Source of the DNA: Spongiibacter tropicus DSM 19543
Lineage (GTDB): Bacteria; Pseudomonadota; Gammaproteobacteria; Pseudomonadales; Spongiibacteraceae
Reading direction: 5' to 3'
Length of the DNA: 64,000 nt
NCBI RefSeq assembly: GCF_000420325.1
Contig: NZ_ATUS01000005.1
Location: 62,001-126,000, forward strand
Position numbers and translations under genes: made by a program. Shown here piece by piece: positions 1-64,000 of this stretch. The number at the start of each line of letters is the position of its first letter. Position 1 is the first letter of the stretch. The notes beneath the pieces are model-generated. The model saw only the letters and a list, made by a program, of their open reading frames with translations. It did no database searches and was not told the DNA's origin.

Positions 1-575
1 TCGATAATCTGCTGTCTTGTTTTATCGGTTTGCAGGCGCTGTTGCTGGCCCCTGCCGACAAGCACAGTGTGTTGGTCTGCAATGACCACGAAGAAGTGGG
101 CAGTATGTCCAGCAGCGGTGCTCAGGGACCGATGCTGGAGTCGACGCTGCGCCGCATTGCCGGGGATGAAAGCCGTTGGCAGCGAGCGATTGCGCACTCC
201 ACCATGATCTCGGCGGACAATGCCCACGGCATCCACCCCAATTTCAGTGATCGCCACGACGCCAATCACGGCCCGCTGCTTAATCAGGGTGCGGTGATCA
301 AAATCAACGTTAACCAGCGCTATGCCACCAACAGCGAAACCAGTGCGATGTTCCGTCATCTCTGTGAGCAGCAGGGGCAACCGGTTCAGAGTTTTGTGGT
401 GCGCAGCGATATGGCTTGTGGCAGCACTATCGGGCCCATTACCGCGTCGGCCATCGGCGTGGCGACGCTGGATATCGGCGTGCCGACCTTTGCCATGCAC
501 TCCATCCGCGAGCTGGCGGGCAGTGACGATGCGGTGGGCTTGAGTCAGGTCTTGGCGGCGTTCTACTCGCGCTGA
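1..575 (+). CDS. M18 family aminopeptidase, C-terminal part (5' end outside window)
   Basis: Zinc aminopeptidase that removes N-terminal residues from peptides in the cytoplasm. About 190 C-terminal residues are visible, open from base 3 in frame and ending at TGA 573-575. Two family signatures are seen: NDHEEVGS, carrying metal ligands and the catalytic glutamate, and MHSIRE near the end, which supplies a late metal ligand. A full family member has about 430 residues, so more than half lies upstream of the window. The TTG at 30 is not the real start, because the reading frame continues to the window edge with conserved residues (DNLLSCF). The exact paralogue name (ApeB or PepC-like) cannot be decided. 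Confidence 0.9.
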
Positions 576-644
576 GAAAGGCGCTACGCTTGCTTGAGAA
601 GTGCGCTGAGCTTGCCTTATAAGTGCGCTGAGCGCTAAGGCGCG

Positions 645-1061
645 TCAGGCGCTGGTCGACGGGGGAATCGCATAGGTTCCCACCGCGTGCGCGACAGGTT
701 CATCGCTACCTTCGGAATAGAGGTAGACCTCGCCAGTGGCGAGCAAGCGCCCGGCTTTCAGTAGTTTGCAGCGGCCGATAATGGTTTTTCCCGCCGCAGG
801 CTTACGCAGGAAATTTATATTGAGGTTGGTGGTGACGGCCAGCGGCACAATGCCGATGTGCCCGAGGATGGCCACGTAGAGCGCCAAGTCGGCAACACTC
901 ATCAGGGTCGGGCCGGAGACGGTGCCGCCGGGGCGAAGGTGCGCATCATCCACCGGCAGAGATACCGTCGCACTCAGCTCGCCAATCTCATCAACAAGAC
1001 AGTGACTCTGCGGGAACTCTGCGGCAATGAATGCCGCAACCTCATCTTTGCTGGCTGTCAT
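645..1061 (-). CDS. PaaI-type hotdog-fold acyl-CoA thioesterase
   Basis: A 138-residue single hotdog domain, the usual size for PaaI/4HBT thioesterases, which hydrolyse acyl-CoA thioesters in the cytoplasm. The central stretch RPGGTVSGPTLMSVADLALY corresponds to the long hotdog helix, with Asp in the usual catalytic region. It ends 29 bases downstream of the crotonase-family gene on the same strand, so the two probably form an operon in acyl-CoA metabolism. No signal peptide or membrane segment. The substrate cannot be predicted. Confidence 0.8.
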   Translation of the reverse strand: MTASKDEVAAFIAAEFPQSHCLVDEIGELSATVSLPVDDAHLRPGGTVSGPTLMSVADLALYVAILGHIGIVPLAVTTNLNINFLRKPAAGKTIIGRCKLLKAGRLLATGEVYLYSEGSDEPVAHAVGTYAIPPSTSA

Positions 1062-1090
1062 GGTGGACTCTCGACGGCATGCGATCCGGA

Positions 1091-1882
1091 TTACTCGCCT
1101 TTGAAAGCCGGTTTGCGGCGCTCGATAAATGACGCGAGTCCCTCGCGACCATCGGCCGTGCCAATACAGCGCGAAATACCCCGGCTTTCCAGTTCAAGCT
1201 GGGTTTCCAGACTGGTTTCATAGCTGCCCAGCAGCAGGCGGCGGACTTCGCCGTAGGCTTCGGTGGGGCCATTGGCAATCTGCGCAGCCAGCTTCCCAGC
1301 TTCTTCCGTCAGGGCATCATCGGCAACGACTTTAGTGAGCAGCCCCCATTCCAGCGCTTCGTCGGCGCTCAGAACGCGGTTGGTAAAAATCAGTTCCTGG
1401 GCGCGGCGCAGGCCGACCAGTTTTGGCAGCAGGGCCGTGGCGCCGCCATCGGGGCTGACCGCAATGCCGGTATAGGCCATGGTGAATTTGGCTTTCTCCG
1501 ATGCAACGACCAGATCACCGGCCATTGCCAGACTGAAACCGGCACCCGCTGCGGTGCCATTTACGGCGACAATCAGCGGTGCGCGCATGCGGGCAAAACG
1601 GCTGCTGGCAGCATGCAGATGGGCGGTAATATCTTTGATCAGTTGCGGGGCCTTATCTTGCGCGGCGTGAAAGCTGGCAACATCGCCGCCGGCACAGAAC
1701 ATCTTGCCCTCGGCGGTCAGCACGACGGCGCGAATCTCACTGTCGCTGTCGCAGAGGATGGCGGTCTGCATCAGTTCTTGCCCCATTTTGAGGTTAATGC
1801 TGTGCGCGGCATCGGGACGATTCAGGGTGATGGTGGCAACGCCATTGGCTTTTTCAAAACGAAGGGTTTCAAACTGACTCAT
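1091..1882 (-). CDS. Enoyl-CoA hydratase/isomerase (crotonase) family protein
   Basis: A crotonase-fold protein of 263 residues when started at ATG 1882 (MSQFETLRF). An upstream in-frame extension to 1945 lacks family similarity and is rejected as the start. The oxyanion-hole region reads NGTAAGAGFSLA. The acidic position that is Glu in true hydratases appears as SPDGGATALL, as in PaaG-type isomerases, so isomerase chemistry on a CoA thioester is more likely than classic hydration. It lies upstream of a thioesterase in a likely two-gene operon. It is soluble and cytoplasmic. The substrate is unknown. Confidence 0.85.
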   Translation of the reverse strand: MSQFETLRFEKANGVATITLNRPDAAHSINLKMGQELMQTAILCDSDSEIRAVVLTAEGKMFCAGGDVASFHAAQDKAPQLIKDITAHLHAASSRFARMRAPLIVAVNGTAAGAGFSLAMAGDLVVASEKAKFTMAYTGIAVSPDGGATALLPKLVGLRRAQELIFTNRVLSADEALEWGLLTKVVADDALTEEAGKLAAQIANGPTEAYGEVRRLLLGSYETSLETQLELESRGISRCIGTADGREGLASFIERRKPAFKGE

Positions 1883-1982
1883 TGCTATCCGGTTCCGATT
1901 TTCTGGGAGAGACGGGAGAGTAGAACAGCGCTGCTGTCGGGTCAACGAGCGCGTATACTGCCGCTTTTGCCCGGAGTTGCCG

Positions 1983-3095
1983 ATGCGTTGCCTGCTGCTA
2001 TCTGCCTATCACGCCCAAAGCCATGCGGCTTGGGCAGAGGGTTTGATGGCCACCTTGCCGGAGGTGGACTGGACGCTGCTGACCCTGCCGCCGCGCTATT
2101 TCAGTTGGCGTCTGCGGGGCAACAGTTTGAGCTGGGCGATGTTGGCAAGGGACGCGCTGGAAGCCGACTACGATGTGTTGTTGGCAAGCTCAATGACCGA
2201 TCTGTCGGCGCTGCGTGGGCTGTGCCCGGCCCTGTGTCGCCTGCCGACAGCGGTGTATTTCCATGAAAACCAGTTTGCCTATCCCGGCAGCGATCGTCAG
2301 CGCCAGAGTGTGGAGCCGCAGATGCTCAATCTCTATACCGCACTGGCCGCTGACCGAGTGTTGTTTAACAGTGCCTATAACCGTGACAGCTTCCTCGAGG
2401 GGGCTGACGAGTTGCTGCGCAAGCTGCCGGATTTCAGTCCCCGGCAGGAAGTGATGGCGAAGCTGGCACAGAGCGAGGTGCTGCCGGTAGGGCTGTCTGC
2501 CCCCGAGCCGCTGGCGCCGCGTGAAGGTGGCGAGCGATTGTCGCTGCTGTGGAATCACCGCTGGGAATACGACAAAGGTCCTGAGCAACTGTTGGCGATC
2601 TTGCAGGCCTGCGACGCCGCGGCGTTGCCGTTGGATATTCATCTTGTGGGTCAGCAGTTTCGCCAGCAACCCGAGGCCTTCGCCCAGATTGAACAACTGC
2701 TGGCCGCAAGCAGAAGTCTGCGCAAGGGGCAGTGGGGCTATGTGGAGGACGCTGCGGCGTATCGTCAGTTGCTGGCATCTGCAGATGTGGTGTTGTCGAC
2801 AGCGCTGCACGATTTTCAGGGGCTGTCGGTGATGGAGGCGGTGGCAGCGGGCTGTCGGCCGCTATTGCCCGCGAGGCTCTGTTATCCCCAGTGGTTTGCC
2901 GACGACTGCCTTTACCCGAGTTCACCGGCGTCACCGCAGCGGGAAGGGCAGGCGGTCGCTGCCATCCTCAAACAGTGGCAGCAACAGAAGCGACGGGCGG
3001 GCCTGAGCGCACCGTCGCTGTCGCCGTTGTACTGGTCTTCGCTGGCTCCGCAATACCGGCAGCTATTGGCCGGGCTGGCGGGCTTGCGGCGGTGA
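1983..3095 (+). CDS. DUF3524/GT4 glycosyltransferase, QTMAN-like (queuosine tRNA mannosyltransferase family)
   Basis: A 370-residue protein. The N-terminal half carries the DUF3524 pattern ([15 protein letters not shown], then HENQFAYP near residue 95). The C-terminal half is a GT4-like Rossmann domain with [12 protein letters not shown] and a late [16 protein letters not shown] nucleotide-sugar motif. Known relatives (GTDC1/QTMAN) mannosylate queuosine in tRNA-Asp; bacterial substrates are less certain. I chose ATG 1983 because GGAG at 1973 is spaced six bases from it; a TTG at 1977 is the alternative. trpS follows 61 bases later. The queuosine genes queA and tgt lie 15 kb downstream, which is suggestive but not linked. 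Confidence 0.75.
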
Positions 3096-3156
3096 CAGTC
3101 GCCGGGTGAGCCAGTATCATAAGCGCCTTTATTTCACAGGCAGACAGGACACTCTC

Positions 3157-4164
3157 ATGGCAAAAAACCGGGTTCTTACCGGCATTACCACCACCGGCAC
3201 ACCACACCTGGGGAATTTCGTCGGTGCTATTCGCCCGGCTATTGCCGAGAGTCAGTCTACTGAGCAGGACAGCTTCTTTTTTCTGGCGGATTACCATGCG
3301 CTGATCAAGTGTCAGGACCCGGCTGCGGTTCACCAATCAGCCCGTGAGATCGCGGCCACTTGGTTGGCATTGGGGCTGGATACCGACCGTTCGACCTTTT
3401 ACCGCCAGTCTGATGTGCCCGAAATTACCGAGCTGATGTGGGTGCTGACCTGTGTTTCAGGCAAAGGCCTGATGAATCGCGCCCACGCTTACAAAGCGGC
3501 CGTGCAGGACAATGAAGAGAAGGGCGAAGACGCTGACTTCGGCGTGACTATGGGCCTGTTTTGCTACCCGGTGCTGATGGCGGCGGATATTCTGATGTTC
3601 AATGCCCAGCGGGTGCCAGTGGGGCGCGACCAGATTCAACATCTGGAAATGGCTCGGGATATCGCTCAACGCTTCAACCATATCTACGGTGAGACTTTCG
3701 TGCTGCCTGAAGCGGTAGTCGATGACGACGTGGCGGTGCTCAGTGGGCTCGATGGCCGCAAAATGAGCAAGAGCTACGGCAATACTATTCCGCTGTTTTT
3801 GCCAGAGAAGCAGTTGAAGAAGCACATCAATAAAATCAAAACCAATCTGTTGGAGCCGGGCGAACCCAAAGATCCGGATACCTCCACGGTGTTCCAGATC
3901 TGGCAGGCTTTTGCCACACCGGAGCAAACGGCGGAGATGCGCAAGGAGTTTGAAGCCGGTATCGCCTGGGGTGAAGCCAAGAAGCAGCTCTTTGAATTGA
4001 TCAACGGCCAGATCAGTGAAGCGCGTCAGCGCTATAACGAGATTCTGGAAGATGGGGCGTTTCTCGATGCCGAATTGGCGAAGGGCGCGGAAAAGGCCCG
4101 TGCTGAGGCTGCATCCCAGTTAGACAAGGTGCGCAAGGCCGTCGGCCTGTCACGCTTTGGCTGA
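3157..4164 (+). CDS. trpS: Tryptophanyl-tRNA synthetase
   Basis: Class I aminoacyl-tRNA synthetase that charges tRNA-Trp with tryptophan in the cytoplasm. From ATG 3157 it has 335 residues, the usual bacterial length. The HIGH-type signature appears as TGTPHLGNF near residues 12-20 and the KMSKS loop as [10 protein letters not shown] near residue 200. The upstream in-frame extension to 3106 overlaps the intergenic region and has no conservation. It probably has its own promoter after the glycosyltransferase gene. Nothing is unusual in the catalytic motifs. Confidence 0.97.
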
Positions 4165-4172
4165 AACGCGGT

Positions 4173-4439
4173 TCAGAACTCGGCAGAGAGTGCCAGTCCT
4201 CTCAATCCCATTTCCAGATGCACGCCGCTGCGGTGACGCAGCGACAGCGTGCCGTTAGTGCGGTCGTGGCGAATATTGAGCTTGGGCAGCAGTTCTCTTT
4301 CTTTGATGATCACTTGTGGGTAGCGCAGTAGCGGCTTGCTGACAGCCTGCAAGCGCATGCCGCTGAAGTCGGTTTGTGCCTGAGCACGGGCGATACCACT
4401 TGCCAGCGTAAACGCAACGATCAACATCAGACATTTCAT
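4173..4439 (-). CDS. Small secreted protein of unknown function
   Basis: An 88-residue product with a clear signal peptide (MKCLMLIVAFTLASGIARAQA), leaving a mature part of about 67 residues rich in arginine and leucine. I do not recognise a family. It lies 188 bases downstream of the TonB-dependent receptor on the same strand, separated by a GC-rich hairpin, so co-transcription is uncertain. It converges with trpS, whose stop is 8 bases away. Periplasmic location is inferred from the signal only. Confidence 0.55.
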   Translation of the reverse strand: MKCLMLIVAFTLASGIARAQAQTDFSGMRLQAVSKPLLRYPQVIIKERELLPKLNIRHDRTNGTLSLRHRSGVHLEMGLRGLALSAEF

Positions 4440-4588
4440 GTGGTAACCCCCCGTGTGAGCACATCAGCGGCTCGCGACATGGGCTTACTATTTCTGAATA
4501 CGGCGCATCGGCCTATACGGGCTGGGCGCGAAAGTGCGCTGGATCACGGCTTCTGCGGGAAAGTCGCAGTGGGCTTAGGTAGTTCTAC

Positions 4589-4611
4589 GAGGGCGGCAGG
4601 AGGCCGCCCTC
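4589..4611 (-). terminator. GC-rich hairpin after TonB-dependent receptor gene
   Basis: Perfect 9-base arms GAGGGCGGC and GCCGCCCTC around a 5-base loop, 17 bases past the receptor stop. No clear T-run follows on the minus strand, so it is a possible terminator or mRNA-stabilising hairpin. Confidence 0.4.
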
Positions 4612-4627
4612 GGAAGGGGGAGCAAGG

Positions 4628-6682
4628 TCAGAAATCCACGCCCAGTTCGACGAAGACACTGCGCGGTTCACCGATAAAGTAGCGGTAATTGCCAAAGGCG
4701 TAATCAGCGCGCTCGGCGTAATCCACATCGGCGAGATTATTGACGCGCACGATGCTGTACACATGATCGCCGTACTGCTGTCGCCACTGCGCGTTGACCA
4801 GGGTGTGGCCGGGGTAGCGGAACTGATTGTCGGCTTCCAGGTAATACTGCCCCTGGTGACTGGCCTCAAGGGTGAGCTGGGTGGCATTGGCCGCCTGCCA
4901 GACCAGCTGCGTGCTGGCGATCTGTCGCGGTGCGGTGTCCAGCTCATTGCCTTCCTTGGTCAGCACACTATTGTCATATTGGTGCTTGGCATAACTGCCT
5001 TGGAACAGCCACTGCAGCGAGTCGCTGATTGCCCAGCGTAGTTCGAGCTCCAATCCCCGGCTTTCAGTGCGGCCGCCATTGATATTCTGACGCAGACTGT
5101 CTTGAATAATCAGATCGTCTTTCTGTAGCCAGTACACCGAAGCCTGATAGCTGAAGCGCGAAAACTCGCCGCGCAAGCCCAGTTCTGCGGTATCCAGCGA
5201 TTCCTCGTCCAATTGCGCATTCAGTTGCTGTGCCTGCAGGCGGTACAGTTCACTGGCCTGAGGTGCACGGAAGCCGTGAGCCGCATTGGCAATCAACGAG
5301 GTGTTGTCGCTGAGCGGGTGCACCATGCCGACATGGAACGACCAGTTGCGGAAGCGCTCCTTGTCGTCGTCGGGGCGGGCATAGCGGCAGGCGCCGCCAC
5401 CACAGAGGCTGCCATCGGCCGCCGTATTGCCGCTGATCATGCGGTTGTCGTAGTCGTAAAATTGGATGTCGTAGCGTGCGCCAAAGCTGATATGCGTCGC
5501 GTCACCGGCTAGGTAATCACCGCCGATAAACCAGGCAAAGTAGCTGGCATCCACTTCGTAGTCGTAATGTTTCCCTTGAGGAAATACCCCGAAACCGGCG
5601 TCGTCCTGTGTTTCCTTCAGGAAGGCGCGGGTCATTTCCATATCAAAGCCGTTGTGCAGAGTAAGCCGGTCGCTGCTGCGTTGATAAAAGGCCGTTTGCA
5701 CACCTACGCTGCGCTCGCCGTTTTCTTCCAGTGGCGTACCGGGCAGGAAGTGCTGAAGAAACTCCATGTCGGTGTAGCGGATGTAGGGGGTGACAATAAA
5801 GTGGCTGTCTTGACTGCCTTCCCGCTCAAAGCGGCTGTAGTACCGAAAACTCTGGCTGTTGCGGTAGGCCTCCGGGTTGGGATTTTCACGCTTTCGACCG
5901 TCGTCTTTATAGGCATCTTTGCCGAGGACATAGCCCGCCGTTTCCTGCTGGAGATTAGCCGCCGACAGCAGCGACTGCACGCTCCACACCTCGCCCTGAT
6001 AATCGTGGCGCAGGGAAAGCTTTTGCTGATCGTAGCCGGAGTCGTCTTTATAGCCGCCATCGTGTTCGCCGTGGGCGCTAATCCGGTAGGCATGTTTGCC
6101 GACAGTGTCGCTGTGGGTAAATTTCAGGCGGCTGTAGTCATGGGGGCCACCTTCTGCCGCAATGCGGGTTTCGCGCTCATCGCTGGGCGCGCGACTGATC
6201 ACGTTAATGACGCCGTTGAGGGCGTTACTGCCGTGGACGGCGGTGCCCGGCCCGCGCAGTACTTCGATGCGCCCGGCCTGTTCGCTGTTGACGTCAAACA
6301 GCATGTTTACATTGCAGAAGCCCGGGGCTCTCAGCGGGATACCATCTTCCGCAAAATAGAAGGTGCCGCAGCTACCCGCGCCGGTAAGTACGGCCGAGCG
6401 AATGGCGGTAAGGTGTTCCTGACCGTTGCCGCGACTGATCACCACGCCGGGAATACGATTGAGCAATTCACTGATATGGCTGTGGCCCAAGCGGTCGATA
6501 CTGGATTGATCAACAATACTGAGCGCCTGACTCAAATCACTCAAGTCGCGCTCGGTGCGGCTGGCGGTAACGGCGACTTCTTCCATGGAAACCTGATTGG
6601 CGGCGTCCTCTGCCCACAGTGTCTGGCTGATCACCAAGCCCAGTAATGCGGATGCGCTGGCGCGCATAGCCGTTGTTTTCAT
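4628..6682 (-). CDS. TonB-dependent outer membrane receptor
   Basis: A 684-residue outer-membrane active transporter. A signal peptide ends near ...SQTLWAED. A TonB-box-like stretch (MEEVAVTASR) is followed by the plug domain (residues ~45-165; VEVLRGP-type motif seen as IEVLRGPGTAVHGSNALNGVINV). A 22-stranded barrel is expected for the rest, ending in a terminal Phe (ELGVDF) as in Omp85 substrates. Two Cys in the plug (GSCGTFYFAEDG and PGFCNVN) could form a disulfide. No cobalamin riboswitch or Fur box is obvious in the short upstream gap, so the ligand is unknown; the sequence is BtuB/CirA-like in style. It sits 33 bases downstream of a thioesterase gene. Confidence 0.9.
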   Translation of the reverse strand: MKTTAMRASASALLGLVISQTLWAEDAANQVSMEEVAVTASRTERDLSDLSQALSIVDQSSIDRLGHSHISELLNRIPGVVISRGNGQEHLTAIRSAVLTGAGSCGTFYFAEDGIPLRAPGFCNVNMLFDVNSEQAGRIEVLRGPGTAVHGSNALNGVINVISRAPSDERETRIAAEGGPHDYSRLKFTHSDTVGKHAYRISAHGEHDGGYKDDSGYDQQKLSLRHDYQGEVWSVQSLLSAANLQQETAGYVLGKDAYKDDGRKRENPNPEAYRNSQSFRYYSRFEREGSQDSHFIVTPYIRYTDMEFLQHFLPGTPLEENGERSVGVQTAFYQRSSDRLTLHNGFDMEMTRAFLKETQDDAGFGVFPQGKHYDYEVDASYFAWFIGGDYLAGDATHISFGARYDIQFYDYDNRMISGNTAADGSLCGGGACRYARPDDDKERFRNWSFHVGMVHPLSDNTSLIANAAHGFRAPQASELYRLQAQQLNAQLDEESLDTAELGLRGEFSRFSYQASVYWLQKDDLIIQDSLRQNINGGRTESRGLELELRWAISDSLQWLFQGSYAKHQYDNSVLTKEGNELDTAPRQIASTQLVWQAANATQLTLEASHQGQYYLEADNQFRYPGHTLVNAQWRQQYGDHVYSIVRVNNLADVDYAERADYAFGNYRYFIGEPRSVFVELGVDF

Positions 6683-6715
6683 GTTTTTACCCCGTGCCCT
6701 AAGGCCTTCTTGTGA

Positions 6716-7303
6716 TTAGATAATTCGGATAAACAGGCCTTCTGAAGAGGCCAGCAGCGTATCGCCGTCGTAACACTCGCCCAGGGCTACCACCTTTTTC
6801 TCGCCAATGTTTTCCAGCCAGGTGGTAAAGCGCAGTTCGCGGAACAATGGCAGCGGTTTTCGGTAGCTCACCTGCAAGGAGGCGGTATACCCCGGTGTAT
6901 TGTTATTCAGGCAGGCAAACGCCAAAAGCTGATCGAAAAGCAGGCTGATGATTCCCCCGTGTACGCTGTTCGGCGGCCCTTCATGGCGCCAGCCAAAAGT
7001 GACGGTGGAAACCACTTTGTTGCCTTCCAGTTCAACATCGATATCGGGGGAGTAGGCATTATACGCCCCGGTAGCCGGGCCGTATGGCAGGATGTCTTGC
7101 AGCCGTTCTCCCGCATTCGCGTTGTAATAGGGCATCAACTTCTGCCCCTGGTGCGCTTGCAAGTCCTGGTTCAGTTTATTGAGCTGAGACGTCATTGCAC
7201 CAAGCTCATCGCTGCTGGCATTCACATTCAGGCTGAGCTCCAGCGTATGCTGGAGTGCTGCGGTGAGGCGTTTCAGTTCCTGTTGAGCGTTATCGGCCGA
7301 CAT
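6716..7303 (-). CDS. PaaI/4HBT-type thioesterase
   Basis: A 195-residue protein from ATG 7303 (MSADNAQQEL); the longer frame upstream is low-complexity and unsupported. A helical N-terminal segment of about 70 residues precedes a hotdog domain with the motif NSVHGGIISLLFDQLLA, where the Asp is the usual catalytic residue and HGG the substrate-binding turn. The family hydrolyses acyl-CoA thioesters. It lies upstream of the TonB receptor on the same strand and is divergent from the diguanylate cyclase gene. Cytoplasmic; substrate unknown. Confidence 0.75.
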   Translation of the reverse strand: MSADNAQQELKRLTAALQHTLELSLNVNASSDELGAMTSQLNKLNQDLQAHQGQKLMPYYNANAGERLQDILPYGPATGAYNAYSPDIDVELEGNKVVSTVTFGWRHEGPPNSVHGGIISLLFDQLLAFACLNNNTPGYTASLQVSYRKPLPLFRELRFTTWLENIGEKKVVALGECYDGDTLLASSEGLFIRII

Positions 7304-7516
7304 GTTTCGGCATTCCTGTGCGTTTGTAATCGTAATGAGGCGAGCAGTGTAATCGCCGAAGGCGATCCTGCAAAGCATCCGCCCCCAAATGCGCGGCCTG
7401 CAGGCCTGTGCCGTTGTGGCGCCGGAATGTCGTCGCGGCCCGCTTGGTCGCGCGTTTTTGCCTGTAGCGGTAAGCCGTGCAAGAATAACCACAGAATCAA
7501 TAGTGCAGGGTTGGGA

Positions 7517-8608
7517 ATGACGAAATTCGTGACGATGCTCAACGGTAGTTCAGCCGAGCAGGCCCGTAATTTCTCCAGTGCTGAATTGATTCGACGTCGA
7601 TACGTTTCCTTCTTCATGCTCGCTTCACTGTTTCTGTGCGGCGTCATCCTGTCGATAACGCATTTTCTTGTTCCGCTGGAGCCAGTGGGGCAGCGATTGA
7701 TACGTGATTTTGGCATCCTGCTGTCGCTGGGAGCGCTGCTTGCCTACGTCGTACTCTGGATAAGCGGCAAGCGGGTGCTGGCGCTCAACCTTTTTATCAT
7801 CGCTCTGGCGCTGGGGATTGCGCGCGTTACCTTGCTGACCGGCGGTATTACTGCTCCCAGTACGATCATGCTGGTCGTGGTGCCCGTGCTGGCTTCAGTG
7901 AGCATAGACCTGCTGGCGGGCTTGTTGTGGCTGGCCATTGTGACGGTGTTCTGGACGCTGGTGTATCTGGCTCCAACGTTGGGGATTCCCGTTGAAAATG
8001 TAATGGCATCCGAGAATCGCGAGATTGGGGTTTTCATTAGCTGCATCTGTACTTCACTGCTTGCCATGTTCGCAACGGGATACTATGAGCGCAGCAATGC
8101 GGCATTGCGCCGTAAGCTTCAGTCGGAACATGCGCTGGCGGTTTACCACGGACAGCATGACCCGTTGACGGGGCTGATGAATCGCCGCTTCTTCGTCGAC
8201 ACAGTTAAGTCGTTTATTGCAGATCCGGCCATGAAGGGCTTTTGTATTCTCTATCTCGATCTCAACGCCTTTAAGCCGATTAATGACAATTATGGCCACC
8301 ATGTGGGCGATGAGGTGTTAATGGCGATAGGTCGCCGTCTGCGTGAGTGTTTTCGCGGGACGGATAGCTGTTGTCGCATTGGTGGCGATGAGTTCTGTGT
8401 ACTTGTTCCCATGGGCCAGCAAGCGCCGATTGCGGATGTCGTGAAGCGTGCGTCTGCGATCTTCAGCGAGCCCGTGGTCATCGAGGGGCGAGAGCTGGCT
8501 ATTTCGGCGTCTATCGGCAGCGCTGTTTTCCCTGCTGATGGGAAAACGTATGAAGAACTGCTGCACTCTGCAGACCAGCAGATGTACAGGGTAAAAAAGG
8601 CCAAGTAA
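7517..8608 (+). CDS. Membrane-bound diguanylate cyclase (GGDEF)
   Basis: A 363-residue protein that makes cyclic di-GMP from two GTP. I chose ATG 7517, preceded by GGGA; the open frame extends far upstream through the neighbour's antisense and is not real there. Five or six hydrophobic segments lie in residues ~35-195, then a linker helix, then a GGDEF domain with the intact signature RIGGDEF and DPLTGLMNRR at its start. No RxxD inhibitory site is obvious five residues before GGDEF (residues there read DSCCRIGG). No EAL domain. The membrane part looks like a sensory module but no known type is assigned. Confidence 0.9.
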   Translation: MTKFVTMLNGSSAEQARNFSSAELIRRRYVSFFMLASLFLCGVILSITHFLVPLEPVGQRLIRDFGILLSLGALLAYVVLWISGKRVLALNLFIIALALGIARVTLLTGGITAPSTIMLVVVPVLASVSIDLLAGLLWLAIVTVFWTLVYLAPTLGIPVENVMASENREIGVFISCICTSLLAMFATGYYERSNAALRRKLQSEHALAVYHGQHDPLTGLMNRRFFVDTVKSFIADPAMKGFCILYLDLNAFKPINDNYGHHVGDEVLMAIGRRLRECFRGTDSCCRIGGDEFCVLVPMGQQAPIADVVKRASAIFSEPVVIEGRELAISASIGSAVFPADGKTYEELLHSADQQMYRVKKAK

Positions 8609-8697
8609 GGCGCAGTGATGTTGAGCCCTTGCCTCCGCCTGTTTTAACGCGTCATGTTGTTGGCGCATGACTAGGACTTGATCCATTGTGGGGTCTT

Positions 8698-11085
8698 ATG
8701 CGTCACCAGCCACCTATGACGAGACTGGCGCTCGCCGCCATTGCAATGCTGCTGTCGGCCTGTTCGACAGGCGTCAAGCAGGCCCAATGGGCCTATGAGA
8801 ACGCCACGCAGGGCAACTACTTGCTCGATTACAGCAGTGTCCCTTCCGGCCATGTGATCAACTTATGCCGCGACTTGATCAACGTTCGCAACTTCCGAGG
8901 TTTTGACCACTGTATTGCGCAGTATGAAGCCCATCACGTGGTAAATGGCGAGTCGGTGTATCGCCACGCGTTTGCCGATATCTACTGGTCGCGGGATTAC
9001 ACCTCCGCGCTGATCAACAGCATGAAGGCGGAGGCCGCGCTTTACCGGTCGAATATTACGGATGTGCAGCATTATTTGCCCAAGGCACAGCAGGCGCTCA
9101 ATGGCAATCTGGCGATCTATTCCGGAGAGGACAGGGATGATCTGCTGGATGAGGGTGACAATATTCGCGGGCCGCTGGCGATTCCTGTTCTTGGTGTGGC
9201 GGCGGTGTATGAAGGCTTGTACGGTTCGAAAGCCAAGGCCCGCGAGTTCATTGTTGAACTCTCCGCAACGGAAACCAACAGCTTTATCACGCCCTATGTA
9301 GAAACCCAAAAGCGCAGTTGGATAGCCAAAGGCTATATCGCCATCGAGGACTATCCCTCGGCGTTGCTGGTAATGAGTGGGCGCGATTCGGAAGCGGTGG
9401 AGTTGCTGGGCACATTGTTCGTGAATGCGAACCCGCTGAGCCATCTCTTTGGTCTGGCCAAATCCATTGATCGCGAAAATCAGTTTTTTGCCGTGGAAAT
9501 GCAGAGCCTGTATTGCCACGCGATGGCGAAGCTGGGGCGTGATGAGGCGCCCGCCTGCTTTGAAAACCTGTTTGCCGGTGAGTTTATCGACGTTTTTGGT
9601 GGTTTGAAGTTTATTGCCTTGCAGCAGTACGGCCGTTTGCAGCTACGCAATGGGCAGCACGACCTTGCTTTGGCAGCACTCTCGGAAGCCGTCGATATTC
9701 TGGAGACGCAGCGGTCCAGTTTGTCGCTGGACAGCACCAAGTTAGGTTTCGTCAGCGATAAGCTGGAGGTGTACTACGATCTGGTCGAGCTGTTTGTTGA
9801 GAAAGATCAGCCTGAGCGGGCGCTGGAGTATGCTGAGCGTGCCAAGGCGCGAGCGCTGGTCGATTTACTTGCGTCTCGAAACCATGAACTCCGACCACCA
9901 GAAACTGACGACATTACTGCGACCCTGTCGGCCATTCAGCAGACAGAGGCATCGCTGGCGACCGTCAATCCCAGTGACACGACGCAGCGCTCGGTAACGC
10001 GGGGACTGTTGAGAAAATATCAGGACAACTTGAGCAAAACCGCGCCGGAGTTTACCTCTCTGCGGGTGGTGACATCGCCGAATATTGCGGAACTGCAGTC
10101 GGCCCTGGAAGAGGGCGAGGGCCTGCTTGAGTATTTCGGCGATGGTGACGACCTCTGGGTATTTATCCTCAGTCGAGAAGGCGTTGCTGCCGCCAGCCTC
10201 TCCGTCGATGGACTGGCATCCATGGTGGCAGCGGTGCGTCGCGATTTGCAGACCCCTGCATCGTCAGCGATCCACCGCAGCAGTCGTCAGCTCTATAACA
10301 GCGTGATTCTTCCGGTTGAGGATCGCCTGCAGGCGTTTGATCGGCTGACCGTTGTGCCCCACGGTCCACTCCACTACGTGCCTTTTGCGGCGTTGTACGA
10401 TGGCGAGCGTTATCTGATCGATAAGCTGGAGCTGCGTGTTTTACCCAGTGCCTCGGTATTGGAGTTTCTTAACGCCGGGCCGAGCGCTGCGGAGAAACCG
10501 ATGTTAATACTCGGTAATCCGGATCTGAAAGACCCTGCGATGGACTTGCCCGGTGCACAAATCGAGGCCGTCAATATTGCAAAAATGCGGCCGGGCGCCG
10601 AGGTCGTACTCAGAGAAAATGCCAGCGAAACCCTGCTCAAGTCGAATGCAGGGCAATACCGCAATCTGCACATCGCCTCTCATGGCATCTTCAATGCGGA
10701 AGACCCCATGGCCTCGGCGTTATTGCTATCAGAAAGTGATCAGGACGATGGCCTGCTATCGGTCGCAGAGCTGTTTGATTTGCGGCTGAATGCGGATCTG
10801 GTCACGCTCTCTGCCTGCGAGACCGCGCTGGGCGAAGTTACCGGCGGCGACGATGTGATCGGCTTTACCCGCGGGTTTTTGTACGCAGGGGCCGAGTCGA
10901 TTGTCGCCAGTTTGTGGAAAGTGAGCGATGTGGCGACCAATCAATTAATGCAGAATTTTTATGAAGGTCTGCCGGAGCAGGGGAAGAGTGCGGCCTTGCG
11001 GCAGGCGCAATTAGCGCTGAAGGGAGGTTTCCATGACCATCCCTATTATTGGGCGGCCTTCCAGCTAACCGGCGAGTACGACTGA
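8698..11085 (+). CDS. CHAT-domain TPR lipoprotein, copy 1
   Basis: A 795-residue predicted lipoprotein. The signal ends in the lipobox LLSAC (ATG 8698 has GTGGGG upstream; ATG 8716 is the alternative). An N-terminal domain carries the family-specific motif FRGFDHCIAQ. TPR-like helices follow to about residue 430, with a conserved AERAKARALVDLLASR. The C-terminal CHAT domain (caspase/HetF-like) has a catalytic-type His662 in ASHGIF and Cys707 in LSACETALG, 45 residues apart. CHAT proteins are cysteine peptidases or scaffolds, often activated by partner proteins. Known examples are mostly cytoplasmic, so an envelope-anchored form is notable. First of three tandem paralogues. Substrate unknown. 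Confidence 0.85.
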   Translation: MRHQPPMTRLALAAIAMLLSACSTGVKQAQWAYENATQGNYLLDYSSVPSGHVINLCRDLINVRNFRGFDHCIAQYEAHHVVNGESVYRHAFADIYWSRDYTSALINSMKAEAALYRSNITDVQHYLPKAQQALNGNLAIYSGEDRDDLLDEGDNIRGPLAIPVLGVAAVYEGLYGSKAKAREFIVELSATETNSFITPYVETQKRSWIAKGYIAIEDYPSALLVMSGRDSEAVELLGTLFVNANPLSHLFGLAKSIDRENQFFAVEMQSLYCHAMAKLGRDEAPACFENLFAGEFIDVFGGLKFIALQQYGRLQLRNGQHDLALAALSEAVDILETQRSSLSLDSTKLGFVSDKLEVYYDLVELFVEKDQPERALEYAERAKARALVDLLASRNHELRPPETDDITATLSAIQQTEASLATVNPSDTTQRSVTRGLLRKYQDNLSKTAPEFTSLRVVTSPNIAELQSALEEGEGLLEYFGDGDDLWVFILSREGVAAASLSVDGLASMVAAVRRDLQTPASSAIHRSSRQLYNSVILPVEDRLQAFDRLTVVPHGPLHYVPFAALYDGERYLIDKLELRVLPSASVLEFLNAGPSAAEKPMLILGNPDLKDPAMDLPGAQIEAVNIAKMRPGAEVVLRENASETLLKSNAGQYRNLHIASHGIFNAEDPMASALLLSESDQDDGLLSVAELFDLRLNADLVTLSACETALGEVTGGDDVIGFTRGFLYAGAESIVASLWKVSDVATNQLMQNFYEGLPEQGKSAALRQAQLALKGGFHDHPYYWAAFQLTGEYD

Positions 11086-11138
11086 ATCCATCTATGATTC
11101 ATATCGTTGCTTTAAAAGAATAATGAATGAGGTTTTGC

Positions 11139-13520
11139 ATGAATAAACTCGCCAGGATAAGCAAATGCCTGTCGTTGGTCATACTGCTTGCCATGGGCGG
11201 CTGTGCGGGCTTTGACTTGTCCGGGCAGTGGGGGCGCGAAAATGCGGTCGCCGGAAACTATCAGCATGATTACGCTGATTTGCATGTGAACGGCGTGCGA
11301 AATTTATGCATGAATTTCGTAAAGGTGCAGAACTTCAAAGGCTTTGATCATTGTATTGCACAGATGGAAATGCATCATGTTGCTGATGGTCGCTTGATGT
11401 CTAGGCATCCTATGGGATACGACCAGAGTTCTCGTGATTATACGACGGCGCTTATTAGTGGCCTTAAAGCCGAAGCGGCGTTGAGTCGTGCCCAGATTGC
11501 GATGGTGCCGGTGTACCTAGACCCTGCCGTTAATGCCGTGCGTGGTCAGCCCGGCGCTTTCATCCTCAATGAAGTGAAGTATATTGACCACGGGCGTGCC
11601 CAAGTAGGCCCTCGTGTACTCGGTGTTGCGGCCGTCTACGAGGGGCTGTATGGCTCCCCCGATGTCGCGCGGGAGTATTTGCAAGAGCTATCAGCGGTTG
11701 ACGTGAGCAGCATGTTAGTTAGCTATATGGAGCCTGAAAAGCGTGCATGGTTGGCCAGGGGGTATATTGCGATCGGAGATTATATCTCGGCGCTTAATAC
11801 GCTAAGCAATGAGGAGGCCAAGACCGATAAGCTGCTCTACGAGGCAATGATGAAGCTCAACCCAGCCTACTATTTGGTGGGCGCGGTGACGGGTGCATCA
11901 ACCGATAAGTGGGATCGGTACTTCAGTCTGGAAAGCGAAGCGATGCTGTGCCACACCCTGTACAAGCTGAAGGCAAAAAGTGCCGAGTCCTGCTATCAGC
12001 AACTATTGCAGCATGAATTTATTGATGTATTTGGCGGCCTGAAATTTGCGGCACTGCAAGAATACGGCCGGCTACAACTATCCGCAGGCGACGACGATAC
12101 GGCCATCAGCGTGTTGAGCGAAGCGGTTGAGCTGCTTGAGGCGCAGCGTTCGAGTCTATCGCTGGATACCTCCAAGCTGGGTTTCGTCAATGACAAACTC
12201 TCGGTGTATCGCGACTTGATTGCCCTGTATGTATCGCGAGACCAAGCTGATCGCGCAATAGAATACGCCGAGCGTGCAAAGGCACGTGCGCTGATTGATT
12301 TGTTGGCCTCCCGCGACGCACAACCTGAGCCGCAAGCTAGCGATCAACTGCAAGAACTTCTCGCCTCTATTGACGATGCGGAGACCTCTCTCGCAGCGAT
12401 TAATCTGAATGATGATAGTCAGCGTTCAGTCACCCGAGGATTGCTGCGTAAGTACCAGCACAGCCTTCAAGAAATGGCGCCGGAATTCACCTCATTGCGG
12501 ACTGTGACCTCGCCGCGTATTGCCCAACTGCAATCCTCCTTGCAGGAGGACGAAGGTCTGTTGGAATACTTTGGCGAGGGTGACGATCTCTGGGTGTTTA
12601 TCCTTAGCCGTCAAGGTGTGTCTGCGGCCAAGCTGTCGGCCACCAACCTCGACACCCAAGTGGCGGTGCTGCGCAGTGATTTGCAGAACCCCAACTCCGC
12701 CCAGTTTGAACGCAGCAGTCACCAGTTATACGTCAGCCTAGTGCAGCCCGTAGAAGACGCTATACAGGGTTTTAAACGCCTGACAGTCGTCCCCCATGGA
12801 ACACTACATTACCTGCCCTTTGCAGCCTTGTACGACGGTGAGCGTTATTTACTCGATCACTTCGAAATACGGGTCTTGCCGAGTGCCTCGGTTCTCCAGT
12901 TTTTGAACAATGACTCGCAGGCCGATAACCAACGTATGTTGGTATTGGGTAATCCCGACCTGGACGATGCATCAATGGATTTGCCGGGAGCCCAAGTTGA
13001 AGCGATTAATCTCGGCCAGATGCGCCCCGATACCGATGTATTACTGCGCAAAAACGCCAGCGAAACCCTGCTTAAAGCCAGTGCAGGAAGCTATCGATAC
13101 TTACACATTGCGTCCCACGGTATTTTTAACGCCGATGATCCGATGGCCTCAGCCTTACTGCTATCAGAAAGTGATCAGGACGATGGACTGCTATCGGTCG
13201 CAGAGCTGTTTGATTTGCGGCTGAATGCGGATCTGGTCACGCTCTCTGCTTGCGAGACCGCGCTGGGTGAAGTCACTGGCGGCGACGATGTGATCGGCTT
13301 TACCCGAGGTTTTTTGTACGCGGGCGCTGAGTCGATTGTCGCCAGTTTATGGAAAGTGAGCGATGTGGCGACCAATCAATTAATGCAGAATTTTTATGAA
13401 GGTCTGCCGGAGCAAGGGAAGAGCGCGGCTTTGCGGCAGGCGCAACTGGCTTTAAAAGCTGATGGCTATTCGCATCCATATTACTGGGCGGCTTTCCAGC
13501 TTACCGGTCAATATGATTAA
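11139..13520 (+). CDS. CHAT-domain TPR lipoprotein, copy 2
   Basis: A 793-residue paralogue of the preceding gene, 53 bases downstream. ATG 11139 is chosen because GAGG sits seven bases before it and a lipobox follows (AMGGC). The same architecture is seen: motif FKGFDHCIAQ, TPR-like region, CHAT domain with His660 (ASHGIF) and Cys705 (SACETALG). The N-terminal 300 residues differ clearly from copy 1 but resemble copy 3 (both begin CAGFDLSGQWG / CASFDLSGDWG after the lipid Cys). The last 110 codons are nearly identical in DNA to copies 1 and 3. All residues expected for peptidase activity are present. Function is not known. Confidence 0.85.
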   Translation: MNKLARISKCLSLVILLAMGGCAGFDLSGQWGRENAVAGNYQHDYADLHVNGVRNLCMNFVKVQNFKGFDHCIAQMEMHHVADGRLMSRHPMGYDQSSRDYTTALISGLKAEAALSRAQIAMVPVYLDPAVNAVRGQPGAFILNEVKYIDHGRAQVGPRVLGVAAVYEGLYGSPDVAREYLQELSAVDVSSMLVSYMEPEKRAWLARGYIAIGDYISALNTLSNEEAKTDKLLYEAMMKLNPAYYLVGAVTGASTDKWDRYFSLESEAMLCHTLYKLKAKSAESCYQQLLQHEFIDVFGGLKFAALQEYGRLQLSAGDDDTAISVLSEAVELLEAQRSSLSLDTSKLGFVNDKLSVYRDLIALYVSRDQADRAIEYAERAKARALIDLLASRDAQPEPQASDQLQELLASIDDAETSLAAINLNDDSQRSVTRGLLRKYQHSLQEMAPEFTSLRTVTSPRIAQLQSSLQEDEGLLEYFGEGDDLWVFILSRQGVSAAKLSATNLDTQVAVLRSDLQNPNSAQFERSSHQLYVSLVQPVEDAIQGFKRLTVVPHGTLHYLPFAALYDGERYLLDHFEIRVLPSASVLQFLNNDSQADNQRMLVLGNPDLDDASMDLPGAQVEAINLGQMRPDTDVLLRKNASETLLKASAGSYRYLHIASHGIFNADDPMASALLLSESDQDDGLLSVAELFDLRLNADLVTLSACETALGEVTGGDDVIGFTRGFLYAGAESIVASLWKVSDVATNQLMQNFYEGLPEQGKSAALRQAQLALKADGYSHPYYWAAFQLTGQYD

Positions 13521-13579
13521 TCATGCTACCAGCTCGTTAAGCGAGAGAATAAAAAAATGGGAGAGAGGGTCGGGGGGAA

Positions 13580-15958
13580 ATGATGCAGCTATGGGGTAAG
13601 AGCGCGTTGCTCGGTATATCGGCAATTGTGCTATCCGGGTGCGCCAGTTTTGATTTGTCCGGGGATTGGGGGCGTGAAAATGCTATTCAGGGTAATTACC
13701 AGTTTAATTACGCTGAGAAGCATTCGACGGGGGTTCAGAACCTGTGCACCAATTTACTGAAAGTGCAGAATTTTAAGGGTTTTGATCATTGTATTTCGCA
13801 GCTACAGGAACATCATGTTGTTGATGGCCGCTTAGTGAGTAGGGCAGCCCTTAGCAACACCTATATGTCGGAAGACTACACCACCGCATTGATAGATGGA
13901 CTTAAAGCCGAGGCGGCACTTAATCGCGCTCACCTTGAAGAGGTCCCTCTTTATCTCGCGCCGGCCTTGGTCGCTGTAAGAGGTGCTCCAGGCCAGTTCC
14001 TGCATGGCAAAATCGGCAGTGTTGATATTTATCGTGCGTATGTTGCACCGAGGGTGTTGGGGGTAGCGGCGGTATACGAAGGGCTATATGGGTCTGAAGA
14101 TAAGTCCCGAGCATATATTGAAGAGCTGGCTGGGCTTGATGTTAGTGGCTGGCTGGTGAGCTATATGGAGCCTGATAAGCGGGCCTGGCTTGCCAAGGCG
14201 TATATTTCTCTTGGCGATTATCCGGCCGCTTACACAGCAATTACCAATGAAGAGGCGGCTGGTGGAAAGCTGTTGTATGAAGCGTTTTTCAAACTGAATC
14301 CCGCCTACTATCTTGTCTCTGCGGTATCCGGAGCGACATCGGACAAGCTTCAGGACTACGCCAACATGGAAAGTGAGGCGATGTTCTGTCACACCCTTTA
14401 TAAGCTGAAGGCAGAGAGCGCAGCAGCCTGTTACGAAAAGCTGTTACAACATCCATTTATCGATGTTTTCGGGGGATTGAAGTTTACCGCTTTGCAGGAA
14501 TATGGCCGTATTCAATTGCATGCAGGGAGTCGGGATAAAGCAAAGGTCGCTCTTACCGAAGCGGTACAAATTTTGGAGGCGCAGCGTTCAAGCTTGTCCC
14601 TGGATACCACAAAGCTGGGTTTTGTTAGTGACAAGTTGTCGGTGTATCGAGACTTGATCGAGTTGTATGTAGCTGAGAACCAGCCAGAGCGCGCCATTGA
14701 GTATTCAGAGCGGGCAAAGGCGCGAGCCCTGGTCGACCTTCTTGCCTCTCGTGATACACCGCCATCGCCAAAGAACGGTGCAGATTTGCAGAGCTTGCTT
14801 GCTTCTGTTGATGACATGGAGAATCGTCTGGCGTCGGTAAGCCTCAATGATGAAGCTGAACGTTCAGCGACGCGAGGACTGCTTAGAAAGTACCAAGAAA
14901 GCCTGAATACGGCTGCACCGGAGTTTACGTCTTTGCGCGTGGTAAGCTCGCCCAGTATCGCTGAACTTCAATCCATGCTGGAGGAAGGTGAGGGTCTGCT
15001 GGAATACTTTGGCGACGGTGATGACTTGTGGGTCTTTGTGCTCAGCCAACAGGGCGTCTCAGCCGCAAAATTAACGGTGGTGGGGCTGGAGTCGCTGATT
15101 GCTACCGTGCGACGTGACCTTCTGGATCCATCGTCAGACCATTTTTCGCGCAGTAGTCGGGAGCTGTATGAGGCTATTCTCGAACCGGTTGAGGAGCGCT
15201 TACAAGGTTTCGAACGCCTCACGGTTGTGCCTCATGCTGCGCTGCATTATGTCCCGTTTTCGGCACTCTACGACGGTCAGGCTTTCCTGATCGATAAGCT
15301 TGAGCTACGTGTACTGCCCAGTGCCTCAGTGTTGAAATTCCTGGTAGGCAGCGAGGATGGTACTGCCGAGTCGATGCTGGTACTGGGAAACCCCGATTTG
15401 AATGACCCTGAAATGGATTTACCGGGCGCGGAACTTGAAGCGATAAATATAGCGAAAATGCGCCCGAATACGGATGTACTGCTGCGTAAAAACGCCAGTG
15501 AGCAGTTGGTGAAGTCCAGCGCCGAACAATACCGGTATCTGCACATCGCCTCGCACGGGATTTTTAATGCAGAAGACCCAATGTCGTCTGCCTTGCTGCT
15601 ATCGGAGGGCGGTGGAGAGGACGGCCTGTTGTCGGTCGCAGAGTTATTTGATTTGCGGCTGAATGCCGATCTGGTCACGCTGTCTGCCTGCGAGACCGCG
15701 CTGGGTGAAGTCACTGGCGGTGACGATGTGATCGGCTTTACCCGCGGGTTTTTGTACGCGGGCGCTGAGTCGATTGTCGCCAGTTTATGGAAAGTGAGCG
15801 ATGTGGCGACCAATCAATTAATGCAGGCTTTTTATGAAGGTCTGCCGGAGCAAGGGAAGAGCGCGGCTTTGCGGCAGGCGCAACTGGCGTTGAAATCAGG
15901 TCAGTACGCCCATCCCTACTACTGGGGCGCATTCCAGCTGACGGGGCAATATGATTAG
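13580..15958 (+). CDS. CHAT-domain TPR lipoprotein, copy 3
   Basis: Third tandem paralogue, 792 residues, 59 bases after copy 2. Signal and lipobox VLSGC follow ATG 13580 (an adjacent ATG at 13583 is equally good). Motif FKGFDHCISQ is present. The TPR-like region includes a second conserved block (LYEAFFKLNPAYYLV) shared with copy 2. CHAT His659 and Cys704 are intact. Its stop overlaps the first possible start of the DUF4384-type gene, so the two are probably translationally coupled. All three copies share spacing, order and catalytic residues, suggesting that diversification was kept rather than decayed. Confidence 0.85.
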   Translation: MMQLWGKSALLGISAIVLSGCASFDLSGDWGRENAIQGNYQFNYAEKHSTGVQNLCTNLLKVQNFKGFDHCISQLQEHHVVDGRLVSRAALSNTYMSEDYTTALIDGLKAEAALNRAHLEEVPLYLAPALVAVRGAPGQFLHGKIGSVDIYRAYVAPRVLGVAAVYEGLYGSEDKSRAYIEELAGLDVSGWLVSYMEPDKRAWLAKAYISLGDYPAAYTAITNEEAAGGKLLYEAFFKLNPAYYLVSAVSGATSDKLQDYANMESEAMFCHTLYKLKAESAAACYEKLLQHPFIDVFGGLKFTALQEYGRIQLHAGSRDKAKVALTEAVQILEAQRSSLSLDTTKLGFVSDKLSVYRDLIELYVAENQPERAIEYSERAKARALVDLLASRDTPPSPKNGADLQSLLASVDDMENRLASVSLNDEAERSATRGLLRKYQESLNTAAPEFTSLRVVSSPSIAELQSMLEEGEGLLEYFGDGDDLWVFVLSQQGVSAAKLTVVGLESLIATVRRDLLDPSSDHFSRSSRELYEAILEPVEERLQGFERLTVVPHAALHYVPFSALYDGQAFLIDKLELRVLPSASVLKFLVGSEDGTAESMLVLGNPDLNDPEMDLPGAELEAINIAKMRPNTDVLLRKNASEQLVKSSAEQYRYLHIASHGIFNAEDPMSSALLLSEGGGEDGLLSVAELFDLRLNADLVTLSACETALGEVTGGDDVIGFTRGFLYAGAESIVASLWKVSDVATNQLMQAFYEGLPEQGKSAALRQAQLALKSGQYAHPYYWGAFQLTGQYD

Positions 15959-15968
15959 TTTTGAGGTA

Positions 15969-17384
15969 ATGACAAGAATGGTAATGGCTGCTCAGCGAAA
16001 ACAGGCTTCATTGGGGATGGCGTTGATTGCGCTGCTCTGTGCTAACAGCAGCCATGCGCAAAACATGGTTGGGCTTGGGTACGGCGATTCCAGAGAAAAA
16101 GCTGTTCAGCTTGCTTACGTTGATCTGGCGCAGCAACTGTTCGTTAGAGTTGAATCGATAACCGAAGTTAATCAAACTCTTGAGAGTAGTCGTATTTCCC
16201 AGCGCTCGATCTCTGAAACCGATATTCCTCTTTTGCAGGTTCCGGTCAGCTGCTCGGTGACGAGTGCGGAGCACGAATGTCGGGCGGAGTTTGATTCTGT
16301 GGCAGCGCGGCCTCGCTACCAGAAGGCGCTGGCGCAAGCGGAAAGTGGCCTGCGTGAAGATTATGCCCGTTATCAGTCGGTAAGTGCGGATGCCAAGTAT
16401 CCGGCTGGAAAAACCTTGGCCACAGCGTTGAGTAATTATCAAAAGCTTCGCCGCGTCGCCGGTTTTCTGAACTTGGACTCTGACTTTAATCCCCGTGATA
16501 TCGCCTCGGCTGTGGCGCAATGGCAGGCGTCAGCGCGCTTTAATGTCTCATCGTTGCGCGCTGCCGCCGAGCTGATTGTTGACGACGTTGCAGAAGCGAA
16601 TGTGAGCGTCACGCCGCCGTTTGTCCAGGACTCACAAGAGTTGACTCCGTTTGGGCGCGCCTTCCTCAAGGAGCTTGAAACACAGCTGGGTGCCAGATTG
16701 GGCAAGCATGCACCGCGCTATCAACTGCTTGGCAGTTATGTCGTGAACGAGAAGGGCATGGACCTCAGTTACGAACTGATTGACCTGCAGGGCAACACCA
16801 CGATGCAGGTAAAACAGATTCACCTGCTGCCGACGGCGTATTCTTCCTATGAGACCGAGCCGAGCTCGATAGATTTTGATCAGCTGTTGCGCAAAGGGTT
16901 CGCGGTCTCCAGTGACTTTTCGGTTGCCGTGGCCACCAATAAAGGTATGCGCAACCTGGCCTTTGAAGCAGGGGATTCACTGGAACTGCTGGTGAAGCTG
17001 AATCGCCCCGGTTACTTCTATGTGGTGGGTTACAGCCGGGAGGATGATGCAGATATCCAATATCTTCTGCCGATTGGCTACGGCCGCGGTCGCGAGCAGT
17101 TTGTGCAGTATGTTTCCGCCGAACAGGCTAATCGCTGGGTGTCGCTAGGGGCGTTTGAAGTCGCTCCACCATTTGGCACCGAACGCCTGCAGGTTTTTGC
17201 TGCAGAAGAAACCCCCATCGACTCGCTGCCGCCACATTTCTACGATGACGAAAGTGGTTACTACCTCATCGGTGAGAATGCTGCTGCACCAAAAGTTGCG
17301 GATAGAACGCGAGGGCTGAAACGGATTCGTCAGGAAAGCAAGGCCGAGGCGGAGTCAGTACTGATCTTTTCAACCTACGAGTGA
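15969..17384 (+). CDS. Secreted LPP20/DUF4384-type protein at end of CHAT operon
   Basis: About 471 residues from ATG 15969; starts at 15951 (overlapping the CHAT stop) and 15978 are also possible. A signal peptide ends near CANSSHAQ. The N-terminal part resembles LPP20/LpoB-like domains (GLGYGDSREKAVQLAYVDLAQQL). The C-terminal part (residues ~300-430) looks like DUF4384, with a 'surface-feature' pattern LLVKLNRPGYFYVVGY and YLLPIGYGRGREQF. DUF4384 domains occur next to proteases and kinases in envelope systems, but no reaction is known. Position and coupling suggest it works with the three CHAT lipoproteins in the periplasm. Family calls are from recalled patterns. Confidence 0.65.
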   Translation: MTRMVMAAQRKQASLGMALIALLCANSSHAQNMVGLGYGDSREKAVQLAYVDLAQQLFVRVESITEVNQTLESSRISQRSISETDIPLLQVPVSCSVTSAEHECRAEFDSVAARPRYQKALAQAESGLREDYARYQSVSADAKYPAGKTLATALSNYQKLRRVAGFLNLDSDFNPRDIASAVAQWQASARFNVSSLRAAAELIVDDVAEANVSVTPPFVQDSQELTPFGRAFLKELETQLGARLGKHAPRYQLLGSYVVNEKGMDLSYELIDLQGNTTMQVKQIHLLPTAYSSYETEPSSIDFDQLLRKGFAVSSDFSVAVATNKGMRNLAFEAGDSLELLVKLNRPGYFYVVGYSREDDADIQYLLPIGYGRGREQFVQYVSAEQANRWVSLGAFEVAPPFGTERLQVFAAEETPIDSLPPHFYDDESGYYLIGENAAAPKVADRTRGLKRIRQESKAEAESVLIFSTYE

Positions 17385-17438
17385 TTCGACGGCTGCTTTT
17401 TCAGGATAGCGCTGGTCATTGGCAACGCAGGAAAGGCA

Positions 17439-17525
17439 TGGTACCAGAGGCCGGACTCGAACCGGCACGCCCGTGAAGGCAAGGGATTTTGAATCCCTCA
17501 TGTCTACCAATTTCATCACTCTGGC
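17439..17525 (-). tRNA. tRNA-Leu (anticodon CAA)
   Basis: Read on the minus strand, an 87-nt class II tRNA begins GCCAGAG and ends CTCTGGT followed by A and an encoded CCA. The acceptor stem pairs over seven positions with a final G-U. The anticodon loop reads TTCAAAA, giving CAA. The long variable arm (roughly TGCCTTCACGGGCG) fits leucine. It lies alone between the CHAT operon and queA. Confidence 0.93.
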
Positions 17526-17656
17526 ACTGAGATGAGGGCGCGATTATAGCAGCCTTTATCGGGCGGTCAATTCTTTCAAGGACTTAGCGGTCGAAAGTGG
17601 TGCCGGAGCGCGATTTCCGTTAACCTTGCGGCCTTTCCTTAATGCCTCCAGACCCC

Positions 17657-20175
<2,519 letters not shown>

Positions 20176-20190
20176 CGCAGGAGAGAGACC

Positions 20191-20745
20191 ATGTTGTATG
20201 AGCTAGGTGACCGCAAGGTTGCTCTGAAAGGTGAAGGCCATTTTGTAGCCGACAATGCGACCCTGATCGGCGATGTGGTGCTTGAGGCCGATGTTAGCAT
20301 CTGGTTTAACGTGGTGATTCGCGGCGACACCGAACAGATTTACGTCAGTGAGGGCAGCAATATTCAGGATGGCAGCATCCTGCATACTGACCGCGGCTTT
20401 CCCATGGTGATCGGCAAAAACGTGACCGTGGGCCACAAGGTGATGCTGCATGGCTGTACGGTGGGCGAGGGCAGTCTGGTGGGCATGAATGCGGTGGTGC
20501 TCAACGGCGCGAAAATTGGCAAGCGCTGCCTGATTGGTGCGAACGCGCTGGTGACCGAAGGCACAGAGATTCCCGATGGTTCTCTGGTCATGGGGGTTCC
20601 CGCCAAGGTGAAGCGTGCCTTGAGCGAAGACGAGCAGGCCGCCCTGGCGTTATCGGCGGAGCATTACGTGCAAAACGGTCATCGTTTCAATGCTGAACTT
20701 GTGCCACAAACGCTTGAAAGCGCGTTGGCGGCGGGCAAGGAGTGA
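20191..20745 (+). CDS. Gamma-class carbonic anhydrase family protein
   Basis: A 184-residue left-handed beta-helix protein with hexapeptide repeats ([29 protein letters not shown]). Histidines in LHTDRG, VGHKV and MLHG match the trimer-interface zinc ligands of gamma carbonic anhydrases (YrdA/CaiE-like). Many members have no measured anhydrase activity, so the reaction is uncertain. GAGAGAG lies before ATG 20191. It lies between the YqfO-like gene and a DUF1289 gene with very short gaps, suggesting one transcript from queA onward. Confidence 0.85.
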
Positions 20746-20749
20746 GGGC

Positions 20750-20932
20750 GTGAGCGAAGAAGCGGCTGTTAAATCTCCCTGTATCTCGGTGTGTGCGCTG
20801 GATGAGGAAGATATTTGCATGGGCTGCTTTCGCAGCCTGCGTGAAATCAGCGACTGGGCAGATATGGACAACGCCCGTCGCCGAGAGGTTATTGTGCTGG
20901 CGAACGAGCGCTGCAAGGCGCGCTACGCGTAA
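20750..20932 (+). CDS. DUF1289 family small cysteine protein
   Basis: A 60-residue protein starting at GTG 20750 with GGAG at the end of the previous gene; the same frame is open further upstream inside that gene and is ignored. The Cys pattern PCISVCALDEEDICMGCFRS is the DUF1289 signature, likely binding a metal or an iron-sulfur cluster. Function unknown. It ends the plus-strand cluster and converges with the CBS transporter-like gene. Confidence 0.8.
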   Translation: MSEEAAVKSPCISVCALDEEDICMGCFRSLREISDWADMDNARRREVIVLANERCKARYA

Positions 20933-20970
20933 CCGGCTCTGTGTTGATTAGGTTCTGAGCCAAGTAGAGC

Positions 20971-22251
20971 TTACGCGCGTATGCGCTTGCCCTTGTTCTT
21001 CTTCGGGTAGGCGCGCACCAACTGAATCAGGTTTCCCTTCATTTCCATAATTTCGAAGCGATAGGTGTCGATCGTTACACCGACCATGGCTTCTGGAAAG
21101 CTTTCCAGTTTTTCGAGCAACAGGCCGTTAAGGGTTTTCGGACCGTCGGTGGGCAGTTCCCATTTCAGGGTTTTGTTGATATCACGAATAGTGGTGGTGC
21201 CGTCGATCACAAAGGAACCATCACTCTGGTGGGTGATGTCTTCGGTGTCGGTGCTCAGGTTCGAGGTGAATTCCCCGACAATTTCTTCCAGCAGGTCTTC
21301 GAGCGTCACAATACCCTGCATCACGCCATACTCGTCTACCACAATGCCCATGCGGCGCTTTTGCTTCTGGAAGTTAAACAACTGGGTGTGCAGCGGTGTC
21401 CCTTCCGGAATGAAGTAGGGAGAGCGAAGCGCTTTGAGCAGACGGTCGCGTTGAACACGGCCGTGCTCATCCACGCTATTGATAATGTCGCGTTGGTGCA
21501 ATATGCCGACAACATTGTCGATGTCATTCTGAAATACCGGAATGCGGGTAAATTCGGCATCTCGCAGTTTTTCAATGATCGTCGCGGTGTCGGCTTCGAT
21601 GTCGATGCCGTAAACCTCGTTGCGCGGGATCATAATGTCGTCGACGGTGATGCGCTCCAGGTCGAGAATGTTCAGCAACATGCCCCGGTGATGCTTGGGG
21701 ATCAGGTGCCCGGCGTCGCCGACGATGGTCCGCAGTTCTTCCATGCCGATATGTTCACTGCCGTCGTTTTTCTCCACGCCGGTAATGCGCAGTACGAACT
21801 GGGTAATATGGCTTACCAGCCAGATAATCGGGAACAGCAGTCGGCGCAGTGGCAGCAGAACATGACTGACCGTGTAAGACACCATTTCCGACTTGTAGGC
21901 GGCAATCGTTTTCGGAATGATTTCTGCAAAAATCAGAAACGCCAGTGTGAGCAGAATGGACGCCGGTACCACCGCGTTGTCGCCGTACAGGCGAATAGCC
22001 AGTACGGTGGCGATGGCGGCGGCAAGGTTGTTGACCAGATTGTTGCCAATCAGAATGGTGCTGATCAGGCTGTCCGGCTGCTCAAGCAGGCGCGCGGCGC
22101 GCTGAGCCCCGCGATGGCCATTCTTGGCCTTGTGGCGCAGGCGGTAGCGGTTCAGGGACATCATCCCGGTTTCGGAGCCGGAGAAAAAACCGGAAAGCAA
22201 CAGCAAAGCGGCGAGAATGCCGAATAACAGACCCAGCGGTGCCTCGTTCAA
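20971..22251 (-). CDS. CNNM/CorC (UPF0053) family membrane protein with CBS domains
   Basis: A 426-residue inner-membrane protein. An N-terminal DUF21 region holds about four membrane segments (FSGSETGMMSLNRYRL motif near residue 25), followed by a CBS pair (residues ~205-330; MIPRNEVYGID, RIPVFQ) and a C-terminal CorC/HlyC domain. Relatives are linked to magnesium/cobalt efflux or resistance. The CBS pair is expected to bind adenine nucleotides. It lies downstream of the cytochrome-assembly-like gene on the same strand, as in many Gammaproteobacteria next to ffh. Confidence 0.88.
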   Translation of the reverse strand: MNEAPLGLLFGILAALLLLSGFFSGSETGMMSLNRYRLRHKAKNGHRGAQRAARLLEQPDSLISTILIGNNLVNNLAAAIATVLAIRLYGDNAVVPASILLTLAFLIFAEIIPKTIAAYKSEMVSYTVSHVLLPLRRLLFPIIWLVSHITQFVLRITGVEKNDGSEHIGMEELRTIVGDAGHLIPKHHRGMLLNILDLERITVDDIMIPRNEVYGIDIEADTATIIEKLRDAEFTRIPVFQNDIDNVVGILHQRDIINSVDEHGRVQRDRLLKALRSPYFIPEGTPLHTQLFNFQKQKRRMGIVVDEYGVMQGIVTLEDLLEEIVGEFTSNLSTDTEDITHQSDGSFVIDGTTTIRDINKTLKWELPTDGPKTLNGLLLEKLESFPEAMVGVTIDTYRFEIMEMKGNLIQLVRAYPKKNKGKRIRA

Positions 22252-22327
22252 AAAGCCCTAAACTCCTGTGGAAAATGCAGCGCCAATCTTGAAGAAAAAA
22301 GCCACGGGGTACAAGCGCGGATGACAC

Positions 22328-23131
22328 TTAGGCCGCGGTTTGAGAAAAGACTATAAGGGCAATCTTGGTGCCCACATAGCCCAGCAGTAATGACGAGAAC
22401 GCCAGCAGGGTCCAGCGGATAGCCGTGCGGCCCCGCCATCCCAATGCCAGCCGACCGCCAATCAAGACGCCGAGAAACGCCCAGGCCATGATGGAGAACA
22501 CAGTTTTGTGCACCAGATGCTGGGCAAGCAGATTGTCTACATACAGGATGCCGGTGAGGATAGCGCCGCTCAGTAATACAAAGCTCATCGCAATCAATTC
22601 GAACAGCATGCTCTCCATGGTTTGCAATGGCGGCATGTAGTTAGGCAGGCCGCGAAGCTTGTGCTGGCGCAGCATGCGGTCCTGTACCGCAAGCACCAGC
22701 GCCTGTGCGGCGGCGATGCTCAGTGTGCTGTAGGCAAGAATCGAGAGAATGATATGGCTGTACATCCCGGCGGAGTAGTGTTCGCCAATTTCTTTTCCGG
22801 GCAACAGCAGTTCGAAAACGATAGAGAGCGACGCCAGTGGAAACAGGGCAAGCAGTAAATTATGCAGCGGGCGACGCAGGCTGGTTGTCAGCGTGATCAG
22901 GCAGATCATGCCGCTGAGCAGGGAAAATAGCTGAGACAGACCGAGGTCTGCGCCCTCCGGGGTGGCAATGGCCGTAACGGCAGCTATTCCATGGGCGACA
23001 ACGGCAAACAGGCCCAGGATCAGTGCGCTGGTGCCCAGGCGGCGGTTATTGCCCGTCCGTAGTCGGTGCAGCAGCATGGCGGTAGCCAGCATATAAAAGA
23101 AAATCGCGAAGAGACTGCTTGCTATATTCAT
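22328..23131 (-). CDS. CcsA/YpjD-like cytochrome c assembly family membrane protein
   Basis: A 267-residue protein with about eight hydrophobic segments across its length and the family pattern SAGMYSHIILSILAYSTLSIA in the middle (a WWD-like heme region is not obvious). Relatives (YpjD) sit beside ffh in many Gammaproteobacteria, as here, and are poorly characterised; heme handling is inferred from distant CcsA/CcmC similarity. It is transcribed divergently from ffh with 184 bases between. Confidence 0.8.
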   Translation of the reverse strand: MNIASSLFAIFFYMLATAMLLHRLRTGNNRRLGTSALILGLFAVVAHGIAAVTAIATPEGADLGLSQLFSLLSGMICLITLTTSLRRPLHNLLLALFPLASLSIVFELLLPGKEIGEHYSAGMYSHIILSILAYSTLSIAAAQALVLAVQDRMLRQHKLRGLPNYMPPLQTMESMLFELIAMSFVLLSGAILTGILYVDNLLAQHLVHKTVFSIMAWAFLGVLIGGRLALGWRGRTAIRWTLLAFSSLLLGYVGTKIALIVFSQTAA

Positions 23132-23315
23132 GAGATCGGCTTTGCCGGTATCCTTTCTGCGCTTTGGGTCTGACCGTGGACTCGGGTATACTTTCGCGTC
23201 TTTTCACTGGCCCGATGCTGCGCGTTGCGTCGGGCTGATTGTAAGCGGCTAGGTGTCGACCTGTCGATACGACAGCGGCCTCATTAGCGCAGCCAGCACT
23301 CAGAGAGCACATTGC

Positions 23316-24692
23316 ATGTTTGAAAATCTGACCGAACGTTTATCGCAGACCCTGCGCCATGTCTCCGGCCAGGCGCGTCTGAGCGACGACAATATCAAGG
23401 ACGCGATGCGCGATGTGCGTATGGCGCTGCTGGAGGCAGATGTTGCGCTGCCCGTGGTCAAAGATTTCGTTGACGCCGTGCGTGCTCGGGCGGTCGGTCA
23501 GGAGGTCAGTAAGAGCCTGAGTCCGGGGCAGATGTTCATCAAGATTGTCCAGCAGGAGCTGGAACACATCATGGGTGATAAGAATGAGGCCCTGAATTTC
23601 TCGACTCAACCCCCGGCTGTTGTATTGATGGCGGGCCTGCAGGGTGCGGGTAAGACCACGTCGGTGGGCAAGCTGGCGAAATACCTCAAAGAGAAAGAAA
23701 AGAAGAAAGTCCTGGTGGTCAGCGCCGATATTTACCGTCCGGCGGCGATCAAACAGCTGGAAACCCTCGCCAATGACGTGGGGGTGGATTTCTTCCCGAG
23801 TCATACCGAGCAGTCGGCTGTCGAGATCGGTCGCGCTGCAGTCGCCGAGGCCAAGCTCCGTTTCTACGATGTGCTGATTGTTGATACCGCCGGCCGACTG
23901 CATGTCGATGCCGATATGATGAGCGAGATTCAGGCGCTGCACGGCGAAATCAAGCCTGCGGAAACGCTGTTTGTCGTCGATGCCATGACCGGTCAGGATG
24001 CCGCCAATACCGCCAAGGCATTTGGTGAGGCGCTGCCGCTGACCGGGGTGATCTTGACCAAGGCTGATGCGGACAGCCGCGGCGGTGCCGCGCTGTCTGT
24101 GCGCCACATCACCGGCAAGCCGATCAAATTCCTGGGTGTTGGTGAAAAGACTGATGCGCTGGATCCCTTTCATCCCGACCGCGTTGCCTCGCGGATTCTG
24201 GGGATGGGCGACATTCTGTCGCTGATTGATGAAGCGGAAGCTAAGCTCGACAAGCAGAAAGCCGAGAAGTTGGCGAAGAAGATAAAGAAAGGCAAGAAAT
24301 TTGACCTTGAAGATCTGCGCGATCAGCTTCAGCAGATGCAGAACATGGGTGGTATCACCGGTATGCTCGATAAGTTGCCGGGGATGGGTAATATGGCGCA
24401 AATGGCGCAGAGCCAGATCGACACCAAAATGTTCAATCGTATGGAAGCTATTATTAATTCCATGACGCCTGCCGAACGCCGCAACCCCGATATTCTCAAC
24501 GGTTCGCGTAAAAAACGCATTGTGGCCGGGTCGGGTACGCAAATTCAGGATTTGAACCGCTTGCTCAAACAGCACAAACAGATGGCCAAAATGATGAAAA
24601 AAATGGGCCAGAAGGGCGGTATGACCAACATGATGCGCGGTCTTGGCGGCATGATGCCCCCTGGCGGCGGAGGTCGTTTCCCGGGTATGTAA
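23316..24692 (+). CDS. ffh: Signal recognition particle protein Ffh
   Basis: GTPase subunit of the signal recognition particle; with 4.5S RNA it targets nascent membrane proteins to FtsY. It has 458 residues from ATG 23316 (MFENLTERL). Domains in order: N bundle, GTPase with GLQGAGKTTS near residue 107, DTAGR near 190, TKADADSRGG near 247, and a Met-rich M domain (residues ~325-455; MMKKMGQKGG tail) that binds RNA and signal peptides. A TATACT -10-like sequence lies in the upstream gap at about 23186. Confidence 0.97.
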   Translation: MFENLTERLSQTLRHVSGQARLSDDNIKDAMRDVRMALLEADVALPVVKDFVDAVRARAVGQEVSKSLSPGQMFIKIVQQELEHIMGDKNEALNFSTQPPAVVLMAGLQGAGKTTSVGKLAKYLKEKEKKKVLVVSADIYRPAAIKQLETLANDVGVDFFPSHTEQSAVEIGRAAVAEAKLRFYDVLIVDTAGRLHVDADMMSEIQALHGEIKPAETLFVVDAMTGQDAANTAKAFGEALPLTGVILTKADADSRGGAALSVRHITGKPIKFLGVGEKTDALDPFHPDRVASRILGMGDILSLIDEAEAKLDKQKAEKLAKKIKKGKKFDLEDLRDQLQQMQNMGGITGMLDKLPGMGNMAQMAQSQIDTKMFNRMEAIINSMTPAERRNPDILNGSRKKRIVAGSGTQIQDLNRLLKQHKQMAKMMKKMGQKGGMTNMMRGLGGMMPPGGGGRFPGM

Positions 24693-24767
24693 TCCCGGTT
24701 GAATCCGCCCGCTTGGTGACGGCTTTGACGGCGTGATCGCGGGCTGGCTAAAAAACGGCATAAGCTG

Positions 24768-24796
24768 TTTCAAATGCGCGGACTTTCCCTTATAAT
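24768..24796 (+). promoter_or_regulatory. Sigma-70-like promoter for rpsP operon
   Basis: TATAAT at 24791 with TTTCAA 17 bases upstream (24768). It lies in the gap between ffh and rpsP, about 95 bases before the rpsP start, leaving a leader that could carry regulation. Confidence 0.6.
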
Positions 24797-24889
24797 TCCG
24801 CGCCTTTACGGCTCCGGGTCGTATTCAGGCTCAGAAATTTCGCAGCAGTCGCCTTGGCGATTGCCCAAAATGTAGGAATTGGAACAAGA

Positions 24890-25138
24890 ATGGTCACTAT
24901 TCGTTTGGCACGCGGCGGCTCTAAAAAGCGCCCTTTTTACCACCTGACAGTAACTGACAGCCGCACTTCTCGCGATGGTCGTTTCATCGAGCGCGTAGGT
25001 TTCTTCAACCCGATCGCCCGCGGTAACGAAGAGCGTCTGCGTGTAGATACTGCGCGTGTTGAGCACTGGGTAGCTCAAGGCGCCCAACTGTCCGAGCGCG
25101 TTGCCAAGTTGATCAAAGAAGCACCGGCTGCCGAGTAA
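24890..25138 (+). CDS. rpsP: 30S ribosomal protein S16
   Basis: An 82-residue ribosomal protein, the normal length, starting at ATG 24890 ([19 protein letters not shown]). A longer frame upstream is unsupported. It assembles early onto 16S rRNA. First gene of the classic rpsP-rimM-trmD-rplS operon; rimM starts seven bases after its stop. Confidence 0.98.
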
Positions 25139-25144
25139 GGCGGG

Positions 25145-25669
25145 GTGTCGACCTCGGAACAACCGGTGGTGGTCGCCAAGATCAGTACCGTTTACGGGGT
25201 TAAAGGGTGGGTGAAAATTCACGCTTTCACCGACCCGATTGATAATTTTTTCGGTTTTAGCAACTTGCTGCTCCGGCGGGGCAAAAAGTGGGGTGAGATC
25301 GAATTTGATGCGTGTCGCCGCCATGGCAAGGGCATTGTTGCCCATATCAAGGGGGTGGATGACCGCGAGCTGGCCCGGGAGTACAGCGGGTTAGAGCTGG
25401 CGGTGGCGGCAGATCAACTGCCGGCACTGGCCGACGACGAGTACTACTGGCACCAGCTGGTCTCGTTGAAAGTGTATGCCCAGGAGCAGCTACTGGGCGC
25501 GGTGGATCACCTGATCGAAACCGGCGCCAACGACGTGTTGGTCGTCAAGCCCTGTCAGGGCAGCATCGATCAGCGGGAACGATTGATTCCCTATCTGCCG
25601 GGTGATTTTGTGCAGAACATTGATTTGCACGCGGGAACAATGCAGGTGGACTGGGACCCGGAGTTCTGA
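25145..25669 (+). CDS. rimM: Ribosome maturation factor RimM
   Basis: A 174-residue 16S rRNA processing factor that binds S19 and helps mature the 30S head. N-terminal RimM domain (VVVAKISTVYGVKGWVKI) and C-terminal PRC barrel (DDEYYWHQLVSLKV). GTG start at 25145 with GGCGGG just upstream. It lies between rpsP and trmD in the conserved order. Confidence 0.96.
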   Translation: MSTSEQPVVVAKISTVYGVKGWVKIHAFTDPIDNFFGFSNLLLRRGKKWGEIEFDACRRHGKGIVAHIKGVDDRELAREYSGLELAVAADQLPALADDEYYWHQLVSLKVYAQEQLLGAVDHLIETGANDVLVVKPCQGSIDQRERLIPYLPGDFVQNIDLHAGTMQVDWDPEF

Positions 25670-25693
25670 GCACTGCAAACGGGGAGCCGAACC

Positions 25694-26434
25694 ATGGATA
25701 TAGCAGTGGTCACGCTGTTCCCGGAAATGTTTGCCGCAATTAGCGAATACGGGGTAAGTGGCCGGGCGGTGCAGAAGGGCGCAATGACGCTGAGCTGCAT
25801 CAACCCGAGGGACTTTACCCACGATCGTCATCAAACCGTGGATGACCGGCCTTTTGGTGGTGGCCCCGGTATGGTGATGAAGGTTGAGCCCCTCAGTGCA
25901 GCGCTAAATGCAGCGCGGGAGAAGTTGGGCAAACCGGCAAAGACGATATACCTGTCGCCGCAGGGGCGACCGCTGGATCAGGCGGCGCTGGCAACGCTGG
26001 CAGGGGACGAGGCCTTGATTTTTCTGGCCGGGCGTTACGAAGGCGTGGATGAGCGCCTGATTGAGCGCGAGATTGATGAAGAGTGGTCCATTGGGGACTA
26101 CGTCATCAGCGGCGGCGAACTGGCTGCCATGGTGATGATTGATGGCATTAGCCGATTGCTGCCCGGTGTTCTCGGGCACGAGCAGTCGGCGGAGCAGGAT
26201 TCCTTTGCCGAGGGCCTGCTGGATTGCCCGCACTATACCCGACCTGAGGTGTGGGGCGAGGATACGGTTCCTGAGGTGCTGCGCAGCGGCAACCACGGGG
26301 CCATACGGCGCTGGCGTCATAAACAGGCGTTGGGTCGAACGTACTTGCGGCGCCCGGATTTGCTCGATACACGCGAGCTGAGCGACGAAGAACAAACACT
26401 GCTGGCGGAGTACCTCCGCGAGCGCGACGATTAA
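25694..26434 (+). CDS. trmD: tRNA (guanine-N1)-methyltransferase
   Basis: A 246-residue SPOUT methyltransferase that makes m1G37 in tRNAs, preventing +1 frameshifts. The knot region is seen as [24 protein letters not shown], with [11 protein letters not shown] before it. ATG 25694 follows a GGGAG site. It lies in the rpsP operon between rimM and rplS. Confidence 0.97.
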
Positions 26435-26481
26435 CAGACACGCTAGCTGTGAAGCTACCAACATTTATTCAGGAGCATGCC

Positions 26482-26844
26482 ATGAGCACCAACAAAATTA
26501 TCGCCGAACTGGAAGCGGAGCAGACCGCCAAAGAGCTGCCGGAATTCAGCCCCGGCGACACCGTTGTCGTTCAGGTAAAAGTTAAAGAGGGTAACCGCGA
26601 GCGTCTGCAGGCCTTTGAAGGCGTTGTGATCGGCAAGCGCAACCGTGCCCTGAACTCTGCTTTCACCGTTCGTAAGATCTCTCACGGTGTTGGTGTTGAG
26701 CGTACGTTCCAGACTTACAGCCCGCTGATCGACAGCATTCAGGTTAAGCGCCGTGGTGATGTTCGTCAGGCCAAACTGTACTACCTGCGTGAGCGTAGCG
26801 GTCGTTCTGCTCGCATCAAAGAGAAGCTGTCTACCAAAGCCTAA
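26482..26844 (+). CDS. rplS: 50S ribosomal protein L19
   Basis: A 120-residue L19 from ATG 26482 ([14 protein letters not shown]) with CAGGAG upstream. The conserved [20 protein letters not shown] is present and the length is usual. It ends the rpsP operon, before a clear terminator. Confidence 0.97.
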
Positions 26845-26869
26845 GGGTTTTGAGTCAAGCAGATTCGAA

Positions 26870-26895
26870 AAGGCAGCCTTGGGCTGCCTTTTTTG
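26870..26895 (+). terminator. Rho-independent terminator after rplS
   Basis: Inverted repeat AAGGCAGCC / GGCTGCCTT followed directly by TTTT, 26 bases past the rplS stop. Confidence 0.9.
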
Positions 26896-26977
26896 CGTTT
26901 GGCTCCGTTATTCTGTGTCCATGGATAACGCGGCATTGATCAATACCGCGATAGAAAAGTCATGGCTGAGGAGGTAA

Positions 26978-27880
26978 GTGATAGTGACAGGAGGCGAGCA
27001 GGCTATTATCGACAGTTATGTCGACACGCTGTGGCTGGAGCGTGGGCTTAGCGATAACAGCTTGCAGTCTTATCGCCGGGATCTGCAGCAGTGGTCCGGA
27101 TGGCTTGTTGGGCGGGGCAGTGGTGTGATGCAGTGCGCGCGCGCTGATGTGCTGGCCTATCTCGGCGAACAGCACAAAGCGGGCAAGTCGCCCCGCAGTA
27201 TTGCGCGTCTGCTGTCCTGTTTGCGTGGATTTTATCGCTATCAGCTCAGGGAGGGGAGGCTGCTGGAAGATCCCGTGGCAGATGTTGATGCGCCTAAGCT
27301 GGGTCGCCCGCTGCCGAAATCCCTCAGCGAGACTGATGTAGAGTTGTTGCTGGCGCAGCCGGACGACGACATCGCCATTGAGCAGCGCGACCGGGCCATG
27401 CTGGAGTTGCTGTACGCCACGGGTTTGCGCGTATCCGAGCTAGTCAGTCTGCGGTTTTCGCAGCTGGGGCTTGCGCAGGGTGTAGTCCGCGTCACGGGCA
27501 AGGGGAACAAGGAGCGTCTGGTGCCGATGGGGGAGGAGGCGCTGCATTGTCTTGAGCAGTATCTGCGCGGGGGGCGACCACAGTTACTCGCCGACGGGGA
27601 ATCTGATGTGGTCTTTCCCAGTCGCAGAGGGCAGATGATGACGCGCCAAACCTTCTGGTATCGCATCAAGCACTATGCGCTGCGTGCGGGCATTCGCGCG
27701 CCGCTGTCACCGCATACCCTGCGACATGCCTTTGCGACCCACCTTGTGAATCATGGTGCCGACCTTCGTGTCGTGCAGCTGTTACTGGGCCACAGTGATC
27801 TCAGCACGACCCAGATCTACACCCATGTGGCCCGCGAGCGCATGCAGGCCTTGCACAGAGAGCATCATCCCCGGGGTTAG
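26978..27880 (+). CDS. xerD: Tyrosine recombinase XerD
   Basis: A 300-residue site-specific recombinase that, with XerC, resolves chromosome dimers at dif. N-terminal SAM-like core-binding domain (residues ~8-95) and a C-terminal catalytic domain with Arg in ATGLRVSELVSL, HTLRHAFATHL, LGHSDLSTTQIYTHV (catalytic Tyr). GTG 26978 is preceded by GAGGAGG. The order xerD-dsbC-hom-thrC-recJ-prfB-lysS, typical of Pseudomonas relatives, separates it from XerC. Confidence 0.93.
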   Translation: MIVTGGEQAIIDSYVDTLWLERGLSDNSLQSYRRDLQQWSGWLVGRGSGVMQCARADVLAYLGEQHKAGKSPRSIARLLSCLRGFYRYQLREGRLLEDPVADVDAPKLGRPLPKSLSETDVELLLAQPDDDIAIEQRDRAMLELLYATGLRVSELVSLRFSQLGLAQGVVRVTGKGNKERLVPMGEEALHCLEQYLRGGRPQLLADGESDVVFPSRRGQMMTRQTFWYRIKHYALRAGIRAPLSPHTLRHAFATHLVNHGADLRVVQLLLGHSDLSTTQIYTHVARERMQALHREHHPRG

Positions 27881-27981
27881 GTCACATCGCTGCAGTGAAA
27901 AGCGTGAACTAAAGGTGCGCTGAATACTCACAGTGTTATCATCCTGCTTTCGATTTCTGCTGAGTCCCACGGAGAAGTTCC

Positions 27982-28752
27982 TTGAAGACCCCGAACCCCC
28001 GTTTTCGTGTAATCCCGTCGCTGTTGCTGGCCCTGGTAGCCTCCCTGTTATTTGTCGGCCCCTTGGCCGCTGAGACTAAGACCTTTGTGGATAAGGCCGC
28101 CGAGCAGGCCATTCGGGGCGCGTTTAAAAAAGCGCGCCCGGATTTGGCTGTCAGTACGATTGCGACCAGCGAAATCCCCGGCTTGTACCGCGTGGAAATT
28201 CAGAATGGACCGACCCTGTACTCCAGCGCCGACGGTCGCTATTTCGTTGCGGGTGAGTTGTTCGAGCTGGGCGAGAACGGCATTGTCAACGTTGCAGAAA
28301 AGCGTCTGCAGCCTATGCGTAAAGACATGCTGGCAAAAATCTCGCGTGACGACATGATTATCTTCAGTCCTGAAGGTGAGACTAAAGGCGCGCTGTACGT
28401 GTTTACTGATGTGGACTGCGGCTTCTGCCAGAAACTGCATCAGGAAGTTCCGGCGTTGAATGCCAAGGGAATAGAAGTTCGCTACCTTGCTTATCCGCGT
28501 CAGGGCGTCGGTACTCCGACATTCAAAAAGATGGTATCAGCCTGGTGTGCAGATGATCGTCTGGCCGCAATGGACGCCATGAAGGCAAGAAAGCCTTACC
28601 CGCAAAAGCAGTGTAAAACGCCGATTATTGAGCAATACGAGCTCGGACAGCAGCTGGGTGTAACGGGAACACCGGCGATTGTGACGGAGAGCGGTATGCT
28701 GATCCCCGGCTATCGTCCCGCTGAGCAGCTCATTCCTCTGGCATTGCGCTGA
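27982..28752 (+). CDS. dsbC: Thiol:disulfide interchange protein DsbC
   Basis: Periplasmic disulfide isomerase, 256 residues. TTG start at 27982 with GGAG seven bases upstream. A signal peptide ends near GPLAAE. The N-terminal dimerisation domain is followed by a thioredoxin fold with active site DCGFCQK near residue 152 and a cis-Pro loop TGTPAI near 233. It lies between xerD and hom, as in Pseudomonas-type genomes. Confidence 0.94.
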   Translation: MKTPNPRFRVIPSLLLALVASLLFVGPLAAETKTFVDKAAEQAIRGAFKKARPDLAVSTIATSEIPGLYRVEIQNGPTLYSSADGRYFVAGELFELGENGIVNVAEKRLQPMRKDMLAKISRDDMIIFSPEGETKGALYVFTDVDCGFCQKLHQEVPALNAKGIEVRYLAYPRQGVGTPTFKKMVSAWCADDRLAAMDAMKARKPYPQKQCKTPIIEQYELGQQLGVTGTPAIVTESGMLIPGYRPAEQLIPLALR

Positions 28753-28892
28753 TCTTCCGGCCCGCGCAGCAGCGCGGGGCCACTTGCGCCATGTTCGGCA
28801 TGGCGTTTCCCCCCTTTCCTGACATAAAATGGGCGATTGTCACGCGCAGTGCGCTTGGCAGTTGACGTCTTATCCCAACATAAGGAGCAACG

Positions 28893-30200
28893 GTGAATCC
28901 GGTCAAAGTAGGCATATGTGGTCTGGGTACCGTCGGAAGCGGTACGTTTGCAGTGTTAACGCGCAATGCGGCAGAGATTGCTGCCCGCGTGGGTGCCGAG
29001 ATTGTCGTTGCCGAAATTGGTGCGCGTCGCGACAATCCCAGCTGCAATACCGGCGATGTGGCGATTAACCGCGATATTTTTGCCGTTGCTGAAAATCCTG
29101 ACATCGACATTCTCGTCGAGCTGATCGGTGGCACGACGGTTGCCAAAGAGCTGGTGCTGAAGGCCATTGCGAATGGCAAACACGTGGTCACCGCCAACAA
29201 AGCCCTGATTGCTGAATACGGCAATGAGATTTTCGCGGCTGCTGCAGAGCAGGGCGTGACCGTGGCCTTTGAAGCGGCAGTCGCCGGTGGTATCCCCATC
29301 ATCAAGGCGCTGCGCGAAGGCTTGGCGGGCAACAAAATTCAGTGGCTGGCCGGCATTATTAACGGCACCGGTAACTTTATTCTGACCGAGATGCGGGAAA
29401 AGGGCCGGGACTTTAACGATGTGCTGGCTGAGGCACAGGCGCTGGGTTACGCGGAAGCGGACCCGACCTTCGACGTTGAGGGTATTGATGCCGCTCATAA
29501 GCTGGTGATCCTGGCCTCCCTGGCCTTTGGGATTCCACTGCAGTTCGACAAAGTTTACACCGAGGGTATCAGTCGCATTGCGCAGGAAGATGTGACATAT
29601 GCCGAGCAGCTGGGCTACCGCATCAAGCACCTGGGCATTGCCCGCGATACCGATAACGGCATCGAGCTGCGCGTGCACCCCACACTGATTCCCGAGAAAC
29701 GCCTGATTGCCAATGTGAACGGTGTGATGAATGCCGTACTGGTTCAGTCTGACGCCGTCGGCCCGACCCTCTACTACGGGGCGGGTGCGGGCAGCGAGCC
29801 GACGGCTTCGGCCGTGGTTGCCGACATTGTCGATGTGGCGCGTACCTTGAACGCCGAGCCGGGTCAGCGCGTGCCCTATCTGTCGTTCCAGTCGTCATCG
29901 CTGTCCAGCCATCCAGTGCTGCCGATTGATGATGTGGAAACGGCGTACTACCTGCGCATGTCGGCACTGGACAAGCCCGGCGTTCTGTCGCGGGTGGCAC
30001 AGATTCTCAGTGACGACGGCATCAGCATCGAAGCACTGATTCAGAAAGAGCCCGCCGATGGCGCCAATCTGGTACCGATGATTATCCTTACTAACCGCAC
30101 GATTGAAGGCAAGCTGTCAGCAGCAGTCAGTCGGATCGAGGGGCTGGAAGGCATCGTTGGCGATGTGACGCGCATCCGCGTCGAATCACTGGCCGGTTAA
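28893..30200 (+). CDS. hom: Homoserine dehydrogenase
   Basis: Reduces aspartate semialdehyde to homoserine with NAD(P)H. It has 435 residues from GTG 28893 with AAGGAG upstream. N-terminal Rossmann motif GLGTVGSGT, catalytic region NKALIAEYG and GIINGTGNFIL, then a C-terminal ACT domain (YYLRMSALDKPGVLSRVA, residues ~350-430) for threonine feedback. thrC follows, so the pair forms the threonine branch. No thr attenuator was recognised upstream. Confidence 0.96.
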   Translation: MNPVKVGICGLGTVGSGTFAVLTRNAAEIAARVGAEIVVAEIGARRDNPSCNTGDVAINRDIFAVAENPDIDILVELIGGTTVAKELVLKAIANGKHVVTANKALIAEYGNEIFAAAAEQGVTVAFEAAVAGGIPIIKALREGLAGNKIQWLAGIINGTGNFILTEMREKGRDFNDVLAEAQALGYAEADPTFDVEGIDAAHKLVILASLAFGIPLQFDKVYTEGISRIAQEDVTYAEQLGYRIKHLGIARDTDNGIELRVHPTLIPEKRLIANVNGVMNAVLVQSDAVGPTLYYGAGAGSEPTASAVVADIVDVARTLNAEPGQRVPYLSFQSSSLSSHPVLPIDDVETAYYLRMSALDKPGVLSRVAQILSDDGISIEALIQKEPADGANLVPMIILTNRTIEGKLSAAVSRIEGLEGIVGDVTRIRVESLAG

Positions 30201-30269
30201 TTCGCGCCGGTCCGGCGACTGGCAGAGCAGGGCGCGGCAGCGCCCCAACGCAATCAATGAGTTAGTAAC

Positions 30270-31667
30270 GTGAAATACATCAGCACCCGCGGCAAAGCGC
30301 CCGCCCTGAATTTTGAAGATGTTCTGTTGACTGGTCTGGCGCCGGATGGCGGCCTGTATGTGCCCGAAACCCTGCCGCAATTCAGCCGCGAGCAGATTGC
30401 CGCTTGGTCATCTTTATCGTACACCGACTTGGCCTTTGAAATTGTGCAGCCCTTTGTGGCGGGCAGTATTCCCGATGCGGATCTGAAGGCAATCATTGAC
30501 GACAGCTACCGCGATTTCCGTCACCCGGCTATCGCACCGCTGGTGCAATTGGGCCATAACGAGTGGGTACTGGAGCTGTTCCAGGGGCCAACTCTGGCGT
30601 TTAAAGACTTTGCTCTGCAAATGCTGGGTCGCCTGCTGGATTACGTTCTGGAGAAGCGTCAGCAAAAAGTCGTGGTGATGGGCGCAACCTCGGGTGATAC
30701 CGGCTCGGCAGCCATTCAAGGGGTGAAACGCTGCGAAAACGTGGATATTTTCATTCTTCACCCCTACCAGCGGGTATCGGAAGTTCAGCGCCGTCAGATG
30801 ACCACTGTGAAAGGCGATAATATCCACAATATCGCCCTGCGCGGTCATTTCGATCACTGTCAGGCAATGGTGAAAGCCAGCTTCGCCGATCAGGGCTTTC
30901 TGCCGGAAGGGCGTCAACTGGTGGCGGTGAACTCCATCAACTGGGCACGCATCATGGCCCAGATTGTTTACTACTTCTACGCGGCCTATGCGCTGGGTGC
31001 ACCGGACCGCAAGGTCAGTTTCTCCGTGCCGACGGGCAACTTCGGCGATATTTACGCGGGCTACCTTGCCAAGCAAATGGGCCTGCCCATTGAGCAGCTC
31101 GTGGTCGCTACCAACCGCAACGATATTCTGCATCGCTTTATCAGCAGTAATCAGTTTGAAAAGCACGATTTGCAGCACACATTGTCGCCGAGCATGGATA
31201 TTGTGGTGTCCAGCAACTTCGAGCGCATGCTGTTTGACTGCTTCGATCGTGACGGCGCCGCCATTGCCGATCTGATGCAGCGTATGAATACTGAAACGAC
31301 CTCCATTCCTGCCTCGGCTTTCGACCGCGTTCGCGAGCTGTTTGCCAGCGCCAGTGTCGACGACGAGCAGACCGTGGCCACTATTGCCAGTGTCTACGAC
31401 GAATGCGAGTACCTGCTTGATCCGCATTCGGCAATTGGCGTTAAGGCGGCCAGAGATTGTTGGCGCGATCGCAGCGTACCGATGGTGACACTGGCGACCG
31501 CGCATCCGGCGAAATTCCCGGAAGCGGTGATGAAGGCGGGCTACCCGTCGGCACCAGCACTGCCCCACCACATGGCCGACCTGTTCGAGCTGGACGAGCG
31601 CTACGAAGTGATCGATAACGATATCGCCAGCGTTCAGGCCTTCATGACGAAGAATATTCACGCCTGA
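30270..31667 (+). CDS. thrC: Threonine synthase
   Basis: PLP enzyme converting O-phosphohomoserine to threonine, 465 residues. GTG start at 30270 (MKYISTRGKAPALNFEDVLL). PLP-lysine motif TLAFKDFALQ near residue 112; GATSGDTGSAAI binds the phosphate. It follows hom by 69 bases and precedes recJ by one base. This is the long thrC type. Confidence 0.96.
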   Translation: MKYISTRGKAPALNFEDVLLTGLAPDGGLYVPETLPQFSREQIAAWSSLSYTDLAFEIVQPFVAGSIPDADLKAIIDDSYRDFRHPAIAPLVQLGHNEWVLELFQGPTLAFKDFALQMLGRLLDYVLEKRQQKVVVMGATSGDTGSAAIQGVKRCENVDIFILHPYQRVSEVQRRQMTTVKGDNIHNIALRGHFDHCQAMVKASFADQGFLPEGRQLVAVNSINWARIMAQIVYYFYAAYALGAPDRKVSFSVPTGNFGDIYAGYLAKQMGLPIEQLVVATNRNDILHRFISSNQFEKHDLQHTLSPSMDIVVSSNFERMLFDCFDRDGAAIADLMQRMNTETTSIPASAFDRVRELFASASVDDEQTVATIASVYDECEYLLDPHSAIGVKAARDCWRDRSVPMVTLATAHPAKFPEAVMKAGYPSAPALPHHMADLFELDERYEVIDNDIASVQAFMTKNIHA

Positions 31668-31668
31668 G

Positions 31669-33411
31669 GTGAGTGGCTTTCCTCGCCTGATCAATCGCAC
31701 GGCCAGTGCCGATGCGCTGGCCGGACTCCCAGAACTGCCGCCTCTGCTCGCGAGACTCTACGCCAGTAGGGGCTTGTGCACTTCGGCAGAAACACAGCTT
31801 GGGCTGGATGCACTGCCTGCGCCGACAATGCTTGGGCTCGACGCGGCGGTGTCTGCTCTGGAAGCCGCCATAGCCTCGCGTCAGCGGCTGCTGATCGTGG
31901 GAGACTTTGACTGCGATGGTGCGACCAGTACCAGTCTGGCAATCCTCGGCCTAAAGGCCTTGGGTGCGGCAGAGGTCGATTTTCTGGTCCCCAACCGCTT
32001 TGAGTACGGCTATGGCCTCAGCCCGGAAATTGTCGCCGTAGCGGCCGAGCGTCGCCCCGATCTGATTATCACCGTGGACAATGGTATTGCCAGCATCGAC
32101 GGCGTAGCCGCTGCCGCTAGCCACGGCATTCCCGTTATCGTGACTGACCACCACCTCCCCGGCGATGCCTTGCCTGATGCGTTGGCGATAGTGAACCCCA
32201 ATCAGCCCGGTTGCCCCTTTCCCGATAAATCGCTGGCAGGTGTCGGGGTGATGTTCTATGTGCTGTTGGCGCTGCGAGCGCGGCTGCGCGACAGCGGTCA
32301 CTTTGTCGACAGGCAAGCACCCAATCTGGCCGAGTTTCTCGATCTGGTTGCGCTGGGCACCGTGGCTGACGTGGTCCCGCTCAGCCACGCCAACCGCATT
32401 CTGGTGGAGCAGGGTTTGCGCCGTATTCGCGCCGGTCGCTGTCGGCCGGGCATCAGCGCTCTGCTCCGAGTGTCCGGGCGAGAGGCGTCACGGCTGGTGG
32501 CCAGCGATTTGGGCTTTACCGTTGGCCCGCGCCTGAATGCTGCGGGGCGGTTGGACGATATGAGCATAGGTATTCGCTGCCTGCTGAGCGAGTCCCCCGC
32601 TGAGGCGTTGAATCTGGCGGCGGAACTGGATGATCTCAACCGTGAGCGCCGCAGTATTGAGCAAAGCATGAAAGACGATGCCATGCGGGCACTGTCGCAC
32701 TTGCAGCTCGATGCCAGCCGCGTGCCCGCAGGGTTGTGCCTGTACGATCCTACCTGGCATCAGGGAGTGGTGGGTATTCTGGCCTCGCGGATTAAAGAGC
32801 AGTTTCACCGGCCAGTGATCGCCTTTGCGGAGGTGGATGACGGCGAAATCAAAGGCTCGGCGCGCTCCATTCCGGGACTGCATATGCGCGATACCCTGGA
32901 TTTGGTTGCCAAGCGGCACCCCAAACTGTTGAGCAAATTCGGCGGTCACGCCATGGCGGCGGGCTTGAGTCTGGCGAAGGCCGATTTCGACGACTTTAAA
33001 GAAGCGTTTGTGGATGCCGTGGCCGAGCAGCTCAGCGAAGAGCAGCTCGAAGCGGTGGTGCACAGCGATGGAGAGCTCAGCCCCGCGGAGTTATCGCTGG
33101 ACAATGCGGAACTGCTGCGCAACGCCGGGCCCTGGGGGCAGGCCTTTCCGGCGCCTCTGTTTCATGGGCGCTTTAGCCTGCAACAGCAGCGCATTGTCGG
33201 TGAGCGGCACTTGAAGATGACCTTGGCGCCGCTGGATCAGCCTCAGGCGATTATCGATGCGATTGCTTTTAATGTGGATACAGCGCAGTGGCCTGACCCC
33301 GCAGTCAGGGAGGTGGAGCTGGTTTACAAGCTGGACAGTAACCTCTGGCGGGATCGCCTCTCGCTGCAACTGCTGGTGGAGCATTTGCGACCCGTCGCCG
33401 CCGCTCGCTGA
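31669..33411 (+). CDS. recJ: Single-stranded-DNA-specific exonuclease RecJ
   Basis: A 5'-3' exonuclease for recombination and repair, 580 residues. DHH-family motifs in order: DFDCDGATS near residue 82, VDNGIA, VTDHHLPGD, ALGTVADVVPL, then the DHHA1 motif GGHAMAAGLSL near residue 425 and a C-terminal OB-like part. GTG start at 31669, one base after the thrC stop, with GAGG inside the thrC end. recJ-prfB-lysS is a common gammaproteobacterial order. Confidence 0.96.
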   Translation: MSGFPRLINRTASADALAGLPELPPLLARLYASRGLCTSAETQLGLDALPAPTMLGLDAAVSALEAAIASRQRLLIVGDFDCDGATSTSLAILGLKALGAAEVDFLVPNRFEYGYGLSPEIVAVAAERRPDLIITVDNGIASIDGVAAAASHGIPVIVTDHHLPGDALPDALAIVNPNQPGCPFPDKSLAGVGVMFYVLLALRARLRDSGHFVDRQAPNLAEFLDLVALGTVADVVPLSHANRILVEQGLRRIRAGRCRPGISALLRVSGREASRLVASDLGFTVGPRLNAAGRLDDMSIGIRCLLSESPAEALNLAAELDDLNRERRSIEQSMKDDAMRALSHLQLDASRVPAGLCLYDPTWHQGVVGILASRIKEQFHRPVIAFAEVDDGEIKGSARSIPGLHMRDTLDLVAKRHPKLLSKFGGHAMAAGLSLAKADFDDFKEAFVDAVAEQLSEEQLEAVVHSDGELSPAELSLDNAELLRNAGPWGQAFPAPLFHGRFSLQQQRIVGERHLKMTLAPLDQPQAIIDAIAFNVDTAQWPDPAVREVELVYKLDSNLWRDRLSLQLLVEHLRPVAAAR

Positions 33412-33500
33412 CTCTCGGGACAAGGAGAGTCGCCAGCTTTCCGCCGCTGCCCGCATCAGGTAAAATACGCGCCTTTTCCACGCTGGCCCGGAAACCTTAC

Positions 33501-34599
33501 ATGTTAGAAATCAACGCCCTGCGCAATGCCCTCAAAGACATGACTGAGCGTACCGATACGCTTAGGGGGTATCTTTGACTACGCTAACAAGAAAGAGCGC
33601 CTGACTGAGGTCGAGCTGGAACTGGGTGATTCCGCCGTATGGGATGACCCCGCGCGGGCGCAGGAGCTGGGCCGCGAGCGCGCCAGCCTGGAAGCCGTGG
33701 TGGCCACCATCGACGAGATGGATGCCGGGTTGAACGATGCCGGCGAGCTGCTGGATATGGCCGCCGAGGAGAACGACGAAGATACTATCGAAGCCGTGCA
33801 GGGCGATATCGAGCGAATGGAAGCCTCGCTGGCTAAACTCGAATTCCGCCGCATGTTCTCCGGTGAAATGGATGCCAACAACTGCTACCTGGATATTCAG
33901 TCTGGCTCTGGCGGGACCGAGGCGCAGGACTGGGCCAATATGGTGCTGCGCATGTACCTGCGCTGGGCGGAGGCCAAAGGCTTCAAGGCCGATCTGGTGG
34001 AAGCGTCGGCAGGGGAAGTCGCCGGGCTCAAAAGTGCCACGATTCATATTCAAGGCGAATATGCGTTTGGCTGGCTGAGAACGGAAACCGGGGTGCATCG
34101 ACTGGTGCGCAAATCGCCCTTCGATTCGGGCAATCGCCGTCATACCTCGTTTTGCTCAGTGTTTGTGTCACCGGAGATTGATGACAATATCGAGATTGAA
34201 ATCGATCCTTCCGATGTCCGCACCGACACCTATCGGGCCAGTGGCGCCGGTGGTCAGCACGTTAACAAAACCGATTCGGCGGTGCGTTTGACGCACACCC
34301 CGAGCAATACTGTCGTGCAGTGTCAGAGCGAGCGCTCCCAGCATCAAAACCGCGATAAAGCGTGGAAAATGCTGAAGGCCAAGCTTTACGAGCTAGAGCT
34401 GCAAAAGCGCAACAGCGAGGCGCAGGCACTAGAAGACAGCAAGTCCGATATCGGTTGGGGAAGCCAGATTCGTTCCTACGTGTTGGACGACCAGCGTATC
34501 AAGGATCTGCGGACCAATGTGCAGACCAGCAACTGCAACAATGTGCTCGACGGCGATCTCGATATGTTTATCGAAGCCAGCCTGAAGTCGGGTCTGTAA
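33501..34599 (+). CDS. prfB: Peptide chain release factor 2, with programmed +1 frameshift
   Basis: Release factor for UGA and UAA. It starts at ATG 33501 (MLEINALRN). Codon 26 is an in-frame TGA at 33576-33578 inside CTTAGGGGGTATCTTTGAC, the standard autoregulatory frameshift site with an internal Shine-Dalgarno-like AGGGGG. Reading resumes in +1 from GAC 33577, giving 365 residues, the E. coli length. [14 protein letters not shown] (GGQ loop) and SPF-type motif are present (seen as [14 protein letters not shown]). It is not a pseudogene. Confidence 0.97.
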
Positions 34600-34668
34600 T
34601 CGCAATACATCGGCGCGAGCCGAATTTTACCGGGCGTCCTTACGGCGCCCAGCCAACAGGATTATTCC

Positions 34669-36180
34669 ATGTCTGAACAGCATAATGCCCCCGAGTCTGG
34701 CCACGAGGCCACGCAGGAAGAGAATCGCCTGATCGCCGAGCGCCGCGCCAAACTGGCGGCGATTCGCGAAAAGCGCAATGCCTTCCCCAACGACTTCCGC
34801 CGCGATGCCTGCGCGCAGGAATTGCAGGAGGAGCTGGGCGACAAGGATAAGGAGACCTTGGAGCAGCTCGACCGTCGCGCCAGTGTGGCGGGCCGCATTA
34901 TGGCCAAGCGCGGGCCGTTTATGGTGCTGCAGGATATGTCTGGCCGCATTCAGACCTATATCGACAAGAAGAAGCTGCCAGCCGAGCTGATGGATGACAT
35001 TAAGGCTTGGGATATTGGCGATATTATTTTCGCTACCGGGCCGGTGCACAAATCTGGTAAGGGCGACCTGTATGTGTATATGGAAGAGGGCGGCTTGCTG
35101 ACCAAATCATTGCGCCCGCTGCCGGATAAATTCCATGGTCTGCAGGATCAGGAATTACGCTATCGCCAGCGCTATGTCGATCTGATTATGAACGAGCAGT
35201 CGCGTCGCACCTTTGCCATTCGCTCGAAAATGATCAGCTCGATCCGCAACTTCCTGCAGCAGCGTGATTTTGTGGAAGTGGAAACGCCAATGATGCAGGT
35301 CATCCCCGGCGGTGCTTCTGCGCGCCCCTTCGTGACGCACCACAATGCACTGGATCTGGATATGTACCTGCGCATTGCGCCGGAGCTGTATCTGAAGCGA
35401 CTGGTGGTGGGCGGCTTTGAACGCGTGTTTGAGATCAACCGCAACTTCCGCAACGAGGGCTTGTCGACGCGTCACAACCCCGAGTTCACCATGATCGAAT
35501 TCTACCAGGCCTACGCCGATTACAAGGATTTGATGGACCTGACCGAGGCCATGTTGCGCCACGTAGCACAGGAAGTGCTGGGTACCACCACTTTGAATTA
35601 CCAGGGCAGTGAGTACGACTTCGGCAAAGCCTTCACCCGCCTGTCGGTGTTTGATTCGGTATTGCAGTACAACCCCGATATCAGCGCTGAGCAGCTGTCG
35701 GATATTGCGCAGGCCACGGCAATTGCCAAGGGGCTGGGGATCGATGTGAAAGATTCTTGGGGACTGGGCAAGATCCAGATTGAAATCTTTGAAGAGACGG
35801 TTGAGCACAAGCTGGATCAGCCAACCTTCATTACCGAGTATCCCACCGAGGTGTCACCGTTGGCGCGCCGCAGCGACGATAACCCCTTTGTTACGGATCG
35901 CTTTGAGTTCTTTGTGGGAGGCCGTGAGCTGGCGAATGGCTTCTCGGAGCTTAACGATCCCGAAGATCAGGCCGAGCGCTTTATGGCACAAGTCGCCGAG
36001 AAAGACGCGGGCGACGATGAGGCAATGCACTACGACGCTGATTACATCGCAGCGCTGGAGTACGGCCTGCCGCCCACAGCGGGCGAGGGCATTGGCATCG
36101 ACCGTCTGGTGATGCTGTTCACTGACTCGCCGTCTATTCGTGACGTGTTGCTGTTCCCACATATGCGTCCCGAAGGCTGA
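34669..36180 (+). CDS. lysS: Lysyl-tRNA synthetase (class II)
   Basis: A 503-residue class II synthetase from ATG 34669. N-terminal OB-fold anticodon-binding domain (residues ~60-150) and a catalytic domain with motif 2 [22 protein letters not shown] near residue 258 and motif 3 [13 protein letters not shown] near the end. It follows prfB by 69 bases in the conserved order. Confidence 0.97.
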
Positions 36181-36194
36181 TTTGCTTCCTTTCT

Positions 36195-36218
36195 GACGCC
36201 AGCCGCCCGGCTGGCGTC
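36195..36218 (+). terminator. Hairpin after lysS
   Basis: Perfect 10-base arms GACGCCAGCC / GGCTGGCGTC around GCCC, 14 bases past the lysS stop. The T-run is weak, so termination is probable but not certain. Confidence 0.55.
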
Positions 36219-36330
36219 ACATTCAATCTAACATGCGATCTTGCTCTCACGCTGATAAGTCGAGGCTAGACAGCAACTTGCGCAGCTATGCTATAGTCCC
36301 TCGATAAAAAATCCGCAGGGAGTAATAGTC

Positions 36331-36984
36331 ATGAGTATTGAAAACGTAGACCTGTTTGATGGTCTGAGTCCCGAGGAGCTGCAATTGCTCCGGGATACCA
36401 GCATCGTGCGGGAATACGCGAAAAATACCGTGCTGATTCACGAGGGTGATGTCGCGGACTCACTTTATGTCGTGGATAGCGGTCGCGTAAAAGTGTATTG
36501 CAGTGACAAAAACGGCAAGGATTTTGTACTCAATATTCTCGAAACTGGCGATTATTTCGGTGAGCTGGCCTTGTTGGACGACGATCGGCGCTCGGCTTCG
36601 GTCCGGGCAATGGACGCGACCAAGGTGCGCATTATCTATAAGGAAGACTTTAAAGCCATCCTGGATATGCACCCGAATATCACCCGTATCCTCAACAAAA
36701 ATCTCACCCGTCGCATTCGCCAACTCACCAATGATGTGAAAAGTCTGGCGCTGCAAGATGTCTATGGCCGCGTTGTCAAAGTGCTCACCGGGCTGGCTGA
36801 GCCAGAGGGTGACAGTGGCGCAATGAAAATTCACGAGAAGCTGACCCAGCAGGAAATCGCTGATCGTGTGGGTTCATCCCGTGAAATGGTGGCGAGAATT
36901 CTCAAAGATCTGACGATTGGTGATTACATCGAGGTGGAAGGCCGCCACATCATCATCAAGAAGAAGCTGCCGGAGAGCTACTAG
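36331..36984 (+). CDS. Crp/Fnr family transcription regulator
   Basis: A 217-residue regulator. N-terminal cyclic-nucleotide-binding-like domain (residues ~5-125; GDYFGELALLDDDRRSASV is the phosphate-cassette region) and a C-terminal winged HTH (LTQQEIADRVGSSREMVARI near 170-190). The cassette carries E and R positions as in cAMP-binding Crp, but the protein is not E. coli-type Crp and no Fnr cysteine cluster is present. Ligand unknown. A TATAGT -10-like box lies at 36292. It is monocistronic, followed by a strong terminator. Confidence 0.88.
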   Translation: MSIENVDLFDGLSPEELQLLRDTSIVREYAKNTVLIHEGDVADSLYVVDSGRVKVYCSDKNGKDFVLNILETGDYFGELALLDDDRRSASVRAMDATKVRIIYKEDFKAILDMHPNITRILNKNLTRRIRQLTNDVKSLALQDVYGRVVKVLTGLAEPEGDSGAMKIHEKLTQQEIADRVGSSREMVARILKDLTIGDYIEVEGRHIIIKKKLPESY

Positions 36985-37058
36985 CTTGCCAGTGCCTGAC
37001 TGAGATACTTCTGGACTAAGATAGGCGCCAATGCCTGCCATTGCGGCTGGCCACAGAT

Positions 37059-37098
37059 CTATGAAAACGCCCCCGTAAATACGGGGGCGTTTTCATAG
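37059..37098. terminator. Bidirectional Rho-independent terminator
   Basis: Near-perfect palindrome with GC core CGCCCCCGT / ACGGGGGCG flanked by GAAAA and TTTTC, between the convergent Crp/Fnr gene and the response regulator gene. It can serve both strands. Confidence 0.9.
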
Positions 37099-37125
37099 TG
37101 GCGCACAAATAATATAGCGAAGGGA

Positions 37126-37773
37126 TTAATGTGAGCGAGGGCTGACCAGCCCAAGGTCGATCGCTTTGAGCGTTGCTTCTGCCCGCGAATTCACTTGAAG
37201 CTTGCGGTAAATGTCCTTGAGGTAGTCAGCCACGGTGTGGTGACTCAGGTGCAGTGACTCGGCGGCATTGCGAACGCTGTAGCCGTGGGCGATCAGCGTC
37301 AGCACTTCGGCCTCCCGCGCCGTGAGCGAGTGTTCAATCAGCGGTTGCGGGCGGAAAAACGCCAGCATACGACGGGCAATGCTGGGAGACAGCGGCGGCT
37401 GTCCTGCCAGAATGCCCATCAATCGTTGACTGAATACCTCGGCGGTTTCGTCCTTGAGCAGGTAGCCTTCCGCACCCGCTTTTAATGCCGCAAACAGGTG
37501 CTCAGAGTCATCGAAAATGGTGGTCATCACGCAGCTGCATTGGGGGTTTTTGGCAAGAATTTCGCTTATCAGCGCTACACCCGAGCCATCGGGAAGGCCA
37601 ATGTCCAGTAGAGCGAGTTGGGTTGGCCAGGTAGGAAGCAATTCGCGCGCATTGGCCAGGCTGTCAGCCCGGCGGATGCTGGCACCGGGAAAACAGTGAT
37701 CGGCAATACCGGCAAGCCAGTCGGAGACATCTGGCAGGTCTTCAACAATCAGGATGTGCGTTATAGCGCTCAC
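37126..37773 (-). CDS. NarL/LuxR-family response regulator
   Basis: A 215-residue two-component regulator. Receiver domain (residues ~5-120) with phospho-acceptor Asp in ALLDIGLPDGSG and a C-terminal LuxR HTH (LTAREAEVLTLIAHGYS, residues ~150-205). It is transcribed divergently from the HisKA_3 kinase gene, its likely partner, across a 160-base gap that should hold both promoters. Target genes are unknown. Confidence 0.9.
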   Translation of the reverse strand: MSAITHILIVEDLPDVSDWLAGIADHCFPGASIRRADSLANARELLPTWPTQLALLDIGLPDGSGVALISEILAKNPQCSCVMTTIFDDSEHLFAALKAGAEGYLLKDETAEVFSQRLMGILAGQPPLSPSIARRMLAFFRPQPLIEHSLTAREAEVLTLIAHGYSVRNAAESLHLSHHTVADYLKDIYRKLQVNSRAEATLKAIDLGLVSPRSH

Positions 37774-37933
37774 TGGCGTATTCCAAATAATGGTGTGTGA
37801 ATGACTATCAGGCTGGATACTATCGCTAATTCGTTATTATGACGCATCCCCTCGTTTGTGGGGACAAGGATGATGCCGCGCCTGTAGGTGTATTGCACAT
37901 TGTGTTCAGCTTTGAAGAAGAGAAGTAAAAGGG

Positions 37934-40072
37934 ATGAACTTACATGCTCGCTTGGCTGTGGCACTCACGCTGCTGCTGTTCAGCATACTTGCCAGCTTGT
38001 TGCTGGCATTACATCTGCCTCAGCCTCGGGGGCAGTTCAGTCTGGACGGGGAGCAGATCATTTACTCGGCGCCGACCGGTCAGCGCCACACAGTGGCTGC
38101 GCTGAAGGCTGGTGAGCAGCAATTGCCTGCCAATCCTCTGTGGCTGATTGCGGAACCCGACGTCCTTGAGAGTTTTGAGGAATTTAACGGCCTGATGGAT
38201 CAGCAGCGCCTCATATCGGCAGCGGCACAGCGCGGTGATCTGGTATTGATCAACGGTTCAGGTGAGCAACTCGCGGTGCCATTCCGCCAACGGCAACTCG
38301 GCGATCTCCACTGGTTATTCTGGTTTCAGATTGGCGTTGGCAGCGCCATTTTGATTATCGGCGGGATGGTCTGGTCGGCCAAGCCGGGCAAGGCGACCAC
38401 ACTGTATGCCGCGAGCGGGCTGTTCCTGGCTGTTGCGACCAATACAGCCGCTGTGTACAGCACGCGATCGATGTTTATTGATGGCGATATTTTTCGCTTT
38501 CTCTCTGACTTCAACAGCTGTGGTGCCTTGCTGTTTTCTTCTTCATTCAGCGCCTTGCTTTGGCATTACCCGCAGCAGTTGGGGCGCTTTCCCGTTGCAC
38601 CTCTGAGCTTTATTGCCGGGTTTGCCTCATGTGCGGTGGTCATTTTTCAATGGGAGCCTGCGCCCAATTTTTATTATTTCCTGGTTTTGGGTATCTACGC
38701 CGTGGGCTTTATTTTTGCGGCCCTGCAATGGCGTTTTACCCGCGACAAGCCGTTGGAGCGGGCGGCACTGCTCTGGTTTTTGATTGCCATTTTTACCGGT
38801 ACGGGGGGCTTTGCCAGCCTACAACTCGTTCCTGCTGCATTGGGGCTGGAGTTACTGGTGCCACAGGAAATTCTGTTTGCGGTATTTCTGTTGATGTACG
38901 CCGGGGTTGCGCTGGGGTTAATCCGCTATCGGCTGTTTGATCTGGAGCGCTGGTGGTTTGCTCTGTGGGGCTGGTTGCTGGGCGGAGCCGCGGTGATTGC
39001 GGTCGATCTCGCGCTGGTGTCGCTGCCGGCCATGGGACAGACCCTGGCGCTGTCATTGTCGCTGGCGATGGTCGGCTGGCTGTATTTCCCAGTAAGGCAA
39101 TGGTTCTGGAAGCGCTTTGTGCGCGTGCCGGAACGGAATCTGGAGCGTATTCTCCAGCAGAGTATTCCGCGCTTTACCGCGATTCGCAGCGTGACAGAGC
39201 TGCGCAGTCTGTGGCTTGAGTTGCTTCAGGAGGTCTTTCAGCCGCTGCGCAGTCAACCCTGTGTCGGTGTTCAGCAAGTGCAGTTGCTGGATGGAGGGCA
39301 GGCCATGAACATCCCCGATGTGTTGGGCGAGGGAAACGGTATGCAGCTTCAGTTAGCTGACCGGGGGCGGCGACTTTTCAGTCGCGATGATTTGGCATTG
39401 GTCACCTTGCTGCAGGGCCAGTTTGAGATCGCTCAGAACAGTTTGCGGGCCAGTGAGCGCGGGCGGGTGGCGGAGCGGGAGCGAATTCGCCGGGATATTC
39501 ACGACGATCTTGGCGCGCGCCTGCTTACCTTGTTGCATCGCAGTAATGAAGGTGAGCGACCGCTGGTGCGTGAGGCAATCAAGGATTTGCGCAGCTTGCT
39601 GGAGGCGCTGGACACCGAAGCGCGGCCGCTGGAGGTGCTGTTCGCCTCTTGGCGTATGGAGCTGGAAGAACGTTGCCACACAGCGGGCGTGCCTCTGCAA
39701 TGGCAGCAGCCGGAACGTGTTCCCGCGCTAATGGTGAGCCCCGAGTCGCAGCAACAGTGCCAACGCGTTCTTCGCGAGGCCGTATCCAACGCCTTGCGTC
39801 ATGCCAAGCCCAGCGCGGTGAGCGTTGACATTGAACATCAGGGAGATGCGCTGCGCATAGTTATCGAGAACGACGGTGTGCCCGATAGTCCGGTTCAACA
39901 CGGGCGGGGAACCGCGATCATGCAGCAGCGAGCCGACGAGCTGGGCGCGCTGCTCGAGCGCGATCATCAGGGGCCGTGCTGGCGGGTAAGCCTAAGTCTG
40001 TCTCTATCGCTGCTGGATGCCAGTGAGCCCCCGGAATCCGGGGGTACGGAGCCTGCGCCGGTGCCGCTATAG
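37934..40072 (+). CDS. Membrane histidine kinase (HisKA_3/HATPase)
   Basis: A 712-residue sensor kinase. One N-terminal membrane segment, a periplasmic part of about 110 residues, then seven or eight membrane segments (residues ~125-395). The cytoplasmic part has the dimerisation/phospho-acceptor motif RIRRDIHDDLGARLL near residue 520, an N-box EAVSNALRHA and a G-box HGRGTAIMQQRADELGA. DHp of this type pairs with NarL-family regulators, matching the divergent neighbour. The large multi-pass region suggests a membrane signal, identity unknown. Confidence 0.9.
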   Translation: MNLHARLAVALTLLLFSILASLLLALHLPQPRGQFSLDGEQIIYSAPTGQRHTVAALKAGEQQLPANPLWLIAEPDVLESFEEFNGLMDQQRLISAAAQRGDLVLINGSGEQLAVPFRQRQLGDLHWLFWFQIGVGSAILIIGGMVWSAKPGKATTLYAASGLFLAVATNTAAVYSTRSMFIDGDIFRFLSDFNSCGALLFSSSFSALLWHYPQQLGRFPVAPLSFIAGFASCAVVIFQWEPAPNFYYFLVLGIYAVGFIFAALQWRFTRDKPLERAALLWFLIAIFTGTGGFASLQLVPAALGLELLVPQEILFAVFLLMYAGVALGLIRYRLFDLERWWFALWGWLLGGAAVIAVDLALVSLPAMGQTLALSLSLAMVGWLYFPVRQWFWKRFVRVPERNLERILQQSIPRFTAIRSVTELRSLWLELLQEVFQPLRSQPCVGVQQVQLLDGGQAMNIPDVLGEGNGMQLQLADRGRRLFSRDDLALVTLLQGQFEIAQNSLRASERGRVAERERIRRDIHDDLGARLLTLLHRSNEGERPLVREAIKDLRSLLEALDTEARPLEVLFASWRMELEERCHTAGVPLQWQQPERVPALMVSPESQQQCQRVLREAVSNALRHAKPSAVSVDIEHQGDALRIVIENDGVPDSPVQHGRGTAIMQQRADELGALLERDHQGPCWRVSLSLSLSLLDASEPPESGGTEPAPVPL

Positions 40073-40137
40073 TGCTCGTCAGGCGGGCTCAGGATGAGGG
40101 GTGGTGAGAGTCGCCCTCACAGGGATGTGCCGCTCCG

Positions 40138-41493
40138 TTACGGCTCGCGTATATCATCAACGTGCACCACGGCACTGCCGTGGGCAAACCGTGCCTGCAA
40201 TGACTCGCCTTTCTGCAAGGTGTCGACATTGCGAACCGCCTTTCCCTGTTCGTTCAGCACAATGGCATAACCGCGATTTAAGGTCTGCTCGGGTCCGAGA
40301 CTGCGCAACTGTGTTTGCAGTGCGGTCAGTCGCTGACGGTGTTGGCGGAGCTGGATCAGCAGGACACTTTGCAGTCGTCGCTGCCATTCCTGCACCGTTT
40401 GCTGACGAGCCAGCAGTTGGCGCTGAGGATTAAGCAGTGCCAATTGTCGTTGCCGTGCCTCAAGTTGCGCACCGCGCTGGCGTTGCCCGACCAGCCACTG
40501 ACGACGCAGGCGAAGCTCAAGTTCATCAAGACGTTGGGCCTGCTCACGCAAACGACTGCGGGGATCGCGGATACGTCCTTGCAGCGTTTGCACTTGTTCG
40601 CCAAGCTGCCGCAAACGGCGGCTGAGAGCCTGTTGCAGTCGTCCGCGCAGTAATTGCAGGCGGGAATTCAGCTCGGCTTGATCAGGGCTGAGCATTTCCG
40701 CCGCGGCCGACGGCGTCGGGGCACGTTGATCGGCGACAAAGTCGGCAATGCTGAAATCCACCTCGTGGCCAACCGCGCTGACCACGGGCAGGGCGGAATC
40801 GAACACGGCCTGAGCCACCACACGTTCATTGAATGGCCACAGGTCTTCCAGTGAGCCGCCGCCGCGGCTCAGCAGTACCACATCGAAGTCCTGCCGACCC
40901 TCACTCGCCAGACGGTTGGCCTGATACAGGGCGCGGGCGATCTGTCCGGCGGCCTGTTCGCCTTGCACCAGCACTGGCAGCAGCGTGATGTTGATTGCCG
41001 GCCAGCGTCGCTGGAGTACGGCGAGGATATCCTGCAATGCGGCGCCAGTGGGCGATGTGATCAGCGCGATATGTTTTACCGGTGAGGGCAGGGGGCGCTT
41101 GCGCTCCGGGTCAAACCAGCCCGCCGCCTGCAGCTCGGCCTTCAGGGCTTCGAAAGCGGCGGCCAGCGCACCGGCCCCGGCAGGCTGCATGCTGTCGACG
41201 ATCAGTTGGTAGTCACCGCGCCCCTCGTAGAGGCTGACTTTGCCACGTACCAGCACCTGCTGCCCCGGCTGTGGCTGAAAATTGACGCGCATATTGCGGT
41301 TGCGAAAGAAGGCACAGCGAATCTGCGCGCGATCGTCTTTCAGCGTGAAGTACCAGTGGCCGGAGCTGGGCCGGGAGAGGGTGGATAACTCGCCGCTGAC
41401 GCTGACCTGGCTGAAGCAATCTTCGAGGAGTTGCTTGGCAAGGCGGTTGAGTTGGCTGACGCTGAGCTGCTGTGGCGATTCTTGTGTAGTCAT
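40138..41493 (-). CDS. xseA: Exodeoxyribonuclease VII large subunit
   Basis: A 451-residue catalytic subunit of exonuclease VII. ATG 41493 is chosen (MTTQESPQQLSVSQLNRLAK); the upstream extension to 41532 is unconserved. N-terminal OB fold, then the catalytic core with SPTGAALQDIL and SRGGGSLEDLWPFNE, and a long coiled-coil C-terminal part rich in Gln/Arg/Leu. It is divergent from guaB. xseB is not in the window. Confidence 0.95.
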   Translation of the reverse strand: MTTQESPQQLSVSQLNRLAKQLLEDCFSQVSVSGELSTLSRPSSGHWYFTLKDDRAQIRCAFFRNRNMRVNFQPQPGQQVLVRGKVSLYEGRGDYQLIVDSMQPAGAGALAAAFEALKAELQAAGWFDPERKRPLPSPVKHIALITSPTGAALQDILAVLQRRWPAINITLLPVLVQGEQAAGQIARALYQANRLASEGRQDFDVVLLSRGGGSLEDLWPFNERVVAQAVFDSALPVVSAVGHEVDFSIADFVADQRAPTPSAAAEMLSPDQAELNSRLQLLRGRLQQALSRRLRQLGEQVQTLQGRIRDPRSRLREQAQRLDELELRLRRQWLVGQRQRGAQLEARQRQLALLNPQRQLLARQQTVQEWQRRLQSVLLIQLRQHRQRLTALQTQLRSLGPEQTLNRGYAIVLNEQGKAVRNVDTLQKGESLQARFAHGSAVVHVDDIREP

Positions 41494-41564
41494 CGCGCAA
41501 TCATACCAAGATATAGCGCTTTTGCCCGCCATAATTGGTTTACTCGGCGCGCCGCATCACTTAA

Positions 41565-43070
<1,506 letters not shown>

Positions 43071-43081
43071 TTTTTCCAAGC

Positions 43082-43110
43082 ACAGGGCGTCGGCAGCGAC
43101 GCCCTGTTTG
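43082..43110 (+). terminator. Hairpin between guaB and guaA
   Basis: Arms ACAGGGCGTC / GACGCCCTGT with a 6-base loop, followed by TTTG. It may attenuate or terminate guaB transcripts before guaA. Confidence 0.55.
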
Positions 43111-43158
43111 CTTAAGGGCTGACCTGCTCAGCGCCCACCCTTCACTAGAGAGAACACT

Positions 43159-44742
43159 GTGTCCACACCCGATATTCACGCCCACCGCCTGCTTATTCTC
43201 GACTTTGGCTCGCAATACACTCAGCTCATCGCCCGTCGCATTCGCGAAATTGGCGTGTACTGTGAAATTCGCGCCTTTGACATCAGTGATGCCGATATCG
43301 ACGAGTTCAACCCCTCGGGCGTCATCCTGGCGGGTGGCCCGGAGTCGGTGACGCAGGCCGGTTCGCCCCGCGCACCAGAAAAAATCTTCGCGCTGGGTAT
43401 TCCGGTACTGGGCATCTGCTACGGTATGCAAACCATGGCCGAGCAAATGGGCGGCAAGGTAGAAGGTTCGCCGGTGCACGAGTTTGGCTATGCGCAGATT
43501 CGTCTCGAAGCGGCCAGTGAACTGACAGCGGATGTGGCCGACCACATCGACAGTGACAGTGGCAAAGCGCTGCTGGATGTATGGATGAGCCACGGCGACA
43601 AAGTGGTCAAACTGCCCGAAGGTTTTGAGGTGCTCGCGTCAACACCGTCTTGCCCGATTGCCGCCATGCAGTGCGAAGCCAAGCGTTTTTACGGCGTGCA
43701 GTTTCATCCGGAAGTGACTCACACTCTGCAGGGCAAGCGGCTGTTTGAACACTTCGTGCACAAGCTCTGTGGCTGCGAAGCGCTGTGGACTCCGGCCAAT
43801 ATTATTCAGGACGCGGTAGAGCGTGTTCGCGAGCAGGTCGGTTCACAGAAAGTGCTGTTGGGCCTGTCCGGCGGTGTCGACAGCTCGGTCGTGGCGGCGC
43901 TGCTGCACAAGGCCATCGGCGATCAGCTCACCTGTGTATTTGTCGATAATGGCCTGCTGCGCAAGAACGAAGGCGATCAGGTCATGGACATGTTTGCCAA
44001 AAATATGGGTGTGAAAGTGATTCGCGCTGATGCGGAGGAGATCTTCCTGTCGAAGCTCGAAGGCGAAGCTGACCCAGAGAAAAAGCGCAAAATTATCGGC
44101 AATACCTTCATTGAAATTTTCGATGAAGAAGCCACCAAGCTGAAAGACGTGCCTTTCCTGGCGCAGGGTACGATCTATCCCGATGTCATCGAGTCGGCGG
44201 CCGCAAAAACCGGCAAAGCCCACGTGATTAAATCGCACCACAACGTTGGTGGCCTGCCTGACGACATGGCTATGGAGCTGGTCGAGCCACTGCGCGAACT
44301 GTTCAAAGACGAAGTGCGCAGAATCGGTCTGGAATTGGGCCTGCCCTACGACATGGTCTACCGTCACCCCTTCCCGGGGCCGGGCTTGGGCGTGCGCATT
44401 CTCGGCGAAGTGAAAAAAGAATATGCCGATATTCTTCGCGAGGCCGATGCCATCTTTATCGAAGAACTGCACAACGCCGACTGGTACCACAAAACCAGCC
44501 AGGCCTTTGCGGTCTTCATTCCCCAGAAATCCGTGGGGGTTGTCGGTGATGCCCGCCGCTACGAATGGGTCATCGCCCTGCGTGCGGTGGAAACCATCGA
44601 CTTCATGACTGCCCGCTGGGCACACCTTCCCTACGAACTTCTGGAAACGGTCTCTAACCGGATTATCAACGAGATCACCCACGTCTCTCGGGTTACCTAC
44701 GACGTCTCCAGTAAGCCGCCTGCGACGATTGAGTGGGAATGA
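43159..44742 (+). CDS. guaA: GMP synthase (glutamine-hydrolysing)
   Basis: Aminates XMP to GMP. It has 527 residues from GTG 43159. Class I glutamine amidotransferase domain with nucleophile Cys87 (GICYGMQ) and late His in [11 protein letters not shown]-pyrophosphatase P-loop SGGVDSS near residue 236, and a C-terminal dimerisation domain ending IEWE. The final codons ATT GAG TGG GAA TGA form the island's attL core, so the present 3' end is probably supplied by the island while preserving the protein sequence. Confidence 0.97.
44728..44742 (+). other. attL core (end of guaA)
   Basis: ATTGAGTGGGAATGA, the last codons and stop of guaA. Related cores at 57089 and 60381 read ATAGAGTGGGAGTGA and ATAGAGTGGGAGTAG. 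The crossover is inferred to lie within GAGTGGGA. Confidence 0.8.
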
Positions 44743-44788
44743 TCCCGCGTCTGGCACGTTCAGGCATCTGAAGGCATAAAAAGCCGCT

Positions 44789-44814
44789 AAGCCCGCGTAA
44801 TTGCGGGCTTTTTT
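44789..44814 (+). terminator. Terminator now serving guaA (island-borne)
   Basis: AAGCCCGC / GCGGGCTT arms followed by TTTT, 47 bases past the guaA stop and right of the attL core, hence island sequence. Confidence 0.85.
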
Positions 44815-44919
44815 GTGGTTTCGTCTGGCATGGCCTGGCAACTGAAGGAAGCGCCAAGCACCGTTTGAGCATGGCATTAAAGCTGGTACTATCGACTGAC
44901 GATGCCATGATGGAAGCCG

Positions 44920-45023
44920 ATACCATGCAGCTCTTTTTTATATTGTCATGGTATTGAAATTTAATAAGTTGTTGTTATATATAGAAAAAACACCATAAAT
45001 TTGACGTTTTTTCAGCATGGTAT
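44920..45023. repeat. CATGGTAT repeats, likely integrase arm sites (left)
   Basis: CATGGTAT occurs at 44947 and 45016 and inverted at 44920, in an AT-rich stretch between attL and int. The same octamer occurs as pairs near both right-hand cores. Role as Int or Xis arm-binding sites, or as int operators, is inferred. Confidence 0.55.
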
Positions 45024-45047
45024 CGAAAACGAAGAAGGACAAGGTAC

Positions 45048-46244
45048 ATGCTGACCGATACCAAGCTGCGCAATCTCAAGCCCAGGGACAAGCTCTACAA
45101 GGTGAATGACCGGGATGGCCTGTATGTGGCTGTCACGCCTGCTGGTGCTGTTTCGTTCCGCTACAACTACTCGCTCAATGGGCGGCAGGAAACCATCACC
45201 TTTGGTCGTTATGGCGTCGGTGGCATCACCTTGGCAGAAGCCCGAGAGCAGTTAGGTGACGCCAAGAAGATGGTTGCGGCGGGCAAGTCACCGGCCAAGG
45301 AGAAGGCCCGCGACAAGGCGCGGGTCAAGGATGCGGAGACGTTCGGTGCCTGGGCGGAGAAGTGGCTGCGCGGTTACCAGATGGCCGACTCCACACGCGA
45401 CATGCGCCGTTCGGTCTATGAGCGCGAGCTGAAGCCGAAATTCAGCAATCAGAAGCTGGTGGAGATCACCCATGAGGACTTGCGAGCGCTGACCGATGCC
45501 ATCGTCGAGCGAGGCGCACCGGCCACCGCCGTTCATGTGCGTGAAATCGTTATGCAAGTGTTTCGCTGGGCAACCGAGCGTGGGCAGAAGGTCGAAAACC
45601 CGGCGGAGCTGGTGCGGCCAACCAGCATTGCCCGATTCGAGCCGCGCGACCGAGCGCTGACACCAGAAGAAATCGGGTTGATGTATCAGTACATGGAGCG
45701 GGTGGGTACAAGCCCAACAAATCGTGCGGCGGCCAAGCTGCTTTTGCTGACCATGGTGCGCAAAAGCGAGCTGACCAATGCGACCTGGAGCGAGATCAAT
45801 TTCAGCGAAGCGCTGTGGACGATTCCAAAGGAGCGGATGAAGCGCCGTAATCCGCACCTGGTATTCCTGTCCCAGCAGGCTCTGGATATTTTCATTGCCC
45901 TGAAAACCTTTGCAGGTGGTTCCGACTTCGTTCTGCCATCACGGTACGACTCGGATGCGCCGATGAGCGCTGCCACACTCAACCAGGTGCTGACCCTGAC
46001 CTACAAAGCGGCGCAGAAAGACGGGAAGTCGCTGGCCAAGTTCGGGCCGCATGACTTGCGGCGCACAGCCAGCACGCTGCTGCATGAGGCTGGCTACAAC
46101 ACCGACTGGATCGAGAAGTGCTTGGCGCATGAGCAGAAGGGCGTGAGAGCGGTCTACAACAAGGCTGAGTACCGCGAGCAGCGAGCGGCGATGTTGCAGG
46201 ATTGGGCGGATATGATCGACGAATGGACTGTTGGGAGCCGCTGA
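45048..46244 (+). CDS. int: Island tyrosine integrase (P4-type)
   Basis: A 398-residue site-specific recombinase that integrates and, with a directionality factor, excises the island at guaA. N-terminal DUF4102 arm-binding domain (DRDGLYVAVTPAGAVSFRY, residues ~1-85), core-binding domain to about 195, and catalytic domain with Arg in TMVRKSEL, HDLRRTA near 327, AHEQKGV and the nucleophile Tyr in VYNKAEY. All catalytic residues are intact. It starts at ATG 45048 after GAAGAAGGACAAGGTAC. The AlpA-like gene 1.1 kb downstream could supply excision control. Confidence 0.95.
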   Translation: MLTDTKLRNLKPRDKLYKVNDRDGLYVAVTPAGAVSFRYNYSLNGRQETITFGRYGVGGITLAEAREQLGDAKKMVAAGKSPAKEKARDKARVKDAETFGAWAEKWLRGYQMADSTRDMRRSVYERELKPKFSNQKLVEITHEDLRALTDAIVERGAPATAVHVREIVMQVFRWATERGQKVENPAELVRPTSIARFEPRDRALTPEEIGLMYQYMERVGTSPTNRAAAKLLLLTMVRKSELTNATWSEINFSEALWTIPKERMKRRNPHLVFLSQQALDIFIALKTFAGGSDFVLPSRYDSDAPMSAATLNQVLTLTYKAAQKDGKSLAKFGPHDLRRTASTLLHEAGYNTDWIEKCLAHEQKGVRAVYNKAEYREQRAAMLQDWADMIDEWTVGSR

Positions 46245-46276
46245 TTTTTTTAGCCGCTAAAATTTCCCTTGGAGTT
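46245..46276. promoter_or_regulatory. TTTAGCCGCTAAA palindrome between convergent genes
   Basis: A 13-base palindrome at 46249-46261 recurs as TTTAGCGGCTAAA at 50615-50627 after traJ. It may be an operator, terminator element or a module-boundary scar. Confidence 0.35.
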
Positions 46277-47254
46277 CTACTTCTTCAAGTGGAATGCGTT
46301 AGGAATTAGTGCCAATGCCTTGGACACGGCTTGGCGTCCGATGCCAAGCCTTCGAGCAATCTCCGACTGATTGAATCCAGAGTGCTGGAGTACCAGCATC
46401 TGTTTTTTACGATCCGATAGTTTTGAATCCGCCATTAAGCGGGCCTGATTGCGTAGTTCTGCTTTGTCGGCTGGCTGGACGGTCTGCGCCAACATGTAGT
46501 GGTAGAAATAGCTATCCACCAACGGGTCGCCGGATGCCGCCTGTGGCGTAGATCGTCTTGCGCATTGGCGGTTAAGCCTGGCAAGTTCGAGGTTGAAGTG
46601 CATATGAGATCTTTTGGCTTGGCGATATGCCGGATTCCATTCGCCATTTGCTAGCTTCGGACGGTGCTCAGCGCAAAACTGGTGGCTGAGTTCAAGCTTT
46701 CGATGGTCTTCCAGCTCAGCATCATTGATCTGTTCGTCAGCTACCGTCGCCATGAAGGATGCAAACTCGGTCAAGTTTCCACAGAAATCGCAAAAACCAT
46801 GCTTTCGTTGGCTATTCAGGTTGACTCCACTTGTCGACGCTGACTTTTTCGGACGTTTGCATGCACAGTCCCAAACCAGTCCGACTAAAGATTCTAGGGT
46901 GGCGACAAAGCGCTGGTCTCTTGGGGTTTGCTTATCCTCTGTCTTGATGAATTGGCGCAGCAACTGACGCTGCACACGAACCATCGCCTCGAATCCCACC
47001 AGTCGGATGATTGCGCTGAAAGCTACGCCTGTACCAGCGCCAGGGATATAGCCGCTATAGCTCCCAGGAAGAGCTGCCATGTAGGCCGTCACGGCGGGGT
47101 CGATCACTTCTTCGATCAATCGAATGATGGGGTAGCGCCGCGAGGATACGGAGTACGGCTGCCATCGCTCCTCAAACTGTTTAAGAGCTTCTGAGGTGCA
47201 TGGGTCGCAATTTTCCCATATGACGATTTTTGGCTCATTCTTCATGTCAACCAT
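46277..47254 (-). CDS. Island HTH regulator with cysteine pairs (unknown family)
   Basis: About 325 residues; starts at ATG 47254 or 47245 are more likely than TTG 47263. The C-terminal 45 residues form a clear helix-turn-helix (LQHSGFNQSEIARRLGIGRQ). The middle holds CDFCGNL and FCAEHRP with an earlier CACKRP, a possible metal site. I do not recognise the N-terminal family. It is divergent from the AlpA-like gene. The gap contains AGCCAA-TTAT-TTGGCT, a palindrome suited to autoregulation. A role as master repressor of the island is inferred from position only. Confidence 0.6.
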   Translation of the reverse strand: MVDMKNEPKIVIWENCDPCTSEALKQFEERWQPYSVSSRRYPIIRLIEEVIDPAVTAYMAALPGSYSGYIPGAGTGVAFSAIIRLVGFEAMVRVQRQLLRQFIKTEDKQTPRDQRFVATLESLVGLVWDCACKRPKKSASTSGVNLNSQRKHGFCDFCGNLTEFASFMATVADEQINDAELEDHRKLELSHQFCAEHRPKLANGEWNPAYRQAKRSHMHFNLELARLNRQCARRSTPQAASGDPLVDSYFYHYMLAQTVQPADKAELRNQARLMADSKLSDRKKQMLVLQHSGFNQSEIARRLGIGRQAVSKALALIPNAFHLKK

Positions 47255-47331
47255 TTTAGCCAATTATTTGGCTGAATCAAGCTGTATTGCTAGGCACCAT
47301 AAGGCATTCGTTAGCAACTGGATGCCAAGCT
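47255..47331. promoter_or_regulatory. Divergent control region, copy 1 of a duplicated leader
   Basis: Contains the palindrome AGCCAATTATTTGGCT at 47258-47273 and a ~95-base sequence repeated upstream of trbJ (50632-50721), including GCTAGGCACCATAAGGCATT in both. Copies share roughly 80 per cent of bases by eye. Both end at ATGCAAAC, the first codons of the downstream gene. Confidence 0.6.
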
Positions 47332-47559
47332 ATGCAAACAACAGAAAACATGGTGCTCATCAACAGGAAGAAACTCTTGGAGATGATCCCACTATCTTCA
47401 AGAACGATTTACAACCTGGAGCAACGAGGAGAATTTCCACGCCGTATCGCGCTCACCAGTAGGAATGTTGCCTGGGATTTGTCAGAGGTAGAGAGTTGGA
47501 TTGAGGCTCGTAAGTCGTCTGGTGCTCAGGCGGCTCGACCTGGCCCTGTAGAGGGCTAG
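47332..47559 (+). CDS. AlpA-like HTH regulator
   Basis: A 75-residue DNA-binding protein from ATG 47332 (MQTTENMVLINRKKLLEMI); an upstream TTG at 47287 would put coding sequence into the duplicated leader. The motif LSSRTIYNLEQRGEFPRRIAL is an MerR/AlpA-like winged helix typical of phage P4 Alp and island excisionases. It precedes repA by four bases. Likely role: control of int or excision, and of the rep genes. The evidence is family-level. Confidence 0.75.
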   Translation: MQTTENMVLINRKKLLEMIPLSSRTIYNLEQRGEFPRRIALTSRNVAWDLSEVESWIEARKSSGAQAARPGPVEG

Positions 47560-47563
47560 CTAT

Positions 47564-48391
47564 ATGGCTCTTGACCTGATGGCGGCTTTCACAGAATTGC
47601 CGCCGCCTATTGATTACGTTCTGCCTAACATGGTTGCGGGTACTGTTGGTGCTCTTGTGTCGCCTGGTGGGGCTGGCAAATCCATGCTGGCTTTGCAATT
47701 GGCAGCGCAAATTGCCGGCGGGCCTGATTTGCTTGAAATAGGCGAGTTTCCCACGGGGCAAGTGGTCTATCTGCCCGCTGAAGATCCACCGTCGGCTATT
47801 CACCATCGTCTGCACGCCCTTGGGGCGCACCTCAGTACCGCAGAACGGCAAGCCGTGGCTGATGGTTTGCTCATTGAACCCTTGATCGGTAAGTGCCCCA
47901 ATATCATGGTTTCTAGCTGGTTCGATGCTCTCAATCGAGCCGCTGAAGGTCGTCGCCTGATGATCCTGGACACCTTACGACGTTTCCACATCGAGGAGGA
48001 GAACGCCAGTGGGCCGATGGCGCAGGTTATTGGGCGCATGGAGGCCATAGCCGCTGATACAGGTTGTTCTATCGTATTTCTGCACCACGCGAGCAAAAGC
48101 GCAGCCATGATGGGTTCGGGCGATCAACAGCAGGCCAGTCGTGGATCGTCCGTATTGGTCGATAACATCCGTTGGCAATCGTACCTATCCGGCATGACGC
48201 AAGGCGAGGCCGAGATATTGGGGGTCGATGATTGTCAGCGCGGGTATTTTGTCCGCTTTGGCGTCAGCAAGGCCAACTATGGCGCACCTTTTCAAGAACT
48301 CTGGTTTAGACGGCACGACGGCGGCGTGTTGAAGCCTGCTGTACTGGAGCGGCAGTGCAAGGTGAAAAGGAGGTCGCGTGAAGAAGCCTAA
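47564..48391 (+). CDS. repA: RepA-like replicative helicase (RSF1010 type)
   Basis: A 275-residue RecA-fold ATPase. Walker A is SPGGAGKSMLAL near residues 33-44, Walker B LMILDTLRRF near 132, and a conserved HHASKSAAM near 170. It resembles the hexameric RepA helicase of IncQ plasmids in size and motif order. It overlaps repC by 14 bases. With RepC and the iterons it may allow the excised island to replicate. No primase (RepB) gene is present, so host primase or another strategy would be needed. Confidence 0.82.
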   Translation: MALDLMAAFTELPPPIDYVLPNMVAGTVGALVSPGGAGKSMLALQLAAQIAGGPDLLEIGEFPTGQVVYLPAEDPPSAIHHRLHALGAHLSTAERQAVADGLLIEPLIGKCPNIMVSSWFDALNRAAEGRRLMILDTLRRFHIEEENASGPMAQVIGRMEAIAADTGCSIVFLHHASKSAAMMGSGDQQQASRGSSVLVDNIRWQSYLSGMTQGEAEILGVDDCQRGYFVRFGVSKANYGAPFQELWFRRHDGGVLKPAVLERQCKVKRRSREEA

Positions 48392-49262
48392 GCATGACCT
48401 GACCCACGTTCGACATGATCCCGCGCACTGTTTGGCACCTGGCCTATTTCGCAGCCTCAAGCGTGGCGAGCGCAAACGGGGCAAGCTGGACGTGACCTAC
48501 ACCTTTGGTGAAGACGAATCCATGCGCTTCGTTGGTTTCGAACCTCTTGGGGCCGATGACATGCGCCTTCTGCAAGGCATCGTGGCCCTTGGCGGGCCGA
48601 ACGGCATCTTGCTGACCCCGGAACCGACCAGTGAGACCGGGCGGCAGCTACGGCTATTCCTTGAGCCCCGTTTCGAAGCCATTGAGCAAGACGGCTTGGT
48701 TGTCCGTGAGAGTCTGACTAAGCTGCTTTCAGAAACGGGCATGACGGACAGCGGCGACAACATCAAGGCGCTCAAAGCTAGCCTGCTACGCATGTCGAAC
48801 GTCACCATTCTTGTGACGAAGGGCCGGCGGCAAGCCGCGTTCCATCTGATGAGCCACGCCTTTGACGAAGCGGACGGTAGGCTATGGGTTGCCCTGAATC
48901 CGCGCATTGCCGAAGCGATCCTGGGGCATCGTCCATATGCCCGTATCGACATGGCGGAAGTGCGGGTGCTACAGACTGACCCGGCACGGTTGATGCACCA
49001 ACGGCTATGCGGCTGGATCGACCCTGGCAAATCCGGGCGCGTGGAGCTGGGCACGCTTTGCGGCTATGTATGGCCAGATGAAGTCACCAACCCCAACACA
49101 CTTAAAACACGCCGCCAGACCGCTCGCAAGGCACTGGCCGAGCTTGCCGCCGTGGGCTGGATAGTAAACGAGTACGCCAAGGGAAAATGGGAAATCAAGA
49201 GGCCTGGCCACACGGCAACAGCACCTGTTCACCGTCGTAACACCACCCGCCTACCGTCGTAA
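48378..49262 (+). CDS. repC: RepC-like replication initiator (RSF1010 type)
   Basis: A 294-residue initiator starting at GTG 48378 with AAAAGGAGG eight bases upstream. N-terminal PAHCLAPGLFRSLKRGERKRG and mid-region ARIDMAEVRVLQTDPARLMHQRL resemble RSF1010 RepC, which binds oriV iterons. Winged-helix content is expected. The stop lies inside the second of three 22-base iterons, so the gene and its target are fused, suggesting autoregulation or origin use. Confidence 0.82.
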   Translation: MKKPKHDLTHVRHDPAHCLAPGLFRSLKRGERKRGKLDVTYTFGEDESMRFVGFEPLGADDMRLLQGIVALGGPNGILLTPEPTSETGRQLRLFLEPRFEAIEQDGLVVRESLTKLLSETGMTDSGDNIKALKASLLRMSNVTILVTKGRRQAAFHLMSHAFDEADGRLWVALNPRIAEAILGHRPYARIDMAEVRVLQTDPARLMHQRLCGWIDPGKSGRVELGTLCGYVWPDEVTNPNTLKTRRQTARKALAELAAVGWIVNEYAKGKWEIKRPGHTATAPVHRRNTTRLPS

Positions 49263-49296
49263 CGTCACCCTTTCACCGTCGTAACGCCACCCGTCC
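49231..49296 (+). repeat. Three 22-bp iterons at the end of repC
   Basis: ACCGTCGTAAC begins at 49231, 49253 and 49275, exactly 22 bases apart, each followed by a variant of RYCACCC. Spacing of two helical turns and position next to repC mark a candidate oriV. Confidence 0.8.
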
Positions 49297-49670
49297 CGAT
49301 CTGGAAAACCCAGGTGGGGCAAGGCTTTGCGGGGAGTTTGAGAAATCGATCCAAGATTATCTAAAGATAATCCATCATGCGCGGTGCAGCTCGCGCCTTG
49401 AGGGCGCGTTCTGACCTTGCCACTAAAGCCCTGGCGGGCTTTCTCAATCGGCCATAGGCCGATGGTTTAACGCCAAGAAGAGAATATGTATTCAGTGGCT
49501 TCTAAAACGCCTTGTGAGAGACGAAGGCAAGCGGGGTGTCTTACCTATGCGCTGAAGCCGAAACGGCGTCTAACAACGCTGGAGGGCCGCTGTGCGTGCT
49601 TATGGGTTATCTGTACCGAACCTTATCTCAAAAATTGAAATGGCTAAGCGATGCCCATCCGTTCGGTAAG
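49297..49670. other. Non-coding replication region, part 1
   Basis: No convincing gene. It contains the perfect inverted repeat GATTATC-TAAA-GATAATC (49355-49372) close to the iterons, and otherwise GC-mixed sequence without recognised signals. Confidence 0.5.
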
Positions 49671-49700
49671 AATAATAAGAAGATTATTATTCTTATTATT
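49671..49700. repeat. AT-only 11-bp inverted repeat
   Basis: Arms AATAATAAGAA (49671-49681) and TTCTTATTATT (49690-49700) are perfectly complementary with an 8-base loop. It is very AT-rich within GC-richer sequence; it could be a DNA-unwinding or single-strand initiation element, or a terminator. Confidence 0.6.
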
Positions 49701-49940
49701 ACCAAGCAGGAATGAACCATGCGTGCTGGATGCGCGTCGCTAGTAACCTGCGTGAAGGTGTCAACATCCGAAAAGGTTGCCCCTCAAGTATCAATACGTC
49801 GCCTTAGTGGTATGACGGGAGGGGAGGCGAATTTCTTGTGTTCATTGACACTTGAGGGGCGGGCTATGCCTTCCTTCTTGGCGTCCAACTCGCCCCGTTG
49901 GGGCGAACGGCGTTTTTCGATTTCTAGCTATTCTGGACTT

Positions 49941-50013
49941 CGATTTAAGGCCGATTTAACAGCGATTATTAAGCGACCACGCCGATTACATGCCGATTCT
50001 TTGGCGATTATGA
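49941..50013 (+). repeat. Helically phased 11-bp CGATT repeats
   Basis: CGATT starts at 49941, 49952, 49963, 49983, 49994 and 50005, with a degenerate CGACC at 49974. Steps are 11 bases except one of 9. A further CGATT is at 49918. The array lies between the AT hairpin and oriT. Phasing suggests a protein-binding array. Confidence 0.65.
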
Positions 50014-50094
50014 GCATGTTGCTAAGAATCGGTATTTGTTTGACGATAAAACGCCTCGCATTCGATATCCACTAGATTTGCAATAGTGGCTGGG

Positions 50095-50241
50095 ATGCGG
50101 GCAGGATGGGTGAAGTAGGCCCACCCGCAAGCGGGTCGCCCTTCTTCACTGTCCCTTATTCGCGCCGTGGGCACTCAACGGGAATCCTGCCCTGCGGGGC
50201 TGGTCGGCTACCGCCGGCAGAGACGAAAGCGAGGTTGAACG
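50095..50241. other. oriT: RP4/IncP-like origin of transfer (oriT)
   Basis: On the minus strand CTTCACCCATCCTG precedes CCCGC, matching the RP4 nic region (CTATCCTG^CCCGG); the cleavage equivalent lies between 50102 and 50101. Next to it is the imperfect inverted repeat GTGAAGTAGGCCCACCCGC ... GCGGGTCGCCCTTCTTCAC, the TraJ-binding repeat in RP4, and then GTCCCTTATTCGC and CAACGGGAATCCTGC, also recalled from RP4 oriT. traJ follows immediately, as in RP4. Confidence 0.85.
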
Positions 50242-50613
50242 ATGGATGAAAGCAATCGCGTCACGCGCAAGGGCAGCACGCCGATCAAGGTGTATTGCTT
50301 GCCCGAAGAGCGGGCGCTTATTGAAAAAAACGCGGCAGCGGCAGGCTTGAGCCTGTCTGCGTTTCTGTTGGCCGTTGGCCAGGGCTATGAGGTCAAGGGC
50401 ATCACCGACTACGAGCGCGTGCGCGAGCTGGCCCGGATCAATGGCGACCTTGGCCGACTTGGCGGCCTGCTGAAACTCTGGCTGACCGATGACGTGCGGA
50501 CGGCGAAATTTGGCGAGGCGACCATCTTGGCGCTGCTGGGCCGGATTGAGGCCACCCAGGACGAAATGGGGCGCGTCATGAAAGCCGTGGTACGGCCGAG
50601 AGCCGAACCATGA
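50242..50613 (+). CDS. traJ: TraJ, oriT-recognising relaxosome protein (IncP type)
   Basis: A 123-residue protein from ATG 50242, the same length as RP4 TraJ, with matching segments PIKVYCLPEERALIEKNAAA, LAVGQGYEVKG, RELARINGDLGRLGGLLKLW and the C-terminal VVRPRAEP. It has a ribbon-helix-helix-like N terminus. In RP4, TraJ binds the oriT repeat and recruits the relaxase TraI. Here no TraI gene follows. Its stop overlaps ATG 50610, the position of the traI start in RP4. Confidence 0.93.
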   Translation: MDESNRVTRKGSTPIKVYCLPEERALIEKNAAAAGLSLSAFLLAVGQGYEVKGITDYERVRELARINGDLGRLGGLLKLWLTDDVRTAKFGEATILALLGRIEATQDEMGRVMKAVVRPRAEP

Positions 50614-50657
50614 CTTTAGCGGCTAAATTCTTGTCAACCTATTCGACCAATTATTAG
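50610..50657 (+). pseudogene. Vestigial traI start
   Basis: ATG overlapping the traJ stop by one reading frame, as traI does in RP4, but only 15 codons are open before TAG, and the sequence becomes the duplicated leader. It indicates loss of the relaxase gene. This is inference from position, since the few residues do not match TraI. Confidence 0.4.
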
Positions 50658-50718
50658 GCTGAATCAAGATGCATTGCTAGGCACCATAAGGCATTCATTA
50701 GTAATTGGAGGCCAAGCC
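50632..50718 (+). promoter_or_regulatory. Duplicated leader upstream of trbJ (copy 2)
   Basis: Repeats the region before the AlpA-like gene: TGTCAACC, CCAATTATT, GGCTGAATCAAG, GCTAGGCACCATAAGGCATT and AGCYATGCAAAC occur in the same order. The palindrome is imperfect here. It probably places trbJKL under the same regulator. Confidence 0.6.
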
Positions 50719-51504
50719 ATGCAAACTTCAAAAAATCGGATTTTCAACCGCTGGACATTGCGATCCGTCGCACTGGCAGCCAGTATCATCACTGTGTCTA
50801 TACCACCGGTTCAGGCCGGTATCCCCGTCATTGACGGCGGCAACCTGACCCAGAACATCATGACTGCTATCGAGTCTGTAGCGCAGACGCTCAAGCAGAT
50901 CGAGCAGTATCAGACCCAGTTGCAGCAGTACGAAAATCAGCTCCAGAACACGATGGCCCCAGCCGCGTATATCTGGGATCAGGCGCAGACCACGATCAAC
51001 CGGCTGATTACCGCGCAAAACACGCTGGCCTATTACGAGAACCAGCTAGGCAGCCTGGATCGTTACCTGGCCAAGTTTCAGGACGTGGCCTATTACCGCA
51101 GCTCGCCATGCTTCAACGGCAGCGGTGGATGCACGGATGCAGAGCGGGCTGCAATGGCTGAAAACCGCCGCCTGGCGTCAGAGTCGCAAAAGAAGGCTAA
51201 CGATGCCCTGTTTCAGACCGTGGCCGACCAGCAAAAGGCTTTGAAGGATGACGCCCGTACCCTGGAGCGGCTGCAAGGCGCAGCCCAGGGTGCGACTGGC
51301 CAGCTACAGGCCATCGGCTACGCCAACCAGCTCGCCAGCCAGCAGGCCAATCAGCTCTTGCAGATTCGCACCATGTTGACCGCCCAACACAATGCAGAAG
51401 CAGCCCGGATTGCAGCAGAACTCGATGCTGAGGCGCGAGGCGATGCCAGGGCCGAGCAAATGCGTACCTGGACGTTTCGCCCGAGTCCGGCAGACAACTA
51501 CTAG
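50719..51504 (+). CDS. trbJ: TrbJ-like mating-pair/entry protein
   Basis: A 261-residue exported protein from ATG 50719; a TTG at 50674 lies in the leader and is rejected. A signal peptide ends near PPVQAG. The body is a long Gln-rich helical coil (IEQYQTQLQQYENQLQNTM), as in TrbJ/VirB5-like pilus-associated proteins of IncP plasmids. The C terminus reads WTFRPSPADNY. Only trbJ, trbK and trbL of the trb operon are present, so a complete secretion channel cannot be built from the island alone. Confidence 0.85.
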   Translation: MQTSKNRIFNRWTLRSVALAASIITVSIPPVQAGIPVIDGGNLTQNIMTAIESVAQTLKQIEQYQTQLQQYENQLQNTMAPAAYIWDQAQTTINRLITAQNTLAYYENQLGSLDRYLAKFQDVAYYRSSPCFNGSGGCTDAERAAMAENRRLASESQKKANDALFQTVADQQKALKDDARTLERLQGAAQGATGQLQAIGYANQLASQQANQLLQIRTMLTAQHNAEAARIAAELDAEARGDARAEQMRTWTFRPSPADNY

Positions 51505-51516
51505 GGAGGCGGTGAG

Positions 51517-51753
51517 ATGAAAAAAATCTTATTTACTACTGCGGCTGCGGTGCTGTTGTTGGCTGGATGTGAAAAGGAAAGGATGCCCGAACCAAACGCG
51601 GCGACTTGTGCCCCTGATGCGTTCCAGGCAGCACTGAATGAAATGCGCAGCGAAGCGAACCGAGCGGCTTTCACCGAGGAATGCAGGGCATTCCAGAAGT
51701 CCAAGCAGATGCGTCAGTGGGAGTTCAAGCCCAGCCCTAAAGATGATTATTGA
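51517..51753 (+). CDS. trbK: TrbK-like lipoprotein (entry exclusion candidate)
   Basis: A 78-residue lipoprotein with signal and lipobox VLLLAGCEK. It sits between trbJ and trbL, the position of the IncP entry-exclusion lipoprotein TrbK. Its C terminus WEFKPSPKDDY closely repeats the end of TrbJ (WTFRPSPADNY), which is unusual. A preserved TrbK would be expected to reduce entry of IncP-like elements. The function is inferred from position and type. Confidence 0.75.
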   Translation: MKKILFTTAAAVLLLAGCEKERMPEPNAATCAPDAFQAALNEMRSEANRAAFTEECRAFQKSKQMRQWEFKPSPKDDY

Positions 51754-51763
51754 GGTGGTCGCC

Positions 51764-53194
51764 TTGAGAAAGAAAATTGCTTTAGGCGGCTTGATGATGG
51801 TCACCACAGTGGTGCTGGCTGAGCCTGCAATGGCGCAGGAGCTTAGTAGCAGCGGTGTTATGAATGATGTGCTCAAGCGTTTTCATGATGCTGCTGCAAC
51901 GTGGGGGCCGGCTATTGAGTCCGCTGCATCGCGTTTGTTCTGGACGTTGGTTGTGATTTCGATGGTCTGGACATTCGGCATGATGGCTTTGCGCAAGGCC
52001 GACATTGGCGAGTTCTTCGCAGAGTTCGTTCGCTTCACGATCTTCACCGGCTTTTTCTGGTGGCTGCTGACGAATGCGAACCAGGGCATGAATATCGCCG
52101 GTACGATTGTTCAGTCATTGCAAACCCTGGGCGCGCAGGCGGGGGGGCTTTCCAATAGCAATCTTGGGCCTTCCAGCATCCTTGATCTTGGTTTCGAGTT
52201 ATACAACCGCACGGTACAGGCGACCTCGGAGCTGGGATGGCGGCAGATGGCAACTGCTCTGGTTATGGAGCTAATGGCCCTGGCTGTTTTGTTTGTCCTG
52301 GCGTTGATTGCGGTCAACTTGTTGCTGTTGCTCGCATCGGCCTGGATTCTGTTGTATGCCGGTGTGTTCTTCCTTGGCTTTGGTGGAAGTCGTTGGACTT
52401 CCGACATGGCGATCAATTACTACAAGACCGTGCTGGGCCTGGCCGCGCAGCTTATGGCAATGGTGCTGCTGGTTGCGATCGGCAAAGAGTTCATCAATCA
52501 CTACTACACGCAGATCAGCGAGAACCTGGCATCCCAGGAACTGGCCGTGATGTTGGTTATATCGGTCATCTTGCTTTTCCTGGTCAACAAAGTTCCGCCG
52601 ATGATTTCTGGTCTTGTGTCTGGTGGTGGTATAGGCGCAGCCGGTGGAATTGGAAACTTCGGTGCGGGTGCCGCAGTTGGGGCAGCGGTGACGGCGGCCA
52701 GTATGGCAACTGGCGGCGCTGCCCTGGCAGGTAAAGCCGTTATGGGTGCCGCTGCCGGTGCTGCCGGAGGAGCAAGTGCACTCCAGGCGGCTTTTCAGAA
52801 AGCATCAGCGAGTATGGAAACCGGCGGTGACATGTCCAGCATGGGGTCAGTTATCAACGGTGGTAGCGGCGATGAAGCCGGTACCGGCGACACGCCATTT
52901 GCTCAAGCCGCCGGTTTCGGTGGCGGCGACGCCGGTGGTGGTGAGTCTAGTTCCGTCGGTGGATTTGCCAAGGCAGCGAAGTTGGCCACGGGTACGGCAT
53001 CCGAGTTGGTCAAGGGCGTCGGCTCTCAAATGCAGCAGGGATTCCAGCAGCGAGTGGGCGAAACCACAGGCGGAAAACTGGCTGCCTCGATACGCGAAAG
53101 CATGGAGCCGAAAGAGGCAGGCCAATCTGGCCAGTTCGAGGGCAATAGCTTGGGTGGCGATTCTGGCCCAGATAGTAACGAAGTCAGGAGTTAG
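51764..53194 (+). CDS. trbL: TrbL-like conjugation membrane protein
   Basis: A 476-residue VirB6/TrbL-type inner-membrane protein. I chose TTG 51764, with GAGGTGG before it and a signal-like start (RKKIALGGLMM... EPAMAQ); ATG 51743 overlapping trbK is an alternative. About six membrane segments lie in residues 60-290, followed by a Gly/Ala-rich tail (ASMATGGAALAGKAV) and a hydrophilic C terminus. In IncP transfer it is part of the membrane channel. Its partners TrbB-I are absent here. Confidence 0.85.
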   Translation: MRKKIALGGLMMVTTVVLAEPAMAQELSSSGVMNDVLKRFHDAAATWGPAIESAASRLFWTLVVISMVWTFGMMALRKADIGEFFAEFVRFTIFTGFFWWLLTNANQGMNIAGTIVQSLQTLGAQAGGLSNSNLGPSSILDLGFELYNRTVQATSELGWRQMATALVMELMALAVLFVLALIAVNLLLLLASAWILLYAGVFFLGFGGSRWTSDMAINYYKTVLGLAAQLMAMVLLVAIGKEFINHYYTQISENLASQELAVMLVISVILLFLVNKVPPMISGLVSGGGIGAAGGIGNFGAGAAVGAAVTAASMATGGAALAGKAVMGAAAGAAGGASALQAAFQKASASMETGGDMSSMGSVINGGSGDEAGTGDTPFAQAAGFGGGDAGGGESSSVGGFAKAAKLATGTASELVKGVGSQMQQGFQQRVGETTGGKLAASIRESMEPKEAGQSGQFEGNSLGGDSGPDSNEVRS

Positions 53195-53198
53195 CACG

Positions 53199-53447
53199 AT
53201 GACAACATCAACATACATGGCCGCATTGGCGGCCTTGGATGAAACGCCAAGGGAAGAAGTCAGCCAGGTATTTGTTTCGCCGCTGGGCGATCAATCGACC
53301 GAGGTCGATGCAGAGGCAGAAACAGCCGCTTTTGTATCACGGCCAGACCCTATGAGAGAGATCGAGACTAAGCCGGTAAGTACCGAGGCCAAGTTTGGCG
53401 GTAATCAGTGGTCAGCATTCGCGGAGGCGGCTGGGCTGTACCTGTAG
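53199..53447 (+). CDS. Small protein after trbL, unknown
   Basis: An 82-residue acidic protein from ATG 53199 with AGGAG upstream, five bases past the trbL stop. No domain is recognised; it ends AFAEAAGLYL. Close coupling suggests it belongs to the trb cluster. The frame is open further upstream inside trbL but that is overlap. Confidence 0.55.
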   Translation: MTTSTYMAALAALDETPREEVSQVFVSPLGDQSTEVDAEAETAAFVSRPDPMREIETKPVSTEAKFGGNQWSAFAEAAGLYL

Positions 53448-53510
53448 GCGCACCGGGCTGGCCACAACCAGCCCGGCACTTTCAATCAACACCTACTGGA
53501 GAGGTGAATC

Positions 53511-53735
53511 ATGACAACACAACATATTATCGAACCAGGGCAAGCAGTGCATCAAGCAGCGGCTATTCTTTCTTCTTTGGAGTACATCAACCAAGCGGAA
53601 GCGCGGAGCCTTGGGCCATTGGCCGAAGCCGTCGCTAATGCTTTTATGGTGGTGTACTACCAGGCCGAAACGGGCCGGGCGACCAGGGCAGATTTTCAGG
53701 AGGCTATAAAAGCCCTGCGTCAAGCATGTGGCTAA
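53511..53735 (+). CDS. Small island protein, unknown
   Basis: A 74-residue protein from ATG 53511 with GGAGAGG upstream. Helical, with patterns HQAAAILSSLEYI and ADFQEAIKALRQA. No family is recognised. It is the last plus-strand gene before a divergent small pair. A GGCGGCCAGTGGCCGCC hairpin with TTTCT follows at 53768-53790 and may terminate it. Confidence 0.55.
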   Translation: MTTQHIIEPGQAVHQAAAILSSLEYINQAEARSLGPLAEAVANAFMVVYYQAETGRATRADFQEAIKALRQACG

Positions 53736-53767
53736 TGACGTTTTGAGTAAATGCGCAAATGTAGAAA

Positions 53768-53790
53768 GGCGGCCAGTGGCCGCCTTTCTA
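53768..53790 (+). terminator. Terminator after small island gene
   Basis: AAAGGCGGCC / GGCCGCCTTT arms around AGT with T-rich 3' end. Likely Rho-independent and usable from both strands, between convergent genes. Confidence 0.8.
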
Positions 53791-53976
53791 CCTCTCATCA
53801 TTGGGCCATTCTCGGCCTACTGGTGGAGCATCGACCCATTCCCGTTCCTCGGGCGGTAGCGGGTAAGCCCCGGAGGCTTCTGCGCCGGCCAGCAACTCGG
53901 CCATCGTATAGCGCACCGGGCCAACCGTGACGGTACGGCTATCTGCAATCGCCTCCTCGGTTTCTTTCTTGTTCAT
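53788..53976 (-). CDS. PemI/MazE-like antitoxin fragment, orphan
   Basis: A 62-residue protein with RYTMAELLAGAEASG and PPEEREWVDAPPVGREW, which match the toxin-binding tail of PemI-type antitoxins (YSLAELLAQ... EDREWLDAP). The AbrB-like DNA-binding half is missing; only about 20 residues precede the tail. No toxin gene is beside it. It could be a remnant or an anti-addiction protein that blocks toxins of competing plasmids. GAGAGGT lies upstream of the start on this strand. Confidence 0.55.
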   Translation of the reverse strand: MNKKETEEAIADSRTVTVGPVRYTMAELLAGAEASGAYPLPPEEREWVDAPPVGREWPNDER

Positions 53977-54056
53977 GCTTGTACCTCTCTTGAAACCCTT
54001 AGCGACTATTATTTATTGTCTCATATAACAGTAATATTGCTTCCGGAGTTAAGTCA

Positions 54057-54230
54057 ATGAACACCAATGAACCTGCCTTCCTGGACGATGATGGCCCAAG
54101 TTCCGATCTGCCCGCGTTCATCTCCACTACCAATTCCGGCGAGTTGTACGGGCTACGCGAGGGCGAAACCGTGGTGGAGGCCATAGCCCGACACCAACGC
54201 GAAAGGTCAGGCGTGCGTGATTCTTCATGA
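54057..54230 (+). CDS. Small island protein, 57 residues, unknown
   Basis: A short frame from ATG 54057 with CGGAG 9 bases upstream, ending TGA 54228-54230. It encodes an acidic start (MNTNEPAFLDDDGPSSDLP) and GELYGLREGETVVEAIARH. No family is recognised. It is divergent from the antitoxin-like gene and faces usp. Real status is moderate because of the good ribosome site and codon quality. Confidence 0.5.
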   Translation: MNTNEPAFLDDDGPSSDLPAFISTTNSGELYGLREGETVVEAIARHQRERSGVRDSS

Positions 54231-54290
54231 CCAGCTCAGCGACCCCGGTCGGCCATCGCCGGTTCCGACGATGGCCGCCGCCCGGCGCTG

Positions 54291-55154
54291 TTACCGCAAC
54301 AAGAGTGTGGGAATGGTCGAAGAGCGGAGCAGGTCAGCGGTCTTGCTCCCAAACAACAGGCTGCGTAGCGGTGAGTGGCCGAACGCGCCCATGATGAGCA
54401 TGTCGATGGCCTGTTCCTTCACTGCCGTCGCAATCACGGTTTCCGCGTCACCAGGAGTCAGTAGGGCCGTGACTTCATAGCCTGCGGCCTCCAAGGTGGT
54501 TTTTGCCCAATCAAGCTGCTTGGGTGCGTCCTGGCGTTCCTTGCCTGCCATCAGCAGCGTGATCGGCAGGCCACGAAACAACGGACTGCCGGCGACCATT
54601 TCCACCCCGCGCCGGGTGACGATGCCACCGTCGAAGGCGATCATCACGCGCTGCGGCTCGTGAAAATCGTCGGTGACAGTCAGGATCGGTCTGTTCAAGG
54701 CCCGCACGACACGTTCCACGTTGCGCCCTAGATCCCGTTGCGTTGTGTCTGCGGACTCTCCACGGCGACCTAGCACCAACAGGCGCACGCCTTCGGCCTG
54801 CTCGACCAAGGTTTCTTCCAGTTCGCCGTGACGCTGGCGAACATCCACCAATGTAGCGCTGGCGGCGATGGCACGCTCACGCAGTTGGTTCAGGAAGATG
54901 CGACCTTGTTCGCGGGCATTTCTGGCACGGGCCTCGTCCTCTTCCGACAACTTGACCAGCAGTTCCTCTTGCGCGTTGACGCCGATGGCTCCGCTAAGGT
55001 CTTCGCCCGATCCCTGCTCGGGATGGGGGTCGATGATGTGCAGGAACTCCAGCGGTGCGTCCATGCGTCGAGCCGCCCATGCGGCGTAGTCGGCCACGTA
55101 GTAGGCAAAGCGGGATTGATCCACGCAGGCCAAGACTTTGTTTTCGTTTTTCAT
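54291..55154 (-). CDS. Tandem universal stress protein (UspA) domains
   Basis: A 287-residue cytoplasmic protein with two Usp domains (residues ~1-145 and ~150-287). The second keeps the ATP-binding pattern MGAFGHSPLRSLLFGS; the first has LGRRGES. It lies 14 bases downstream of sulP on the same strand, so they form one operon. Usp genes beside SulP transporters occur elsewhere, and regulation of transport by the Usp is inferred. Confidence 0.88.
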   Translation of the reverse strand: MKNENKVLACVDQSRFAYYVADYAAWAARRMDAPLEFLHIIDPHPEQGSGEDLSGAIGVNAQEELLVKLSEEDEARARNAREQGRIFLNQLRERAIAASATLVDVRQRHGELEETLVEQAEGVRLLVLGRRGESADTTQRDLGRNVERVVRALNRPILTVTDDFHEPQRVMIAFDGGIVTRRGVEMVAGSPLFRGLPITLLMAGKERQDAPKQLDWAKTTLEAAGYEVTALLTPGDAETVIATAVKEQAIDMLIMGAFGHSPLRSLLFGSKTADLLRSSTIPTLLLR

Positions 55155-55168
55155 GATTGTGTCCCCTT

Positions 55169-56647
55169 TCAGTGGCCCATCAAAATGTCGTCGGCACCGT
55201 CTTTGTCATGCACGGCGAACTTGTCCACCATCGTGGTGCTGGCCTCGTTCAGTCCGATGATCTCCACCTCGGCGGCCTCGCGCCGGAACTTGATGACCAC
55301 TTTGTCCAAGGCGCTGACGGCGGTGATGTCCCAAAAGTGGGCGCGGCTCACATCAATGCGCACCTTCTCGATGACTTCCTTGTAATCGAAGGCGTTGACA
55401 AAGCGTTCTGCCGAAGCGAAGAACACCTGCCCTGTCACGGTGTAAGTGCGGGTGCGCCCCTCGTCCTCGGCGCGCGAAGTTACGCGGAGAATCTGGCCCA
55501 CTTTGTGGGCGAAAAAGAAGCCCGACAGCAACACGCCGACCAGCACGCCTTGCGCCAGGTCATGCGTGCTAACGGTCACGGCCACGGTTGCCAGCATGAC
55601 GACGCTGGAGCTTTTGGGGTTCTTGCGCAGGTCGCGGATTGAAGCCCAGTTAAAGGTGCCGATGGAGACCATGATCATCACCGCAACCAATGCAGCCATT
55701 GGGATGCGGGAAACCCAGTCGCCGATGAACACGACCATCAGCAACAGAAACACGCCGGCGGCCAGCGTGGAGAGTCGTCCTCGACCACCGGACTTCACGT
55801 TGATAACCGACTGGCCGATCATGGCGCAACCCGCCATGCCGCCCAGGAAGCCGGAGGCGATGTTGGCCACACCTTGGCCCACGCACTCGCGGTTCTTGTT
55901 GCTGTTGGAGTCGGTCAGGTCATCGACGATGGAAGCCGTCATCATGGATTCGAGCAGGCCGACGACCGCAAGGGTCGCCGACACAGGGAAGATGATCCCG
56001 AGGGTTTCCAGGTTCAGCGGCACATCGGGCAGCAGGAAGATCGGCAGGCTATCGGGCAACTGGCCCATATCGCCGACAGTCCGAATGTCGATGCCCAGGA
56101 CAATGGCAACAATCGTCAGCGCTACGATGGCAACCAAAGGCGAAGGCACCGCTTTGGTGGCGTAAGGGAAAAGGTAGATGATCCCAAGGCCAGCCGCCGT
56201 CATGGCATAGACGTGCCAAGTGACGTTGGTCAGCTCGGGCAATTGCGCCATGAAGATCAGGATGGCCAGCGCGTTGACGAAGCCGGTGATGACCGACCGG
56301 GAAACGAAGCGCATCAGCGCGCCGAGCTTGAGCCAGCCGGCAATGATCTGAAGCACGCCAGTCAGCACCGTGGCGGCCAGCAGGTATTGCAAGCCGTGCT
56401 CCTTGACCAGCATGACCATCAGCAGCGCCATCGCGCCGGTGGCGGCCGAGATCATGCCGGGCCGCCCGCCTGCGAAGGCGATCACGGTGGCAATACAGAA
56501 AGAGGCATACAGGCCGACTTTGGGGTCAACGCCTGCAATGATTGAGAAGGCAATCGCTTCGGGAATCAGGGCCAGCGCGACAACGATGCCCGCTAGTAGG
56601 TCGTGCCGGACATTGGATAGCCAGTCCTGGCGTAAAGATTTCATCAT
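55169..56647 (-). CDS. SulP family anion transporter with STAS domain
   Basis: A 492-residue inner-membrane transporter from ATG 56647 ([12 protein letters not shown]); a GTG at 56674 is less likely. About 11-14 membrane segments, the SulP signature region near residue 75 ([15 protein letters not shown]), and a C-terminal STAS domain ([18 protein letters not shown]). The family carries sulfate, bicarbonate or other anions; the substrate here is not set. It is in an operon with usp and has a structured leader. The island's sulfonamide resistance makes a drug role tempting but unsupported. Confidence 0.88.
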
Positions 56648-56674
56648 TAGTTCTGTTCCGGGGTGTGGGCTCAC

Positions 56675-56930
56675 CGCAGGCTGGAACGAACCGAAGGCGC
56701 GAATGCTCCTTTTCCCGGCCCCGAAAAAGAGAACGGCCCCAGACGATGGGGGCCTGCAAGGCGCAGCCAGTCGTACGTTCAGCCTCGTGCGAGCGAAGAT
56801 TGATATCTGAAAAAGCGGGCTCGCTGCGAGACTGGTAGTTACACTGGCAAGGACTCCAATAATGGCTGACGCTATGGCGTCAGGTTACGATACTTCGATT
56901 AACCCGAGATTGTATCATCTTGCATCACAC
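56675..56930 (-). promoter_or_regulatory. Structured leader and promoter region of sulP-usp
   Basis: On the minus strand a TACAAT -10-like box (about 56915) is followed by the inverted repeat TGACGC-CATA-GCGTCA (56864-56880). Further on, GGCCCC (56749-56754 complement) can pair with either of two GGGGCC copies (56735-56740 or 56717-56722) separated by TTCTCTTTTT. This looks like a terminator with an alternative hairpin. No known riboswitch class is matched. Confidence 0.45.
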
Positions 56931-57010
56931 CAAGAAAGCCCGACTCAGTGAGCAATCGAAAGGAGAGGTCGAACGCCGCCTGAGCGGCGCGTCCCAGGTA
57001 AGGTGATGAG

Positions 57011-57030
57011 CATGGTATATTTCATGGTAT
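57011..57030 (+). repeat. CATGGTAT pair before internal att core
   Basis: CATGGTAT at 57011 and 57023 (12 bases apart), the second ending 59 bases before the core at 57089. The same geometry is found at 60303/60315. Confidence 0.65.
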
Positions 57031-57088
57031 CTAATTAGTTAGATTTCTTAATCTATTGATTTATATGAAAATTTTATGAATATTGATA

Positions 57089-57103
57089 ATAGAGTGGGAG
57101 TGA
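57089..57103 (+). other. Internal att core (attR-like)
   Basis: ATAGAGTGGGAGTGA, also an IEWE-stop sequence, at the start of ISCR2. It marks the end of a 12.4 kb element lacking sul2. Confidence 0.7.
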
Positions 57104-58947
57104 CGGGCACTGGCTGGCAATGTCTAGCAACGGCAGGCATTTCGGCTGAGGGTAAAAGAACTTTCCGCTAAGCGATAGACTGTATGTAAACACAGTATTG
57201 CAAGGACGCGGAACATGCCTCATGTGGCGGCCAGGACGGCCAGCCGGGATCGGGATACTGGTCGTTACCAGAGCCACCGACCCGAGCAAACCCTTCTCTA
57301 TCAGATCGTTGACGAGTATTACCCGGCATTCGCTGCGCTTATGGCAGAGCAGGGAAAGGAATTGCCGGGCTATGTGCAACGGGAATTTGAAGAATTTCTC
57401 CAATGCGGGCGGCTGGAGCATGGCTTTCTACGGGTTCGCTGCGAGTCTTGCCACGCCGAGCACCTGGTCGCTTTCAGCTGTAAGCGTCGCGGTTTCTGCC
57501 CGAGCTGTGGGGCGCGGCGGATGGCCGAAAGTGCCGCCTTGCTGGTTGATGAAGTACTGCCTGAACAACCCATGCGTCAGTGGGTGTTGAGCTTCCCGTT
57601 TCAGCTGCGTTTCCTGTTTGCCAGCCGGCCCGAGATCATGGGGTGGGTGCTGGGCATCGTTTACCGCGTCATTGCCACGCACCTGGTCAAGAAAGCGGGC
57701 CATACCCACCAAGTGGCCAAGACGGGCGCGGTCACCCTGATCCAGCGTTTTGGATCGGCGCTCAATCTGAATGTTCACTTCCACATGCTGTTTCTCGACG
57801 GTGTGTATGTCGAGCAATCCCACGGCTCAGCGCGTTTCCGCTGGGTCAAGGCGCCGACCAGCCCAGAGCTCACCCAGCTGACGCACACCATCGCCCACCG
57901 GGTGGGTCGCTATCTGGAACGGCAAGGCCTGCTGGAACGGGATGTCGAAAACAGCTATCTGGCCTCGGATGCGGTGGATGACGACCCGATGACACCCCTG
58001 CTGGGGCACTCGATCACTTACCGTATCGCTGTCGGTTCACAGGCGGGGCGAAAGGTGTTCACTTTGCAAACTCTGCCGACCAGTGGTGATCCGTTCGGTG
58101 ACGGGATTGGCAAGGTAGCCGGGTCCAGCCTGCACGCCGGCGTGGCGGCCAGGGCCGATGAACGCAAGAAGCTCGAACGGCTGTGCCGGTACATCAGCCG
58201 CCCGGCGGTATCCGAGAAGCGGCTGTCGTTAACACGAGGCGGCAACGTGCGCTACCAGCTCAAGACGCCGTACCGGGACGGCACCACGCACGTCATTTTC
58301 GAACCATTGGATTTCATTGCAAGGCTGGCCGCCCTGGTACCGAAGCCCAGAGTCAACCTAACCCGCTTCCACGGGGTGTTCGCACCCAACAGTCGGCACC
58401 GGGCGTTGGTCACGCCGGCAAAACGGGGCAGGGGCAACAAGGTCAGGGTGGCTGATGAACCGGCAACACCAGCACAACGGCGAGCGTCGATGACATGGGC
58501 GCAACGGCTCAAGCGTGTTTTCAATATCGACATCGAGACCTGCAGCGGCTGCGGCGGCGCCATGAAAGTCATCGCCTGCATTGAAGACCCTATAGTGATC
58601 AAGCAGATCCTTGATCACCTGAAGCACAAAGCCGAAACCAGCGGGACCAGGGCGTTACCCGAAAGCCGGGCGCCACCGGCTGAGCTGCTCCTGGGTCTGT
58701 TTGACTGACGAGCCTGAAGGCCAACGATACCAATCAAAATGCTGCGTTCACAGCGCCGCGGCAGGGATCCGCCGTGCTGGTTGTCGGAAAAGGAGCCGCT
58801 AGTGGGAAAGAGGAGGGTAAATTTTCAGCGTTGCTGGCTCCCCGTCAGCCGGATTGGGTTGCATCGCAGGGGTGTCGAAAGAGTCAACTGCGGTCCAAAG
58901 CTGTTGGACTTGGGTGAAAAGGGCGTTTATTCTTCCTATACGTTGTC
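57104..58947 (+). mobile_element. ISCR2 (IS91-like rolling-circle element)
   Basis: About 1.85 kb, the recalled ISCR2 length, from just past the internal att core to the point where glmM homology ends. One transposase gene, no terminal inverted repeats. The ori end is expected downstream of the transposase stop (58709-58947) and the ter end near 57104. Boundaries are approximate. Confidence 0.82.
57215..58708 (+). CDS. rcr2: ISCR2 rolling-circle transposase
   Basis: A 497-residue IS91-family Y1/Y2 HUH transposase. N-terminal zinc-finger-like CESCHAEH and RRGFCPSCGARRMAE (residues ~80-110), HUH-like HFHMLFLDGVY near 190, and the catalytic-Tyr region RLCRYISRPA near 330. A C-terminal CSGCGGAMK motif follows. 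ATG 57215 opens with MPHVAARTASRDRD. It nicks DNA at oriIS and can carry adjacent genes, including resistance genes, by one-ended transposition. Confidence 0.92.
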   Translation: MPHVAARTASRDRDTGRYQSHRPEQTLLYQIVDEYYPAFAALMAEQGKELPGYVQREFEEFLQCGRLEHGFLRVRCESCHAEHLVAFSCKRRGFCPSCGARRMAESAALLVDEVLPEQPMRQWVLSFPFQLRFLFASRPEIMGWVLGIVYRVIATHLVKKAGHTHQVAKTGAVTLIQRFGSALNLNVHFHMLFLDGVYVEQSHGSARFRWVKAPTSPELTQLTHTIAHRVGRYLERQGLLERDVENSYLASDAVDDDPMTPLLGHSITYRIAVGSQAGRKVFTLQTLPTSGDPFGDGIGKVAGSSLHAGVAARADERKKLERLCRYISRPAVSEKRLSLTRGGNVRYQLKTPYRDGTTHVIFEPLDFIARLAALVPKPRVNLTRFHGVFAPNSRHRALVTPAKRGRGNKVRVADEPATPAQRRASMTWAQRLKRVFNIDIETCSGCGGAMKVIACIEDPIVIKQILDHLKHKAETSGTRALPESRAPPAELLLGLFD

Positions 58948-59186
58948 GGCAGCGGGCCAAAAAGGAATACGTCCATGCCCATCGAGGTGAAACCGGCTGT
59001 GAGCGCGGGTTCAAGCATATAGCCCGACAGGCGCGTATCCTTGCCGATCACGACACGATGGCGGTGGTCACCGCGACGAAAGACACGGCCAGCCGCCATG
59101 CCGACGCGCAAGGCGGTTTCCGCCGTCATCGCGCCTTCGTTGGCTTTGCCACGAATACCGTCTGTGCCGAAATATTTGCGCACCAT
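58948..59186 (-). pseudogene. glmM: Truncated phosphoglucosamine mutase gene
   Basis: The first ~80 residues of GlmM are intact ([45 protein letters not shown]), then the frame runs into ISCR2 sequence and stops at 58884. The active-site serine region lies beyond the break, so it is inactive. It follows sul2 on the same strand, preserving a folP-glmM-like order from the source chromosome. This is the known sul2-glmM arrangement. Confidence 0.9.
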
Positions 59187-59272
59187 AAGGTCGATTATCC
59201 TGTCGTCGGGTCGCCCTCAAAGGGGACATGCCTGCTGAACCGCGAATATAGAGAAATATCCCGAATGTGCAG

Positions 59273-60088
59273 TTAACGAATTCTTGCGGTTTCTTTCAGC
59301 GCCGCCAATACCGCCAGCCCGTCGCGCAAGGGGCGCGGCTCGTGTGTGCGGATGAAGTCAGCTCCACCTGCGGCGGCGGCAAGCTCTGCAGCGAGTGTCG
59401 CGGCCCCGACATCCCCCGGACCACGGCCTGTGAGCGCGCGCAGAAAGGATTTGCGCGAAACAGACAGAAGCACCGGCAAATCGAAGCGCAGCCGCAATTC
59501 ATCGAACCGCGCCAGCACCGAGAGCGAGGTTTCGGGAGCAGCCCCCAGAAAAAACCCCATGCCGGGATCAAGGACAAGGCGGTTGCGTTTGATACCGGCA
59601 CCCGTCAGCGCCGCGATGCGCGCGTCAAAGAACGCCGCAATGTGATCCATGATGTCGCCAGCGGGTGCCTCGCGCCGATCTGCCTGCCCGTCTTGCACCG
59701 AATGCATAACGACGAGTTTGGCAGATGATTTCGCCAATTGCGGATAGAACGCAGCGTCTGGAAAACCGCGAATATCATTGAGATAGGCCACACCACGCGA
59801 CAAGGCATAGGCTTGCGTCGCGGGTTGATAACTGTCGAGCGAGACGGGAATGCCATCTGCCTTGAGCGCGTCCAGCACCGGCGCGATACGCGCGATTTCT
59901 GTGTCGGACGAAACAGGCGCGGCGTCGGGATTGCTGGATGCCGGACCGAGGTCGATCACATCTGCCCCCTCGGCCATCAGCTTACGCGCCTGCGCAATGG
60001 CTGCGTCTGGCGCCAGATACCGGCCTCCATCGGAGAAACTGTCCGAGGTTATGTTGACGATGCCGAAAATGATGAGCGATTTATTCAT
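59273..60088 (-). CDS. sul2: Sulfonamide-resistant dihydropteroate synthase Sul2
   Basis: A 271-residue enzyme that condenses pterin pyrophosphate with p-aminobenzoate but is poorly inhibited by sulfonamides, bypassing the host FolP. The start MNKSLIIFGIVNITSDSFSDG, middle LGPASSNPDAAPVSS, RGFPDAAFYPQLAKS and end RDGLAVLAALKETARIR agree with my memory of Sul2 at full length. Loops around RGFPD are where Sul enzymes differ from FolP. It follows an AT-rich promoter region and precedes truncated glmM. Confidence 0.97.
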   Translation of the reverse strand: MNKSLIIFGIVNITSDSFSDGGRYLAPDAAIAQARKLMAEGADVIDLGPASSNPDAAPVSSDTEIARIAPVLDALKADGIPVSLDSYQPATQAYALSRGVAYLNDIRGFPDAAFYPQLAKSSAKLVVMHSVQDGQADRREAPAGDIMDHIAAFFDARIAALTGAGIKRNRLVLDPGMGFFLGAAPETSLSVLARFDELRLRFDLPVLLSVSRKSFLRALTGRGPGDVGAATLAAELAAAAGGADFIRTHEPRPLRDGLAVLAALKETARIR

Positions 60089-60380
60089 GGGGGCTTCTAT
60101 AATAATAATAATCGAGCATGAGTCTCATACGGATGCTCGGGTCGAAAGGGAATCCCCAGGCGAGTAACCTGTTTGCGGTGATCCATTAGCTGCAGGAGCA
60201 GAAGAGCATACATCTGGAAGCAAAGCCAGGAAAGCGGCCTATGGAGCTGTGCGGCAGCGCTCAGTAGGCAATTTTTCAAAATATTGTTAAGCCTTTTCTG
60301 AGCATGGTATTTTTCATGGTATTACCAATTAGCAGGAAAATAAGCCATTGAATATAAAAGATAAAAATGTCTTGTTTACA
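60089..60380 (-). promoter_or_regulatory. sul2 upstream region
   Basis: No gene. Contains an ATAATAATAAT run just before the sul2 ribosome site (possible -10), an inverted repeat GAGCAT / ATGCTC (60114-60141), and the CATGGTAT pair at 60303 and 60315. The sequence resembles that upstream of sul2 in RSF1010, from memory. Confidence 0.45.
60303..60322 (+). repeat. CATGGTAT pair before right att core
   Basis: CATGGTAT at 60303 and 60315, 12 bases apart, with the second ending 59 bases before the core at 60381, matching the internal site exactly in spacing. The bases between differ. Confidence 0.7.
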
Positions 60381-60395
60381 ATAGAGTGGGAGTAG
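60381..60395 (+). other. attR core (displaced guaA 3' end)
   Basis: ATAGAGTGGGAGTAG encodes IEWE-stop, the end expected for the original guaA. A terminator follows at 60468. Confidence 0.8.
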
Positions 60396-60574
60396 CCGGT
60401 ATGCTGACTGGCAAGGCGGACACCACCGCGCTTGTCAGTTCCAGTCAAGCGTCGGTACTGGATACGCAAAGGCCTGCTTAGGGCCTTTTTCAGAGCAGCG
60501 GGCATCGCGTCTATAGGGATTATGGGAGTCGAGAAAAAGCCCGCTCTGCGTTCCGGTTTTGCCTAGTTTTATAT
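60396..60574 (+). terminator. Original guaA terminator, displaced by the island
   Basis: AAAGGCC / GGCCTTT arms with TTT (60468-60490), 73 bases past the attR core. The rest of the gap to the PhnB-like gene shows only a possible long-loop repeat of AGCGGGC / GCCCGCT and no gene. Confidence 0.7.
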
Positions 60575-60970
60575 CTACTGAGGAAGATTAAGCTGCCAGG
60601 ACACGCCAAAACGATCGGCAACCCACGCGTATTGTTTGCTGAACCCATAGTTATCCAGTGGCATCATGACCTGTCCCTTCTCCGACAGTTTGGAAAATGC
60701 GGTTTCAAGTTCTTCGATGGTATCGAAATCCACAACGATCGACATGGACGGCGTGAAGGAAAAGTCGTGCACTGGCGGGCTGTTAAAAATAAGCAAGTCG
60801 TGGCCGGCGAAGGATGCCTCAGCCAGCTTAAACGCACCTGCTGACATCTCCTCACCCTCACCGTAGTGCACGATAGTGCCAACGTTAAATTCTTTGAAAA
60901 TCGACGAGTAAAGATCAATGGCTTCCTGTGCCTTGCCTTGGAACATAAGCTGAGTTTTGACGTTAATCAT
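60575..60970 (-). CDS. PhnB-like VOC family protein
   Basis: A 131-residue protein from ATG 60970 (MINVKTQLMFQGKAQEAID); ATG 61000 would add ten residues. Single VOC/PhnB-like domain with FSFTPSMSIVVDFDTIEELE. PhnB-like proteins are cytoplasmic, of unclear function; some VOC relatives bind or modify small toxic compounds. Last gene of a six-gene minus-strand run. Confidence 0.78.
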   Translation of the reverse strand: MINVKTQLMFQGKAQEAIDLYSSIFKEFNVGTIVHYGEGEEMSAGAFKLAEASFAGHDLLIFNSPPVHDFSFTPSMSIVVDFDTIEELETAFSKLSEKGQVMMPLDNYGFSKQYAWVADRFGVSWQLNLPQ

Positions 60971-61052
60971 GGTCTTTCCCAAACCTCTGTCATCCATCAT
61001 AGCGTTTTAAGCTTGAGCAGTAATATTCATCCTTCGGAGCCCAGTTTATTCC

Positions 61053-61517
61053 TTAAGAGTGGTCAGGAATCTCGGGACCAACTAACTTGCTGAGTTGCGC
61101 TAGAGACTCCTGCCAGCCAAGGTAGCAGCTTTCGACGGGGATCTGTGAGGGAATGCCTGCCTGCACGATCTGTATCTCGGTGCCGCATGACACCGCTTTG
61201 AAATTGATGGTGACCTGTATTTCACCGGGAAGCTCGTCATCGTCAAAACGATCAGTGTGACGAATGCGTTGCTTAGGCAGCAGCTCGATATACTCCACCG
61301 TGAAGGAATGGCTGCTGCCAGTAGAAAAATTGGTGAAGGACATGTGGTAACCGCCACCTTCGCGGACATCGATGTTGTCGATGACGCCGGTAAACCCGTA
61401 TGGCGGCAGCCAGTATTCCAGTGCCTGTTTGTCGATAAAGGCTTTGTAGACTCTCTCTACGGGGGCGGGCAGTACCCGGTGCAGCCGGACAGTGCCGGTT
61501 TCTGGTTGGTCTGACAT
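61053..61517 (-). CDS. SRPBCC/AHSA1-like protein
   Basis: A 154-residue START-like protein. It opens with VRLHRVLPAPVERVYKAF and has YWLPPYGFTG and ends with GWQESLAQLSKLV, typical of AHSA1/polyketide-cyclase-like proteins that bind hydrophobic ligands. Function unknown. It lies between the YCII and PhnB-like genes, a common pairing in sigma-factor-linked clusters, although no sigma factor is seen here. Confidence 0.8.
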   Translation of the reverse strand: MSDQPETGTVRLHRVLPAPVERVYKAFIDKQALEYWLPPYGFTGVIDNIDVREGGGYHMSFTNFSTGSSHSFTVEYIELLPKQRIRHTDRFDDDELPGEIQVTINFKAVSCGTEIQIVQAGIPSQIPVESCYLGWQESLAQLSKLVGPEIPDHS

Positions 61518-61560
61518 CAGTTTCTCCTGGCAGCTTGTTGTTTACACTGCTGGCGATTCG

Positions 61561-61929
61561 TTAACGATTGTTGTCCTGCTCGAGTAACTCTCGCACTGGG
61601 CGGATTTCCACGCAGCCGTAGCGCGCGGGAGGAATCTTTTCCGCTAGGCGTATGGCCTCATTCATATCCCTGGCTTCAAGCATATAAAATCCGGCCAGTT
61701 GTTCTTTCGTCTCTGCGAAGGGGCCATCGGTAATTAATGGCTTGTTATCACGCATGCGCAGGGTGGTTGCGGTGTCGGTCGATAGCAGTGGCGCGCCGTC
61801 GAGAAAATTGCCGCCTTGGGTCAGCCCGTCAACGCACGCGATGCATTCGCGATTGAGCTTGTCCCATTCCTGCTGGGAGAGCTGCTGCATTTTCTTTTCG
61901 TCGTAATACACTAAACATAAGTATTTCAT
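61561..61929 (-). CDS. YCII-domain (DGPF) protein
   Basis: A 122-residue ferredoxin-like protein. Motifs KYLCLVYYDEKKMQQL at the start and ITDGPFAETKEQLAGFYMLE are the DGPF/YCII signature. The role in the cell is unclear. It is 31 bases downstream of the GST gene in the same run. Confidence 0.88.
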   Translation of the reverse strand: MKYLCLVYYDEKKMQQLSQQEWDKLNRECIACVDGLTQGGNFLDGAPLLSTDTATTLRMRDNKPLITDGPFAETKEQLAGFYMLEARDMNEAIRLAEKIPPARYGCVEIRPVRELLEQDNNR

Positions 61930-61960
61930 TTTAGACCTCGTATATTTTTATGGTTGATCA

Positions 61961-62617
61961 TTAGTCTCGGTTGGGAGCACCGGGTGGAAACAGTGAGCGA
62001 TAGGGGCGCGCTTCATCGACGCAGCGCTCAACACTTGGTCTCGTCAGAAGCCGTGTTCTGTAACGGCGTAAATGTGTATGTTCTTGGCCTATCTCATGCA
62101 CCCAGTCGGCGTAGAACAATGAGGGCGCGGCGGCGCAATCGGCAAGAGTGAACGCATCTCCGCAGGCGTATTGGGTATTTTGGAGGTGCTTGTTCAGCCA
62201 GCCATAGGTTTGTTGCAGCATCGCCTTTGCTGAATTCACCGTCAGCGTATCCCTATAAGAGGGGATACGCATAAAATCGTTAACGATGTGTTGGGTTGGC
62301 GTCATCACATAATTGTCGAAGAATCGGTCAAACATACGTACTGTTATCGCTTGCTCTTTATCTGGGGGTAATAGCGCTACCTGTCCGGGATAATAATGCT
62401 GTAAGTACTCGATAATCATTGAGGATTCACATATTTCACGCTCGCCGTCGATAAGCACGGGAAATTTCCCCTGGGGTGACAGCGTAAGAATACGTTGAAC
62501 ATTTTCCTGATGATCGGGGTCGATCATTTGAAAGGTAAAAGGGGTATCGTTTTCATACAGCGCGATCAGCGCTTTCCACGTATAGGATGAAAATGGATGA
62601 CCAAACAGCTCGGGCAT
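61961..62617 (-). CDS. Glutathione S-transferase family protein
   Basis: A 218-residue protein from ATG 62617 (MPELFGHPFSSYTWKALIAL) with AGGAGAG upstream. N-terminal thioredoxin-like domain with GKFPVLIDG and ICESSMIIEYL (glutathione-binding pattern) and an all-helical C-terminal domain. It may conjugate or reduce electrophiles. It lies in a run of VOC, YCII and SRPBCC genes, suggesting a small detoxification operon. Confidence 0.85.
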   Translation of the reverse strand: MPELFGHPFSSYTWKALIALYENDTPFTFQMIDPDHQENVQRILTLSPQGKFPVLIDGEREICESSMIIEYLQHYYPGQVALLPPDKEQAITVRMFDRFFDNYVMTPTQHIVNDFMRIPSYRDTLTVNSAKAMLQQTYGWLNKHLQNTQYACGDAFTLADCAAAPSLFYADWVHEIGQEHTHLRRYRTRLLTRPSVERCVDEARPYRSLFPPGAPNRD

Positions 62618-62665
62618 AGTGTGCTCTCCTTTTCTTAGGTTCACTTCCTAGGCTTGGTTACTTAA

Positions 62666-63463
62666 CTACGCTCGCCTAGAGCCGACGAGAGCAAAGCGTG
62701 CCCCCTGTGGGTCGATACCTGCGACGGTGAAATCTCCGCCGGGAATTTCATCGGGGCCGTGCAGAATTTGCCCTTTGTTTTGAAGGATAGTCTCGCAAGC
62801 ATCATCGATATCTGCGCAGCGAAAATAGTATTGCCACATGGGCATGGGCATTTCTTCAGGCGCAGGCATCAGGGCACCGATTACGCCGTTGTGACGGATA
62901 AATTCGTAGCGACCCATCGGCCCCATATCCAGCTCGCCATCTTTACTCCAGCCAAACTCCGAGAAGTAGAAGGTTTTCGCTGCTTCGGGGTCAGGGGTGA
63001 CTAGTTCATTCCACGCGCAGTGGCCGACGCGGGGCTTGTCGAAGGCAAAGGCCAAGCTGGCCTCATCACTAAGGCCTCGCATTACATAAAATGGTGCACC
63101 ATCAGGGTCGGTCACCATGGCGATACGCCCGACCTGCGGAATATTCGTCGCCGGCATTTGCAGTTGTCCGCCATTGGCAAGAATGCGGGTAAGGCATTGA
63201 TCGACATCGTCCACGCATATATAGCCCAACCATACGGGCCTGACACCGCCCCGTTTCATGTCGTCGGACAACGCCATAAGACCGGCGATATCGTGAGATT
63301 CTCCACTGTCTTCATCGTGGGCGCGGAGAATTCGGTAGCCCATCCCCGGCTGAATGCTATCGCTTGTCTGCCAGCCGAGTATCGCACGGTAAAAAGAAAG
63401 TGCCGCATCACAGTTGTCGGTTAATAATTCGTACCAAATAAACTGGCCGTGTTGGTTGCGCAT
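62666..63463 (-). CDS. Double VOC (glyoxalase-fold) protein
   Basis: A 265-residue protein with two VOC domains (residues ~5-125 and ~145-262): each begins with WYELLTDN / WNELVTPD-type motifs (GQFIWYELLTDNCDAALSFY; GHCAWNELVTPDPEAAKTFY). Each ends with a PEGAR-like line (DPDGAPFYVM, DPQGARFALVG). Metal ligands are not fixed by sight. Similar two-domain proteins are annotated as bleomycin-resistance-like without proof. Confidence 0.85.
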   Translation of the reverse strand: MRNQHGQFIWYELLTDNCDAALSFYRAILGWQTSDSIQPGMGYRILRAHDEDSGESHDIAGLMALSDDMKRGGVRPVWLGYICVDDVDQCLTRILANGGQLQMPATNIPQVGRIAMVTDPDGAPFYVMRGLSDEASLAFAFDKPRVGHCAWNELVTPDPEAAKTFYFSEFGWSKDGELDMGPMGRYEFIRHNGVIGALMPAPEEMPMPMWQYYFRCADIDDACETILQNKGQILHGPDEIPGGDFTVAGIDPQGARFALVGSRRA

Positions 63464-63499
63464 AGGGTTCTCCAGCGAGTACCAGTGAATGAGCGATGA

Positions 63500-63871
63500 C
63501 TATTTTTCGAGTGTGACCACCGGTGTAAAGCCACCGAAAATCAGACGCATACCATCAAAAGGCATGGGGTTGCTCTCCGGGTTAACGCGCGGGTCGGTAT
63601 CCATCGCTGCCATCATTTTTTCCATCCCCGCATCGCGGGTGGCTTTATCTGGCCATTCGATCCAGGAAAATACGACAGCCTCGCCCTCTGCTACCTGTAC
63701 CGCTCGCCGAAAGTCAGTAACTTTGCCGTCGGGCACGTCGTCTTCCCAGCATTCGAGAACACGGGTGGCGCCCCATTCCAAGAAAATGGGGTCGGCGGTT
63801 TCAGCGTGGTGAATAAATTTCTCTTTATTGGCCTCGGGAACAGCCAAAAGAAATCCATCGATATAGCTCAT
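63500..63871 (-). CDS. DUF1428 family protein
   Basis: A 123-residue ferredoxin-like protein (MSYIDGFLLAVPEANKEKF ... DGMRLIFGGF). The family is of unknown function, widespread and cytoplasmic. It is the first gene of the six-gene run. GAGGAGATG lies just before ATG 63871. The upstream 129 bases to the window edge hold its promoter, with an AT-rich stretch near 63960-63980. Confidence 0.88.
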   Translation of the reverse strand: MSYIDGFLLAVPEANKEKFIHHAETADPIFLEWGATRVLECWEDDVPDGKVTDFRRAVQVAEGEAVVFSWIEWPDKATRDAGMEKMMAAMDTDPRVNPESNPMPFDGMRLIFGGFTPVVTLEK

Positions 63872-64000
63872 GATTCATCTCCTCGAGTTGTCGGTGGCAC
63901 TCCGTGCCAGTAAGTCCTAAGTAGTCGTTGATGTGCCCTTGTAATCGACAGGTCAGGACGAATTTATTAAGAATTTTTTTCCTCAGAGTTGATTGCCTCA

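Follow-up and report, generated by a model that had tools for sequence, protein, structure and literature searches.

Three tandem genes of Spongiibacter tropicus DSM 19543 encode CHAT caspase-like proteases, recognized as such by domain, dyad and predicted fold, and their catalytic ends have been homogenized by gene conversion while their sensor-like ends are diverging. These genes, A, B and C, form a forward-strand operon with the DUF4384 gene D, in tandem order, within the window, that is, the whole stretch of 64,000 nucleotides that was analyzed. CHAT, TPR and DUF4384 domains were already known; it is their combination that is new, namely a predicted exported CHAT family with a cysteine signature and, in two genomes, a tandem array in which conversion is confined to the catalytic end.

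Gene A (8698..11085, + strand) encodes a protein of 795 residues, gene B (11139..13520, +, from the ATG at 11139) one of 793 and gene C (13580..15958, +) one of 792, and they are followed by gene D (15951..17384, +). The gap between A and B is 53 nt and that between B and C 59 nt; C and D overlap by 8 nt. The order and strand of the three consecutive genes and D are as a preliminary description of this DNA had given them. Scans of the operon for promoters and terminators yielded no more matches than in shuffled sequence, so that it is from gene spacing that co-transcription of A to D is argued.

The three proteins share one architecture, consisting of a lipobox, cysteine pairs, TPR-like helices and a CHAT domain. 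The latter matches almost the full Pfam model (PF12770) with 257 bits for A, 265 for B and 258 for C, against a cut-off of 24 (E ~1e-76). The dyad residues, His662/Cys707 in A, His660/Cys705 in B, numbered without its start methionine, and His659/Cys704 in C, are 45 residues apart in each copy, as had been read from the sequence before, and both are invariant in the nine homologues compared. An AlphaFold2 model of C, which was built from a shallow alignment (11 sequences) and has a pTM of 0.48 and a poorly modelled N-terminus, is all-helical to about residue 445 and CHAT-like thereafter, with pLDDT values mostly of 85-94 in the CHAT domain. A CHAT fold and a catalytic pair, on which the preliminary description had made its reading depend, are therefore both predicted. 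Because of the helical region its label "TPR-like" is also fair, with Pfam TPR matches that are sub-threshold throughout (best E 4e-4). Foldseek ranks Csx29 chains first for the C model (E 2e-16 to 5e-13), then DdvA (5e-13) and then separases; the whole-chain TM scores against Csx29 are just 0.36-0.43. Sequence profiles connect A, B and C to Csx29 weakly, and single-sequence searches against solved structures gave no match. All three are predicted to be active peptidases.

In each of the three proteins the lipobox cysteine is residue 21 or 22 (C22 in A), as had been proposed, and by inspection most homologues also have one there; the weakest lipobox of the three is that of B (AMGGC). The N-terminal motif described earlier as GFDHCI is found in all three within NF(R/K)GFDHCI, and its cysteine is one half of an invariant Cys-x14-Cys pair (C57-x14-C72 in A), which is kept in 13 of the 13 full-length family members checked (besides A, B and C, or including them where listed). 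Without exception, the cysteines of mature A, B and C belong to the lipobox, to two N-terminal pairs or to the catalytic site, and family members in general have hardly any cysteine other than those of the lipobox, the cysteine pair(s) and the active site. Such a pattern fits the expectation for oxidized exported proteins, in which the pairs would form disulfides. On these sequence features, A, B and C are probably exported, lipid-anchored and sorted to the outer membrane.

The evidence for gene conversion comes from the C-terminal 95-110 codons or so, a stretch that contains Cys704 of C and leaves out His659. At residues 681-775 (C numbering) A, B and C agree in 80-85% of third codon positions, against about 35% elsewhere, and up to 78 bases in a row are identical in the block, which corresponds to positions 10747..11031 (+) in A, where it is the Cys half of CHAT, 13182..13466 (+) in B and 15620..15904 (+) in C. 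A congener, here called G015 (other genomes and loci are likewise given by handles), carries a tandem pair, made up of an A orthologue and a copy of the B/C type. The former (L046:6707-9094) is the orthologue of A over residues 1-660. In the block, the two G015 copies are 75% alike at third positions and 100% identical in protein, and third positions compared between the two genomes are 35-43% alike, against 75-85% within one genome. For A, C and the G015 pair, informative sites favor orthology by 246:68 in residues 1-660 and genome of origin by 56:2 in residues 681-791. Constrained trees tell the same, in that each part rejects the topology of the other (delta logL 208 and 102, AU p 3e-85 and 8e-85). 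Homogenization has therefore occurred separately in the two genomes, each time at the C-terminal end. Codon bias was rejected as the source of this likeness, since orthologues of different genomes are unlike in the block. A CHAT gene pair in G029, considered as a third case of conversion, was set aside; its genes lie about 2 kb apart and their C-termini differ. Gene conversion lends much more strength to the earlier picture of copies that differ in their N-termini and share a catalytic end; the different input proposed for each copy would be sensed by the former.

Homologues of the family occur across the Gammaproteobacteria, in G144, G308, G416, G544 and G639, and a fourth, solitary paralogue is present in the S. 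tropicus genome itself (G000:C5:128227-130656), about 2 kb beyond the window and divergent from an ECF/DUF6596 sigma gene. They have in common the lipobox (except for the second copy of G144), the Cys-x14-Cys pair, the helical region and CHAT. One G639 copy is truncated and has no N-terminus, and one G544 copy departs from the usual His motif, reading HMASHG with the histidine retained. The fourth paralogue, the homogenized block and the tRNA-Leu insertion described below were absent from the preliminary description. Of 18 genomes examined in the genus, two have tandem arrays, one with three copies and the other with two. The other relatives have one or two dispersed copies, mostly with no DUF4384 gene adjacent. 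This distribution does not support a conserved layout, so that the initial idea of one fixed system fails in part, and the envelope-anchored multi-protease system of that proposal stands as to export and a probable lipid anchor, not as to a fixed arrangement. Homologues in viral contigs were not found, which does not support a phage origin, and a plasmid search gave distant TPR-CHAT matches only, none of them covering 80% of the query.

Gene D encodes a signal-peptide protein with no lipobox, with an LPP20-like N-terminus and a C-terminal DUF4384 domain. The match to DUF4384 (PF14326) is marginal, 28.2 bits against a cut-off of 27, and lies above the cut-off in the genome search too; that to LPP20 (PF02169), 15.7 bits, is below its cut-off of 25.9. 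A single-sequence model of D has a pLDDT of 35. Among 294 sampled genomes of the order, close full-length homologues of the lipoproteins occur in three and D homologues in four, and each of the three has D as well (Fisher p 1e-6, or 4e-4 by genus, values to be taken as indications since the genomes are not independent). In the class sample, a DUF4384 protein is present in 3/3 lipoprotein genomes and in 12/143 overall (p 5e-4); p weakens to 0.004 when G544 and G639 are included, two genomes from outside the sample that have the lipoprotein and no DUF4384 hit. Conversely, D or a D-like protein occurs with no such lipoprotein in the genomes G069, G352, G421 and G495. The position of D also varies: it adjoins C here, is one gene away from the CHAT gene in G144 and lies on another contig in G015, where D is just 39% identical to the D described here, against about 70-80% for A.

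DUF4384 seems to keep the company of a second type of protease as well. In G308, a C14 protease gene adjoins the CHAT lipoprotein gene and a DUF4384 match follows directly downstream on the same contig and strand; a C14-DUF4384 fusion is uncertain there, since a Pfam scan of the C14 reading frame listed Peptidase_C14 alone (E < 0.01). G416 has a C14-DUF4384 reading frame on a contig other than that of its CHAT gene, a C14 gene directly precedes the D-like gene of G352, and one lies 2 kb from D in G069. The domain is also found C-terminally on kinases, it is known in fusion to protease or kinase domains (PMC6426788), and 23 of 473 cyanobacterial orthocaspases carry it (PMC8283722). The co-occurrence and neighborhood data support a non-random, though not obligate, association between D-like/DUF4384 proteins and proteases of caspase type, CHAT included. 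The idea of one periplasmic partner shared by all copies holds as far as this association goes and fails as a rule, D being unlinked in G015 and missing beside most relatives. That most relatives have single genes with no D adjacent, a finding that had been named in advance as adverse, likewise speaks in part against one fixed system and leaves the association standing.

The operon lies in an accessory insert, at a hotspot beside tRNA-Leu. The tRNA-Leu(CAA) gene (17439..17525, - strand, ARAGORN) has its 3' end facing the operon, and its position next to queA is conserved in 16 of 17 congeners. The locus is flanked by genes for a TonB receptor, a thioesterase, GGDEF, tRNA-Leu, QueA and Tgt. In G012, a close relative, the thioesterase and TonB genes directly follow the tRNA, and in other congeners other genes intervene; GGDEF-A-B-C-D has therefore been inserted, as a segment of about 10 kb, into a site that varies. 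The gene for a GGDEF diguanylate cyclase (7505..8608, +; Pfam GGDEF E 3e-41), about 90 nt upstream of A, belongs to the same insertion and is perhaps co-transcribed; none of the relatives sampled has a homologue of it next to tRNA-Leu. No attachment-site repeat was found at the tRNA and no integrase reading frame was seen, so that the insert is not demonstrably a classic tRNA-integrating element.

Of the known systems, Csx29 of type III-E CRISPR (Craspase) is the best fold match, and both have a TPR region, a C-terminal CHAT domain and a His/Cys dyad, with a spacing of 42-43 residues in Csx29 and 45 here. However, Csx29 is cytoplasmic and RNA-guided whereas A, B and C have a lipobox and disulfide-type cysteine pairs, and A, B and C score 49-62 bits with its NCBIfam model NF041237, below the cut-off of 300. 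Cas7-11, Csx30 and Csx31 were not found near the operon. Csx29 is kept in an inactive state until a signal from other subunits opens its CHAT (PMC9729208; PMC10028731); its substrate Csx30 binds the C-terminal CHAT2 domain only (PMC10028731), and mutation of the catalytic cysteine abolishes cleavage (PMC10028731; PMC9729208). DdvA, a transmembrane anti-sigma factor of Myxococcus, matches over most of the chain and is the nearest membrane-linked relative in fold, with no sequence match to A, B or C found. It regulates DdvS from the membrane, whereas A, B and C are lipobox proteins with no anti-sigma domain in a Pfam scan. HetF of Anabaena is a membrane-associated CHAT protease with TPR that needs its active site (PMC8406250), but has an N-terminal CHAT domain, a transmembrane anchor and a role in division and heterocyst formation. 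The C14 orthocaspases, clan CD proteases linked to DUF4384 by fusion or adjacency (PMC8283722; PMC6426788), belong to family C14, not CHAT, and D stands apart from the proteases as an LPP20-like/DUF4384 protein of its own. That CHAT proteins are usually studied in the cytoplasm, as previously remarked, is fair for characterized cases, though exported TPR-CHAT proteins are found in many database genomes. These "CHAT domain-containing TPR" proteins of Cyanobacteria, Acidobacteria and others, several with signal-peptide-like N-termini, align in the TPR-CHAT half with 28-35% identity, but their N-terminal domains differ and neither tandem conversion nor a D partner has been shown for them.

The reading that we favor, tentatively and with somewhat less than even confidence, is that A, B and C are envelope-anchored CHAT receptor-proteases with diverged sensors and a shared target, for which D serves as adaptor. 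The N-terminal helical domain, braced by the Cys-x14-Cys disulfide, would hold CHAT inactive, and each such domain would answer its own extracytoplasmic cue. On release, the His/Cys dyad would cut a target common to all copies. Repeated conversion may keep the Cys half of CHAT, the substrate-binding half in Csx29, near-identical within a genome while the sensors diverge; as the homogenized block comprises the catalytic cysteine and what is likely to be the face for the substrate, the simplest reading would be selection for a single target common to the copies. D would act in the periplasm, as an adaptor that the copies share or as a partner reading the signal and with less likelihood as a substrate, given that DUF4384 occurs in fusion with unrelated enzymes or beside them. 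The fuller version, in which several outer-membrane protease-receptors with diversified sensors act on one substrate with a shared DUF4384 adaptor and recurrent conversion, confined to the catalytic end, keeps their output the same, is more doubtful.

Conversion could also be a by-product of tandem similarity, with no selection for a common substrate. Taken further, A, B and C may be mere tandem-duplicated paralogues with passive conversion and D a neighbor by chance; conversion between tandem repeats does arise spontaneously, D is unlinked in G015 and solitary paralogues are common. We hold this to be unlikely, for the converted tract has nearly the same limit in both genomes, with the remainder left untouched, the dyad and cysteine pairs of A, B and C are intact, and D and the family co-occur in the order (Fisher p 4e-4 by genus). 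D as the substrate, cleaved by the CHAT proteases as Csx30 is by Csx29 to give a product that carries the signal, has a precedent (PMC10028731) and would suit its overlap with C, the co-occurrence and the homogenized catalytic end, which a single common substrate would explain. We nevertheless regard it as quite improbable: fusion of DUF4384 to protease and kinase domains and its place beside unrelated C14 proteases are sensor- or adaptor-like (PMC6426788), and G544 and G639 have the protease and no DUF4384 hit.

Defense, envelope stress and sigma-factor signaling are all possible roles of A to D. An anti-phage or anti-competitor cassette, activated by envelope breach or phage adsorption and killing or arresting the cell by cleavage, would account for the patchy occurrence (2/18 congeners) at a variable tRNA-Leu site, and studied CHAT and caspase proteases are often defensive (PMC9729208, PMC10907252). 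In G015, 113 nt separate the tandem pair from a WYL regulator, after which come the type I-E genes cas3-cas8e-cas11e, but this CRISPR neighborhood is a single case, and the loci of other relatives have no defense neighbors. Other cargo of the tRNA-Leu site, an Ig-like lipoprotein, an IS transposase and an SOS-peptidase-like gene, is not obviously defensive, and no PADLOC model fits A to D beyond a weak CHAT match to BovA (17-21 bits); the cassette is a rather unlikely reading. Regulation of transcription across the envelope through an ECF sigma factor, comparable to the CASP-sigma freed by Csx29 and possibly with no part in defense, also has a low probability. It is suggested by TPR-CHAT genes that adjoin ECF sigma/anti-sigma-type genes in L007, L009 and G029, by the sigma gene beside the fourth paralogue and by the resemblance to DdvA, whose sigma partner DdvS controls a defense island (PMC12288465), but the operon and its flanks have no sigma or anti-sigma gene, and the adjacent signaling gene is the GGDEF cyclase.

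For the receptor-protease reading that we prefer, the dyad, the Cys-x14-Cys pair, the candidate partner D and the sister genome G015 are all objects open to test. DUF4384, a domain of unassigned function, appears to be linked to two kinds of caspase-fold protease. The two independent conversions of the catalytic end suggest copies that have one substrate and differ in sensing. Bacterial caspase-like proteases have been studied mostly inside the cell, and this locus may point to an exported, lipid-anchored family of them.

The stretch from tRNA-Leu(CAA) to the thioesterase/TonB genes (window 6716-17642) is a variable insertion site, which in relatives (L163-L170) carries an Ig-like lipoprotein, an IS transposase or an SOS-peptidase-like gene. 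In the sister genome, a WYL regulator and the type I-E genes cas3, cas8e and cas11e lie divergently from the tandem CHAT pair (L046:6707-17390).

Small or putatively exported proteins are also encoded next to family members in gammaproteobacterial relatives. A gene for a 193-residue putative lipoprotein separates the DUF4384 gene from the CHAT gene in G144 (L050:9441-10022), and the CHAT lipoproteins of G308 and G416 are directly preceded by genes for putative exported or outer-membrane-like proteins (L128:7548-8330 and L133:1140-2417, respectively). Pfam scans of the putative lipoprotein and of both upstream proteins gave no match. Farther afield, a CHAT ORF on an Armatimonadetes contig is overlapped by a C14-like caspase ORF directly upstream (L008:1-4439), and two CHAT-type genes that lie close together at a cyanobacterial locus, a stretch of which is masked, have near-identical N-termini (L013:123-9900).

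A fourth, solitary CHAT lipoprotein paralogue of S. tropicus (contig C5, just past the window end; L005:2221-4662) is oriented divergently to a DUF6596-containing ECF sigma gene (L005:486-1736). In unrelated phyla, ECF sigma and zinc-finger or anti-sigma-like genes adjoin TPR-CHAT genes (L007:733-4928, L009:7765-11829 and L171:9243-13700), some of which encode signal peptides. It is possible that TPR-CHAT genes and such sigma and zinc-finger or anti-sigma-like genes form a recurring pairing.
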